Shown here piece by piece: positions 1-64,000 of a stretch of 64,000 bases of DNA. The first letter of the stretch is position 1. Every line of letters starts with the position of its first letter. The stretch is from Halichondria panicea. Its lineage: Eukaryota > Porifera > Demospongiae > Suberitida > Halichondriidae. The DNA is taken from assembly GCF_963675165.1 (NCBI RefSeq), contig NC_087390.1, positions 475,001-539,000 on the forward strand, given 5' to 3'. A program made the position numbers and the translations under genes. The notes beneath the pieces are model-generated. The model had not been told where the DNA came from and did no database searches. It was given only the letters and a program-made list of their open reading frames with translations.

Positions 1-1693
1 GACATTCTCATCAATAATGCAGGTACTGCATGCAACAGTCCAAGATTGTTTGTTTGGTGTACTGATCCTATCCCTTCCAATTGTAGGTGTCTTTACCAGG
101 TCACTGTTTATAGATATGCAAGAGCCTACACACAGACGTCTCATGGAAGTTGACCTCTTTGCACCCTGGATACTGACCCATGATGTCTTGCCAGGTAGGT
201 AATTAATTAATGCTTGGTCATAATCATGTACACACGTATACATGAGAGTTGGAGTATATTTACTGTATAGCGGGGATATTTCGTGGGTATAAATGTTCAC
301 AGTTTTCGCTGATCAAGCATGTATACCACAAACATTTATACCCACGAATTAATATCGCATGCATGGGCTGCTATTCCGCGAAAATTAAATTCGCGAAATC
401 TTTCTAACGGTCAATCCACGAAGGTTTATACCCTCCGCTCGAAGTATACCGCTATATACGGTAATTGCACTGTAAATTTTTTATACCTAGCTTGCTTGTA
501 TACACAAGTCAAGTCTCTTAATTTAAATTGTAAATATGCATTCTGTAATAGGAATGCTCTCTTCTGGTTTCGGTCATGTGATAAACATTTCGTCCATTGT
601 GGGGAAATTCAGCACTGGCAGAAAAACTTCCTATTCTGGTGCCAAGTTTGGCCTTAACGGGATGATGGACTCTCTTCGCTGCGAGGTCTGTGCACACACT
701 TTAAACCTCTGATTTAATTATTGGAAGCGTTTTTATGATCGGAGAAAAGGGGTCATTAAGTAAACCCGTTTTAATTTCTAAGAATCATATAATATTCTTG
801 GTAAATGGGGCTGTTCTAATTATATACCGTATAACGGGTAATTTTCGTGGTCAAGCTGACCTCCACGAAATTTTAACGTAGGCGTGGCTTACCATAACGT
901 GTGAATGCAGTGCAGGCAATGAGACTTACATACTCACAAAAATCACTGTTTTCCAGATAAACGAATATTTCACCCCACGTACGAAAATTACCCACTATAC
1001 GGTACATCTTGTGTCAGTATAATAATAGTGTGTGCTCACATTAATTTTTGCTCACTATAATTATACAGGTTATAGATAAGAATGTCCATGTGACTAACGT
1101 GTGTCCGGGGCCAGTGAAAACAGCTGTGGCAGAGAATGCTCTCCTGTCTGATGGATCCACCAACAACAAGAAAAATCCTCTCATTGAGGGCGGGATGACA
1201 GTTCAAAGGTCAACTCAGTGTGTGCATACTAGAATTGGTATAATAATCATATGGAAATCTTAGGAATAGAAAATATCGTTCATCTCAGTTTATGCCAAAT
1301 TAATAATTAGTGTAAATATTGCATAGATGTATAGCAGTACTGCTAAAAAAAAGAATGCACTTTGACCTGATTCTAGCCACATACTAAGACTCTATTCTAT
1401 TTATACGTATACAGGTGTGCAGAGCTTACTCTGATCGCTGCGTCTAGTCAGCTCTATGAGGTACGCCATCAACAATTCATAAATACTCGGACTGGTATCT
1501 CAATCACATGGTATCTCAATCACATGGTATTCATTAGTTAAATATACTTTTCTTATCCAAGCAGGTATGGATCTCGAAGCATCCCTATCTCCTGTGCACC
1601 TACCTGGCTCAGTATGCTCCCTCACTCTGCAAGTGCCTACTGCACTGGTGGAGTCAGAGGAAAGAGAAGATGAATAAAGATAAAAAGAATTAA
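1..1693 (+). CDS. DHRS7: DHRS7-like short-chain dehydrogenase, copy A (5' end outside window)
   Basis: Short-chain dehydrogenase/reductase of the DHRS7 (retSDR4) type, a membrane-anchored NAD(P)-dependent carbonyl/retinoid reductase family. Visible exons are 1-22, 87-194, 552-685, 1069-1208, 1415-1460 and 1565-1693; together they give 193 in-frame codons ending in TAA. The first codons read DILINNAG, the NNAG motif of the fold. Exon 3 has the catalytic region: ISS for the Ser, then SYSGAK, the YxxxK motif. Exon 4 has VCPGPVKT, the segment after the cofactor site. The last exon starts VWISKHPYL, which aligns with the DHRS7 tail (VWISEQPFL in human). The Rossmann glycine motif and N-terminal anchor lie left of the window. 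Two more copies follow head-to-tail, so this is a tandem family. Nothing in the visible part breaks the frame. Confidence 0.88.
262..463. repeat. MITE-like inverted-repeat element in DHRS7 copy A intron
   Basis: Ends resemble each other in inverted orientation: ctgtatagcggggatatttc on the left and ...gaagtataccgctatatacggta on the right, with an inner inverted pair around 'tataaatgttca'. Same end type as elements at 825, 3064, 3645, 57264 and 62837. No ORF of its own. Confidence 0.6.
825..1004. repeat. MITE-like inverted-repeat element in intron
   Basis: Bounded by taccgtataacgggtaattt and its inverted counterpart aaaattacccactatacggta. Non-coding insert in the intron between copy A exons 3 and 4; part of the family with taccgtatagcggg ends. 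Confidence 0.65.
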
Positions 1694-1792
1694 CTATATG
1701 ATTTTTCCAATTGTCTACTCTAGATCTTATCTCATTATGACTCATGGGGGGGAGGGGCTAGCTAGTATTATATAATATTAATAGTTATCAAG

Positions 1793-4156
1793 ATGTCCTC
1801 CTGGTTAGTGATCTTGCTGGTGCTGGCCTTGCTCTACTTGCTGTACAAGCTGGTGGTGTTTGTCAGAGCTGATGCTGATATCACACTCCTCAGCAGAACA
1901 CTAGACACCCGTTACTTTGACAACAAGGTGGTGTGGGTCACTGGAGCCTCTTCTGGAAGTGAGATCGTTTAAAATAATCACGATTTGCAATATATTATGG
2001 TGCTATGGTATAGTTATGGGCGATTGTCAGTGTTTGTCGCCATAATTAAAGACATGCTCCTCTAGACTGTTTTTTATCCCAAGTATAAAAACGACTATAA
2101 CATAAGGAAAACTCTTTTATCTTGCTTGTTATATACCGTTTTAAATAAATGAGCCTAGCATGCATCCGAGTAGTTAAGTATGTACCAGCCAAATATTATA
2201 ACTGTTTTCAGTTGGAGAGGAGCTGTGCTACCAGTTGTCTAGACTGGGTGCTAGACTAATTCTCAGTGCAAGGTCAGAGGACAAACTGAAGGTGGTCAGG
2301 AAGGGACTTGCAAAACCCAACCAGGCAAAGTGAGAAAATATTATAGTGTACAATACAACAATTCTATATTTGCTCTATATTCAGGATCCTGCCAGTTGAC
2401 CTGAGTGACCCCTCTGCCACTAGGGAGGCTACCGAGAAGGCAAAGGCTCTGTTTGGAGGAATAGACATTCTCATCAACAATGCAGGTTCAATATGAAACA
2501 GTTTAAGGTTGTGTTTGTTGATTCCTAATCCTAAACCTTCCACTTGTAGGTGTCTCTACCAGGTCACTGTTTATAGACATGCAAGAGCCTACACACAGAC
2601 GTCTCATGGAGGTTGACCTCTTTGCACCCTGGATACTGACCCATGATGTCTTGCCAGGTAGATCTCTTCTTTGTACTGGTTCTTAATTTGCACAACACCA
2701 GTATATCTCAAAATTGACGCTTGCTATAATAGGAATGCTCTCCTCTGGTTTTGGTCATGTGATTAACATCTCGTCCATTGCGGGTAAGTTCAGCCTCAGC
2801 AGGAGAACCTCTTATTCTGGTGCCAAGTTTGGCCTGAATGGGATGATGGATGCTCTTCGCTGCGAGGTCTGTGCATGTGTACACTGACTGCATTTTTATT
2901 AACTGCATCTGTCCCTTTAATATTTCAATTAATGTTCCTTTATCTGAGTTCTATAAACTCTTGTTGTGTTGTAAGTGGAATTTTCACTTAGCATGCAGAT
3001 ACACCTTTCTTTCCCAGTAGAATAGTGCGTGCTCACTGTTACATTGTATCTTCGCTCTCATAATACCGTATAGCGGGTAATTTTTGTGGAGTAAATATTC
3101 GTTATTTTCGTGGGCAAGCTGCAGGCCATGGCCTCCACGAAAAGTTAACGTAGGCGCGGCTTACCGGAACGTAGGAATGCAGGCAGGCAACGAGACTAAA
3201 CTAAATTTTTACTCACGAAAACCACCGTTTCTCGAGTTGAACGAATTTTTTACCCCTCGAAAATTATCCGCTATATGGTATGCATACAGGTTATAGATAA
3301 GAATGTCCATGTGACTAACGTGTGTCCGGGACCAGTGAAGACAGCTGTGGCAGAGAATGCTCTTCTGTCTGATGGATCCACCAACAACAAGAAAGATCCT
3401 CTCATTGAGGGCGGGATGACAGTTCAAAGGTCAGCTCAGTATGTGCAGCATTGTGCAAATACCAATTATAATTATTCAATTTCAAATTATATATTCAAGT
3501 TTGGTATGCATGCATGGTAAGGATGTCTTAGGAGAGTAGCAACACTCAGCAAGTTTATGTCAAACAATTTATATGTGTTGCTTGGGGCATTTGGAAATAT
3601 TGAAGATGTATTATTATGCATAATTATGATAGGAATGTAGTGAATATCGTATAGCATGACATTTTCGAGAGGCTTAATTTTCGCGGATTTCGTGGGTTAG
3701 CAATCCTACACGAAAATTAAGCCCACGAAAATTATCTGCTATAACGTGAAAGGCATGGCTTCCGGTATAAGCAGAACATTGTGCAACGAAATGCTTTTAG
3801 AGGCCATTCCACGAAATATAAGTGCCTCGAAAATTTCGGGCTATACAGTACTTTTATGTTACAGCCACACATAATTATTATTATGCAGGTGTGCAGAGCT
3901 CACTCTGATTGCTGCTTCTAGACAGCTCTATGAAGTGAGTTATCAACACTTCACTATAATTATAATACTCGGATTGCTTCCTCAACGGCTATATAGTTCT
4001 GCTTATAATAATTATTTTCTTATCTAATTATAGGTGTGGATCTCCAAGCATCCCTACCTCATCCTCCCTTACCTGGCTCAGTATGCTCCCTCACTCTGCA
4101 AGTATATACTGCACTGGTGGGCACAGAGGCAAGAGAAGAAGATGAAAGAGAATTAA
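1793..4156 (+). CDS. DHRS7: DHRS7-like short-chain dehydrogenase, copy B (complete)
   Basis: Eight exons: 1793-1958, 2212-2329, 2385-2485, 2550-2657, 2733-2866, 3290-3429, 3889-3934, 4034-4156; all joins keep frame, giving 311 residues. The N-terminus (about residues 3-22, LVILLVLALLYLLYKLVVF) is a signal anchor, as in DHRS7. Then come the cofactor motif TGASSGIG (exon 1/2 junction), NNAG (end of exon 3), ISSIAGK and the YxxxK motif SYSGAK (exon 5), and CPGPVKT (exon 6). The usual fold Asn before the catalytic Ser (ELN in human DHRS7) reads EVD here, as in the other copies. The C-terminus ends in a Lys-rich tail (QEKKMKEN). Predicted role: membrane-bound oxidoreductase, probably ER; the substrate cannot be read from sequence. 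Introns 5 and 6 hold MITE-like elements. The start is the first ATG before the anchor and is shared with copy C. Confidence 0.9.
3064..3280. repeat. MITE-like inverted-repeat element in DHRS7 copy B intron
   Basis: Left end taccgtatagcgggtaattt, right end aaaattatccgctatatggta, imperfect inverted repeats. It sits at the equivalent intron position to the 825-1004 element of copy A and shares inner sequence (aacgtaggcg...), so it probably predates the duplication. Confidence 0.65.
3645..3850. repeat. MITE-like element with internal hairpin in intron
   Basis: Starts tatcgtatagcatgacattttcgag and ends in gcctcgaaaatttcgggctatacagta, inverted. Contains paired segments around 'cttaattttcg'. Related to 57264-57450, which shares the inner text 'tgcttttagaggccattcca'. 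Confidence 0.6.
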
Positions 4157-4313
4157 CTGTGATTAAATTTATTTACTTATAATTATATTATAAGGCATTA
4201 ATTTTTCTTTCTGGAGGTAATAGTAACAAATATTTGTTTGGGTATATAAACTAAATGACTCATAGGGGGGGAGGGGGTAGCTAGATCTGGTATTATATAA
4301 TCTAGTTATCAAG

Positions 4314-6816
4314 ATGTCCTCCTGGTTAGTGATCTTGCTGGTGCTGGCCTTGCTCTACTTGCTGTACAAGCTGGTGGTGTTTGTCAGGGCTGATGCTGAT
4401 CTCACACTCCTTAGCAGAACACTAGACACCCGTTACTTTGACAACAAGGTGGTGTGGGTCACTGGAGCCTCTTCTGGAAGTGAGATCGTTTAAAATAATC
4501 ACGATTTGCAATATATTATGGTGCTATGGTATAGTTATGGGCGATTGTCAGTGTTTGTCACCTTAATTAAAAACATGCTCCTCTAGACTGTTTTATCCCA
4601 AGTGAAAACGACTATAACATAAGGAAAACTCGCTTGTTATATACCGTTTTAAATAAATGAGCCCAGCATGCATCCAAGTATAGTTAAGTATGTACAAGCC
4701 AATTTCAAATAATTATTATAACTGTTTTCAGTTGGAGAGGAGCTGTGCTACCAGTTGTCTAGACTGGGTGCTAGATTAATTCTCAGTGCAAGGTCAGAGG
4801 ACAAACTGAAGGTGGTCAGGAAGGGACTCGCAAAACCCAACCAGGCAAAGTGAGAGAATTGCAATAAACAAAAGAATTTTTATTTGCTCCATATTCAGGA
4901 TCCTGCCAGTTGACCTGAGTGACCCCTCTGCCACTAGGGAGGCTACTGAGAAGGAAAAGGCTCTGTTTGGAGGAATAGACATTCTCATCAATAATGCAGG
5001 TACTACATGCAACTGTCCTATGTTGTTTAATTTCTTTTCCACTTTCCAGGTGTTTCTACCCGATCAAGTTTCATTGATATGCAAGAGCCTACACACAGAC
5101 GTCTCATGGAGCTTGACCTCTTTGCACCCTGGATACTGACCCATGGTGTACTATCAGGTACATACGTAGCTAATCACAAATCAATTTTGGATCTTGAAAG
5201 GAAAGAAATTTTTTATTTTTTGTTTGTTGAGTCAAATTTTGCAAAATTATATCAACAACTGACAATAATTATATACATATAAGAATAATATTATGTAGTA
5301 CTTGCAGGTATGTTGTCCTCTGGGTTTGGTCATATTGTCGTTACTAACTCTGTTCTGGGCAAGTTTGGTTCTAGTGGGAAGAGTTCTCTAGCCACCGCCA
5401 AATTTGGAGTGGTTGGAATGATGGACTCTATCAGATATGAAGTGAGTTATTCTTTGGAGCATAAAATTATATAAAAATTGTAGTGAAGCTGTTTGTATGT
5501 GTGTGTCTGTATAATTATGTCTATTTTAGCTGAGAAAACGAGATAAATCACTGATCAAGTACACCATTATTGTATAGCACTATCAGTAGAGCTACACTTT
5601 TTGAAATTGTACGTTGCAACAACACAGGCTTTTCAAACTTAACGCCTGATTTTGCCTATTATAATTATAGGCTTCTCTACGTTTGTCTTGCGTATTTTGA
5701 TTCATGGATAGCTAGGTAGCTGAACTCATATAGACTACAATTTATCTCTTTCGATAACCTGCATGAGGAAGAATAACTTTAGTACAAGCCAATTCCTAGC
5801 TAGTCTGGACCCGGTTGAAAGTTCTTGTCGAGACAGCGTGCTTATTCATATAATATGAGACTCTGTATGTGTACTGCTCATACAACCCCACACATTGTGC
5901 AAGTAAAGTCTAGATCTCATTATTGTCTTCTTTAGATGAGTGGACGCAATGTCCATGTGACGGTGGTGTGCCCTGGGCTAGTGAGGACGGGCATCTCTCG
6001 GAATGCACTCTTGTCCGACGGTTCTCTCAACAACAAAACGGACCAGCATATTGAAGCGGGGATGAAACCTCAAAGGTTGATTGGCTGCAGTATTTTCTTT
6101 CTGAGTTTAAGATCATGATTGCTCTCAGGTCCAAATGTACGTAGCCTCGTTCCCAGGCGGATTTGTCTCCAATGTAACGCTAGGGCGCCTGTCCAAATGC
6201 CCTATTTTGATCTGGGTGATTGTTCGAAATGGTCCCGTTTCAAAAGCTATAAGTACAATAAATTATTGTAGCTGCGAAATCTTGAGAGAATGTGTTTATT
6301 GACATCACTCACACGTGCAGGTGTTCTGAGCTTATTTTGACAGCTGTGTCCAATCAACTTGCAGAGGTAAGTTAGTCATGTGATCAACATCTCGTCTATT
6401 GCGGTAGAGTTACACAGAGACTGTGACAGGTCAATCTCTCTTGAAGTTGTACTATAAATTATCAGCTATGTAGCTGCATGGCTACAGCTAACCCTATTCA
6501 CTAACTTACTTCATTCATTTTTCCTCTTATTGAACTAAGATAAACGATAGATTTAAAAAAGTTACTGATCAACCCACGGCCATACCGACATGTTTAATTT
6601 TATTAACTGGAACATTTGGAAAGTATTATAATTATTTGGCGAATAAGCGACTTGAAGCCTTCACAACGAGTGTTGTGGTTCCATTACATTAATTAGGTGT
6701 GGATCTCCAAGCATCCCTACCTCTTCATCACCTACCTGGCTCAGTATGCTCCCTCACTCTGCAAGTACCTACTGCAACAACGAGCAAACCAACATATATC
6801 CAAAGAACCTAATTGA
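4314..6816 (+). CDS. DHRS7: DHRS7-like copy C, predicted pseudoenzyme (catalytic Tyr replaced)
   Basis: Eight exons: 4314-4479, 4732-4849, 4899-4999, 5050-5157, 5308-5441, 5936-6075, 6321-6366, 6697-6816; 310 residues with no break. Exons 1-3 and intron 1 are almost identical to copy B (same signal anchor, TGASSGIG, NNAG), while exons 4-8 are clearly diverged. In exon 5 the segment aligned with SYSGAKFG of copies A and B reads SLATAKFG. The YxxxK Tyr is therefore Leu, though the Lys remains. Canonical SDR catalysis needs that Tyr, so this copy is probably not a normal oxidoreductase; it could bind cofactor or act as a regulatory or heterodimer partner. The C-terminus loses the Lys-rich tail (ends HISKEPN). 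The intact frame and splice sites argue against a simple pseudogene. Confidence 0.87.
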
Positions 6817-7124
6817 GTAGTATTATACCGTAGTGAGTTTTAATTTGACTTACATGCAGTTATAAAGTTGTGTTCCGTATCATAACATCAAATTAAGTTT
6901 CTCGGCCACGTTTTGCAAGTGATGTCATTATTTTGTCTAGATGGGGTGTAACAAAATTCACGACTTAATTGTTTATTTATATCCTGTATTGTTTCAGAGT
7001 GTCAATCAGTACAATTATGCCTATAGCTATAGCTGTAGCACTATGTATCATAAAGGTACAGTTTGAAGTTGTAGCTCTATTTCAGTTTTAGTTTGCAACA
7101 AGTCACTTCGTCGTATCTTGAACA
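6817..7124. other. Intergenic, no gene seen
   Basis: AT-rich spacer between DHRS7 copy C and the CARD-like gene, both on +. It must hold the 3' end of the first and the promoter of the second, but I see no distinctive motif. Confidence 0.5.
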
Positions 7125-9063
7125 ATGCTATTAGATCTACATATAACAGTTGATATCAACTGGCTAGATTTAAGCCTTTTGTATCTTCTGGTGTCCTTGG
7201 TTTTGGTGAGCATTTTGCTATATTATGCATACTTCAAGAAAAGACTTGTTTATGAAGACTATGGTAGATCTACAGAAAAAGAAATTTCTGAAGCTGAGTC
7301 AGATTTCTACGAATTCAGGTATGCTACTATATAAATACCTAATTATGATTATGTGCTTTACACTTGTAGATATAGTCTATACCTCCATATAGACACACAA
7401 TACTTGGTACGACTAGGCTATTGCTATTGCTATCAGTACTGCATGTGTTACAGTAACCAAGTGTATGACATATAGTCTATAAGGGTGTATCTGTGAGGAA
7501 AGTAGAATCTAATGTAAATTTGCAAATACAGCATACTGGTTTTAATCAATGAATAATGTTATAGAAAAATAGAAAGGGATTGTACCTGGGGAATCCCCAT
7601 TGCTACCCTGGTAAACATGTACATATTTGGAAGTTGTGTACACTGTAATACCATATTAAAACTTGCATTCCCGTTGCATGCAAAACCCTGCAGCAAATTA
7701 CTGTATGCTTCCATGTACACATACTATATAACGTGTAGCAGGTAATTTATCTCATGCTGTATGCATTGCCAGGCTGTGCAGACCTAAACCGGAAGATGGT
7801 TGCGAGTCCCTACAATATCAAGTTGTTCGAGAATTTAGTCAAAAACTAGTAATTATAGTCGAGAATGCTGGTGTCAACGAATTGTTAGATGAGCTGTTTC
7901 AACGTGGTGTCATAGGTTTGGAAACAAAAAAGCGAATTGAAAACCTTCAGAGTACAACAGAACGCAGTAGGAATTTGATTTCCTTATTGCAAAATAGTGT
8001 CAGATACTGTCCAGACCAAACTCTAAAAATTCTGCTTGATATTATGAAGTCAAACGCTGTGTACAATGATGTAAGGCTTGAGATTGAGAAAAGATTTTTT
8101 AACTTAAGTTTCAATAGCAAACTCAGAGCCGACGTTGTCATTAGATATATCTGTTACACTGGAAAATTAACAGGGAAGAGGTTTAACAATATTTGTCTTC
8201 ATTTTCAAAAAGCACTCCTGGAAAACGATTGTAGGAAATTAAAATCTCTATTAAGAGAAAAATTTCCATTTACTGTTGAAGAGAGACTGTACTTTGAATG
8301 CTACCACTGTTTAGGCCTAACCCACAAGCATGATGAAGCGAGTATTCAAGATGCAATACACATATTGGAAAACATCGTACATCAAACAAAAACCTCACCA
8401 ACTGACAACAAGGACATTATTAGAGGCAGGGCGTACAGAATAATGGCGGGTGCATATCAAAAGCTGGATAAAATCGAGGAAGCATCTGATTGCATTAACA
8501 AAGCGATAGCCATACATTCCTATCTTGAGCATGGCTGCGAGAAAGCATGCACCTTTTTAGAATTTACTAAAATACAACAAAGTGATCCAAATATGAGGAA
8601 AACGAGAGAAAAAATGGCAGATGAATTTATGATGGTCAAAGAGTTCACATTGAAATGCAAAAACGAAGCAAGAAGACTCAAGATGATTAAAATGGTCGAA
8701 ATACAAATCGCACTGTTTTTCCTCAATCCTACGAAAAAGGATTCATTTTTCTCGATGACCAAATGGATGAGTTTTTCCCCTTCAACTGATGAACTTGACA
8801 AAGCTCAAAAATGTCTTGCAACATTACAATTATCTAACCTCGGCCAACAGAACATTTATCAAGTGAGATGGAACACAGCAATGTCAGACTTGCATAGACA
8901 TCGAAAGAATTATCAGCTGGCGCATCAGTATATAGTGGAAGCACACAACGTAACTATGAGTGCTGATATTCTGAGAGAAGATTGCTTGAAGATTGACAAG
9001 AAGCTGGCTTGGTTGAGCAAAAGAAACACATCTATACATGTACCTGACATTGAAACGGACTAA
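7125..9063 (+). CDS. Membrane-anchored CARD-like plus helical-repeat (TPR-like) protein
   Basis: Two exons, 7125-7318 and 7773-9063, phase-compatible (AG|G), giving 494 residues. Residues about 15-38 (LSLLYLLVSLVLVSILLYYA) are a single hydrophobic anchor followed at once by basic FKKRL, the layout of signal-anchored outer mitochondrial or ER proteins facing the cytosol. Residues about 80-155 look like a death-fold/CARD domain: six short amphipathic helices with spacing typical of CARDs, including ELLDELFQRGVIG, KKRIENLQSTTERSRNLISL and DQTLKILLDIM. From about residue 190 the protein is all-helical; the segment at about 270-310 (RAYRIMAGAYQKLDKIEEAS then INKAIAIH) reads as a TPR pair. I do not recognise an orthologue. 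By composition it is an innate-immunity or cell-death adaptor candidate. The CARD call is by eye, so the exact death-fold subfamily is uncertain. Confidence 0.7.
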
Positions 9064-9869
9064 AATGTTTGATCGGTTGAATTTGACAAGAATGAGTGTA
9101 CTTATAATGTACGTCTCAATGTTATAATTACGTCGTCTCTATATATCAAGCACAAGTGCATGCACCGATCGATGTGTGTTAATTATGCTGCTAACGTTTA
9201 CGTCTGAGATCAGCAAAGGAACTGTGTGTAATTAGCAACAAGAAACAATAATTGTATAACTATATGATAGCAATCAAGAATTCATTATGAACTCTATAGA
9301 GTCTTGATTGCATGCATGTCTGATATAGCACAATTTTAAAGACTGTACGTAAGCATTAAGAATTCCAATACTCTATTACATGAATAATTGTGTTCAGTTG
9401 AAAAGTTTGCACGTCCATATATGAGTATCATCATCTTTTAGAGCCTCCTAAACACGGTGGTGACTGTGTGATCTTTTCCCCACGGCTTTCCCAGCGAGCA
9501 GGAGTGTCAGCCTATAGTGGTGCGTGTGTGGGGGGAGGTAAGTGGGCGTGTGTGTGGGGGAGGGGTTAAGTGGGTGTGTGTGTGGGGGAGGGGGTTAAGT
9601 GGGCGTGTGTGTGTGTGTGTGTGGGAGGTTAAGTGTGTGTGTGTGTGTGTGTGGGGGGAGGGCGTGGTACTAATATAATAAACAAATTCGAATTGTGCAC
9701 AGCTATATAATATAATCACCTATATACCGGTATGTTAACATTGACTTAATTATTCAACTGACTTTTAAGAAGCATGCAGAATCATCCCTAGCTTTCTTAA
9801 CAAAGTAACCCCATGCACTCGAATGCATAATTCAGCTCCCACCATGCATAATTTATAGTAGACTACTAC
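9064..9869. other. Convergent intergenic region with GT/GGGGAGG minisatellite
   Basis: Between two convergent genes. 9519-9664 is a degenerate tandem of gtgtgtgtgggggaggggttaag-like units with variable (GT)n and G-runs. The rest is AT-rich with no coding signal I can support. Confidence 0.6.
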
Positions 9870-11314
9870 CTATTCTCCCATGCACTCCACCTGTATGGAG
9901 AGGGCGTGCACTCCCTGCTGCAGCTGCTCTCCTAGGGCATCCATTATCAGTCGATGGCGCTGTATAATTATAATACAGAGTAAACGAAGAACCAACGAGT
10001 GGAAACTAAGCCCAATGTATCACTATGATATACTGGAGCCCAATGTATCACTATGATATACTGGAGCCCAATGTGCTGAGCCTATTGTTTGCCAGAGGGA
10101 ACATAGCTAAACCTGCATGAAGGTATAACCTCTCAAATGATGATCTAAATAGTGTACCTTGATCAAAGCCACTCCCTCAAACTTGTCGGACACCACCACC
10201 ACTTTAAAATGAGACTCGGAGCCTATTTAAACATAGGGAGAAATAAAAACCAATTGAGTCGATCAAGAAGACACATTCATTGCATGATGTATGTGCATAT
10301 ACCAACACACAGAGAATAATGATATATAGCTGTATAAAGAAGGATATACTCCATGCAGTGAGATGTGTCCAGAATATTATTTTCAAGCCTGAACATGAAC
10401 ATTTGCCTGTAGTATGCCCAGGGCCTAAAAGGTGTACAGTAGTTATTTGTATCACACACCTTTCGGTACATTGTGCATGTGACTCTCGTTGATGACCTCA
10501 AGATGGAGTGGCTGCATGTGGAATAAATACATAGTTACATGCAGTCAAGTAAGATGCAGCTATATTATAGTGTAAGCAACATCCAATATATGTGCTGTCG
10601 GTATACTATATATACAGATATGCTTCACAATACTGTATACCGTATTACTAGAATGTTTTGCGAGCATCAAACATTTGCGAACTTTGCGATGGTCGATCAA
10701 TTCGCAACAATAAATCCGCAAAAACCTAAATTATTACCAGTTAGTAAATACACACGATCCTTGCCAGAACGCAATAGTTAGATCACAAAGGGTAACATTT
10801 TCTGCTGATTTGGCTCATAATTTGCAAAGGTTTTTCACCCGCAAACATTCTAGTAATACGGTATTCTATTCACAAAGCTTATCAGTTATTATCGTATAAT
10901 TATAGTAGGGTACATATACTTACAGTTAGTTGTTGCTCCAGCTTGGTGTGTATGGTCCTCTGTACTTCACCAGTCGCCTATAGTGGAGGGGGGGCTAGAT
11001 CACCATGGCAACACGTATAGGTTATATGCACAAATGAAGTGGTTTTGTGCACAAAATTAATATTGCAGTCAAATAATTATAAATCAATCACTGTACTGTG
11101 GTGATACAACTTATACCGTACAATTTTGCTATGGACATTGACAACTAGCACTGCTATGACTTGTGGCATGCATACACGTACTTATTACCCAACGTCAGGT
11201 ATGGAATCAGGACATGTATGTTATAGTTATGGAACCAGGACGTGCATGTTCATATGGATTCATACACATGCACTCAGGCCATTCCAGCCACTCCCTCACC
11301 TCCCGACTGCTCAT
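9870..11314 (-). CDS. BOLA1: BolA-family protein (BOLA1-like)
   Basis: Five small exons on the minus strand: 11300-11314, 10924-10977, 10460-10511, 10158-10222, 9870-9959; 276 nt, 91 residues, all GT-AG and in phase. Domain: the whole protein is a BolA domain. The recognisable blocks are VQRTIHTKLEQQLTPLHLEV, NESHMHNVP (helix 1 and the loop with the putative Fe-S/glutaredoxin ligand His), SESHFKVVVVSDKFEG, and RHRLIMDAL with the invariant RHR, then GVHALSIQ. BolA proteins pair with monothiol glutaredoxins in iron-sulfur handling. The segment order and VHALSIQ favour BOLA1 over BOLA2/3. The five-residue first exon (MSSRE) is the least certain part, chosen because it supplies an ATG, a good donor and phase 0. 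It is unusually short and has no visible mitochondrial presequence, although BOLA1 is mitochondrial in vertebrates. Confidence 0.88.
10011..10066. repeat. Perfect 28-bp tandem duplication in BOLA1-like intron
   Basis: The 28-bp unit starting cccaatgtatcactatgata occurs twice without a mismatch, followed by an 8-bp partial third copy. Intronic, between BolA exons 4 and 5. Confidence 0.9.
10638..10863. repeat. MITE-like element with near-perfect terminal inverted repeats
   Basis: Left end taccgtattactagaatgtt and right end aacattctagtaatacggta are inverse complements over at least 20 bp. The inner part is AT-rich with further gcgaa/ttcgc pairing. A family distinct from the 'tagcggg' elements though both begin taccgta. 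It lies in the BolA gene, between exons 2 and 3. Confidence 0.8.
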
Positions 11315-11640
11315 ACTGGCTGTGTGTACGTGTGCAGACAGACTAATTAGCCTCTGGAGAATCACTGCACTCCTCAGACTATTCATCCAAGAAGATATGA
11401 TAATGGGTACAGGTCGTTTATTCTATTGTAACACACATATTCACGTATATTAGAGAAAAATCGGCCTAGAAAATTTCACTTTCCCACCCTCTAATATTAG
11501 ACGCATAATAAGCCGCGGAGATTAATCGAAGTCTAACAGCCAGCAATTAATTTCTTGTATACATGTACAAAAGGATAAGGGTAAATACGTGTAGTGTACA
11601 CATCATATCACATGTACGTGTATAACAATGGTGAGAATAT
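11315..11640. other. Intergenic between PPIG stop and BolA start (both -)
   Basis: 326 bp that must hold the PPIG 3' end and the BolA promoter. AT-rich; no additional exon found. Confidence 0.5.
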
Positions 11641-14600
11641 TCAGTGAATCATCTCCTCTGAGAGCTTGGCCAGTCCAAACAAATCCTCTTCTTCTATTCC
11701 TCTTTGAAACGCCCTCTCTAATCCTTCGTCTTCTTCGTCCGACGAGCTCTGTGCACTGTCGCGATGTCGTGCCCATTTGGACGCAACTTCTTGTCGTTCT
11801 TCAGACCTCGATCGACTTCGCCTCCTATTCCTACGCTCACGTCGCGGTGATCTACGATCTGGAGAGCTGCGTCTCCTTCGAGATCTGTCAGGCGAATCAC
11901 CGCTAACAGATCCACCACGATAGCGCCGCCTCCTCTCTCGTGAAGTATCATCTCTTTCCCTTGACTTAGACGTACGGTTTCCAGTCTCTAGCATGTCAGA
12001 ATTGTCTCGATGGCGAGATATATTTGTGTCCGGACTACGTCTTCTGTGCGGGCTATGAGAGTACTTCCTCTGTCGATCTCTGGATCTGGAACGGGAATAT
12101 CGATCTCTGGATCTGGAACGGGATCGTCTATCCTTGGATCTGGAACGGGACCGTCTCCATGTTGACCGATATCCTCTGCGTTCCCATGGTTCTCTCTGCT
12201 GTGAGTCAAACTGCTTTGGGGGAGTCTTGTAGCGCTGCGTGTGTGTGTGTGGGCGGGGGGTAATCATGACTGATACACGAGGTTCTGTATGCAGTGAATT
12301 TACTAAATAGAAGCGGTGGCCTACTAATTAATATGAAAGCTATGGGGAGGTTTTGAGGTTTCTGGCTGTATTATAGGCAGGTCAGACTGCACATTGGTTC
12401 AGACTCAGTACTCAGTATATACACACACAGTACATGTAGATTGCTGTATACACACAGTCAGCCCACATGTATGCACACTTAATACTAGTACATATAGACG
12501 AGGGACACTGTCAGTACTCACCATGAGCCCTCTGCCCTTCAGCTTCCTACCAGACTGGGACACCTGGAGAATGAGGGCAGAATAGGTACAGTGAAGGCAA
12601 GTATAAAGTGGTAACATTATACAAGAAATTTACTTTAAAAGTTTATATCTACAGTGGCATACAGAGTGAGAATTGTATCTACAAACTAGTACATGTATAA
12701 TAATTCCTACCTGGTGCTTCTTCCTGGGCTTGTACACTTTCTCCACTCTTCTTGTTGTTGTTAAACTGAGAGAAAGTTGCATAATATTTACAAATCACAA
12801 AGCAAATAAAAATTAAGCTACAGCTACAGCTACATGTATTATACACTGTAGTTTTGTCGGACCTACTTCGTATCTTTCTTTCTCTCCTCCCTGACGGGTG
12901 AGGGCGTCCTACTGCGCCGGTATAGCCACGACTTGTTAGCTTCATCCTCTAGTTCGGGAGGAAGGGGAGGCTCCTCCTCATCAACCATCGTGGAGGTCAC
13001 ATGATCATCACCTGACAACACAGAGCTCTCCTCTGAGTCAGAGTCAGACCTGGGAAAAACAATAAACGTACGTACAAATTCACAGGTGTCATATTTTTTT
13101 CAGATTGTGATAATTATTTTTAATACTCACTGTGGAGGCTTCTTTTTCTTTTTCGTTTTCAATTTCTTCTCCCTTCGCCTCTTCTTTCTTTTCTCTTTAT
13201 TTACGACCTTCCCCTTCTTGTGTTTCTTACGTCTCTTGCTCCTCTCATCGCTGGAGCTCTCTTCACTCTCAATCTCAGAGGATGACTCATCATGACTGGT
13301 AGACTCTGCTGACAACTCCACCACTGCTCTCTTCTTGACCTTCTTAGCTGTTTGTAGAAATAACAGAGAGTGTTAGATAACTGGGCGTGTGTTTAGTACG
13401 CTACATTAGTGTAGGCATAGAGACCAGTGCTGGTTACACATACCATAACTATAACGTAGATTGGCCAAGCGCTAAATAAAGCATCTTTGAACGGCCATAA
13501 CTTTAGTTCTGTTGGTTTAATAACGTAAATTCAAACTTGTTAAGATGGTGTCTTAAAATCAAAAGTCTATTTTAGGTCTGTTTTTGCAATACCATGAACT
13601 ATAGCCCATGGTATTTTCCAGAAATTATGGCGCGTTCCAAATTTGAGAATTAAACATTCCATCTGAAAGAGCTTTTTTTAAGCTTTCAGAAAATTATAAA
13701 ATCGTTAACATTGGACAATCGAAACTCTATTTAAAGAGCCGATTCTAGTAATAAGGATTGGAGGTATCAAAGGAAGAATTGGAGACAATTGGAATGCAAT
13801 TAAAGTCCTCTGGGAAGGCAGTTAATTACGACCTTTTGACCCTGATAATCATGCATTGAGGAAATGACCTCTCACCTTTAGAGACTCGTACCAGCTCCCC
13901 TGAGTTGACAATCCTGACGTCAGCGTAGGGTCGATGGTTCGTGTCCACCTTCTGATTCTCCATCTCTGTCACAAACTGTACTCCACTGATCACATGACCA
14001 AACACCACGTGAATGCCGTCAAGGTGGGGGGCAGGACGAGTGGTACTATGAGAGGGTGGGGGGTAAGAATATAATTACTGTTATAACGACACTGGTATAC
14101 AAACTACATTCTGTAGACTGTATACTGGGCATTCGTTCAACTAGAAAACGGTGAGTTTCGTGAAATTTTGTGTAGGTCAGCTTGCCAACGAAAATAACGA
14201 ATATTTTACTTCATGAAAATTACCCGCTATACGGTATACAAGATGAACATACACAGCTGCAAACACAACTATCAGACTTCAAGCTCAGGGCAATAATTAT
14301 CTATGGAGACAATTACAGAGGCTTTACACACCTACAGATCTAGACCTATACATAGGGGGATAAGAAACATTCAATTTACACTAGAGCACTAAAGTGCAAA
14401 CCCTCGGCTGGTGACATGATTAGGTCTCCTCTGCCAGATGTTTTAATTCCGGATGGTAGCATTTCATACTATAATTATAAGTGCAGCTAAGATGGTAGTC
14501 ACACACACACACACAGATATTATCCGCCCAATCTCTCACATGAAGAACTGAGATCCGTTGGTGTTGGGTCCCTTGTTGGCCATTGAGAGCAGGAATGGTT

Positions 14601-15246
14601 TCTCGTGTTTGTGCTGGAACGCCTCATCCTTGAACATGCCACCATAGATGGACTCCCCACCCGTTCCATCACCTGTGTGAGGTGTGTGTGGGGGTGGAGG
14701 TGTGTGTGTGGGTGTGTGTGTGGAGGGGGGATGAAACACAAAGATTGTCCAATTGTCTTCGGGAAAACTACTGAAGATGTGTAGTACCCTTGTGTGTACA
14801 TGTAATTAACTTACGACTAAAAAAATTTAAGCATCGTATTTTTTCACACTTAGGTACATAATACTATCACAAATGACATGATACAATGTCCATACTGACC
14901 GCAGCTGAAGTCTCCTCCCTGTACAATGAATCCCTTCACTATACGGTGGATGGGTGTGCCCTTGTAGTGTAGTGGCTTGAACGTGCTCTTGCCCTCCCCC
15001 CTCTCACCCGTACACAGACACCGAAAGTTCTCCGTTGTCTTGGGAACCACATTACTATATAACTCAAACACAACCCGCCCAGCTGAACAAGAGAGGAAGA
15101 AATACTTTTACGACAGTCGCATATTAAAATGTCTACTAGATCTAGTACAGCTTGATTATACAGCCAAACCAACACATCCATAACTTACTTGCCACTCCAT
15201 TGATAGCTATGTCAAAGAAACATCGTGGAAGAGGAGCAGGCATCAT
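11641..15246 (-). CDS. PPIG: SR-rich cyclophilin, PPIG-like peptidyl-prolyl isomerase
   Basis: Nine exons on minus: 15189-15246, 14900-15082, 14540-14672, 13876-14045, 13131-13347, 12867-13049, 12711-12765, 12522-12563, 11641-12234; 544 residues in frame. Residues 1-180 are a cyclophilin domain: [76 protein letters not shown]. The catalytic Arg lies in HRIVKGF, and the divergent-loop [12 protein letters not shown] insert is typical of PPIG/CWC-type cyclophilins. Then follow a Lys/Ser/Glu-rich stretch, an acidic stretch, the [14 protein letters not shown] motif conserved before the RS region in PPIG/NKTR, and a 150-residue RS domain with many SRSRSR/RDR repeats. Role: nuclear-speckle cyclophilin acting on SR splicing factors and the RNA polymerase II tail. 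NKTR is the alternative, but it is much longer. The first two codons are both ATG; I start at the outer one. Several introns end in (CA)n-CAG. Confidence 0.9.
14148..14236. repeat. Partial MITE-like end in PPIG intron 3
   Basis: Right end aaaattacccgctatacggta matches the 825/3064 elements; the left end is degenerate. Contains gtcagcttgccaacgaaaataacg, also found inverted inside 3064-3280. Confidence 0.55.
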
Positions 15247-15520
15247 GAAATTAGGCTATCTTCGAGCTTCATGGAGGGTGTATCTTTTACCACATGGCAG
15301 TTGGGCGTTGCTGTTGGATTGGACTGATACGCCCATCTAGCCCATAATTGTGATCTACCATTGTTTCATTAATGATCTTTACCCTAATAAAGTATCAGAT
15401 TTAGTACACAATGCATTTTCACAACAATTAACACTAGACTACAAGTCAGAAAACAGAGAATCTTGTGCCTTGTTTTTTATTACTTGACCATACGTACAAG
15501 ACCCTCCTCTTTGACCATAC

Positions 15521-17249
15521 TGGCATCATAATAGATACTGTACACTCCGTGGATGTGAAACACTTCCGCCCACTACCAAAAGTCCTGAAACACTCATTGC
15601 AACGGATGACACGGACAGAGTATCCGAGATTTCGTATTAGTATACGGAATCTACTGCACAGATACAGTAAAACTGCGCAGGTGCAAAAATCATTATGGCT
15701 GAAGCTCCAAGTCCAAGCTCTTCCAGCACTACTGATTCTCTATGCAGTGATGAAAGTTTTGAAGAGGTGTTCATGAAGAATGAAAGTGGAGATGGAGAAA
15801 TAATCTTGTTGCCAAAGACTAAGGCTATTACTCCTGGCAAATCAGCTAGATCTAGCTACACTACTGACAGCGGTACCCAAGTCCCAGAAGAAGCTTTGAA
15901 CGGAGACAGTGTTGTAGGGTTTTTCTTCAATTGTCTGTCTAGCATAGGTGAGGAAACAACAATACAGAGATCACCAAGAGGCCAGAAGGTGTTGATTGTA
16001 TTAGCCGAACTCAAAAAGGGTGATCCCAAATACCTCGCTGACATTGCCATCACCCTCCTTTCAAGAGTTTACTCTTGTATTGCTGCTGGAAAGACTTACA
16101 GACTACCATCTATCTCTCAAGCTTGTGTATGGAGGTTATTCCACCAAATGAGAAACTCAGAAGGTGTAAGAACTTTATGGAAGAACTTTATTGCTCTACA
16201 CACTTTCCCTGCAGCCGAATCTAACCTAACCCTCCAACTCCTGCTAGATCAAATGTTGAAAGCAATGTTGAAGAACGAAGCACAAGCCTCGGCTGTCATT
16301 TCTTCTAGTACTGTGCCCCCCCTTTCACCACGAGAGAAAAATGCAGTGCGTTATATGGCTGGTTATGTGGTAATTTCTTTGCTGAGGAAATTCAAGCGCC
16401 CTGTGAAGAAACCCGTTTTACAGGAGAAGTATAGAATTTTTATAACAGTGCTACTCTCTAGAAAGTACCGGTGCTTGTGTGTTTTTCTTGGGTCTATAAA
16501 AATGGGTACGAGCTCCCTTTCGCTTCCTCTTGTGATATGGCATACCTAAAATGTGTATGTTAAAATACATAATTATAATAATTTACTCTGCATGCATTCA
16601 ATACATTTGTTTTTCACCACAAAAAGACACACTTTTTTGAAATGCCAAAACACATACTGAGGGTTTAAACACATTCTCCTGGTATAAGGACATCTATATT
16701 ATTGAATGACCACATCAGTTAAGTAATGGAGCTTTTTGTTGGCAAAATCGCCTAACCACAAGATGAGTACCGTTAAACACCTAAATTTGGCCTATCGCTC
16801 TGCTTGCTGCTAGCCTTATGTATTTCCTTAAGTGCTGAATACATTCTCCTGGTAGTTCACTTCATAGACTAACAGGAAAGCAAGAAGAAATGCCCCAACC
16901 ATACACCCAACCAAAAATCGCCTAACCACAAAGTTATCACTTAGTAAGTTACACGTAAAAATGAGCTCCAAAAGGCTATCCACTAATAATGCAGGCTCAA
17001 TATACACGCTCCATGATAGACTTACCTCCCACCTACGAGACAGAGCAGACCCTCCCCTCAACAGAAGCCTCAAATGTGCAGCTGTGCAAGAAAACAACCC
17101 TAAAAGTGTCCATTTCTGCAGCTGGTTGCCGTTGCAGTGAGTGAACACAAATACTCCGTAATCTACCCGTATACTACCTACGTTTCACATCCACGGAGTG
17201 TACAGTATCTATGGTTTCACATCCACGGAGTGTACAGTATCTATGCTGG
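15521..17249 (+). mobile_element. Non-autonomous or novel DNA element with 31-bp TIRs and 5-bp TSD
   Basis: Left inverted repeat 15531-15561 (atagatactgtacactccgt...) is the exact reverse complement of 17182-17212 and again of 17214-17244, so the right end carries the 31-mer twice in tandem. The insert is flanked by catac at 15516-15520 and 17250-17254. A paralogous unoccupied site exists at 54959-54976 (gaccatacaagaccctcc) with a single catac. This gives a direct before/after comparison: a 1,729-bp insertion with a 5-bp target duplication. It carries one ORF (15695-16549). The superfamily is not clear from the ends. Confidence 0.85.
15695..16549 (+). CDS. Hypothetical protein carried by the TIR element
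   Basis: Uninterrupted 284-residue ORF wholly inside the element at 15521-17249. The N-terminus is Ser-rich and low complexity (SPSSSSTTDSLCSDESFEEV). Residues about 75-200 are helical (FFFNCLSSIGEE, KVLIVLAELKKGDPKYLADI, SRVYSCIAAGKTYRL). Residues about 225-250 read REKNAVRYMAGYVVISLLRK, which resembles a motif seen in many uncharacterised cnidarian and sponge proteins of probable transposon origin. The last 25 residues look like read-through into non-coding sequence, so a downstream exon may be missing. I see no DDE triad or THAP zinc finger, so the function is unknown: perhaps an accessory protein or the C-terminal half of a transposase. Confidence 0.55.
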   Translation: MAEAPSPSSSSTTDSLCSDESFEEVFMKNESGDGEIILLPKTKAITPGKSARSSYTTDSGTQVPEEALNGDSVVGFFFNCLSSIGEETTIQRSPRGQKVLIVLAELKKGDPKYLADIAITLLSRVYSCIAAGKTYRLPSISQACVWRLFHQMRNSEGVRTLWKNFIALHTFPAAESNLTLQLLLDQMLKAMLKNEAQASAVISSSTVPPLSPREKNAVRYMAGYVVISLLRKFKRPVKKPVLQEKYRIFITVLLSRKYRCLCVFLGSIKMGTSSLSLPLVIWHT

Positions 17250-17355
17250 CATACAAGACCCTCCACGATTTTTGCAACGCTATTCTTTCAATTGTTTCAT
17301 CAACGATCTTTACCGTATATGACAATTTGGCCTCAAGTACGTGCAGTCTTGTTTT

Positions 17356-18335
17356 ATGGCTGAAGTTGCTTCTACTGAACAGCTCCCAGTGAAACTGGGT
17401 CAGGAATACAGAATAAAACTGAGCAAAAGCTTCACCTTCCCCAGGGAGAATGCCTATCACACCATCAAATGTGAGTCAGAGTCGAGTTTCTCCGATTTAC
17501 ACCATACTAAAATATCGCCATGCATACATAGAGTTCATCTCCTTCAGTGAAGGATTATATAAACCAGTATGATAGGAAGACTGTAGTGGCGTATCTCCAC
17601 CCCCTTAGTCTTAATATAAATACATGTATTTTTTTCAGCCGAATTTTACCGAATCATTTTAGTGACTGACATTGATGGCCACTGTATCAGATGACTTGAA
17701 GCCTCTGTCAGTGGATCCCACAAAGCCTGGTAAACTGCGAGTGGCTGATGATGAAGTGAACGTACAACTACCAGTAGTACAGGTGAGGGGATAACTGTAG
17801 CTTAGCTACAATCACTTCCTCCATACCCTGAGGTTGTATCTAGGGAAGTGAGCAGTCACCGTGGTGGTACACTGGGGTACTGTACAACTAGCCCAGCATC
17901 ATAACACTATTTGCTATCTCACAGCAACTGAGCTAGATCTATTAATAGGTTTCTAGGGAGCCAACTTAATAAGCAAGTACATGTAGTTGTGTATAGTTAC
18001 AATTATGAGCTCTCCAATCAGCTATTTTATTGTGAGGCATGTTTGCCAATAGAGAGGTGGTCTCCTAACACAGTCAGGTCCAAACACATAATTATATGCT
18101 ATGGAGATGTTGAGTGGCTGTATTATAGAGGGTGACTGCAATAGACAGGTTTGACTATAACTACAATCATTCTGCCCCCCTCCACTTCCACACAGGCTGA
18201 GTGGACTGATGATGTGGCCCAGTTCAGAGGACCCAAGAAGCCTGTCACTAAAGAGTGTGTGCTCATCATAGACACTGTGTCTGGGGAGGCAGTACTGGAG
18301 AGGATCAGTAACAACATCCAACTCAAGGCCATCAG
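17356..18335 (+). CDS. EAF: ELL-associated factor (EAF), N-terminal exons
   Basis: Three exons recognised: 17356-17470, 17691-17782 and 18196-18335, phases 1/0/2, 115 codons. Exon 1 encodes MAEVASTEQLPVKLGQEYRI and FPRENAYHTIK, matching the EAF1/2 start (LGESFE...FHTIRYDFKP). Exon 2 starts in mid-Tyr to read YDLKPLSVDPTKPGKL; exon 3 has FRGPKKPVTKECVLIIDTVS and ends QLKAIR. EAF partners ELL in the super elongation complex that promotes RNA polymerase II elongation. The conserved ELL-binding domain is essentially all here. The downstream Ser/Asp-rich part and the stop are not found; sequence after 18335 is repetitive and then turns into the duplicated carboxypeptidase block, so the gene may be truncated or its 3' exons displaced. 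The promoter, exon 1 and intron 1 of this gene were copied to 26750 and 45700. Confidence 0.85.
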
Positions 18336-19875
18336 GTTATTAGTAGGACACTCAGGCAGAGTCAAGTGTATTATGTGTGTACACTAACCACTAGGACACC
18401 CTCTATAATTATTACAGCCCAGGTTAATGGAGTTGCTTGCTTACAATTATAGACAAAATCTACTGTAGCAAAAGTCACTAAGGGCACCAAAGTGTAATAG
18501 CTCCCCAATGGTTTGGGGACTCTTTTAGCTGCCATAACTTGAATTCTGTGGATCCAATTTCAACGATTTTATGATTTTCTGAAGGCTTAGAAAAAGACCT
18601 TTCAAATGGTGTCCTCAAAGTTCAAATTTAAGAGATTAAAATATTTGCCAATTTGGCAATACCATGGATTATTGGGTCTAAAGGCGAAAAATGACAAATT
18701 CTGGCCCCAACGAAACTTTGAATGTCAACACATAATTTGAAAGGTCTCTTTCTAAGCTTTCAGAAAATCATAAAAATTTTGACATTGGATCACTAGTACT
18801 AATATTATGGCTGTTGAAAGATACATGTATGTATTACAACCCCCCTCTGTTTATTCAATGGTTCGGAGACTCTTTCATCTGCCATAACTTGAATTCCGTG
18901 TATCCAATTTCAACGATTTTCTGATTTTCTGAAAACTTAGAAATAGACCTTTCAAATGGTGTCATCAAAGTTCATATTTAAGAGATAAAAGTTTTTACCA
19001 ATTTGGCAATACCATGGACAATAGCCCATGGTCCAAAGGCGAAAGATAACAAATTACGACCCCAACGAAGGTTTGGATTTAAACACATAATTTGAACGGT
19101 CTCTTTGTACGCTTTCAGAAAATCATAAAAATGTTGACATTCGATCACCAGTACTGAAGTTATGGCTGTTGAAAGATACATGTATATTTAACTACAACCC
19201 CCCTCCGTTTATTCAATGGTTTGGGGGCTCTTTCATCTGCCATAACTTGAATTCCGGGTATCCAATTTCAACGCTTTTCTGATTTTCTGAAAGCTTAGAA
19301 AGAGACTTTTCATATTTGAGAGATAAAAAAGTATTTGTCAATTCTTATTTCTGCTGCTACCCCTCACACACACACACACACACATCTATATAATAGTTAG
19401 ACACTGTTTTGGAGGTATCTATGGGATTTAGAAGCCCAAAGGCACTGATTTAGTATCCCAAGCGTAGCGAGGGTACTACAAGTGGCTGAGGGCTTCTAAA
19501 TCACATGGACACCGATAAAAAAAGTGTCTAACTCATTTAGATACTAGTGCGCATGCCTAAACCTTGCCCTCGATGCTTGACTACAATACAATTACTTCGC
19601 AACAGAATACTAGGTATATATACTAAGTAAATTGCAGGTATACTAAGTCCCATAGTATATCAGCTCTGAGGCACTTTTCCCATGTACTTCCCATGTAGAT
19701 CTTATCTACTAGTGTCTAATTAATGCCTGTTCCCCATTCCCAACACTTCCATCGCCACCACAAAGCCTCTAGACAATTCCTGAGGTTTATTATCATAAAA
19801 TCACCTCAACCAAGCAACCTACATTATATAGATAAGACACCCACACACACACACACACACACACATGCACACACG

Positions 19876-19922
<47 letters not shown>
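18336..19922. repeat. Tandem dispersed repeats between EAF and CPVL exons
   Basis: 18520-19330 holds three head-to-tail copies (starting about 18519, 18861 and 19219) of a roughly 345-bp unit with the text ctgccataacttgaattccg, tctgattttctgaaagctta and accatggac. Divergent single copies lie in PPIG intron 4 (13480-13760), formin intron (58455-58720) and at 35770, 47290 and 62640. (CA)n tracts at 19365-19383 and 19842-19920 follow. No exon is supported. Confidence 0.7.
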
Positions 19923-19923
<1 letters not shown>

Positions 19924-22704
19924 GACGGACGCAAGTGATGATAAATGTGTACGCTGACCTTGTGTTCCAGTTTGGAATGGCTGACGAGGACCAAGCCGCT
20001 TACATTTATTCAAGGACCAACACGGCTATGCAGTACATCAAAGCTGAACGGTTTTACGATGGCTTCAAGGTACACACACTATACACAGCATCAGAACTCT
20101 AGTCACAGAGGCAACTCTAGTACTCAGTACCTGTACAGGAACCAACTACTGAAGCCACTGACTAACTACAATGTATGTGCATCACGTACCCCCTCTCGTC
20201 CACCAGGGTTCAGTACCTAGCAGTTAGTGAACATTGTAGCCAGCTCTGTGCTTGTCTAAGCTATTACTCAACGCAGCTGTTACGGTTTATTCGGTGGCCA
20301 ATTCACAGAAGCTCAGCATCCAAAATCCATTTCACATTCTCAAAGTAGGTATAACATGTTTGTGCCGACTGTTGCAGATTTTTGATGCTCTGCTCAACGG
20401 AGATCTGATACCGTATCCTACGTACTTGTACAACATCACTGGATCTACCAACTACTACAACATTCTCAGGACCTCGCTAGGCACACGTATGTTGATAGAG
20501 TATGTCAGAAAGTGTTGGATAGAAGTATACAGTCCTGTTTGGAGTGGTATATACTCTTTTTACCTATACGTAGTGTACTGAACATTCTACTGTATTATTT
20601 ATCTTATGTTGGTACATACTTAACCAGTGTTTGGTTAAAGGGCTCTTGTTTGAGTAGCTAATTGAATTTGGGAATCTGTACAAGTTAAGTTGTGTGTATG
20701 GATTAAATTTGGGGAAGTCCTGGACTATACAATTATCTCTATAGTGGTCATGTACTGTGTTAGAGGACATTGAGAAGCTGTGTGCATGGCAAATAATGGC
20801 AAGAAAAATTAGCAGTAATACATGCTGCCCCCTCCCCTAAGCCATAGTCTAGCCTGCCACCCTGTTTGAACTTTACACTGGGGGAAACACTGACTTAAGT
20901 ATTGTAGGGTGTTGTTGAAATGTCATGCCCTGGGGTGATTGGTTTCTCCCTGTGTGTATACTTGTGTAAGGAAACCAATCTATAGCTGTCACCCCTTGCA
21001 AGGGCAGACCAACAGTGGCTATAATAAAGAGGTGGCCTGGTTAAAACACATGCTATGGAGACTCTGAAGCTTGTTAACCTGGCTGTATTGTAAAGGGTGC
21101 CTGATTATTGGCTGACCACAATAGACAAGTTTCACTGCATTTAATTTAGTTACAGTATAAGAACTGTAGAGGGCAATTGCTGACATTTCGGTCATTCAAA
21201 TTGATTATTTAAGACAGTTCTTCACATGCAATATTTCTTATTCGTCCAGCCTCCCCTGATTTTAACTACTACGTTCCCTTCATCAACACCACTGACATCA
21301 GACGAGCCATTCACGTCGGCAGTCTCAGCAATGGCTATCACGCTGAGGTGGACAGATTAAAGGTTGCTAGTTTTGTATATGTTCTTACCTCCTCCCCCCC
21401 CACACACACACACACACATTTCTTGTTCTCACCCCCCCCCCCCCACACACACACACACATTTCTTGTTCTTACCTCCCCCCCACACACACACACACATTT
21501 CTTGTGCACACACACATTTCTTGTTCTCCCCCCCCCCCACACACACACACACACATTTCTTGTTCTTACCTCCCCCCCACACACACACACATTTCTTTTT
21601 CTCACCCCTCCCCCCACACACACACACACACATTTCTTGTTCTCTTCCCCCCCCCACACACACATACACACACACATTTCTTGTTCTCCCCCCCACACAC
21701 ACACACACATTTCTTGTTCTCACCCCCCCCCCACACACACACATTTCTTGTTCTTACCTCCCCCCCCCACACACACACACATTTCTTGTTCTCCCCCCCC
21801 CCCCCCACACACACACACATATCTCTTGTTCTTACTTCCCCCCCACACATACATTTCTTGTTCTTACCCCCCCCCCCCATACACACACACACACATTTCT
21901 TGTTCTCCCCCCCCACACACACACATTTCTTGTTCTCACCCCCTCCCCCCCCACATACACACACATTTCTTGTTCTCATCCCTCCCCCACACACACACAC
22001 ACATTTCTTGTTCTCACCCCCCCCACACACACACACACACACACACATTTCTTGTTCTCCCCCCCCCCACACACACATTTCTTGTTCCCACCCCCCCCCC
22101 CCCACACACACACATTTCTTGTTCTCACCCCCCCCCCCACACACACACACACATTTCTTGTTCTCACCCCCACCCCACACACACCCACATATTCTTCTTC
22201 TCACCCCCCCCCACACACACCCACATATTCTTGTTCTCACCCCCCACACACACACACATATTCTTGTTCTCACCCCCCCCAAACACACACACACACATCT
22301 CTTGTTCTTACCCCCCCCCCACACACACACATTTCTTGTTCTCACCCCCCCCCCACACACACACACATTTCTTGTTCTCACCCCCACCCCACACACCCCA
22401 CACACACACACATATTCTTGTTCTCACCCCCCCCACACACACACACATATTCTTGTTCTCACCCCCCCCACACACACACATTAAAGTAGATTAAAGGTTT
22501 CTAATTTTGTTATGTTCGGGTTAACCCTAACCCTAACCCCCACACACATTTCTCCCTTCACAGATAGGAGATGATGTTGCCGGGTATGTGAGGACAGTGA
22601 ACAAGTTTATGCAGGTGGTCGTGAGAGGGGGTGGGCACATTCTCCCGTTTGACCAGCCGGAGAGAACACTCAACCTCATCCAGAACTTTGTGAACATGCA
22701 ATAG
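19923..22704 (+). pseudogene. CPVL: Serine carboxypeptidase CPVL-like, C-terminal exons, copy 1
   Basis: Four exons stay in frame: 19923-20069, 20378-20480, 21250-21362, 22564-22704; 167 residues plus stop. They read RTQVMINVYADLVFQFGMAD (post-GNGxTDP helix), PYPTYLYNITGS, FNYYVPFINTTDIRRAIHVG (lid/S10 family block) and GYVRTVNKFMQVVVRGGGHI, ending in LPFDQPER. The GGGHILP block holds the catalytic His of S10 serine carboxypeptidases. No exon with the nucleophile (GESYAG) or the catalytic Asp segment (NGxxD) is present here or upstream; the last intron holds a 1.1-kb minisatellite where the Asp exon should be. Exon 2 ends at a GC donor where copies 2 and 3 have GT. In-frame but catalytically incomplete: a duplicated 3' fragment. 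It could be transcribed, but no start is visible. Confidence 0.75.
21391..22486. repeat. 1.1-kb (CA)n-TTTCTTGTTCTCA-(C)n minisatellite
   Basis: About 30 units of roughly 33-40 bp: (CA)4-10, then tttcttgttctcacc or variants, then C8-14. It is open in all three + frames and in minus frames for over 300 codons, because the unit contains no stop in any phase. Shorter arrays sit at the same intron position in copies 2 (37675-38412) and 3 (49143-49467). Confidence 0.95.
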
Positions 22705-23025
22705 CCTATTATAATTATGTTGTCTGGAAATGATCATGCTTCAAGTATAAGGATAAAAATGAAATCTATAATTATAGTCGTGTCATTTAATATGTTGTTT
22801 GAAGAGAAGATTTTAATTACCAAATCAACGAAACGATGAAAAACAATTGCTATTAGAGACATAAATAATTATGGAGTGTATAATTATTGTATAGAGTTTA
22901 TACTCTCTGCCCAATGGTACACAAAAATATACTGTACATGTATAAGAAAGATAGCCACCGATTGGGAAGACTTATAAGATTTAGTATACAAACTAGACCA
23001 TAACATAAAACAGGAGTCATATCAT
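22705..23025. other. Spacer between CPVL-like exons and NLR1 stop
   Basis: Convergent 3' ends. Highly similar sequence occurs at 38544-38877 and 49666-49986. AT-rich; presumably the 3' UTR of both genes. No coding potential seen. Confidence 0.6.
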
Positions 23026-26000
23026 TCATAATAACTGAATAAACACAATTCTTCGTCTGACATCAACGTACTCGGGACATGTGACAATGTTCTTTTTTGT
23101 ATTCTTAAAAGCGCCGAATTCTTTCAGTGTTTTGTTTTCAAACAGCCCCCTGACAATTGGGGAGTAGTCGGTGATCCCAGCATTGAGGTGAAACACCTCT
23201 AGAGTCTTGTTCTTGGCTAACACATTACCAACAGCTTCAGCCTCGACAGTGGTAACAGTGTACGGTATTAAATCTTTTAATGGTGGCACATACAGGAGTT
23301 TCAGGTGTTTAACTGTATTGTTTTCTCTCAATGCTTCCAAGGCGGGTAGTAGATCCGGTAGCAAACGCTTAAAAAACCTAAGTTCAATGAATTGTAGAGT
23401 TGTATTCCGTTGAAACATTTCGGCCAGTTCAAGCGTTCCGAAATAATAAAGTGGTTCATTATAACTAATAGGAGGTGAAATAGTTAGCTCACTTGAGAAT
23501 CTACTACACATTCTCTCGGCTTTTGACGATCCTTTCTCATAGTACACATAAGGAGTGGGAAGTACACACTGTGTCCATGAGTCATTCAGTTTAGTCAATC
23601 CAGCTAAAAACAATAGAATCATCTTGTATGATCCATCATCAGCCTTTGTTTCAAACAAAAGAAACTGCTTGTGTGGGGTTTTATTTCTCCAGACATAAAA
23701 TGCAGCGAGGAACTCTTGAAGTGTTAGATGAAGGAAATTGTAAGATGGAGAACTGTTGCTTTTCTTATATAAAGGATGTACACTGTTCATGAATCCAAGT
23801 GTGTTAGTATCAACAACATCTTCCTTGAAAAAAACCAACTGTTGTTTTTTTTTTGTTATTCCATTGTATGCAATATGGCAGAGCTTATCAAAATGTACTT
23901 GAAGTGACGAAGGTAACTTACTCAGCTCACCACTCCAATCACTGTCTGAATGTCTTTTAATCAAAATTTGACAGTATTCGGTGTATAGTTCAGTTGTTGT
24001 GTTGGGGATTATGCTATTGCTATTCTCATGGTTTTCTCTGTAAACTTCGACTACTATTCTGGCATGAAGAGGGTTATACATTGCACTAGAGATACGTGGA
24101 TTAGAGTTAATGTATTTATGTAGTTCTGGTGGAGCCCCATCTTTGATCATTAGATCAATGTACTCTTGAATTTGTTCGGAAGAAAAACCTAAAATTTCAA
24201 TGAACTGATCAACTCTTGAGCTACAAGTAACAGGTAGATCGCATACAGCCCAGGGCCTAGTGGTAACAAGCACGGTACTAGCTGGCAGAAGACGTCCGGT
24301 TATTAGTTTTATAAAAATGGAATTTTTTTGTCTAAAGAATGGTGGCAACTCATCCAGGCCTTCCAAAACGAAAAGAATACCGTGCCCATGACAATTTTGT
24401 ATGATAGTAGTAGCAACAACATTTTTAGAAGCATCAGTATTTTCACATTGAAATAGATCAACTAATTCTACAGCTTCCTGAACATTCTCATCTCGAAGTC
24501 GGAGCAACACAACGAGGGAGTAATCTGTCCAAACTTCACCATTAGCCCATCGTCTGCACAGTTCCCATGACAAAGTCGTCTTACCTCCTCCAGGAGCCCC
24601 TTTAATGACAACTAGTTTAGAGAATTTGCCCTCTACTTTGGAAGCTATCTGGTCCATTGTGATTCTCTCTCTAGGAAATCCATCCAGCTCGCCTTTAACT
24701 ATTAGTGACCAGGACTCTTCCATTTTCTTTCTTGATAAATGTTTACTTACATCCGCACATTCTAGGTTAACAAAATGCTTAACACACTGGAGAGGATATT
24801 TGTCATCAGCAGGGAGAGATCTTGTATCGTAAATATTAGTTAAGTATGATCGATAAATTCCTATTGCTTCATCTGGTTGGATGGTGGAACGATTATCGGA
24901 TTTGGATTCTACAGTATAAAAGAATAATCATGAAGCGAAGGTAATAATACAGTGGAATCTTCAATAATGGGCCCTCCAAACTAAGTAAACTGTGAGAATT
25001 ACAACAAATAGGACTGCGCTTCCACCCCCAAACTTTCAGAGTCTTACATGAACTAATGCAGCAATCCCTGAGATGGGTCCTTTACTCTATCACCACTCAC
25101 ACAAACTACCGATTAGCTAACTCACTGGTTGGTCCAGGAGTCGTTGTGGACAATTTCTTCTTAGATGGCCCAGGTGAAGTATCGTCATCTGCTATAATTA
25201 TATATACAATTGACTGAAGTACATAAAGATAATAATATAAGTGTTCGTGATGAGTTGAACTATCCATTCACATAGTTAAGTACTGTTGACTATTCATGGA
25301 AATGCTTATAGTGTGGTCTATATTGCTAGTAGCCTCACAATTGTTCTACATATCTAAGTTACGTTCCTAGCTTTAGGCTACGGTATACTGATATTTATCA
25401 ATAGAAAAGGTCAAGGTTAGCCTCATGACTATTCATACCTGTACATGCCTCCTCTATAGCCTCAGCGACATCATTCCGTGCAACTGTTGGTGCTCTGAGA
25501 CTTTGACATATGTCAGAATAGGTGAGAGGGCCAGTCTTCAAGCGAGCAGATATCATTTCACGTAAGCAGTCCTTGTTCCTGTGACACTCATCTTTTATAT
25601 CTTTGAGGGTGCCAGGATCTAATCCCAGATCAAGTCCCAGGTCTAACCAGTCTCCAGCAGCTTTTATCAAGTTCTTGTAAACAAAATTCACATCACCGAG
25701 AGTCAGAATTGAGCCTATAAAAATTACAACCAAATGATAAGTACACATGGTCATACACATGGTTTATGCAAGCATGTTCTCTGAGGAGCAATGTCATTGT
25801 GTATATTATGTATCATAAGGAGACACCGCTTACCAAGCGTTGGTCCAGGGTTTGCTTCAACATCTCCTGACTGTAACAGTAAGCGGAATATCAGTAACAG
25901 TATATACAGACTGAGAGTGGGGGGCCGATTAGTGCTCTGAGCTCTCACTTGGAACTTGATCGGCTTTTCTTGAGTATCAAAAACTAGAAAGTAAGAGTGA

Positions 26001-26642
26001 CGTTTATAATTATTGTGGCAGTAAATATATAATTGATTACCTGATGTGGTTGAGTTCCATTGTTTCCGAGGGTTCCATCTCACCAAGCAGGCAGTGATGA
26101 GTGAGTAGCAGGTGATAAACACAGCTGACAGAATGAGAACGGCTAGTGCACTCCCCCTCCATCCCAGCTCACAAGGAAACACTCCGGTCCAACTCAAGTC
26201 AACCATAGGGCAAGCAGGACGTGGGGGAGCTGGGTAGAGTTACATAAAATTAATATATTCATGTGATGTGACATCACAATTGTGGTCATGAGATTCCGTG
26301 AATACCAAGCAATGCTGTTTAAAACCGACCTTTATATTATAATTATGTACATTATATGATGTAGCCTATGCTCCGTAATATGCTCGGTATAATTAGTGTA
26401 TGATAAGAAATGTTATGCAATTATTGGTGAGTATGCTTCACTGACTTACAGGAAAAAGTTTGTAAGAAGAGTATGTATCTGATGGTGACCATAATGAGGT
26501 AGAGTTGGTAGAGGACAGGGGTGATCAACACAGAGGCAAGGCTGGCTCTGAGCTGCCAACTAGGCTTAGGGAAAACCAGGGTAACATCATCGTCCAGATC
26601 ATTTGAGAGATAACGGGCATGTCTCTGAGATGTCATCTTCAT
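23026..26642 (-). CDS. NLR1: TM leader / 2A / death domain / NACHT, LRR mostly deleted
   Basis: Six exons on minus: 26450-26642, 26041-26229, 25834-25983, 25439-25714, 25126-25191, 23026-24908; 918 residues, phases 1/1/1/1/1, GT-AG throughout. Residues 33-62 and about 83-110 are hydrophobic, and about 148-163 (TLSLYILLLIFR) is a third. SGDVEANPGP follows, with the predicted 2A break at 174/175. Residues 178-269 are a death domain (YKNLIKAAGDWLDLGLDLGL, CLREMISARLKTGPLTYSDI, RNDVAEAIEEAC). Residues 270-291 are a Pro/Thr linker (SPGPSKKKLSTTTPGPT). The NACHT has Walker A GAPGGGKT (395-402) and Walker B ILFVLEGLDELP. After the NACHT the sequence jumps from ERMCSRFSSEL to TISPPISYNEP: about 395 residues of LRR present in NLR2/3 are missing, in frame, leaving only the last repeats. 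Probable intracellular innate receptor with altered ligand sensing. The start ATG (MKMTS) is shared by all three copies. Confidence 0.87.
25841..25882 (-). other. 2A-like ribosome-skipping motif in NLR1
   Basis: Encodes LLLQSGDVEANPGP, an exact match to the 2A consensus D-V/I-E-x-N-P-G-P with the Gly just before Asp and a hydrophobic run upstream. The break would fall between the last Gly and Pro (174/175). It sits near the 3' end of exon 3, in frame with flanking exons. Confidence 0.9.
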
Positions 26643-26878
26643 GGTTCTGTCAGAAGACCATGCAACTGTGCAGCTCCAAGATTCAAGACAAATAGTTGCT
26701 GAGAAGCTTTTTCTGTAGCGTTCAGTGCAGACTTAATGCCAGTCAGAACAAATAATCTTTGTTTAGCCTTGACCTTTTTGAACGAGACCCTCCCCTTTTT
26801 TTGCAACGATATTCATTCAATAATTTCTTTAATGATCTTTACCGTATACAACAATTTGGCTTGGAGTTGTCTCGTTCT
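26643..26878. promoter_or_regulatory. Head-to-head promoter region, NLR1 (-) and EAF exon-1 copy (+)
   Basis: 236 bp between divergent start codons. The half next to the EAF exon (26770-26878) matches the upstream of true EAF (17256-17355: gaccctcc, tttgcaacg, aatgatctttaccgtata). The same arrangement is kept at 45561-45804; in NLR3 the block is cut off at about 55030. No TATA box stands out. Promoter role inferred from position. Confidence 0.55.
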
Positions 26879-26992
26879 ATGGCTGAAGTTGCTTCTACTG
26901 AACAGCTCCAGTGAAACTGGGTCAGGAATACCGAGTCAAACTGGGCAAGAGCTTCACCTTCCCCAGGGAGAACGCCTATCACACCATCAAAT
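26879..26992 (+). pseudogene. EAF: EAF exon 1 copy, frameshifted
   Basis: Near-identical to 17356-17470 but 1 nt shorter (agctccagtg for agctcccagtg), which puts TGA at codon 12. Intron 1 sequence follows up to the exon 2 acceptor (tggccactgtatcag), then unrelated sequence: exons 2 and 3 are absent. Confidence 0.9.
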
Positions 26993-29900
26993 GTGAGTCA
27001 GAGTTTCTTTGAGTCGATTTCTAGCATACTAAAAAAATAATATTGCCATGCATACATAGAGTTCATCTCCTTCAGTGAAGGATTATATAAACCGGTATGG
27101 TGAGAAGACTGTAGTGGTGTGTCTCCATCCCCTTAGCCTTAATATAATGTCTAATGTATTTTTACCAAATTTGTACACAACACTGATGTGAATCATTTAG
27201 TGACTGACATTAGTATTGTTGATGGCCACTGTATCAGTAGCCTCGATCCCAGGCCGCACTTCACCAGGGAAGTGGGCCTGGTATCGACTGCTTGCGTATG
27301 CGCTCTAATATCCCCCGGTATCTGGGGGCTTTGGATAACATCGTATATGCTCAGTAAAATAATGACATCATAATGGGCGGAGTCCTGCAGGACAGGTGTG
27401 TGAGGTGTGAGGGCTTGAGGGGTGTGAGGTGTAAGGGTGTGAAGTCATGGAGTGTATTACTTTAGTATCATCAATATTAGGGTGCTTCCCTACAGTGCAT
27501 GTGTATTGCTAGCAAAGATAGTTTTTTGGTCCGTGTACTGTTACTCAATCATTACCCGAGGCGCGCGTGGGCAGCCACGGGTATAGTAGTCTGTTGGTTT
27601 ATTTGTTTGTGATGGGCTTTTCTACTCATCTGGGTACCACAGCTCTGCGTTTACAGCATGGATAGCGTTTACAGCATGGATAGCCTTTACACAACAATAT
27701 AAATAGTGGTAGATTTTTATGTTAAAGCTTCTTTGTCGAGCAAAAGCTAAGAAGCTTGAACTTGCATGTTGGCAGCTAGCTAGCTACATGTGGCCTTGAT
27801 TACATAGTTGCAGCTGAAGTGATCCGTACCAGGAACAATTGAGTAGAAAAGCTAAAATTGTGACTGGTTGTTGGCTGACTCTGGATCCTATATACTCCAG
27901 CCTGGCAGGAGCCATACCTCTCTAAGTCTAAGACTCAAGGCTTCTTTGCTGTGATCCCAGTACACAGTGCATGTCTAATGTGACATGTACCACTCAATGT
28001 TTCAGCATGCCTCCAGTCTGGTTTAGTTTTATTGCTCTTGAGTTGCTGTACTAGTCATACATCACTACATGCACTGCATTAATTACTCTTTTGGTTTCTT
28101 TATTATCATGTCACCAGCCAAGGGTTTGCACTTTAGTGCTCTAGTTGTGATGTGATTGGTTGAAGGCACATATTCGTACTTATAGATAGATTTTAGTGCG
28201 TATCTTGTGTTAGAAGGTCAAGGCCATTATTCACATACTTAGGAATAAATTCATTTGGTTTGCTATACTCCCCTTTGAGACCTCATACTTTGACACTGAT
28301 CCCAATAAGGGGAGGGTAAACGCCAGTCGTCTGGCTGTTCAAAGTGTGGTTGTAGATCAGAAGGTCAGGGCCATTATTCATAGATTTAGGAATAATGGTT
28401 TGCTGTACTCCCCTTTGAGACCTCATACTTTGACACTGATCCCAATAAGGGGAGGGTAAGCGTCAGTCGTCTGGCTGTTTCAAGTGTGGTTGTAGCAGAA
28501 GGTCAGGGCCATTATTCATAAATTTAGGAATAATGGTTTGCTGTACTCCCCTTTGAGACCTCATACTTTGAATGTATTCACACTGATCCCAATAAGGGGT
28601 GTGTGCGACAGACTAATCAGAGTTTTATCTAGTAGGGGGCGGGGCGGAAGCTTACTCCCCAAAAATAGAGGGGAAAATAGGGAAGAGAAGGAGTTTGAGT
28701 ACTAGACCCAACAATATCTAGACATGGTCTTTTGCTAGAGGATAATTGGTCATCATCCATCATCTAGTCTTACCACAAATCTATTCATTGCTTTTGGTAG
28801 TACATGTGGTTTCTGGTGTATACTTGCACAATTACAAGCCAGCATACCAAGAGTAGGGCTGTCCAAAAAAATTTGCCTATTAGAATTTCTAAATTTTTCT
28901 TCCTCCATTATAATTATTCTCATTGAAAAGCCAACATGCACCATAAATAGCAATATTGCAGCCATATAAAACTAAACAACTGATATGTGTACTGCACTTA
29001 CATGATATTATTGACCTCTATGACCTCATACTGACTCTATATACCTATTATTCTAAATTTTTAGCCTCACCTATTATTCTCCTAGTTGGCATCAAACAAT
29101 TTTGTAACAGATATCAATCATGTAGGCCGACTTACCTATTTGTTACCATACAAGCGATATCTATACGTGCCAATTACAATAATTACATATCTATTATGAG
29201 GTTGATTGCACACAACTACAATAATTGGGACAGTCCTAATACCAATTAAACAAGATATGACTCAGAGGATCTATTGATGTCCTTTATGCCCTTGCTAGAA
29301 GGAGATTTGCCATTGGAACTACATGGAGTAACTGTTACCACTAAATCATTCGTGTCCAAATCTCTTCTCAGGTCAATAGGAAAAAAAGTTACATGGAGTT
29401 GCCTGTCAATGCACATTGCCAGGAGTACATCGCTAATAGGCACCAACAACTAACAATATAGGGGTGTGGTAGCCAGAAGTTGGTGTGGCCTCCAATTTTT
29501 TGTGCTAGCGCGCGTGGTTTCCTCCTCCAAGCTTAAAATCCTAGATGAAACCCAGTCAGTCGATAGTTTTTGGTCCGTGTACTGTTTTAAAGTTACTCAA
29601 TCATTCTGATGTGATTCGTTGAAGGCACATAAATTATTCTCATTTTCGTACTTATAGATAGATTTTAGTACATATCTTGTGTTAGAAGGTCAAGGCCATT
29701 ATTCACATACTTAGGTCATTTGGTTTGCTATACTCCCCTCATACTTTGACACTGATCCCAATAAGGGGAGGGTAAGTGCCAGTCAGTCTGGCTGTTCAAA
29801 GTGTGGGTGTAGATTAGAAGGTCAGGGCCATTATTCATAGATTTAGGAATAATGGTTTGCTGTACTCCCCTTTGAGACCTCATACTTTGAATGTATTCAC

Positions 29901-31120
29901 ACTGATCCCAATAAGGGGTGTGTGCGCCAGACTAATCAGGGTTTCATCTAGTAGATGGGGGGCGGGGGCGGAAGCTTACCCCCCAAAAGAGAGGGGAAAA
30001 TAGGGAAGAGAGGGAGTTTGAGTACTAGACCCAACAATATCTAGACATGGTCTTTTGCTAGAGGATAATTGGTCATCATCCATCATCTAGTCTTACCACA
30101 AATCTATTCATTGCTTTTGGTAGTACATGTGGTTTCTGGTGTATACTTGCACAATTACAAGCCAGCATACCAAGAGTAGGGCTGTCCAAAAAAAATTTAC
30201 CTATTAGCAATTTTTCTTTCTATTATACTCAATCATTGTGATGTGATTCGTTGAAGGCACATATTCGTACTTATAGATAACCACTGCCACCCTGTTTGAA
30301 CTTTACACTGGGGGAACTGACTTAAGTATTGTAGGGTGTTGTTGAAATGTCATGCCCTGGGGTGATTGGTTTCTCCCTGTGTGTATACTTGTGTAAGGAA
30401 ACCAATCTATAGCTGTCACCCCTTGCAAGGGCAGACCAACAGTGACTATAATAAAGAGGTGGTCTGGTTCAAACACATGCTATGGAGACTCTGAAGCTTG
30501 TTAACCTGGCTGTATTGTAAAGGGTGCCTGATTATAGGCTGACCACAATAGACAAGTTTCACTGCATTTAATTTAGTTACAGTATAAGAACTGTAGAGGG
30601 CAATTGCTGACATTTTGGTCATGCAAATTGATTATTTAAGACAGTTCTTCACATGCAATATTTCTTATTCGTCCAGCCTCCCCTGATTTTGATTGATCCC
30701 CTGATTTGATTGAATTTGGGGAAGCCCTGGACTATACAATTATCTCTAGCGCTTTAGTGCAAGGCTAACTCATATGTTGAATAGAAAGTTTGTGTGAACA
30801 GATGGTGCTATGAAAGATCCTGAAGAGACTGCAACAGCCTTTAATGTGAAGAAGCTTTAGTTTGCTAATCCACGAACCAAAATCCAAGAGATCGTGGCTA
30901 GAAGCCTATAGAAGCTGTCAGTTTTTGTTGCATTGCAACCGTTGATCAGTTACAGCTGGAACACACACACAGACACACACAGTCAGCTTTACTGTATCCC
31001 TCGTGCGGCTAGGCCTCGAGGCATAATAAGGGGAGGGTAAGCGTCAGTCGTCTGGCTGTTCATATGGTTGTAGATCAGACCATTCCACACCATAGTACGT
31101 ACCTTCCTCTCTGTGTGCAG
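26993..31120. repeat. Repeat island, left part
   Basis: No gene found. Contains: EAF intron 1 remnant to 27239; a tail of the mutase exon (27373-27396); attacccgaggc...gggtatagtag element at 27551-27600; two copies of a dispersed repeat (28140-28960, 29590-30205) with gtgttagaaggtcaaggcca, tactcccctttgagacctca, gatcccaataaggggagggt and caacaatatctagacatggt; a fragment of CPVL intron (30285-30690). Within 28217-28600 a 135-147-bp sub-unit is repeated three times. Confidence 0.75.
30285..30690 (+). repeat. Stray fourth copy of CPVL-like intron 2 and acceptor
   Basis: Matches 20860-21262 and 37085-37490 (cctgccaccctgtttgaact ... ttcgtccagcctcccctga), then breaks within the first codons of exon 3 at ctgattttgattgatcccct. 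Shows that pieces of the CPVL block moved independently of the NLR. Confidence 0.85.
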
Positions 31121-31232
31121 CATATGCCTCAGTACATTGCTATTTCTGGCTACCACATCATGGAGGCTGGTGCTGACCCTGTGCTGCAGTTGGCCTTCAC
31201 TGTGGCCGATGGGTTAGAGTATTGCAGGACAG
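31121..31232 (+). pseudogene. MMUT: Orphan methylmalonyl-CoA mutase exon
   Basis: A single exon with good acceptor (gtgtgcag) and donor (g|gtgtgtga), 37 codons plus 1 nt. It encodes [20 protein letters not shown] and [16 protein letters not shown], which match the SISGYHMQEAGAD...ELAYTLADGLEYSRTG segment of the mitochondrial mutase, next to the B12-proximal barrel. No other mutase exon occurs within this window, and both sides are dispersed repeats. The last 20-odd bases plus the same downstream intron recur at 27373 and 46296. Best read as a displaced exon; a large-intron functional gene is unlikely given intron sizes here. Confidence 0.88.
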
Positions 31233-32110
31233 GTGTGTGAGGGGTGTGGGGTGTGAGGGTGTGAAACTACTAAGTCATGGAGTGTATTAATTTAGTGATG
31301 AGTCATCAATATTAGGGTGCTTCCCTACAGTATAATTGCTAGCAAATATGGTTTTTTGGTCCGTATACTGTTTTAAAGTTACTCAATCATTGTGATGTGA
31401 TTCATTGAAGGCACATATTCGTACTTATAGATAGATTTTAGTGCGTATCTTGTGTTAGAAGGTCAAGGCCATTATTCACATACTTAGGAATAAATTCATT
31501 TGGTTTGCTATACTCCCCTTTGAGACCTTATACTTTGACACTGATCCCAATAAGGGGAGGGTAAGCGCCAGTGGTCTGGCTGTTCAAAGTGTGGTTGTAG
31601 ATCAGAAGGTCAGGGCCATTATTCATAGATTTAGGAATAATGGTTTGCTGTACTCCCCTTTGAGACCTCATACTTTGAATGTATTCACACTGATCCCAAT
31701 AAGGGGTGTGTGCGCCAGACTAATCAGGGTTTCATCTAGTAGGGGGGGGGGGGCGGAAGCTTACCCCCCAAAAGAGAGGGGAAATTGGGAAGAGAGGGAG
31801 TTTGAGTACTAGACCCAACAATATCTAGACATGGTCTTTTGCTAGAGGATAATTGGTCATCATCCATCATCTAGTCTTACCACATATCTATTCATTGCTT
31901 TTGGTAGTACATGTGGTTTCTGGTGTATACTTGCACAATAACAAGCCAGCATACCAAGAGTAGGGCTGTCCCAAAAAATTTGCCTATTAGAATTTCTCAA
32001 TTTTTCTTCCTATTATTCTCCATTATAATTATTCTCATTGAAAAGCCAGCATGAACATGAACCATAAATAGCAATATTGCAGCCATATAAAACTAAACAA
32101 CTGATATGTG

Positions 32111-32180
32111 TACTGCACTTACATGATATTATTGACCTCTATGACCTCATAGAGGTCAATAATATCATGTAAGTGCAGTA
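32111..32180. repeat. Perfect 34-bp-arm palindrome
   Basis: 32111-32144 (tactgcacttacatgatatt...) is the exact reverse complement of 32147-32180 with a 2-nt loop. The left arm is ordinary repeat sequence (also at 28990-29023); the right arm is an inverted duplicate of it. Confidence 0.95.
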
Positions 32181-32199
32181 TTAAACCTCTGACTCTATA

Positions 32200-33428
32200 C
32201 AGTTCGTTTAGTCTAGAGAGTAGATTACCACAAATGTGTGAGTAGTTGTACTTAAATGTAAATATCTTTTGATTGGAGCATTTCTAAGAAATGGTGTTGA
32301 TACCCGTGTGTAGATGAATGACTGAACTACATATCCAAAAATGTTTCTATGGAAACATAATATGGTGGGTTTGTGGTGATTAATAGAACAACAGCAAATT
32401 GTTATAGTGGGTAATCGGTTAGAGTAATAAAACACTAACCTTAAACAGCTAAGGTCTTAGACTTTTATCAGGCAATAGTTTAATAGTTTAGGTATCCTGA
32501 CCATCCCTTTATGGGTCTTACATATGCTCACAGTGTCTATAATTCATGATTTACCGGTTTTTAGGTACACTTTTGGTTAGAGTAATATCTTCTGAAAATT
32601 TTATAGCTTAGCTTTAAAAGTTCTCTGGTAAGTTTACAAATAAATGGGCTACATTTTGATACCAAGAACATCCTCTATGCTTATTCCATTGTTGAGATAT
32701 CACTGAAAAACTACATATTCTACTATTTTCTACTGTTTTGATGACATCACAAGCTGCTAACCACAAATCGATGACACTCAAATTAACCACATAAGTGGGC
32801 GTACAATAACTATACGCCCACTTTTAATTACGTTTGTGGTTGATTAAAGCATCATTGGTTTGTGGTTTGCAGCTGCTGATGTCATCAAAACAGTAGAAAA
32901 TAGTAAATTATGTAGCTTTTCAGTGTTATCTCAGCAATGGAATAAGCATATAGGATGTTCTTGGTATCAAAATGTAGCCCATTTATCTGTAAACTTAGTA
33001 CAGAAATTTGAAAGCTAAGCTATTAATTTTTCAAAAGTTATTACTCTAACCAAAAGTGTACCTGAAAACCAGTAAATCATGAATTATAAACACTGTGAAC
33101 ATTTGTAACACTCATAAAGGGATGGCTAGGATACTTAAACCATTGAACAATTATGTGATGAAGTCTAGGACCTTAGCTGTACAAGATTACTGTTTTATTA
33201 CTCTAACCGATTACCCACTATAACAATTTGCTGTTGTTCTATTAATCACCACAAACCCACCACCTTATGTTTCCATCGAAACATTTTTGGATATGTTGTA
33301 GTTCAGTCATTCATCTACACACGGGTATCAACACCATTTGTTAGAAATACTCCAATCCAAAGATATTTACATTTAAGTACAACTACTCACACATTTGTGG
33401 TAATCTACTCTCTAGACTAAATGAACTG
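32200..33428. mobile_element. 1.23-kb foldback element, TA target duplication
   Basis: Left end cagttcgtttagtctagaga, right end tctctagactaaatgaactg. The arms are inverse complements, with scattered mismatches, over about 600 bp each and meet at a central hairpin (aagtgggcgta / tacgcccactt, about 32793-32823). TA flanks both ends. The unoccupied site is seen in a sister repeat at 29035-29045 (ctctatatacc). TA duplication fits Tc1/mariner-type mobilisation. No ORF of substance, so non-autonomous. Confidence 0.88.
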
Positions 33429-35760
33429 TATACCATTTTTTTAGCCTCACCTATTATTCTCCTAGAATAATTATGCCTCGGTGCGCATGCGCAAGCGAGG
33501 TATACGGTAGTGTATTTGTGTGTCTGTCTGTCTGTCTGTGTAGACTGCTACAGCTGCTCAAGGATGAATCAAGTGCAAGTAAGAGTTTCTATAGGCTTCT
33601 AGTCATGTTTACTTGGATTTTAATTCGTGGATTTGCAAAATAATGCTTCGTTCTCTAGTTATGCCTAGTTTTGCTTACTTGGAATGCCATTGCAGCCTTT
33701 TCAGTAGAGCACGTAGCCAAACTTGTTTACCGAGTGTTACTACTCTACTTAGTAGTTAGCGATGCACTAGAACGCTAGCTATTGGTAGCTGCAAGAATGA
33801 GGAAGAGAGCTGCAAGGCTCTGTTGATGGCAGCCATTAATTTTAGACTTGAACTTTTGGCATCGATCGTTTTTAACAACAATCATGGTCGATCATTACCC
33901 ACTCTTTAAGTTTGCATGCAGCAAAAGCAAAAATGTTCATCAGTATAAAAGGTATTAGTAGCTTCATGTTATGTAGCTTTGGCATCTCCACCGAGGCATC
34001 AGCACCTGCGGTGCTTTCATTAGAACAGTCCTAATACTAAGTTACATGGAGTTGCCTGTCAATGCACATTGCCAGGAGTACATCGCTAATAGGCACCAAC
34101 AACTAACAATATAAGGGGTGTGGTAGCCAGAAGTTGGTGTGGCCTCCAATTTTTCGTGCTAGCGTGCGTGGTTTCCTCCTCCAAGCTTAAAATCCTAGAT
34201 GAAACCTGGTCAGTTGATAGTTTTTTGGTCCGTGTACTGTTTAAAGTTACTCAATCATTGTGATGTGATTCGTTGAAGGCACATTTTCGTACTTATAGAT
34301 AGATTTTAGTGCGTATCTTGTGTTAGAAGGTCAAGGCCATTATTCACATACTTAGTTCATTTGGTTTGCTGTACTCCCCTTTGAGACCTCATACTTTGAC
34401 ACTGATCCCAATAAGGGGAGGGTAAGCGTCAGTCGTCTGGCTGTTCAAAGTGTGGTTGTGTAGATCAGAAGGTCAGGGCCATTATTCATAGATTTAGGAA
34501 TAATGGTTTGCTGTACTCCCCTTTGAGACCTCATACTTTGAATGTATTCACACTGATCCCAATAAGGGGTGTGTGCGCCAGACTAATCAGGGTTTCATCT
34601 AGTAGGTGGGGGGTGGGGGGGGGAGCTTACCCCCCAAAAGAAAGGGGAAAATAGGGAAGAGAGGGAGTTTGAGTACTAGACCCAACAATATCTAGACACA
34701 GGTTTTTTGCTGGAGGATAATTGGTCATCATCCATCATCTAGTCTTACCACAAATCTATTCATTGCTTTTGGTAGTACATGTGGTTTCTGGTGTATACTT
34801 GCACAATTACAAGCCAGCATACCAAGAGTAGGGCTGTCCAAAGAAATTTGCTTATTAGCAATTTTTCTTCCTCAATCATTGTGATGTGATTGGTTGAAGG
34901 CACATATTCGTACTTATAGATAGATTTTAGTGCGTATCTTGTGTTAGAAGGTCAAGGCCGTTATTCACATACTTAGGAATAAATACATTTGGTTTGCTGT
35001 ACTCCCCTTTGAGACCTCATACTTTGACACTGATCCCAATAAGGGGAGGGTAAGCGTCAGTCGTCTGGCTGTTCAAAATAGCAGTATAGCTTTATCATAG
35101 TACTATGCATAATTACCCGAGGCTGTGCCGTGGCCAGCGGGTATAGTAGTCATTTGGTTTGTTTGTTTGTGTGTGGCACATGAGTCTGCTTCTGCGTTTA
35201 CAGCATGGATAGCCTTCACCCAACAAGTTAATACGTAGTTGCAGATTTTGATATAAAGCCTCGTTGTCGAATATAAGCGAGCAAAACTAAGAAGCTTAAA
35301 CTTGCACGTTGGCAGCTAGCTAACTAACTACACGCGGCCTTTATTCGAGGTACCCTACTTATTTACAGCTGAAGTGATCCCGTACCAAGAACAATGGAAC
35401 AGGGTCGCTAATAGAAAGCTAAAATTATGATTGTGGTTGTTGCTTATAATTATTATCCTAGCCTCAGAGCATACCCCACAGGAGCTATACTGAGACTCTA
35501 GGCTTCTTTGCTGACTGTGCTGTGATCCTAGTCCACAGTGCATACCCCACAGGAGCTATACTGAGACTCTAGGCTTCTTTGCTGACTTTGCTGTGATCCT
35601 AGTCCAGTACACTACTAAACTCCATTCTCAAAACTTTCAGCCTCTAGACTTTAATTGCTCCCGTACGTTACTTGCTGCTTAGCCTGCTTACATAATACCC
35701 TTAATTCTGATTTATGTGAACAGCCGAGGGTTAGCACTTAGTGCTCTAGTTAAACTTAAC
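33429..35760. repeat. Repeat island, right part
   Basis: No gene found. Holds a cctcggtgcgcatgcgcaag...gaggtatacggtagtg element with (gtct)n at 33475-33540, dispersed-repeat copies at 34240-34860 and 34863-35080, an attacccgaggctgtgccgt element at 35113, and a 70-bp local duplication near 35465-35600 (acaggagctatactgagact). From about 34860 the sequence is duplicated at 46470 onward. Confidence 0.7.
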
Positions 35761-35946
35761 GTACTGAAGTTATGGCTGTTGAAAGATACATGTATGTTTA
35801 ACTACAACCCCCCTCCGTTTATTCAATGGTTCGGGGACTCTTTCATCTGCCATAACTTGAATTCCGGGTATCCAATTTCAACGCTTTTCTGATTTTCTGA
35901 AAGCGAGACCTTTTATATTTGAGAGATACTTATTTCTGCTGCTACC

Positions 35947-35978
<32 letters not shown>

Positions 35979-36154
35979 CACATCTATTTAATGCCTGTTC
36001 CCATTCCCAACACTCCCATCGCCACCACAAAACCTCTAGACAATCCCTGAGGTTTATTATCATAAAATCACCTCAACCAAGCAACCTACATTTATACAGA
36101 TAAGACACCCACCCACCCACACACACACCCACACACACACACACACACATACAG

Positions 36155-38543
36155 GGACGGACGCAAGTGATGATGAATGCGTACGCTGACCTTGTGTTCC
36201 AGTTTGGAATGGCTGACGGGAACCAAGCCGCTTACATTTATTCCAGGACCAACACGGCTGTGCAGTACATCAAAGCTGAATGGTTTTACGATGGCTTCAA
36301 GGTACACACACTATACACAGCATCAGAACTCTAGTCACAGAGGCAACTCTAGTACTCAGTACCTGTACAGGAACCAACTACTGAAGCCACTGACTAACTA
36401 CAATGTATGTGCATCACGTACCCCCTCTCGTCCACCAGGGTTCAGTACCTAGCAGTTAGTGAACATTGTAGCCAGCTGTGTGCTTGTCTAAGCTATTACT
36501 CAACGCAGCTGTTACGGTTTATTCGGTGGCCAATTCACAGAAGCTCAGCATCCAAAATCCATTTCACATTCTCAAAGTAGGTATAACATGTTTGTGCCGA
36601 CTGTTGCAGATTTTTGATGCTCTGCTCAACGGATATCTGATACCGTATCCTACGTACTTGTACAACATCACTGGATCCACCAACTACTACAACATTCTCA
36701 GGACCTCGCTAGGTACACGTATGTTGATAGAGTATGTCAGAAAGTGTTGGATAGAAGTATACAGTCCTGTTTGGAGTGGTATATACTCTTTTTACCTATA
36801 CGTAGTGTACTGAACATTCTACTGTATTATTTATCTTATGTTGGTACATACTTAACCAGTGTTTGGTTAAAGGGCTCTTGTTTGAGTAGCTAATTGAATT
36901 AGGGAATCTGTACAAGTTAAGTTGTGTGTATGGATTGAATTTGGGGAAGTCCTGGACTATACAATTATCTCTATTGTGGTCATGTACTGTGTTAGAGGAC
37001 ATTGAGAAGCTGTGTGCATGGCAAATAATGGCAAGAAAGATTAGCAGTAATACATGCTGCCCCTCCCCCAAGCCATAGTCTAGCCTGCCACCCTGTTTGA
37101 ACTTTACACTGGGGGAACTGACTTAAGTTATTGTAGGGTGTTGTTGAAATGTCATGCCCTGGGGTGATTGGTTTCTCCCTGTGTGTATACTTGTGTAAGG
37201 AAACCAATCTATAGCTGTCACCCCTTGCAAGGGCAGACCAACAGTGGCTATAATAAAGAGGTGGTCTGGTTCAAACACATGCTATGGAGACTCTGAAGCT
37301 TGTTAACCTGGCTGTATTGTAAAGGGTGCCTGATTATAGGCTGACCACAATAGACAAGTTTCACTGCATTTAATTTAGTTACAGTATAAGAACTGTAGAG
37401 GGCAATTGCTGACATTTTGGTCATGCAAATTGATTATTTAAGACAGTTCTTCACATTCAATATTTCTTATTCGTCCAGCCTCCCCTGATTTTAACTACTA
37501 CGTTCCCTTCATCAACACCACTGTCATCAGACGAGCCATTCACGTCGGCAGTCTCAGCTATGGCTCTCAGTCTGAAGACGTGGAAATGGCCCTTGGAAAC
37601 AAGAGTGCAATCTCAGCTATGACTATCACGCTGAGGTGGACAGATTAAAGGTTGCTAGTTTTGTATATGTTCTCACATTTCTTGTTCTCACACCCCTTCA
37701 CACACACACACATTTCTTGTTCTCACCCCCCCACAAACATTGTTCTCCCCCCCCCCCCACACACACACACATTTCTTGTTCTCCCCCCCACAAACACACA
37801 AATTTCTTGTTCTCCCCCCCCCCCCCCCACACACACACACACATTTCTTGTTCTCCCCCCCACACACACACACAAATTTCTTGTTCTCCCCCTCACACAC
37901 GCACACACATTTCTTGTTCTGACCTCCCCCCCACACACACACACATTTCTTGTTCTCCCCCCCACACACACACACAAATTTCTTGTTCTCACCTTCCCCC
38001 CCCCCACACACACACAAATTTCTTGTTCTCACCTCCCCCCCACACACACATTTCTTGTTCTCACCTCCCCCCCACACACACATTTCTTGTTCTTACCTCC
38101 CCCCCCACACACACACACACATTTCTTGTTCTCACCTCCCCCCCACACACACACATTTCTTGTTCTCACCTCCCCCCCACACACACACATTTCTTGTTCT
38201 CACCTCCCCCCACACACACACATTTCTTGTTCTCACCCACCCCCACACACACACACATTTCTTGTTCTCACCTCCCCCCCACACACACACATTTCTTGTT
38301 CTCACCTCCCCCCCCACACACACACACATTTCTTGTTCTCACCCCCACACTCTCACCCCCACACACACACACACATTTCTTGTTCTCACCCCCCCCCCCA
38401 CACACACACACTTCTCCCCTTCACAGGTGTGGACAGTGAACAAGTTTATGCAGGTGGTCGTGAGAGGGGGTGGGCACATTCTCCCGTTTGACGAGCCGGA
38501 GAGAGCACTCAACCTCATCCAAAACTTTGTGAACATGCAATAG
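36155..38543 (+). pseudogene. CPVL: CPVL-like carboxypeptidase C-terminal exons, copy 2 (broken)
   Basis: Exons at 36155-36301, 36610-36712, 37479-37650 and 38427-38543. Exon 3 has 59 nt more than in copies 1 and 3 (coding SQSEDVEMALGNKSAI), flanked by an 11-bp direct repeat tctcagctatg; in this copy the frame runs to a TAA before the donor. The last exon has lost its first 29 or so nt (GDDVAGYV missing) but keeps the His block GGGHILPFDEPER. Exon 2 has a normal GT donor. Pseudogene, although exon 3 may preserve the ancestral length that copies 1 and 3 lost by deletion between the 11-bp repeats. Confidence 0.8.
37675..38412. repeat. (CA)n-TTTCTTGTTCTCA-(C)n minisatellite, copy 2
   Basis: Same unit as 21391-22486, about 20 units, with variants such as cacaaatttcttg. 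Same intron position. Confidence 0.95.
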
Positions 38544-38877
38544 CCTATTATAATTATGTTGTCTGGAAATGATCATGCTTCAAGTGTAAGGATAAAAATA
38601 AAAATGAAATCTATAATTATAGTCGTGTCATTAATTTTAATATGCTGTTTGAAGAGAAGATTTTAATTACCAAATCAACGAAACGATCAAAAACAATTGC
38701 TATTAGAGACATAAATAATTATGGAGTGTATAATTATTGTATAGAGTTTATACTCTCTGCCCAATGGTACACAAAAATATACTGTACATGTATAAGAAAG
38801 ATAGCCACCGATTGGGAAGACTTATAAGATTTAGTATACAAACTAGACCATAACATAAAACAGGAGTCATGTACGTA
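38544..38877. other. Spacer between CPVL-like copy 2 and NLR2 stop
   Basis: Near copy of 22705-23025. Presumed 3' UTRs of convergent genes; nothing else seen. Confidence 0.6.
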
Positions 38878-41800
38878 TTAATTATTAAAAGGGTCCTTCT
38901 TCATAAACACAATTCTTCGTCTGACATCAACGTACTCGGGACATGTGACAATGTTCTTTTTTGTATTCTCAGAAGTGCCGAATTCTTTCAGGGTTTTGTT
39001 TTCCAACAGCCCCCTGACAATTGGGGAGTAGTCGGTGATCTCAGCATTGAGGTGAAACACCTCTAGAGTCTTGTTCTTGGCTAACACATTACCGACAGCT
39101 TCAGCCTCTTCAGTGGTAACAGTGTACGGTTTAAACTTACTGATTGGTGGCACATACAGACAGAGTGTCAGGTGTTTAACTGTATTGTTTTCTCTCAATG
39201 CTTCCAAGGCGGGTAGTAGATCCCCTGGCAACTGTATACAAAACATAAGTTCAATGAATTGTAGAGTTGTATTAAGTTGAAACGTTCCGAAATCATAATC
39301 ATAATCTGAGTGCCTACTATAAGTATATAAAAAATCAAGCGGTTCATTATAATTAATATAAGGTGAAATATTTAGCTTAGTTAGACTTGTGTTAACTTGC
39401 AGTCCCTGCATTAAATGACTCAGGCTACTTTTCAAATAAACATGATGCAGTGTCAATTCCTCTAGAGATGTGTCAGTCTGTAGATACTCACCAATAGCTT
39501 CATCAAAATCGCAGTCAAGGTGACATGTAAGTTTAAGGCTTTTAATGGAATGTAATCGATTGTCTTTGAGATAACGTAAAAGTTCACAGACATTATCAGG
39601 ACATAACAAAGTTAGTGATTGCAAGTGCTGGGGGGTACAGAAATATTCAAATTGGCCCTTTATTTCACTTTGGATATCGAGTTCTTTAAGTATCGGACAA
39701 TTGAGTAGAGTACTAAAAAGCTGCTCAGATTGTGCGGGGGTCAAGTGAAATTTGGAAGAGCATCGCAGATATTGTAAGCTTAGTTTCCAGTGGCTTAATA
39801 TTGAAATTAAGTTTTTGGTGGTAGACTCTGAAAAAACAGTTTTTAGAAACGTTCTTTTTGCTTTGTTATTGGTAAATGAAATTTCAGACAGTAAATGTGG
39901 CAAGATTTTCGTGTTGTTCCTTTTTAACTCAGTCACGTTCAATCCAATTGAAATACACCCATTATCAGTATTTATGATGATGGGTGAGTTAATAATAGAC
40001 GGCTCTTGTACCAAATGTATCACCAACATTTCAATACTAGAATGTGCAATGAAGTCAGACAACAACTCTTCATCAGCTGGCGATACTCGAGCACATTTCA
40101 AAACTTTCAAGCAGTGTTTTGGCTTCAAAATATCAAGTATTCGTATCACAGTGTCTCTTGAGATGCCAAAATCTAGCTCTACAACACTTAAGTTTGGAGA
40201 TAGCTCTATAGTGTCAAATATTTTTAATGTACATGGAACCTCAGGCCCAACAAATTTATCGTCAATATATCCTGATCTTTGATTACTGATAGTGACGCTT
40301 TCTAATTCTGGTAGTATCCTATCAGTGAGTGAATGCCAAGCAGATGGAATCTTGAATGTGGTAGACATTTTCAGATGCCTTACACTTAGAGTAAAAGAAG
40401 GCAAAACTTTGTTGATTCCTGCTAACATCATCGATCTATCCACATAACTTATATTAAACTTGAACATGTCCATTAGAGTTACTTTAAAATGAGCAGAAGC
40501 TACAACATAACCAAGTGCAAACTGATCAATTCTCCAATCATCTAGCGGTAGTTCATACAGCACATTACAATACAAGTCCTTCATGGCTTGCACATTTTGG
40601 CTTTCATAGATCCACAGAATTTGATCACTTGAGAATCTACACATTCTCTCGGCTTTTGACGATCCTTTCACATAAGGAGTTGGAAGTACACACTGTGTCC
40701 ATGGGTCATTCAGTTTAGTCAATCCAGCTAAAAACAACAGAATCATCTTGTATGATCCATCATTAGCATTCGTTTCAAACAAAATCAACTGCTCGTGTGG
40801 GGTTTTATTTTTCCAGACGTAAAATGCAGCGAGGAACTCTTGAAGTGTTAGATGAAGGAAATTGTAAGATGGAGAACTGTTGCTTTTATTATGTAAAGGA
40901 TGTACACTGTTCATGAATCCGAGTGTGTTAGTATCAACAACATCTTCCTTGAAAAAAACCAACTGTTGTTTTTCTTTTGTTATTCCAATGTACGCAAATT
41001 GGCAGAGTTTATCAAAATGTACCTGAAGTGACCAAGGTAACTCACTAAGCTCGTCACTCCAATCACTCTCTGGTTTGTCATGTAAATATCTTTCAATTAA
41101 AACTTGACAGTATGCAGTGTATAGTTCAGTTGTTGTGGTAGGAAAGACGCTGCTTTTTTTGTGATAATTTTTTTTGTAAACATCAACTACAATTCTGGCA
41201 TGAAGAGGGTTATACATTGCGCTAGATATATGTGGATTAGAGTTAATGTATTCACGTAGTTCTGGTGGAGCCTCTCGATTTTTTATCATTAGATCAATGT
41301 ACTCTTTAATTTGTTCGCCAGAAAAACCTAAGATTTCGATGAACTGATCAACTCTTGAGCTACAAGTGACAGGTAGATCACATACAGCCCAGGGCCTAGT
41401 GGTAACAAGCACAGTACTAGCTGGCAGAAGACGTCCGGTTATTAGCTTCATAAATATGGAGTCTTTTTCTCTAAGGGATGGTGGCAATTCATCCAGGCCT
41501 TCCAAAATGAAAAGTATGCCCTGCCCATGATTCTTTCGGATAATAGTATAAATATTTTTGGAATCATCAGTATCTTCACATTGAAATAGATCAACTAATT
41601 CTACAGCTTCCTGAATATTCTCATCTCGAAGTCGGAGCAATACAACGAGGGAGTAATCTGTCCAAACTTCATCATTAGCCCATCGTCTGCACAGCTCCCA
41701 TGACAAAGTCGTCTTACCTCCTCCAGGAGCCCCCTTAATGACAACTAATTTAGAGAATTTGCCTTTTACTTTGGAAGCTATCTGGTCCATTGTGATTCTC

Positions 41801-44800
41801 TCTCTTGGAAATCTATCCAGCTTGCCTTGAACTATTTTTGACCAAGACTCTTCGATTTCCTCTCTGGATAAATGTTTACTTACATCCGCACATTCTAGGT
41901 TAACAAAGTCTTTAACACACTGGAGAGGATATTTGTCATCAGCAGGGAGGGATCTTGTATCGTAAATACTAGTTAAGTATGATCGATAAATTCCTATTGC
42001 TTCATCTGGTTGGATGGTGGAACGATTATCGGATTTGGATTCTACAGTATAAAAGAATAATCATGAAGCGAAGGTAATAATACAGTGTAATCTTCAATAA
42101 TGCATGGGCCCTCAAAACTAAGTAAACTGTGAGAAATACAACAAATAGGACTGCGCTTCCACCCCTAAACTTTCAGAGTCTTACATGAAAAAATGCAGCA
42201 ATCCCTGAGATGTGTCCTTTACTCTATCACCACTCACACAAACTACCGATTAGCTAACTCACTGGTTGGTCCAGGAGTCGTTGTGGACAATTTCTGCCGC
42301 CCAGGTGAAGTATCGTCATCTGAAAGTCATAATTCGTTGCTATACAATTGACTAAGAACATACCAATAATTGTAAAATTTGGTAGGTGTTTTAATTTGGT
42401 GTTTTTTTGGAAATTTATCGAAAATCGCCAAATTTAAAAAGTTTTTCGGTGGACACAATGTCATTGCTGTAGTAGCCACACCTGAGACACCAAATTAAAA
42501 ACTGCCATGCAATTACGTTCAAATGGCTCATCTGCTAATAATAATAATATCCGCCAAATTATAGTGTTAATAATGTGCCCTTCCAACTAAGTAATTATAA
42601 TTGTATAAAGTGTGGATACACTGTTCGATATTATTAATAGTACCTCTCCAAATAGGGCTGTAATTCTATCCCCTGAACTTTCTTACATGAAAAAGTGTAC
42701 AGATGATTATGTAGTCTTTTATCTATCACTGTATACACACAAACTAAACTGATTAATAATATTAGGTAAGGCAATTCACTCACTGATTGGTTCACGTTTT
42801 GAATATTCTTCAATGCTGGTGGCTGTGTCCTCTTTTCCCAGACGGCGGACAATAGTTAGAAGTGCTTGAAATGTCGCTTCTTTGGGTTTCCTTCTCTTCC
42901 AGCATTTCAAGCATAGATGTACTGCAACCCTTGTGTTCTCTGCTCGCTTTACATCACCGTCTTCATGAGGGTCTAGTGATAATGCGGCAGCAAGAAGTGT
43001 AGCACTATCAAAATAAGTAGCCAAATGAATCAGATCTCCATCTTTTATCACCGTATCTAGCATTGAAGCTTCCAAGGTTTCTGTGAGTCCAGCACCACCT
43101 AATGAACAATATATATAATTATTATCAGTCGCTATAATTATATTAATTATGTTATGTATTACAAAATAATAATGCAGGTTTGGTACAGCGTTGTACTATA
43201 ATACTGTAGGCACATATAATGATAAACCAAAACACAAAACACAAATGGAAACAAAACATTCAATAATTGACCCTCCAAACTATTCTACCGCAATAGATTC
43301 AGCGTTACTATCCTGAGCTGTACGAATATTTAAAACACGAAAATTAATATTAAAAATAATGAGTATTTCATACGAATTTGCACCAACGAATATTACTCGC
43401 TATATAGATACGGTAGGTACACTAAGTCTACTTGCTGAACTACGTACACTAGTAACAATAATTAATATAGAAATTATGGTAACTAATTATGATAATGGGC
43501 GATGGTGACCGAAGCTATTAAGATCAATGCCCGTGGTTCCATATTAATTTTATCAAGTAATATAAGAAATAATTGCAAGCCCTCCAAACTAAATAAATAC
43601 AGTACCACTCCAAATAAAGCTGTGCTTCCATCCCAGTACATAAACAATGTATAGCAATCTTTCAAAGGTCCATGTCTTTTATTCTATCTATCACAACTCA
43701 CACAAACTACCGATTAGCTAACTCACTGGTTGGTCCAGGAGTCGTTGTGGATAATTTCTGCCTCTTAGATGGTCCAGGTGAAATATCATCATCTGAAAGT
43801 AAGTAAATGTTTGTTATGATTACAATTGACTAAAGTACTGTATTTCATCTAAGTTACATTCCTGACTAGGCTGGTAAAATATCCATTCATGTACAACTTC
43901 CATCAATACAAACTACCGATTAGCTAATTAAGGTGATTCACTCACTGGTTGGTTCAGGATTCATTGTAGACGTATTTGTTTTAGATGGCCCAGGTGAAGT
44001 ATCGTCAACTGAACGTAAATAATTAGATACTATATAATTATACAAAAGTACATAATTATAGTAGTGTACCTGATGTGGTCAACTACGTATATACCCATGC
44101 GTTCACATACCTAAGTCTATCCATAGAAATGCTTATAGTGTGGTCGAGGTTAGCCTCATCACTATTCATACCTGTACATTCCTCCTCTATAGCCTCAGCA
44201 AGGAAGTTTTGTCCAACTGTTGGTGCTCTGAGACTCTGACACAATTCAGAATACGTAACACTGGCAATTTTCAAGCGAGCAGCTAGCATTTCACGTAGAC
44301 AGTTTTGATTGTCTCCATGTTTATCCCTGATATTATCGAGGGTGTCATAGCTCACTTTCAGAGCAAGTCCCAAGTTAAACCATTTTCCAGCGGCATTAAT
44401 CAGTTTCTCGTAAACAGACAACAAATCATCGATAGTCAGAATCGAGCCTATAAAAATATTAATTTCAATGGCATACACATGCATGGTCTATAAATAACTG
44501 ACAGTATTTTATATATAATATGCATACAGAAGATAACACTTACCTAGCGTTGGTCCAGGGTTTGCTTCAACATCTCCTGACTGTAACAGTAAGCGGAATA
44601 TCAGTAACAGTATATACAGACTGAGAGTGGGGGGCCGATTAGAGCTCTGAACTCTCACTTGGAACGTGGTCGGCTTTTCTTGAGTATCGAAAACTAAAAA
44701 GTAAGAGTGACGTTTATAATTATTGTAGCAGTAAATAATTATATATAGTTGATTACCTGATGTGGTTGAGTTCCATTGTTTCCGAGGGTTCCATCTCACC

Positions 44801-45560
44801 AAGCAGGCAGTGATGAGCGAGTAGCAGGTGATAAGCACAGCAGACAGAATGAGAACGGCCAGTGCACTCCCCCTCCATCCCAGCTCACAAGGAAACACTC
44901 CGGTCCAACTCAAGTCAACCACAGGGCAAGCAGGACGTGGGGGAGCTGTGTAGAGTTACATAAATATATTCATGTGCTGTGACATCACAAGTGTGGGTCA
45001 TGAGATTCCGTGAATAGCAATTAAGTAATACACTAATGGCTGTTTCCTTAAGTGTATTGTAGCCCATAATAATTATGAGTAGAGTACAAGGGAGTATTAT
45101 GAGACCTCTATAAAATTAATGTTTCTGACCAATTAATGTCAGCTAAATAGCCTGTTCACTAAACCATAAATATTCATGTGCTATATTCATGTGCTGTGTC
45201 ATCACAAGTGTGTGTCATGAGATTCCGTGAATACCAAGCAATGCTGTTTAAAACTGACCTTTATATTATACGTAGCGTATGCCCCGTAATATGCTCTGTA
45301 TAATTATACCAAAGTGTATGATAAGAAATGTTATGCAACTATTGGTGAGTATGCTTCACTGACTTACAGGAAAAAGTTTGTAAGAAAAGTATGTATCTGA
45401 TGGTGACCATAATGAGGTAGAGTTGGTAGAGGACAGGGGTGATCAACACAGAGGCAAGGCTGGCTCTGAGCTGCCAACTAGGCTTAGGGAAAACCAGGGT
45501 AACATCGTCGTCCAGATCATTTGAGAAATAACGGGCATGTCTCTGAGATGTTATCTTCAT
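38878..45560 (-). CDS. NLR2: TM leader / 2A / two death-fold domains / NACHT / LRR
   Basis: Nine exons on minus: 45368-45560, 44757-44945, 44544-44693, 44172-44447, 43946-44008, 43727-43792, 42784-43098, 42263-42319, 38878-42041; 1490 residues, every junction phase 1. Leader, third hydrophobic run and SGDVEANPGP as in the sisters, predicted 2A break 174/175. First death domain 178-269. Two linker exons (SPGPSKTNTSTMNPEPT; SPGPSKRQKLSTTTPGPT) follow. Next is a private 105-codon exon with a second death-fold domain (ETLEASMLDTVIKDGDLIHL, LCLKCWKRRKPKEATFQALL), then a third linker. NACHT Walker A GAPGGGKT is at 540-547 (41710-41733); Walker B is ILFILEGLDELP. About 700 further residues hold helical and leucine-rich repeats (LKVLKCARVSPADEELLSDF, LQSLTLLCPDN, SLEELTL). 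Predicted cytosolic receptor. All splice joins preserve frame, a strong sign of function. Confidence 0.88.
42784..43098 (-). other. NLR2-specific exon: second death-fold domain
   Basis: Exactly 315 nt, phase 1-1, so its gain or loss leaves the frame intact. The protein (about residues 313-417) starts SGAGLTETLEASML and ends YSKREPI, helical with pattern DLIHLATYF, LLAAALSL, VAVHLCLKCW and FQALLTIVRRLGKEDTATSI: death or death-effector type by eye. No equivalent exon lies in NLR1 or NLR3. Confidence 0.75.
44551..44592 (-). other. 2A-like ribosome-skipping motif in NLR2
   Basis: LLLQSGDVEANPGP, same position as in NLR1 and NLR3, residues 162-175. Confidence 0.9.
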
Positions 45561-45804
45561 GGTTCTGTCAGAAGACCATGCAACTGCGCAGCTCCAAGAT
45601 TCAAGACAAATAGTTGCTGAGAAGCTTTTTCTGTAGCATTCAGTGCAGACTTAATGCCAGTCAGAACAAATAATCTTTGTTTAGCCTTGACCTTTGACTA
45701 CGAGACCCTCCCCTTTTTTTGCAAAGATATTCATTAATTATTTCTTTAATGATCTTTACCGTATGCAACAATTTGGTTTTGAGTTGTCTCTCCTGTCTTG
45801 TTCT
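45561..45804. promoter_or_regulatory. Head-to-head promoter region, NLR2 (-) and EAF exon-1 copy (+)
   Basis: 244 bp between divergent ATGs, very similar to 26643-26878. Includes gaccctcccct, aatgatctttaccgtatg next to the EAF side. Role inferred from position. Confidence 0.55.
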
Positions 45805-45919
45805 ATGGCTGAAGTTGCTTCTACTGAGCAGCTCCCAGTGAAACTAGGTCAGGAATACCGAGTCAAACTGGGCAAGAGCTTCACCTTCCCCAGGGAGAAC
45901 GCCTATCACACCATCAAAT
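45805..45919 (+). pseudogene. EAF: EAF exon 1 copy with open frame
   Basis: 115 nt as in the parent, encoding MAEVASTEQLPVKLGQEYRV then KLGKSFTFPRENAYHTIK with an intact donor (aaat|gtgagt). No exon 2 follows: homology stops at the exon 2 acceptor (about 46159), so it could make only a short read-through peptide or serve as a non-productive first exon. Confidence 0.88.
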
Positions 45920-47502
45920 GTGAGTCACAGTTTCCGAAGTCGATTTCTAGCATACTATATAAAATATTGCCATGCATACATAGAGTTCATCTCCTTCAGT
46001 GAAGGATTATATGAACCAGTATGGTAGGAAGACTGTAGTGGCGTGTCTCCACCCCCTTAGCCTTAATATAATGTCTAATGTATTTTTGCCAAATTTGTAC
46101 ACAACACTGGTGTGAATCATTTAGTGACTGACATTAGTATTTTTGATGGCCACTGTATCAGTAGCCTCGATCCCAGGCCACACTTCATCAGGGAAGTGGG
46201 CCTGGTATCGACTGCTTGCGCATGCGCTCTAATATCCCCCGGTATCTGGGGGCTTTGGATAACATCGTATATGCTCAGTAAAACAATGACATCATAATGG
46301 GCAGAGTACTGCAGGACAGGTGTGTGAGGTGTGAGGGGTGAGGGGTGTGAGGTGTGAAACTACTAAGTCATGGAGTGTATTAATTTAGTGATGAGTCATC
46401 AATATTAGGGTGCTTCCCTACAGTATAATTGCTGGCAAATATGGTTTTTTGGTCCGTGTACTGTTTTAAAGTTACTCAATCATTGTGATGTGATTCGTTG
46501 AAGGCACATATTCGTACTTATAGATAGATTTTAGTGCGTATCTTGTGTTAGAAGGTCAAGGCCGTTATTCACATACTTAGGAATAAATACATTTGGTTTG
46601 CTGTACTCCCCTTTGAGACCTCATACTTTGACACTGATCCCAATAAGGGGAGGGTAAGCGTCAGTCAGTCTGTTCAAAATAGCTGTATAGCATTATCATA
46701 GTACTATGCATAATTACCCGAGGCTGTGCCGTGGCCAGCAGGTATAGTAGTCATCTGGTTTGTTTGTTTGTGTGTGGCACATGAGTCTGCTTCTGCGTTT
46801 ACAGCATGGATAGCCTTCACCCAACAAGTTAATACGTAGTTGCAGATTTTGATATAAAGCCTCGTTGTCGAATATAAGCGAGCAAAACTAAGAAGCTTAA
46901 ACTTGCACGTTGGCAGCTAGCTAACTAACTACACGCGGCCTTTATTCGAGGTACCCTACTTATTTACAGCTGAAGTGATCCCGTACCAAGAACAATGGAA
47001 CAGGGTCGCTAATAGAAAGCTAAAATTATGATTGTGGTTGTTGCTTATAATTATTATCCTAGCCCCAGAGCATACCCCACAGGAGCTATACTGAGACTCT
47101 AGGCTTCTTTGCTGACTTTGCTGTGATCCTAGTCCAGTGCACTACTAAACTCCATTCTCAAAACTTTCAGCCTCTAGACTTTAATTGCTCCCGTACGTTA
47201 CTTGCTGCTTAGCCTGCTTATATAACACCCTTAATTCTGATTTATGTGAACAGCCGAGGGTTAGCACTTAGTGCTCTAGTTAAACTTAACATACTGAAGT
47301 TATGGCTGTTGAAAGATACATGTATGTTCAACTGCAACCCCCCTCCATTTATTCAATGGTTCGGCCACTCTTTCATTTGCCATAACTTGAATTCCAGGTA
47401 TCCAATTTCAACGCTTTTCTGACTTTCTGAAAGCAACCTTTCATATTTGAGAGATAAAAAAGCAATTCTTATTTCTGCTGCTACCTCTCACACACACACG
47501 CA

Positions 47503-47545
<43 letters not shown>

Positions 47546-47631
47546 CCATCGCCACCACAAAACCTCTAGACAATTCCTGAGGTTTATTATCATAAAATCA
47601 CCTCAACCAAGCAACCTACAGATAAGACACC

Positions 47632-47678
<47 letters not shown>
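45920..47678. repeat. Repeat stretch between units 2 and 3
   Basis: Order: EAF intron 1 remnant, mutase exon tail (46296-46318), dispersed repeat (46440-46690), attacccgaggctgtgccgt element (46710), sequence matching 35090-35760, one degenerate copy of the 345-bp unit (47290-47460), then long (CA)n. No gene seen. Confidence 0.7.
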
Positions 47679-47679
<1 letters not shown>

Positions 47680-49665
47680 GACGGACGCAAGTGATGATGA
47701 ATGCGTACGCTGACCTTGTGTTCCAGTTTAGAATGGCTGACGAGAACCAAGCCGCTTACATTTATTCAAGGACCAACACGGCTGTGCAGTACATCAAAGC
47801 TGAATGGTTTTACGATGGCTTCAAGGTACACACACTATACACAGCATCAGAACTCTAGTCACAGAGGCAACTCTAGTACTCAGTACCTGTACAGGAACCA
47901 ACTACTGAAGCCACTGACTAACTACAATGTATGTGCATCACGTACCCCCTCTCGTTCACCAGGGTTCAGTACCTAGCAGTTAGTGAACATTGTAGCCAGC
48001 TGTGTGCTTGTCTAAGCTATTACTGAACGCAGCTGTTACGGTTTATTTGGTGGCCAATTCACAGAAGCTCAGCATCCAAAATCCATTTCACATTCTCAAA
48101 GTAGGTATAACATGTTTGTGCCGACTGTTGCAGATTTTTGATGCTCTGCTCAACGGAGATCTGATACCGTATCCTACGTACTTGTACAACATGACTGGAT
48201 CCACCAACTACTACAACATTCTCAGGACCTCGCTAGGTACACGTATGTTGATAGAGTATGTCAGAAAGTGTTTGATAGAAGTATACAGTCCTGTTTGGAG
48301 TGGTATATACTCTTTTTACCTATACGTAGTGTACTGAACATTCTACTGTATTATTTATCTTATGTTGGTACATACTTAACCAGTGTTTGGTTAAAGGGCT
48401 CTTGTTTGAGTAGCTAATTGAATTTGGGAATCTGTACAAGTTAAGTTGTGTGTATGGATTGAATTTGGGGAAGTCCTGGACTATACAATTATCTCTATTG
48501 TGGTCATGTACTGTGTTAGAGGACATTGAGAAGCTGTGTGCATGGCAAATAATGGCAAGAAAGATTAGCAGTAATACATGCTGCCCCTCCCCCAAGCCAT
48601 AGTCTAGCCTGCCACCCTGTTTGAACTGTACACTGGGGGAAACACTGACTTAAGTATTGTAGGGTGGTGTTGAAATGTCATGCCCTGGGGTGATTGGTTT
48701 CTCCCTGTGTGTATACTTGTGTAAGGAAACCAATCTATAGCTGTCACCCCTTGCAAGGGCAGACCAACAGTGGCTATAATAAAGAGGTGGTCTGGTTCAA
48801 ACACATGCTATGGAGACTCTGAAGCTTGTTAACCTGGCTGTATTGTAAAGGGTGCCTGATTATAGGCTGACCACAATAGACAAGTTTCACTGCATTTAAT
48901 TTAGTTACAGTATAAGAACTGTAGAGGGCAATTGCTGACATTTTGGTCATGCAAATTGATTATTTAAGACAGTTCTTCACATTCAATATTTCTTATTCGT
49001 CCAGCCTCCCCTGATTTTAACTACTACGTTCCCTTTATCAACACCACTGACATCAGACGAGCCATTCACGTCGGCAGTCTCAGCAATGGCTATCACGCTG
49101 AGGTGGACAGATTAAAGGTTGCTAGTTTTGTATATGTTCTTACCTCCCCCCCCCACACACACACATTTCCCACACACACACACATTTCTTGTTCTCACCC
49201 CCCCCCCCCCACACACACACACATTTCTTGTTCCTACCCCACACACACACACATATTCTTGTTCTTACCCCCCCACACACACATTTCTTGTTCTCACCCC
49301 CCCCACACACACACATTTTTGTTCTTACCTCCCCCCCACACACACACATACTCTTGTTCTCACCCCCCCCCCCACACACACATTTCTTGTTCTCACCCCC
49401 CCCACACACACACATATTCTTGTTCTCACCCTCCCCCCACACACACACACACACATTAAAGGTTTCTAATTTTGTTATGTTCGGGTTAACCCTAACCCCC
49501 ACACACACATTTCTCCCTTCACAGATAGGAGATGATGTTGCCGGGTATGTGAGGACAGTGAACAAGTTTATGTAGGTGGTCGTGAGAGGGGGTGGGCACA
49601 TTCTCCCGTTTGACCAGCCGAAGAGAGCACTCAACCTCATCCAGAACTTTGTGAACATGCAATAG
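47679..49665 (+). pseudogene. CPVL: CPVL-like carboxypeptidase C-terminal exons, copy 3 (nonsense)
   Basis: Exons 47679-47825, 48134-48236, 49005-49117, 49525-49665, same lengths and phases as copy 1. In the last exon the CAG after NKFM is TAG (49573-49575), removing the catalytic His block. Exon 2 has TYLYNMTGS where the others have NITGS. As in the other copies, no Ser or Asp exon. Confidence 0.85.
49143..49467. repeat. (CA)n-TTTCTTGTTCTCA-(C)n minisatellite, copy 3
   Basis: Shortest array, about 9 units, same intron position as 21391 and 37675; the same tttctaattttgttatgttc...ggttaaccctaac sequence follows it as in copy 1. Confidence 0.93.
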
Positions 49666-49986
49666 CCTATTATAATTATGTTGTCTGGAAATGATCATGC
49701 TTCAAGTATAAGGATAAAAATGAAATTTATAATTATAGTCGTGTCATTTAATATGTTGTTTGAAGAGAAGATTTTAATTACCAAATCAACGAAACGATCA
49801 AAAACAATTGCTATTAGAGACATAAATAATTATGGAGTGTATAATTATTGTACAGAGTTTATACTCTCTGCCCAATGGTACACAAAAATATACTGTACAT
49901 GTATAAGAAAGATAGCCACCGATTGGGAAGACTTATAAGATTTAGTATACAAACTAGACCATAACATAAAACAGGAGTCATACATA
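49666..49986. other. Spacer between CPVL-like copy 3 and NLR3 stop
   Basis: Near copy of 22705-23025 and 38544-38877. Nothing else seen. Confidence 0.6.
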
Positions 49987-52900
49987 CTAGTCAATAAACA
50001 CAATTCTTCGTCTGACATCAACGTACTCGGGACATGTGACAATGTTCTTTTTTGTATTCTCAGAAGTGCCGAATTGTTTCAGTGTTTTGTTTTCAAACAG
50101 CCCCCTGACAATTGGGGAGCACTCGGTGATCTCAGCATCGAGGTGAAACACCTCTAGCGTCTTGTTCTTGGCTAACACATTACCGACAGCTTCAGCCTCT
50201 TCAGTGGTAACAGTGTATGGTTTAAACTTACTGATTGGTGGCACACACAGACAGAGTGTCAGGTGTTTAACTGTATTGTTTTCTCTCAATGCTTCCAAGG
50301 CGGGTAGTAGATCCCCTGGCAACTTTATACAAAACGTAAGTTCAATGAATTGTAGAGTTGTAGGAAACATTTGGGCCAGTTCAAACGTTCCGAAACCATA
50401 ATCAAGCGGTTCATCATAACTCATAATAGGTGACATTGTTAGCTTAGTTAGACATGTGTTAACTTGCAGTCCCTGCCATAAATGACTCTGGCTACTTTTG
50501 AAATTCCAATAACGCAGTGTCAATTCCTCTAGAGATGTGTCAGTCTGTAGATACTCACCAATAGCTTCATCAAAATCGCAGTCAAGGTTACATGTAAGTT
50601 TAAGGCTTTTAATGGAATGTAATCGATTGTCTTTGAGAGAACGTAAAACTTCACAGGCATTATCAGGACATAACAAAGTTAGTGATTGCAAGTGCTGGGG
50701 GGTACAGAAATATTCAAATTGGCCCATTATTTCCCTTTGGATATCGAGTTCTTTAAGTATCGGACAATTGAGTAGAGTACTAAAAAGCTGCTCAGATTGT
50801 GCGGGGGTCAAGTTAACACGGGAAGAGCATCGCAGATATTGTAAGCTTAGTTTCCAGTGGCTTAATATTGAAATTAAGTTTCTGATAGTAGACTCTGAAA
50901 AAACCTCATTGTCTGTTGAAAATATTCTTTTTGCTTCGTTATCGGTAAACGAATGTTCAGACAGTAAATGTGGTAAGATTTTCGTGTTGTTCCTTTTTAA
51001 CTCAGTCACGTTCAATCCAATTGAAATACACCAATTATCAGTATCTGTGATGGGTGAGACAATAATAGAAATTGCTTGTACAGTAATAGGAATCACCAAC
51101 ATTTCAATACTAGAATGTGCAATGAAGTCAGACAACAACTCTTCATCAGCTGGCGATACTTGAGCACATTTCAAAACTTTCAAGCAGTGTTTTGGCTTCA
51201 AAATATCAAGTATTCGTATCACAGTGTCTCTTGAGATGCCAAAATCTAGCTCTACAACACTTAAGTTTGGAGATAGCTCTATAGTGTCAAATATTTTTAA
51301 TGTACATGGAACCTCAGGTCTATCAAATTCATCGTTAATAACTCCTGATCTTGGATTACTGATTATGACGCTTTCTAATTCTGGTAGTATCCTATCAGTG
51401 AGTGTATGCCAAGCAGATGGAATCTTGAATGTGGTAGACATTTTCAGATGCCTTACACTTAGAGTAAAAGAAGGCAAAACTTTGTTCATTCCTGCTAATA
51501 TCATCGATCTATCCACATCACTGTCATTAAACTCGAACATGTCCATTTCAGTTACTTTGAAATGAGCAGAAGCTACAACATAACCAAGTGCAAACTGATC
51601 AATATCATCATCATATAGCGGTGGTTCATACAGCACATTACAATACAAGTCCTTCATGACTTGCACATTTTGGCTTTCATAGATCCACAGAATTTGATCA
51701 CTTGAGAATGTACACATTCTCTCGGCTTTTGACGGTCCTTTCTCATGGTACAAGTAAGGAGTTGGAAGTACACACTGAGTCCATGAGTCATTCAGTTTAG
51801 TCAATCCAGCTAAAAACAATAGAATCATCTCGTAAGATCCATCATCAGCCTTTGTTTCAAACAAGATCAACTGCTCGTGTGGAGTTATATTTTTCCAGAC
51901 GTAAAATGCAGCGAGGAACTCTTGAAGTGTTAGATGAAGGAAATTGTAAGATGGAGAACTGTTGCTTTTGTTATATAAAGGATGTACACTGTTCATGAAT
52001 CCGAGTGTGTTAGTATCAACAACATCTTCCTTGAAAAAAACCAACTGTTGTTTTTCTTTGGATATTCCATTGTACGCAATTTGGCAGAGTTTATCAAAAT
52101 GTATCTGAAGTGACCAAGGTAACTCACTAAGCTCGTCACTCCAATCACTCTCTGGTTTGTCATGTAAATATCTTTCAATTAAAACTTGACAGTATGCAGT
52201 GTATAGTTCAGTTGTTGTGTTAGGAAAGACGCTGTTTTTTTTGTGACAATTTTTTTTGTAAACATCAACTACAATTCTGGCATGAAGAGGGTTATACATT
52301 GCACTAGAGATACGTGGATTAGAGATAATGTATTCACGTAGTCCTGGTGGAGCCTCTCGATTTTTGATCATTAGATCAATGTACTCTTTAATTTGTTCGC
52401 CAGAAAAACCTAAGATTTCGATGAACTGATCAACTCTTGAGCTACAAGTAACAGGTAGATCACATACAGCCCAGGGCCTAGTGGTAACAAGCACGGTACT
52501 AGCTGGCAGGAGACGTCCGGTTATTAGCTTCATAAATATGGAGTCTTTTTCTCTAAGGGATGGTGGCAATTCATCCAGGCCTTCCAAAATGAAAAGTATG
52601 CTCTGCCCATGATTCTTTCGGATAATAGAATAAACACTTTTGGAATCATCAGTATCTTCACATTGAAATAGATCAACTAATTCTACAGCTTCCTGAACAT
52701 TCTCATCTCGAAGTCGGAGCAATACAACCAGGGAGTAATCTGTCCAAACTTCACCATTAGCCCATCGTCTGCACAGTTCCCATGACAAAGTCGTCTTACC
52801 TCCTCCAGGGGCCCCCTTAACGACAACTAATTTAGAGAATTTGCCTTTTACTTTGGAAGCTATCTGGTCCATTGTGATTCTCTCTCTTGGAAATCTATCC

Positions 52901-54806
52901 AGCTTGCCTTGAACTATTTCTGACCAAGACTCTTCGATTTCCTCTCTGGATAAATGTTTACTTACATCAGCACATGTTAGGTTAACAAAATGCTTAACAC
53001 ACTGGAGAGGATATTTGTCATCAGCAGGGAGAGATCTTGTATCGTAAATACTAGTTAAGTATGATCGATAAATTCCTATTGCTTCATCTGGTTGGATGGT
53101 GGAATGATTATCGGACTTGGATTCTACAGTATAAAAGAATAATCATGAAGCGAAGGTAATAATACAGTGGAATCTTCAATAATGGGCCCTCCAAACTAAG
53201 TAAACTGTGAGAAATACAACAAATAGGACTGCGCTTCCACCCCCAAACTTCCAGAGTCTTACATGAACAAATACAGCAATCCTTGAGGTGTGTCCTTTAC
53301 TCTATCACCACTCACACAAACTATACCGATTAGCTAACTCACTGGTTGGTCCAGGAGTCGGTGTGGACAATTTCTTCTTAGATGGCCCAGGTGAAGTATC
53401 GTCATCTGCTATAATTAAATATACAATTGACTAAAGTACATAAAGATAATATATAAGTGTTCGTGACGAGGTGGACTATCCATTCACATAGTTAAGTGCT
53501 GTTGACTATTCATAGAAATGCTTACAGTGTAGTCTATATTGCAGTAGCCTCACAACTGTCCTACATATTTTAGTTACGTTCCCGGCTTTAGGCTACGGTA
53601 TACTGATATTTATCCATAGAAATACTGGTCAAGGTTAGCCTCATGACTATTCATACCTGTACATGCCTCCTCTATAGCCTCAGCGACATCATTCCGTTCA
53701 ACTGTTGGTGCTCTGAGACTCTGACATATTTCAGAATAAGTGAGAGGGCCAGTCTTCAAGCGAGCAGCCAGCACTTCACATAGACGAATTTGATTATCTC
53801 GATGTTTATCACTGATATTATTGAGGGTGTCAAAACCTAATCCCAGATCAAGTCCCAGGTTGAACCAGTTTCCAACAGCTTTTATCAGGTTCTTGTAAAC
53901 AGAATTCAAATCATCGAGAGTAAGAATTGAGCCTACAAAAATTACCAGTGAATGGTAAGTGAATGGCACACACATGGTTTAAGCATACTCTATAAACAAC
54001 TGACAGCAGTTTGTACAAAGAGACTGCTTACTAAACGTTGGTCCAGGGTTTGCTTCTACATCTCCTGACTGTAACAGTAAGCGGAATATCAGTAACAGTA
54101 TATACAGACTGAGAGTGGGGGGCCGATTAGAGCTCTGAGCTCTCACTTGGAACTTGATCGGCTTTTCTTGAGTATCAAAAACTAGAAAGTAAGAGTGACG
54201 TTTATAATTATTGTGGCAGTAAATATTACCTGATGTGGTTGAGTTCCATTGTTTCCGAGGGTTCCATCTCACCAAGCAGGCAGTGATGAGTGAGTAGCAG
54301 GTGATAAACACAGCTGACAGAATGAGAACGACCAGTGCACTCCCCCTCCATCCCAGCTCACAAGGAAACACTCCGGTCCAACTCAAGTCAACCACAGGGC
54401 AAGCAGGACGTGGGGGTGCTGTGTAGAGTTGCATAGATATATTCATGTGCTGTGACATCACAATTGTGGTCATGACTCCGTGAATGCACTAATGGCTGTT
54501 TAAACTGTCCTTTAAGCATAATGTGGCCTATATTAATATGCTCGGTATAATTATACCAAGTGTATGATAAGAAATGTTATGCAATTATTGGTGAGTATGC
54601 TTCACTGACTTACAGGAAAAAGTTTGTAAGAAGAGTATGTATCTGATGGTGACCATAATGAGGTAGAGTTGGTAGAGGACAGGGGTGATCAACACAGAGG
54701 CAAGGCTGGCTCTGAGCTGCCAACTAGGCTTACGGAAAACCAGGGTAACATCGTCGTCCAGATCATTTGAGAGATAACGGGCATGTCTCCGAGATGTCAT
54801 CTTCAT
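49987..54806 (-). CDS. NLR3: TM leader / 2A / death domain / NACHT / LRR
   Basis: Six exons on minus: 54614-54806, 54230-54418, 54032-54181, 53657-53932, 53343-53408, 49987-53123; 1336 residues, all junctions phase 1. Same order as NLR1 but with the full LRR region: hydrophobic leader segments, SGDVEANPGP (break 174/175), death domain 178-269 (YKNLIKAVGNWFNLGLDLGL, RNDVAEAIEEAC), one linker exon (SPGPSKKKLSTPTPGPT), NACHT with GAPGGGKT at 395-402 and ILFILEGLDELP, then about 700 residues of helical/leucine-rich repeats. The 2A Val codon is GTA where the other copies have GTT, a silent change. An in-frame upstream ATG exists (54968) but the MKMTS start is shared with the sisters, so I use it. 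Probably the canonical domain form of the family. Confidence 0.88.
54039..54080 (-). other. 2A-like ribosome-skipping motif in NLR3
   Basis: LLLQSGDVEANPGP, identical protein sequence to NLR1 and NLR2 despite silent differences. Confidence 0.9.
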
Positions 54807-55327
54807 GATTCTATCAAGAATAGACCAACTGTGCCAGCTCCAAGATTTAATGTTGTGGTTGAAGCTTACTTCTTCAGTGCAGATTTGATGCCAGTCAGAA
54901 CAGAGAATCTTGCATGTGCTTTGTTTACTTGGCTGTACGTACAAGACCCTCCTCCTTTGACCATACAAGACCCTCCCCGTTTTTTTGCAACGCTATTCTT
55001 TCAGTTGTTCCATCAATGATCTTTACCTTATAGTTATGCATGACTAGCTATTGTGTAAACTGTTCATAATAATGTTCATCCCTGCTTCAAGTATATGAAC
55101 TGCACTATATATAGTAAATCTCACAATGTCATACATGTACATGTGCATACTTATAATTACATTCTCGCATATGCCAACTTGTTATAGTAATACGGTAAAG
55201 CATGGGTCATCAACGAACATACAATACATTTTATTACATGTATAATTATATGAATTGAGCAAAGAAACACAAAATGTACAGAAGACAATATAACGGTGAA
55301 TGAAATGATTTTAGCTAGCTATACAGA
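54807..55327. other. Intergenic between formin stop and NLR3 start
   Basis: Contains the empty site for the 1.7-kb element (54959-54976) and the truncated EAF promoter block ending about 55030 (ccatcaatgatctttacc). 55030-55327 is unrelated AT-rich sequence, so this is the right edge of the duplication array. Confidence 0.65.
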
Positions 55328-58300
55328 TTATTTCAGCCATGGTCTATTGGCACCGTAATTGTCCTCTCTAGCTTTAGTTCTTCTCTGTAGGGACTTGAGA
55401 AGTTCATCATGTGGTGAGGGTGCTGCCACCTGATTGGACGACGTAGAGTTGCCATGCTTACGTAATGTGTTACGTCTGTAGTTGGCCGGTCTGTATGCAG
55501 TGTTCTTCATACCTGTATATAGTACAAGCACAAGAGCGGCCGATGAATTCAGAATTGGTACACTGTCATGTATGTAGTAGCAAGCATGCAAATCTATACT
55601 ATAGTTCAGTAGTTACAGAAGATAAAATAACCCAGGGCCAAATCTACACCTAAAAAATGTGCACGCTGCTCAGTAAACTTCAGACTACCAAACTATATAC
55701 AGTCTCAAATAATGAGCCTAGACAAGTGGTTACACACAAGTACTGACAGTAGCCAATCAACTAACCGGAAATGATCTCTTCAATAGCTCCGTCGTAGATC
55801 TGAGGCAGTACGTCCACACCCTGATCATCCTGTACACACAAGCAAGCAGGTTCTCAGTTAATATATAGACAGACAGAACATTCTCAGTTGATATTTAGAC
55901 AGCAAGTGATTATTATTCAAGAGATATTCTTATACCAGGAGAGGGTGTTGTTTACCTCTGATAAGGAAGTGTCATCCACGCAAGGTAATACACACAGTTG
56001 CTATAATGGAGGAATGAGAGAATGTGTTAACAGAATGATTGATGTACGCTCTTGTGATATACTTACAGCTTGTCTGATGGCTAACTTGGCAAGGTTTTCA
56101 CTGTCTGCTTTCTGTATAGAGACAAAATATCATTCACCATTAAAACTGTACTGTATACCACACCCACACACTGTACATGACTGCACTTAGAAACACTAAA
56201 ATACAAATACATACGGGAAAGAGGAACCAACATTTGACAAAGGTTTGAAACAATTTCTTTGGACAATGTATAAACAAAGGTGAACATGTTGTTTGTAGAT
56301 AATCAGTAGCCCTCATCTCCCCTGAAGCATATCAAACAGGAAACCACCACAGACCACTAAAGGTGATTGATGGTATCAGCAATAGTTGTAGGGTCAACTG
56401 CTGGTTACCTAGGGCAGCATACTAGAAAGACTGATCTCATGACATGCCAACATCTATCCTACATGTCAATGCACAACACTCGTTATTATAATTATAGTAA
56501 GAAAGTTACTCTGAAGTTTGTGACGAATCTGTGCAGAACGGGGAAGATGGAGTTGGGTTGACTCAGTTTAGCATTTTCTCCAAAGTATTGCACAACTTCT
56601 CCGAACGCCTCCTACAAAATGAGGTTTACATGTGGTGTGATCGATAAGCAATTGGTAATTACATGTACGTAATAACGATGTATAATAAAATCTTAAAGCT
56701 GAGCTGACCTTGGCAGTCTCCAATCCTTTCTCCAGCTTGGTGACCTTAGGCTCTGCCTCCAGACAGAAGGTCTTGAGGGGAGTGTTCTGTTTATTGTTGA
56801 TGAGCTCTCCAGTCGCTTCCTTTATGCCCTTACTGATCTGACGGAAGTCGGCCATGAGTAGGTCCAGAGAGACTGTGTGTGTGGGTGTGTGAGGTGTGTG
56901 GTGTGTGGGTGTGAGGTGTGTGGGGTGTGGTGTGTGGAGGGGTTGATAAACATCAACGTTTACAGAGCATGTCTATTGTAAAATAATATTAGCCAGAGAG
57001 ACAGTGATTCAAAGTACATATAATTCCAAGGCTGTTTATAGAGCTAATGAAACAAGAAGCTGATGATAGACACCATTTTCTCACCAGGTGCAGCCTTATC
57101 CAGGTAGGTGAGCTCATGGACAAATCCTAACAGCAAGGGGAACTTGTCTCGTATCACTCCTGCTACGTAGTGCATCAGTGTTACCGTGTGGTCACTAGGG
57201 GCCTTGGAATCACGCAGCTGCATGGGTAGAGAGAGAGGAGGTCACACCTACACATGTACTCATACACCGTATAACGCGGAGCTTTTGAGAGGCTTTATTC
57301 TCGTTGTTTTCGTGTATTCATGAAAATTAGATGTGCAAAGATTAAAAGCGTGGCTCCGGTAAGCAGATATCCCACAAATATGCAACCAAATGCTTTTAGA
57401 GGCCATTCCACGAAATGTAAGTACCTCGAAAATTTCGCGCCATACAGTATATAATCATGCTCGTGTCCTATATGGTTTGCTGTACATGTGTATGCTTGAG
57501 AAAAAGTTAATCCATCCACAAACAGTCATAATTTATTGTCTGTTAGAGTGAATCAGTTTGTGTGGCCAGCTCACCATGTCCAGAGAGGCCACCTTGAACC
57601 CGTACACTCCGCCCCTCTTACTGCTGTTCATGTAGTTGCCAAACGCTAGAATTATCTGCGCAATAAGATACATAGCAAGAGTAAACCACAACCAAATGAG
57701 AGCAGAAAGCAAGCTACACATTATTAATAGAATATTGCTACAAACATGTACATGTACATGCATGTACGTAGAGTCACACTGATTATTGTTGGCACAACAG
57801 GAGGAAAGGCAGTAGAATGTAGTCTGAAAGGTATTGAACAGTATAGGGGGACTCTAGCCTCCCCCGGAGCCCCCATGCTTTCTATGATGCTGTAACAAGC
57901 AAGTACGGGGGCCACTAAAGTGAAAGTGAATGTCTAAGTTCAACAAGACACACAGATAGCAGTTTGCTCACCTCCAAGACTTTCTTAAAGTGGTCTGAAG
58001 AAGTCACAGATTTAGAGGCTGCTATCACTGCATCAATTTGCTGTGAGGAGATAATGCACAGGCAGTACTGTAACTATGTATGGAGAAGTTATTCATTTGT
58101 GAGGAGGTTTAGAGTAGTAGTCAGGCCAGAACAAACTACCTAACACCTCATTCAATGGGGCAAAAACTTGTTTTCTAAAGATATTCCTTGTGGGTTCCAC
58201 CGCTACAATAGTTGTTAGGCAATACACAAGGCAGGGGAAGCCGCACAAGTACTACTAACACATGTATAATTATTATGCTCAACTCACAGGGATTAGAATA

Positions 58301-61300
58301 CCAATGTCCTCCTCAAAGTTGCCCATGAAGATCATCACATTCAGTCGTGCTTGTAACCTCTCCACTCTGTATAACTGCACAATGAGGGAATAGGATAAGT
58401 AACTACCAAGGGCCGTCATGAAAATGAAAATTAATGGCCTGCTGCAAATATGTGATTTGAGCATATCATCTGAAAGAGCTAGCTTTCAAAAAAATAAAAT
58501 CGTTGGAATTTGACCATTGAACTCTATTTAAAGAGATAACTCTAGTAATTTCAAAATGCAGCCTATACGTAGCTACCCATCACCTACAGCAAGCTAAAGT
58601 CTATTTGTGTTGAGTTTGACCTTCATAAAGTTGTCATAACTTTTTCATACTTTACTGAAATTCAAAGTTTCATATACCATTGGATTCCTTGTTAAAAAGC
58701 GCTTCTATCTATACGCTGTAGTTAAAAGTTAGCATTTTCCATGTAGAAGTCCCAGGCATACTTGTCCACCACATAAAGCATAAATGAAGCCATAATTGAC
58801 CACATAACTTCCGGGGCCAAACTCAATGCAAATAGACTTAAGATTGCTTCTCTCACCTCAAACACGAACCGGTCATTGTCTGGCAGGGTCTTCGGGTCTT
58901 TCTTGTCTTTCTGGAACTGACCAAACTTCTTAACCTCGTCTTCGTTGGGAGTCACTTTGTTTAGGATCTCCACCAAATCCACTGGCAGACGTTCCAAGTC
59001 CATCCTGGGGGAGGGGCCAACAAGAACATCAAAGGGTGGGTGTGGTGTGTATAATTATAATCAGTCACGCACAGTAGTAAACAAAATAACAACGCATGTA
59101 CAGTACTTGTATATCAGAGGAGGTACGACAGGCGTGGTGCAGCTCAAGCAATTAGCCTTTGATTGAATAATAATTATCCTCCCACGTCGTATGTTTTTGC
59201 TGAGAGTAATCAGAGGCTAATTACTTGAGCTGCACCGCGCCTGTCGGACCTCCTCTGCTTGTGTATCAATTGTAAACTCCACATTAATTTGTTTTCAGAT
59301 CCCCTGCTACTGTAGCTAACCATACTTACTGTGTGATGACATCTTTGAGCTCCTCTGAAGAACACGTAATCTTCCTCCGTGCAATGGCAACGTTCTGAGA
59401 TCTGTTGGTGTCCAGTAGCCCTTCCTTCTGCACCGTCTTCTTGCGGGGGGTGGGCTTTGGCTTGACTCCCTCTCCGTCAGGCTCATTATTAGCGGGTGTG
59501 TTCAGCTTGAAGGTCTCCTCAAACTCTGAGTGAGAGAAAAAAACCAATTGAACAGTAGAGCTATGTGATACCGATCTTGGAGTTTCGGTCTCCATTGTTT
59601 TCGAAAAATAAACAAAGTACTGGATCGCTCGATAGTTATAAACAAGTACATACTGCAATACGTGAAGACATATATGAAATATTAAAAGACGTACAAATGA
59701 CAAAATTTTCACACTCTAATCACATGACCACCCCTCACCGGTAAAATCAATCAGTTTGATGATTTTCTCATCGTCCATTTCAGTAAAGACAGTGCCTGCG
59801 ATCTGGGTAGCTGGGATACTGGACCAGTTGAGTAGGGGCAGTTGATACTTGATCTCAATCTTCCTCTTACCCCCGCGGACTGGGGACAGCGGGAGAGAGA
59901 GGGACAAGTACATACAGTGTGAAGTATAAGCTCTACAGCTACATGTATAACTATATGTACGATGAGTACAGTAGGATTCTGATAACTGAACAAATTCTGA
60001 GCTGAAACTTAAGATACAGCTAGTAACTTAATTAGACAATAAAAATTTCTTCTTCAGAAAAAAGTTGGCTCCTTCAAAAAGCAACTGATAATGATAAGTG
60101 TTGACTTACTTCCGAATTTTCCTCCCAGGGGTGGAAGTGGTGGTGCTCCCGGCCCCCCTGGTGGAGGGGGTGGTGGGGGGGGGCACCCGGCAGTCCAGGA
60201 GGGGGTGGGGCACCTCCGGGGAGTGGGGGAGGAGGGGGTGCTCCAGGAGGGGGAGGGGCATCTGACGAAGGCTGTGGAAGAAAATAACATACATGATTAT
60301 AACAATTTACTGCATTTGTACAAAACCAACCATACATCTGTCTAATTTCATATTTATATATGTGCTACAGTGTGTACATGCATGACCTACAGATGCTTCA
60401 ACAGTCAACGTACAGGTAATGTTCCAGTTTGTGCCTCCTTGACAGTTTTGTTCAAATCTGATAACTTCTTCTCCAGGTCAGCTAGGAGGGAGAGGGCAAT
60501 GGAGAAAAGTAGTCAACAAGATGATTTATATATGCAGAATCTCAGAGCAAGTATTTTTTTGTTGGTCTGTTCTCTCAATCTTATAAAAGATCATCTAGAG
60601 TTCTCAAACCCATAAAGTATTTATACTAGCTAGACATGATTCTCACCAATTCTCTTGAGTGACTGGAACTCTGCAGCCTCATGTTTCTCTTGGAGCTAAC
60701 GAGACAATGTGGGCGTGTCATCATACATGTACATACAAGGGTGTAATAAACACAGTCGCATAGCCTCAGGGCATGATTTGGTAAGGGGTCATCATAATAT
60801 AAAACACACGTAGCATGATCATCCTCGTATGTATTGATGTAACTACAGCTACACTGTACACAATAAACATGAAATGCACAATTGCTTTAACTCGTGTTAT
60901 GAGCACTCAAAGTTTGATAGTAAACAGCCCCATTTAGGAAAATCACAACTTTAGGTGATAAATTATAATAATAGTTTATTCTTCGCGAAAACAACATTTT
61001 CATTCTGAAAGCAGTCCCTGATCTAAACACATCATTAGATAGTATTTAAAGGGGCTACAAACGCATCTTTTTATTTTGAAAATGGTTACTCTACTGTTTT
61101 CTCTCCCATACACACATTGCATGCACTGTCTGCCATTCTTAGTATCCTAACATCGACACCATATACTGTACATACCTCCGCCATTTGAGACTTGGTTTGT
61201 TCCACAGAGGACAGAGCGTCCGCCTTTGTCTTTGAATCCTCTATCAGACTCTCCACGTGGAAGAAGTTTCCCTGATAGGCTGAGATCTGCGAGAGGAGAT

Positions 61301-61913
61301 TCGGAGCTACCGACGATGAGGACTTGAGTCTCTGTGTGTGTGTGTGGGAGTGTGTGTAGGTGAGTGTGGGCGTGTGGGTGAGTGTGGGCGTGTGTGTGTG
61401 TGTGCATGGGGAGGGGGGCATAATAATAGCAATAACAGAGAAAAAGAAAATGCTTACGAGGGTAAGTCATACATGCACACAAACTATACATATCGACTAC
61501 TAAAGAAGATGTGTGGTTAAACACACTATGACGCAGCGTAGCTACTAGTTAGAGCTCAAAGCCTGTCATAAAATTGAGTACACAACCAGAAAATGGACGT
61601 ATGTAAACAGCAGCAGACCTCACCTCAATAAAGTCGTCAAGTCCGAGCAGAGTGAACTCGTGTTGCAGGTGCACCCTGAAGTTCATGTCCTCAGCAGAAT
61701 GCACAAACACGTTGATGAAGGTCATACAAGCCACTTGGAATTCAGCACTTGCTGTGGGCTCCATGAAATAATGGACTAGCTTCTCAAACCGATACTGTTT
61801 GTTGTTTTCCTTCTTGAAGTTGTCCACTGATTCCATTATCTTGATGTGACCACCCTTTACCAGACACACGGCTGCTAGGAGCTCAATCACAGCTATAGCA
61901 GTCCTGTGTGTGT
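55328..61913 (-). CDS. FMNL: Formin-like protein (FMNL type), N-terminal exons missing
   Basis: Seventeen exons on minus: 61624-61913, 61176-61331, 60647-60695, 60414-60481, 60110-60271, 59739-59879, 59330-59525, 58857-59004, 58288-58374, 57972-58040, 57575-57655, 57085-57217, 56709-56872, 56510-56611, 56067-56111, 55766-55829, 55328-55512; about 713 residues. Order: FH3/dimerisation part ([34 protein letters not shown]), coiled coil, Pro-rich FH1, FH2 ([71 protein letters not shown]), DAD-like YDGAIEEII, then a basic tail. Formins nucleate and elongate actin; FMNLs are Rac/Cdc42-regulated. The GTPase-binding exons are absent: upstream sequence is duplicated formin and PPIG pieces. In FH1 exon 5 a C9 run (about 60175-60183) leaves the exon 162 nt where 163 is needed to reach the phase of exon 6: a frameshift or a homopolymer error. 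Confidence 0.88.
57264..57450. repeat. MITE-like element in formin intron
   Basis: Left caccgtataacgcggagctt, right aaaatttcgcgccatacagta, imperfect inverted ends; inner text tgcttttagaggccattcca shared with 3645-3850. Confidence 0.65.
58455..58720. repeat. Degenerate copy of the 345-bp repeat in formin intron 8
   Basis: Contains ctgaaagagctagctttcaa, aaatcgttggaatttgacca and ctctatttaaagagataact, as in PPIG intron 4 (13665-13745). Confidence 0.6.
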
Positions 61914-62027
61914 GTGTGTGTGTGTGGAGGGGATGGTGTGTGTGGGCAGTGTGCGTGTCGAGGGGGTGGGTGTGTGAGTAGGTGTGTGTGTGTGTGTGGG
62001 GAGGGGGTGTTTTCATAACTAATTTGT

Positions 62028-62622
62028 GATAAGGAAGTGTCATCCACGCAAGGTAATACACACAGTTGCTATAATGGAGGAATGAGAGTTCACCATTCAA
62101 ACTGTACTGTATACCACACCCACACACTGTACATGACTGTACTTAGAAACACTAAAATACAAATACATACGGGAAAGAGGAACCAACATTTGACAAAGGT
62201 TTGAAACAATTTCTTTGGACAATGTATAAACAAAGGTGAACATGTTGTTTGTAGGTAATCAGTAGCCCTCATCTCCCCTCAAGCATATCAAACAGGAAAC
62301 CACCACAGACCACTAAAGGTGATTGATGGTATCAGCAATAGTTGTAGGGTCAACTGCTGGTTACCTAGGGCAGTATACTAGACTGATCTCATGATATGCC
62401 AACATCTATCCTACATGTCAATGCACAACACTCGTTATTATAATTATAGTAAGAAAGTTACTCTGAAGTTTGTGACGAATCTGTGCAGAACGGGGAAGAT
62501 GGAGTTGGGTTGACTCAGTTTAGCATTTTCTCCAAAGTATTGCACAACTTCTCCGAACGCCTCCTACAAAATGAGGTTTACATGTGGTGTGATCGATAAG
62601 CAATTGGTAATTACATGTACGT
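62028..62622 (-). pseudogene. FMNL: Displaced duplicate of a formin 3' segment (exon 14 copy at 62462-62563)
   Basis: Matches 55960-56673 nearly base for base but lacks about 100 bp holding exon 15 (56026-56127). The copied FH2 exon ([13 protein letters not shown] ... [10 protein letters not shown]) is intact with both splice sites, yet lies 5' of the formin, outside its normal order. It ends in unrelated sequence at about 62622. Confidence 0.88.
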
Positions 62623-63093
62623 ACTCAACATTGATGATACCATTTGAAAGGTCTCTTTTTAAGCTGTCAAAAACCCCCAAAATAGTTGAAATTGAATGCA
62701 CGTTATGGCAGCTGAAAGAGTCCTCAAACCATTGATTAAACGGAGGGGGGATGAAGTTGGTATGTAATAGACGGACTATAATTATAACACGAGTGTAGGG
62801 TCCAATTTGTCTGACAAAAGCGTGGGCTATAATTAGGGTATACGTTGGTATAAATGTTCGCGGTAGATGCTTGATCAGCGAAAACCATGAACATTTATAC
62901 CCTCGAAATATCCCCGCTATACGGTAGCTAGGGAAATACTGAATGGAAGGAACTACCTACAGACAACACTGATAGTACACTCATAGGGAGGTAATAAACC
63001 CTCCACTGATATAGCTAGTGCAGCACTATTAGCATGCAGTGGATGAGATGGTGGTCTCACACACACACAGCTATTATCCGCCCACTCTCTCAC
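62623..63093. repeat. Repeat-filled spacer with MITE-like hairpin (62837-62926)
   Basis: 62625-62760 is another partial copy of the 345-bp repeat. 62837-62926 pairs tataaatgttcgcggtagat with the inverted aaaaccatgaacatttatac and ends ccccgctatacggta, as in the 262-463 element. No gene seen. Confidence 0.65.
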
Positions 63094-63806
63094 ATGAAGA
63101 ACTGAGATCCGTTGGTGATTGGTCCCTTGTTGGCCATTGAGAGGAGGAATGGTTTCTCGTGTTTGTGCTGGAACACCTCATCCTTGAACATGCCACCATA
63201 GATGGACTCCCCACCCATTCCACCACCTGTGTGGGGTGTGGGGGGTGGGTATGTGTGTGTGAGGTGTGTGGAGAGGTGTGAAACACAAAGATTGTCCAAT
63301 TGTCTTCGGGGAAACTAGTGAAGATGTGCAGTACCCTTGTGTGTACACGTAATTAACTTGCGACTAAAAGATATTTAAGCATCGTATTTTTTCACACTTA
63401 GGTACAGAATTGTATCACAAATGACATGATACAATGTCCATACTGACCGCAGCTGAAGTCTCCTCCTTGTACAATGAAGCCCTTCACTATACGGTATGGG
63501 TGTGCCCTTGTAGTGTAATGGCTTGAACGTGCTCTTGCCCCTCCCCCCTCTCACCCGTACACAGACACCGGAAGTTCTCCGTTCTCTTGGGAACCACATT
63601 ACTATATAACTCAAACACAACCCGCCCAGCTGAACAAGAGAGGAAGAAATACTTTTTACGACAGTCTACATTAATACAGCATATTAAAATGTCTACTAGA
63701 TCTAGTACAGCTTGATTATACAGCCAAACCAACACATCCATAACTTACTTGCCACTCCATTGATAGCTATGTCAAAGAAACATCGTGGAAGAGGAGCAGG
63801 CATCAT
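63094..63806 (-). pseudogene. PPIG: Copy of PPIG exons 1-3, frameshifted
   Basis: Exons 63749-63806 (58 nt, intact), 63448-63629 (182 nt, 1 shorter than the 183 of PPIG exon 2) and 63094-63226 (133 nt, intact). Exon 2 has a 2-nt loss (cggtatggg for cggtggatggg) and a 1-nt gain in a C run, so the cyclophilin frame is lost after ERGEG. In exon 3 GDGTGGES has become GGGMGGES. No exon 4 follows; homology ends about 62930. On the other side similarity to the PPIG upstream region (15247-15460) continues to the window edge. Confidence 0.9.
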
Positions 63807-64000
63807 GAAATTAGGCTATCTTCATGCATGGAGGGTGTATCTTTTACCACATGGCAGTAGTTGGGCGTTGCTGTTGGATTGGACTGATACGCCCATCTAG
63901 CCAATAATTGTGATCTTACCAATGTTTCATTAATGATCTTTACCCTAATAAAGTATCAGATTTAGTACACAATGCATTTTCACAACAATTAACACTAGAC

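Follow-up and report, generated by a model that had tools for sequence, protein, structure and literature searches.

Three genes in the window, the whole stretch of 64,000 nt from Halichondria panicea that was analysed, encode DEATH-NACHT receptors that carry a 2A motif behind a membrane leader. The 2A element in the first of these genes (copy 1) is real and conserved, very probably coding and probably active. Judging from its sequence, it is likely to be a working StopGo (2A) element that closes the membrane leader and releases an immune receptor, with one mRNA probably yielding both a membrane peptide and a free receptor. If the element is active, what is annotated as a membrane-bound fusion receptor would for the most part consist of a separate membrane peptide and a cytosolic receptor starting with Pro, and a 2A behind the transmembrane part would change the reading of membrane-bound NLRs in sponges.

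Gene models and domains in the window

The copy 1 motif, LLLQSGDVEANPGP, spans 14 residues at 25841-25882 and includes the octapeptide DVEANPGP at 25841-25864. The first-pass annotation had reported a full D(V/I)ExNPGP match in exon 3 at this place but no strand; the motif lies on the minus strand, and the plus-strand translation of the same interval is unrelated to it and contains stops. Six GT-AG exons, all on the minus strand, were joined in silico, with splicing inferred: exon 1 (26642-26450) with the start ATG and the first hydrophobic segment of the leader; exon 2 (26229-26041) with the second segment; exon 3 (25983-25834; 150 nt, phase 1 at both ends) with a basic loop, the third segment and the 2A; exon 4 (25714-25439) with the DEATH domain; exon 5 (25191-25126), a linker; and exon 6 (24908-23026) with NACHT and the C-terminal part. 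A single frame runs through all six, which agrees with the earlier claims that a leader precedes and a death-NACHT part follows the motif in frame and that exons 2, 3 and 4 are joined. The predicted products are a peptide of 174 aa up to NPG and a receptor of 744 aa from Pro; a 174-residue peptide with two or three hydrophobic segments had been anticipated, and the translation gives three segments as well as the expected receptor start PTLGSIL. In the three window copies checked, the stretch from the preceding in-frame stop to the start contains no in-frame ATG, and the start ATG is conserved in 21 of 21 loci that align there (27 loci were compared, 6 of which have no alignment at this position).

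The hydrophobic segments of the copy 1 leader occupy residues 36-54, 95-113 and 151-169, and the 2A core directly adjoins the third. The net charges before and between them (+1, 0 and +5) suggest an N-in topology, under which integration of segment 3 would place the unseparated form on the lumenal side. Nothing in Pfam matched the leader over the cut-off; Commissureless (E 0.0059) and COX2_TM (E 0.082) were both below it, and neither name was kept for the leader family.

NACHT was found over the Pfam cut-off in all three window copies (PF05729; E 2.5e-19 for copy 1, 2e-19 and 1.7e-20 for the others). Exon 4 of copy 1 had no Pfam Death match. A profile of 47 DEATH-exon sequences, searched against the PDB, matched death domains in 15 of 15 cases at E<=1 (best E 1.8e-4), including those of FADD, PIDD and CRADD, and the AF2 model of copy 1 exon 4 is a confident helical bundle (pLDDT 93.8). 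The C-terminal sequence looks LRR-like by eye, with no Pfam LRR match at E<=1 in the three copies, and the label "NLR" for the window genes rests on DEATH and NACHT.

Copies 2 and 3 have the same layout on the same strand; all three copies are intact, with GT-AG introns and, in the spliced models, an open frame on both sides of the 2A. Copy 2 (38878-45560; seven exons, 1366 aa) has its octapeptide DVEANPGP at 44551-44574, with exons 1 to 4 at 45560-45368, 44945-44757, 44693-44544 (2A) and 44447-44172 (DEATH) and later exons at 44008-43946, 43792-43727 and 42041-38878 (NACHT). Copy 3 (49987-54806; six exons, 1336 aa) has DVEANPGP at 54039-54062, with exons 1 to 4 at 54806-54614, 54418-54230, 54181-54032 (2A) and 53932-53657 (DEATH), followed by exons at 53408-53343 and 53123-49987 (NACHT). 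Copy 1 has a last exon of 1883 nt (23026-24908), versus 3164 nt in copy 2 (38878-42041) and 3137 nt in copy 3 (49987-53123), and its C-terminal repeat region is much shorter than those of the other two. Long open frames of simple repeats (PPHTHTHISCS-like) lie 3' of each receptor copy, at 21213-22494, 37576-38543 and 48968-49694.

Distribution of 2A motifs in the genome

In the 131-Mb genome, the pattern GAYRTHGARNNNAAYCCNGGNCC has 97 matches and the degenerate pattern RAYRTNGARNNNAAYCCNGGNCC has 118, with none in the reversed control for either, which exceeds chance. A 32-residue query found 94 places, of which 47 have E<=3e-7, and the copy 1 gene is thus one of at least 47 family members (family A) rather than a lone case. 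The coupling of the 2A to the DEATH exon was counted over the best 54 of 166 DEATH-exon matches (E<=8e-23): 48 of these have a same-strand 2A no more than 2.5 kb upstream, and in 44 the distance is 71-174 nt. The remaining 6 of the best 54 have no 2A within 2.5 kb upstream, which counts against an active 2A. A 2A lies 165-240 nt downstream of all 47 matches to leader exon 2 (40 in the DEATH family and 7 on contig C2), a count that excludes exon-1 matches and one overlapping match with stops; because every such match adjoins a 2A, none is left for the six DEATH exons without one. The upstream exons of seven 2A copies (L061, L062, L064, L068, L073, L078 and L080) were not matched by the leader query. 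The leader thus implies a 2A, and a 2A does not imply a leader of the copy 1 type. Pairs with the same translation around the 2A occur on contig C14, about 100-230 kb apart (500842/600135, 529040/732962 and 549660/779327), and are either segmental duplications or unresolved haplotypes. No relatives were found in sets of prokaryotic and viral contigs, which tell little here.

The fetched loci contain 97 distinct 2A sites, of which 67 have a DEATH match within the following 1 kb and 14 have a CARD-like match there, leaving 16 without either. In total, 81 of the 97 precede a DEATH or CARD-like exon, a figure to be read with the fact that many of these loci were also used to build the two profiles; L036 and L088 were not among them and match nonetheless. 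The 16 others comprise family E (5), retrotransposon-like sites (5), L078, and L013, L032, L090, L091 and L092. The last five have 2A octapeptides in frames without a DEATH or CARD match; Pfam gave a weak bZIP match for L092 and none for L032 and L090. Family E (L030, L037, L038, L082 and L086) has a 2A and matched neither profile, and the Pfam scan of L030, the one locus of the five that was scanned, was negative. The retrotransposon-like sites are L011 and L034, assigned from Pfam matches to PHD and endonuclease domains, and L012, L014 and L015, assigned from similar sequence after the 2A. No endonuclease or RT frame follows the 2A in the window copies, where DEATH-NACHT stands instead; endonuclease was found only elsewhere (L011 and L034), and the window genes do not have the makeup of retrotransposons.

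The context of the 2A is LLLQSGDVEANPGP in family A; elsewhere it is HLLLLAGD(V/I)ESNPGP in family B (contigs C5, C6, C10 and C13), LLLLLAGDVELNPGP in family C (C3, C4 and C11), LLLLLAGDVETNPGP on C1, LLILSGDVELNPGP on C15 and LLLQCGDVESNPGP on C2. The leaders differ between families. The C2 leader is of the family A type (68% identity over residues 71-120), and a CARD-like exon follows its 2A. NACHT lies downstream of the 2A on C1 and C15; it is not claimed for families B and C, as frames from L095, L096, L097 and L017 had no Pfam match at E<=0.1. The best PDB match of the CARD-like profile was a design on template 1cy5 (E 8e-4), which we take to be the Apaf-1 CARD, and Pfam CARD matched 3 of 12 CARD-like members (best E 0.071); the CARD-like assignment is weak.

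Candidate phase-1 donors, recognised by consensus only, lie 1-10 nt past the last Pro codon in families A (47/47), B (16/16) and C (3/3) and on C1 (2/2), C2 (11/11), C15 (1/1) and C7 (1/1); by the same consensus, none was found in family E (0/5) or at one C13 site (0/1). Exon shuffling needs equal phases. The position of 81 of the 97 sites before DEATH or CARD-like exons, together with candidate phase-1 exon ends in seven families, makes the leader-2A unit look like an exchangeable exon cassette. In the DEATH- and CARD-linked loci the hydrophobic segment adjoining the 2A scores 1.3-3.1, apart from three extra 2A units of L103, which have only 12 open residues upstream; the retrotransposon-like 2As score 0.16-0.95. 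L103 (C2:7822600-7831000) contains four 2A octapeptides spaced by about 2 kb. The last three lie in short repeated exons (HLFSHHLLLQCGDVESNPGP); a CARD-like exon comes after each of them, and no leader was detected. The locus represents either tandem genes or one multi-2A gene. L093 (C2:7771000-7772500), a copy of the C2 type, reads LLLQCGDVKPNPGP, with K for E, outside the published core; it is perhaps a decayed 2A and a natural control.

Selection on the motif and the predicted mechanism

Computed over 47 exon-3 loci, which comprise 41 distinct aligned sequences, pS is 0.084, pN 0.014 and pN/pS 0.16 (bootstrap over codons, 0.03-0.52) for the 14 motif codons. The ratio is 0.86 (0.44-2.43) in the rest of exon 3, 0.72 (0.39-1.41; 29 loci) in exon 1, 0.56 (0.28-1.06; 40 loci) in exon 2 and 0.76 (0.58-0.99; 46 loci) in exon 4. 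The motif codons are the most constrained stretch among those compared, with a bootstrap interval that overlaps those of exons 1 and 2 and with copies that are not independent, and the low ratio indicates that they are under purifying selection. For the introns, the distances are 0.115 over 36 loci and 0.092 over 6 loci. In-frame stops are absent from exons 1 (0/29 loci), 2 (0/40) and 3 (0/47). A stop occurs in the reference-aligned codons of 8 of 46 DEATH exons, which counts against an active 2A and may reflect pseudogenes or alignment slips. All 47 exon-3 loci have a GT donor. For the acceptor, 38 loci have AG at the aligned position and 4 have it 9 nt further in; the other 5 of 47 show no obvious acceptor, which also counts against activity. 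Across 36 distinct sequence stretches that surround the motif, three substitutions account for all variation in the octapeptide: V to I in 4, A to V in 2 and D to N in 2. All 47 family loci have D or N in the core and fit (D/G/C/N)(V/I)ExNPGP; the two D-to-N variants support the 2A reading because they stay within this published functional core.

The rivals differ in how they fare with these data. Somewhat unlikely is joint production, in which the 174-residue membrane peptide would have a job of its own (as partner, decoy or channel), StopGo would fix its ratio to the receptor, and dual targeting would be incidental. The leader and 2A exons of family A are intact and, with a pS of 0.05-0.07 against 0.22, have diverged less than the DEATH exon, as such a role would have it and as if the leader-2A cassette spreads or gets homogenised, but leader codons outside the 2A are weakly constrained (0.56-0.86), and with different leaders in other families no shared peptide function is evident. 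It is quite unlikely that the receptors are merely membrane-anchored, with the hydrophobic segments being what matters and the 2A an inactive relic, for example of a retrotransposon: the motif codons stand at 0.16 against 0.86 for the remaining exon 3, the 2A is retained at 47 of 47 leader matches, and in the two cases where D is replaced the replacement is N, a residue published as active, although the genome does hold retrotransposon-type 2As with PHD and endonuclease domains (L011 and L034) and the available text of PMC12909245 proposes membrane-bound NLRs in sponges. Alternative splicing as the main switch, with exon 3 skipped to give a leader-DEATH fusion and included to give a free receptor, is very unlikely. 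In its favour, exons 2-5 of copy 1 (189, 150, 276 and 66 nt) are all multiples of 3 with phase-1 ends, so that skipping would keep the frame, but such symmetric exons are equally expected from exon shuffling, and splicing by itself leaves the conservation of the D-V-E-x-N-P-G-P codons unexplained.

In the preferred reading, an active StopGo element, leader segments 1 and 2 would bring the ribosome to the ER, and the chain would be released at NPG as a membrane peptide while segment 3 is still in the exit tunnel. The same ribosome would then resume at Pro and make the cytosolic DEATH-NACHT receptor, and in a minority of passes the Gly-Pro bond would form, yielding a full-length receptor targeted to the membrane. 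The available sections of Li 2026 (PMC12846837) explain the release at NPG and report that an LLLLSG-like upstream class supports StopGo, that the motif-6 example is active and that, in almost all cases, little activity was left once characteristic residues had been changed. The hexapeptide LLLQSG of family A resembles this class by eye, with Q differing from the published LLLLSG, and this likeness and the selection on the motif codons would together speak for 2A activity. According to the accessible part of De Felipe 2010 (PMC2978324), translocon engagement can inhibit 2A, depending on the sequence just upstream, and for this reason the separated form might be a minority in the animal; as the sequence just upstream of the 2A in the window genes is hydrophobic, separation may depend on ER engagement. 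An unlikely extension holds that the leader-2A exon is a phase-1 cassette set before several DEATH and CARD-like families and that the StopGo yield reports engagement of the leader with the ER translocon. If so, working ER entry would give one mix of membrane-linked and free receptor, and a stressed or hijacked ER would shift the mix, arming the cell during translation itself. The near-identical and the unrelated leaders form a natural series for the mutual effects of ER engagement and 2A recoding.

Comparison with known systems

2A sequences at the start of non-LTR retrotransposon frames were reportedly described by Odon in 2013. A few sites here (L011, L034, L012, L014 and L015) are of that kind; unlike them, the window genes encode DEATH-NACHT rather than endonuclease, and the retrotransposon 2As lack the strong hydrophobic segment. 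A survey by Rao in 2025 (Cell Rep 44:115822) is said to cover viral and cellular 2As. It lay outside the scope of our literature search on 2A in NLRs of sponges and other invertebrates and may list such genes; within that scope, the search returned the sea urchin work and no recognised sponge case. The first-pass annotation had regarded a multi-span leader before a 2A as apparently undescribed, and the pattern of such a leader with a cassette does appear new in the searchable literature, in which the form and scale of the receptor 2A cassette also looked new.

As in sponge NLR repertoires such as that of Dysidea avara, for which the available text of PMC12909245 describes large NACHT families with transmembrane segments in some members, the window genes belong to a large family; a term search of that text found no mention of a 2A-like sequence or ribosome skipping. 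With the StopGo elements of RNA viruses, as far as the available sections of PMC12846837 describe them, the window 2As share the core octapeptide, an L-rich hexapeptide ending in (A/S/C)G and D at p12, the hexapeptide being LLLQSG in family A and LLLLAG in others; unlike them, they sit in a cellular, spliced immune gene and not in a viral polyprotein.

The closest precedent is that of Strongylocentrotus purpuratus, where 2A-like sequences at the N termini of NLR genes are already known, as had been stated at first pass, and this limits the novelty of the window genes, which vary the sea urchin theme. In the part of Roulston 2016 (PMC4981915) available, recoding by a sea urchin NLR 2A is put at about 80%, its two products are sorted, and the unseparated form enters the secretory pathway. 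Like these SpNLR2A sequences, the window 2As stand at the start of DEATH-NACHT receptors, behind a hydrophobic stretch before D(V/I)ExNPGP, and belong to a large receptor family, which in the sea urchin amounts to about 35% (85/241) in the same text. The 14 cases tabulated there have a 26-residue N-terminal 2A that is itself the signal; no such extreme N-terminal 2A was found in the window genes, where 174 residues precede the cleavage point. Unlike SpNLR2A as described in that text, the window 2A comes after a leader of 174 residues in which two more hydrophobic segments lie, has its own phase-1 exon and is common to DEATH and CARD-like families.
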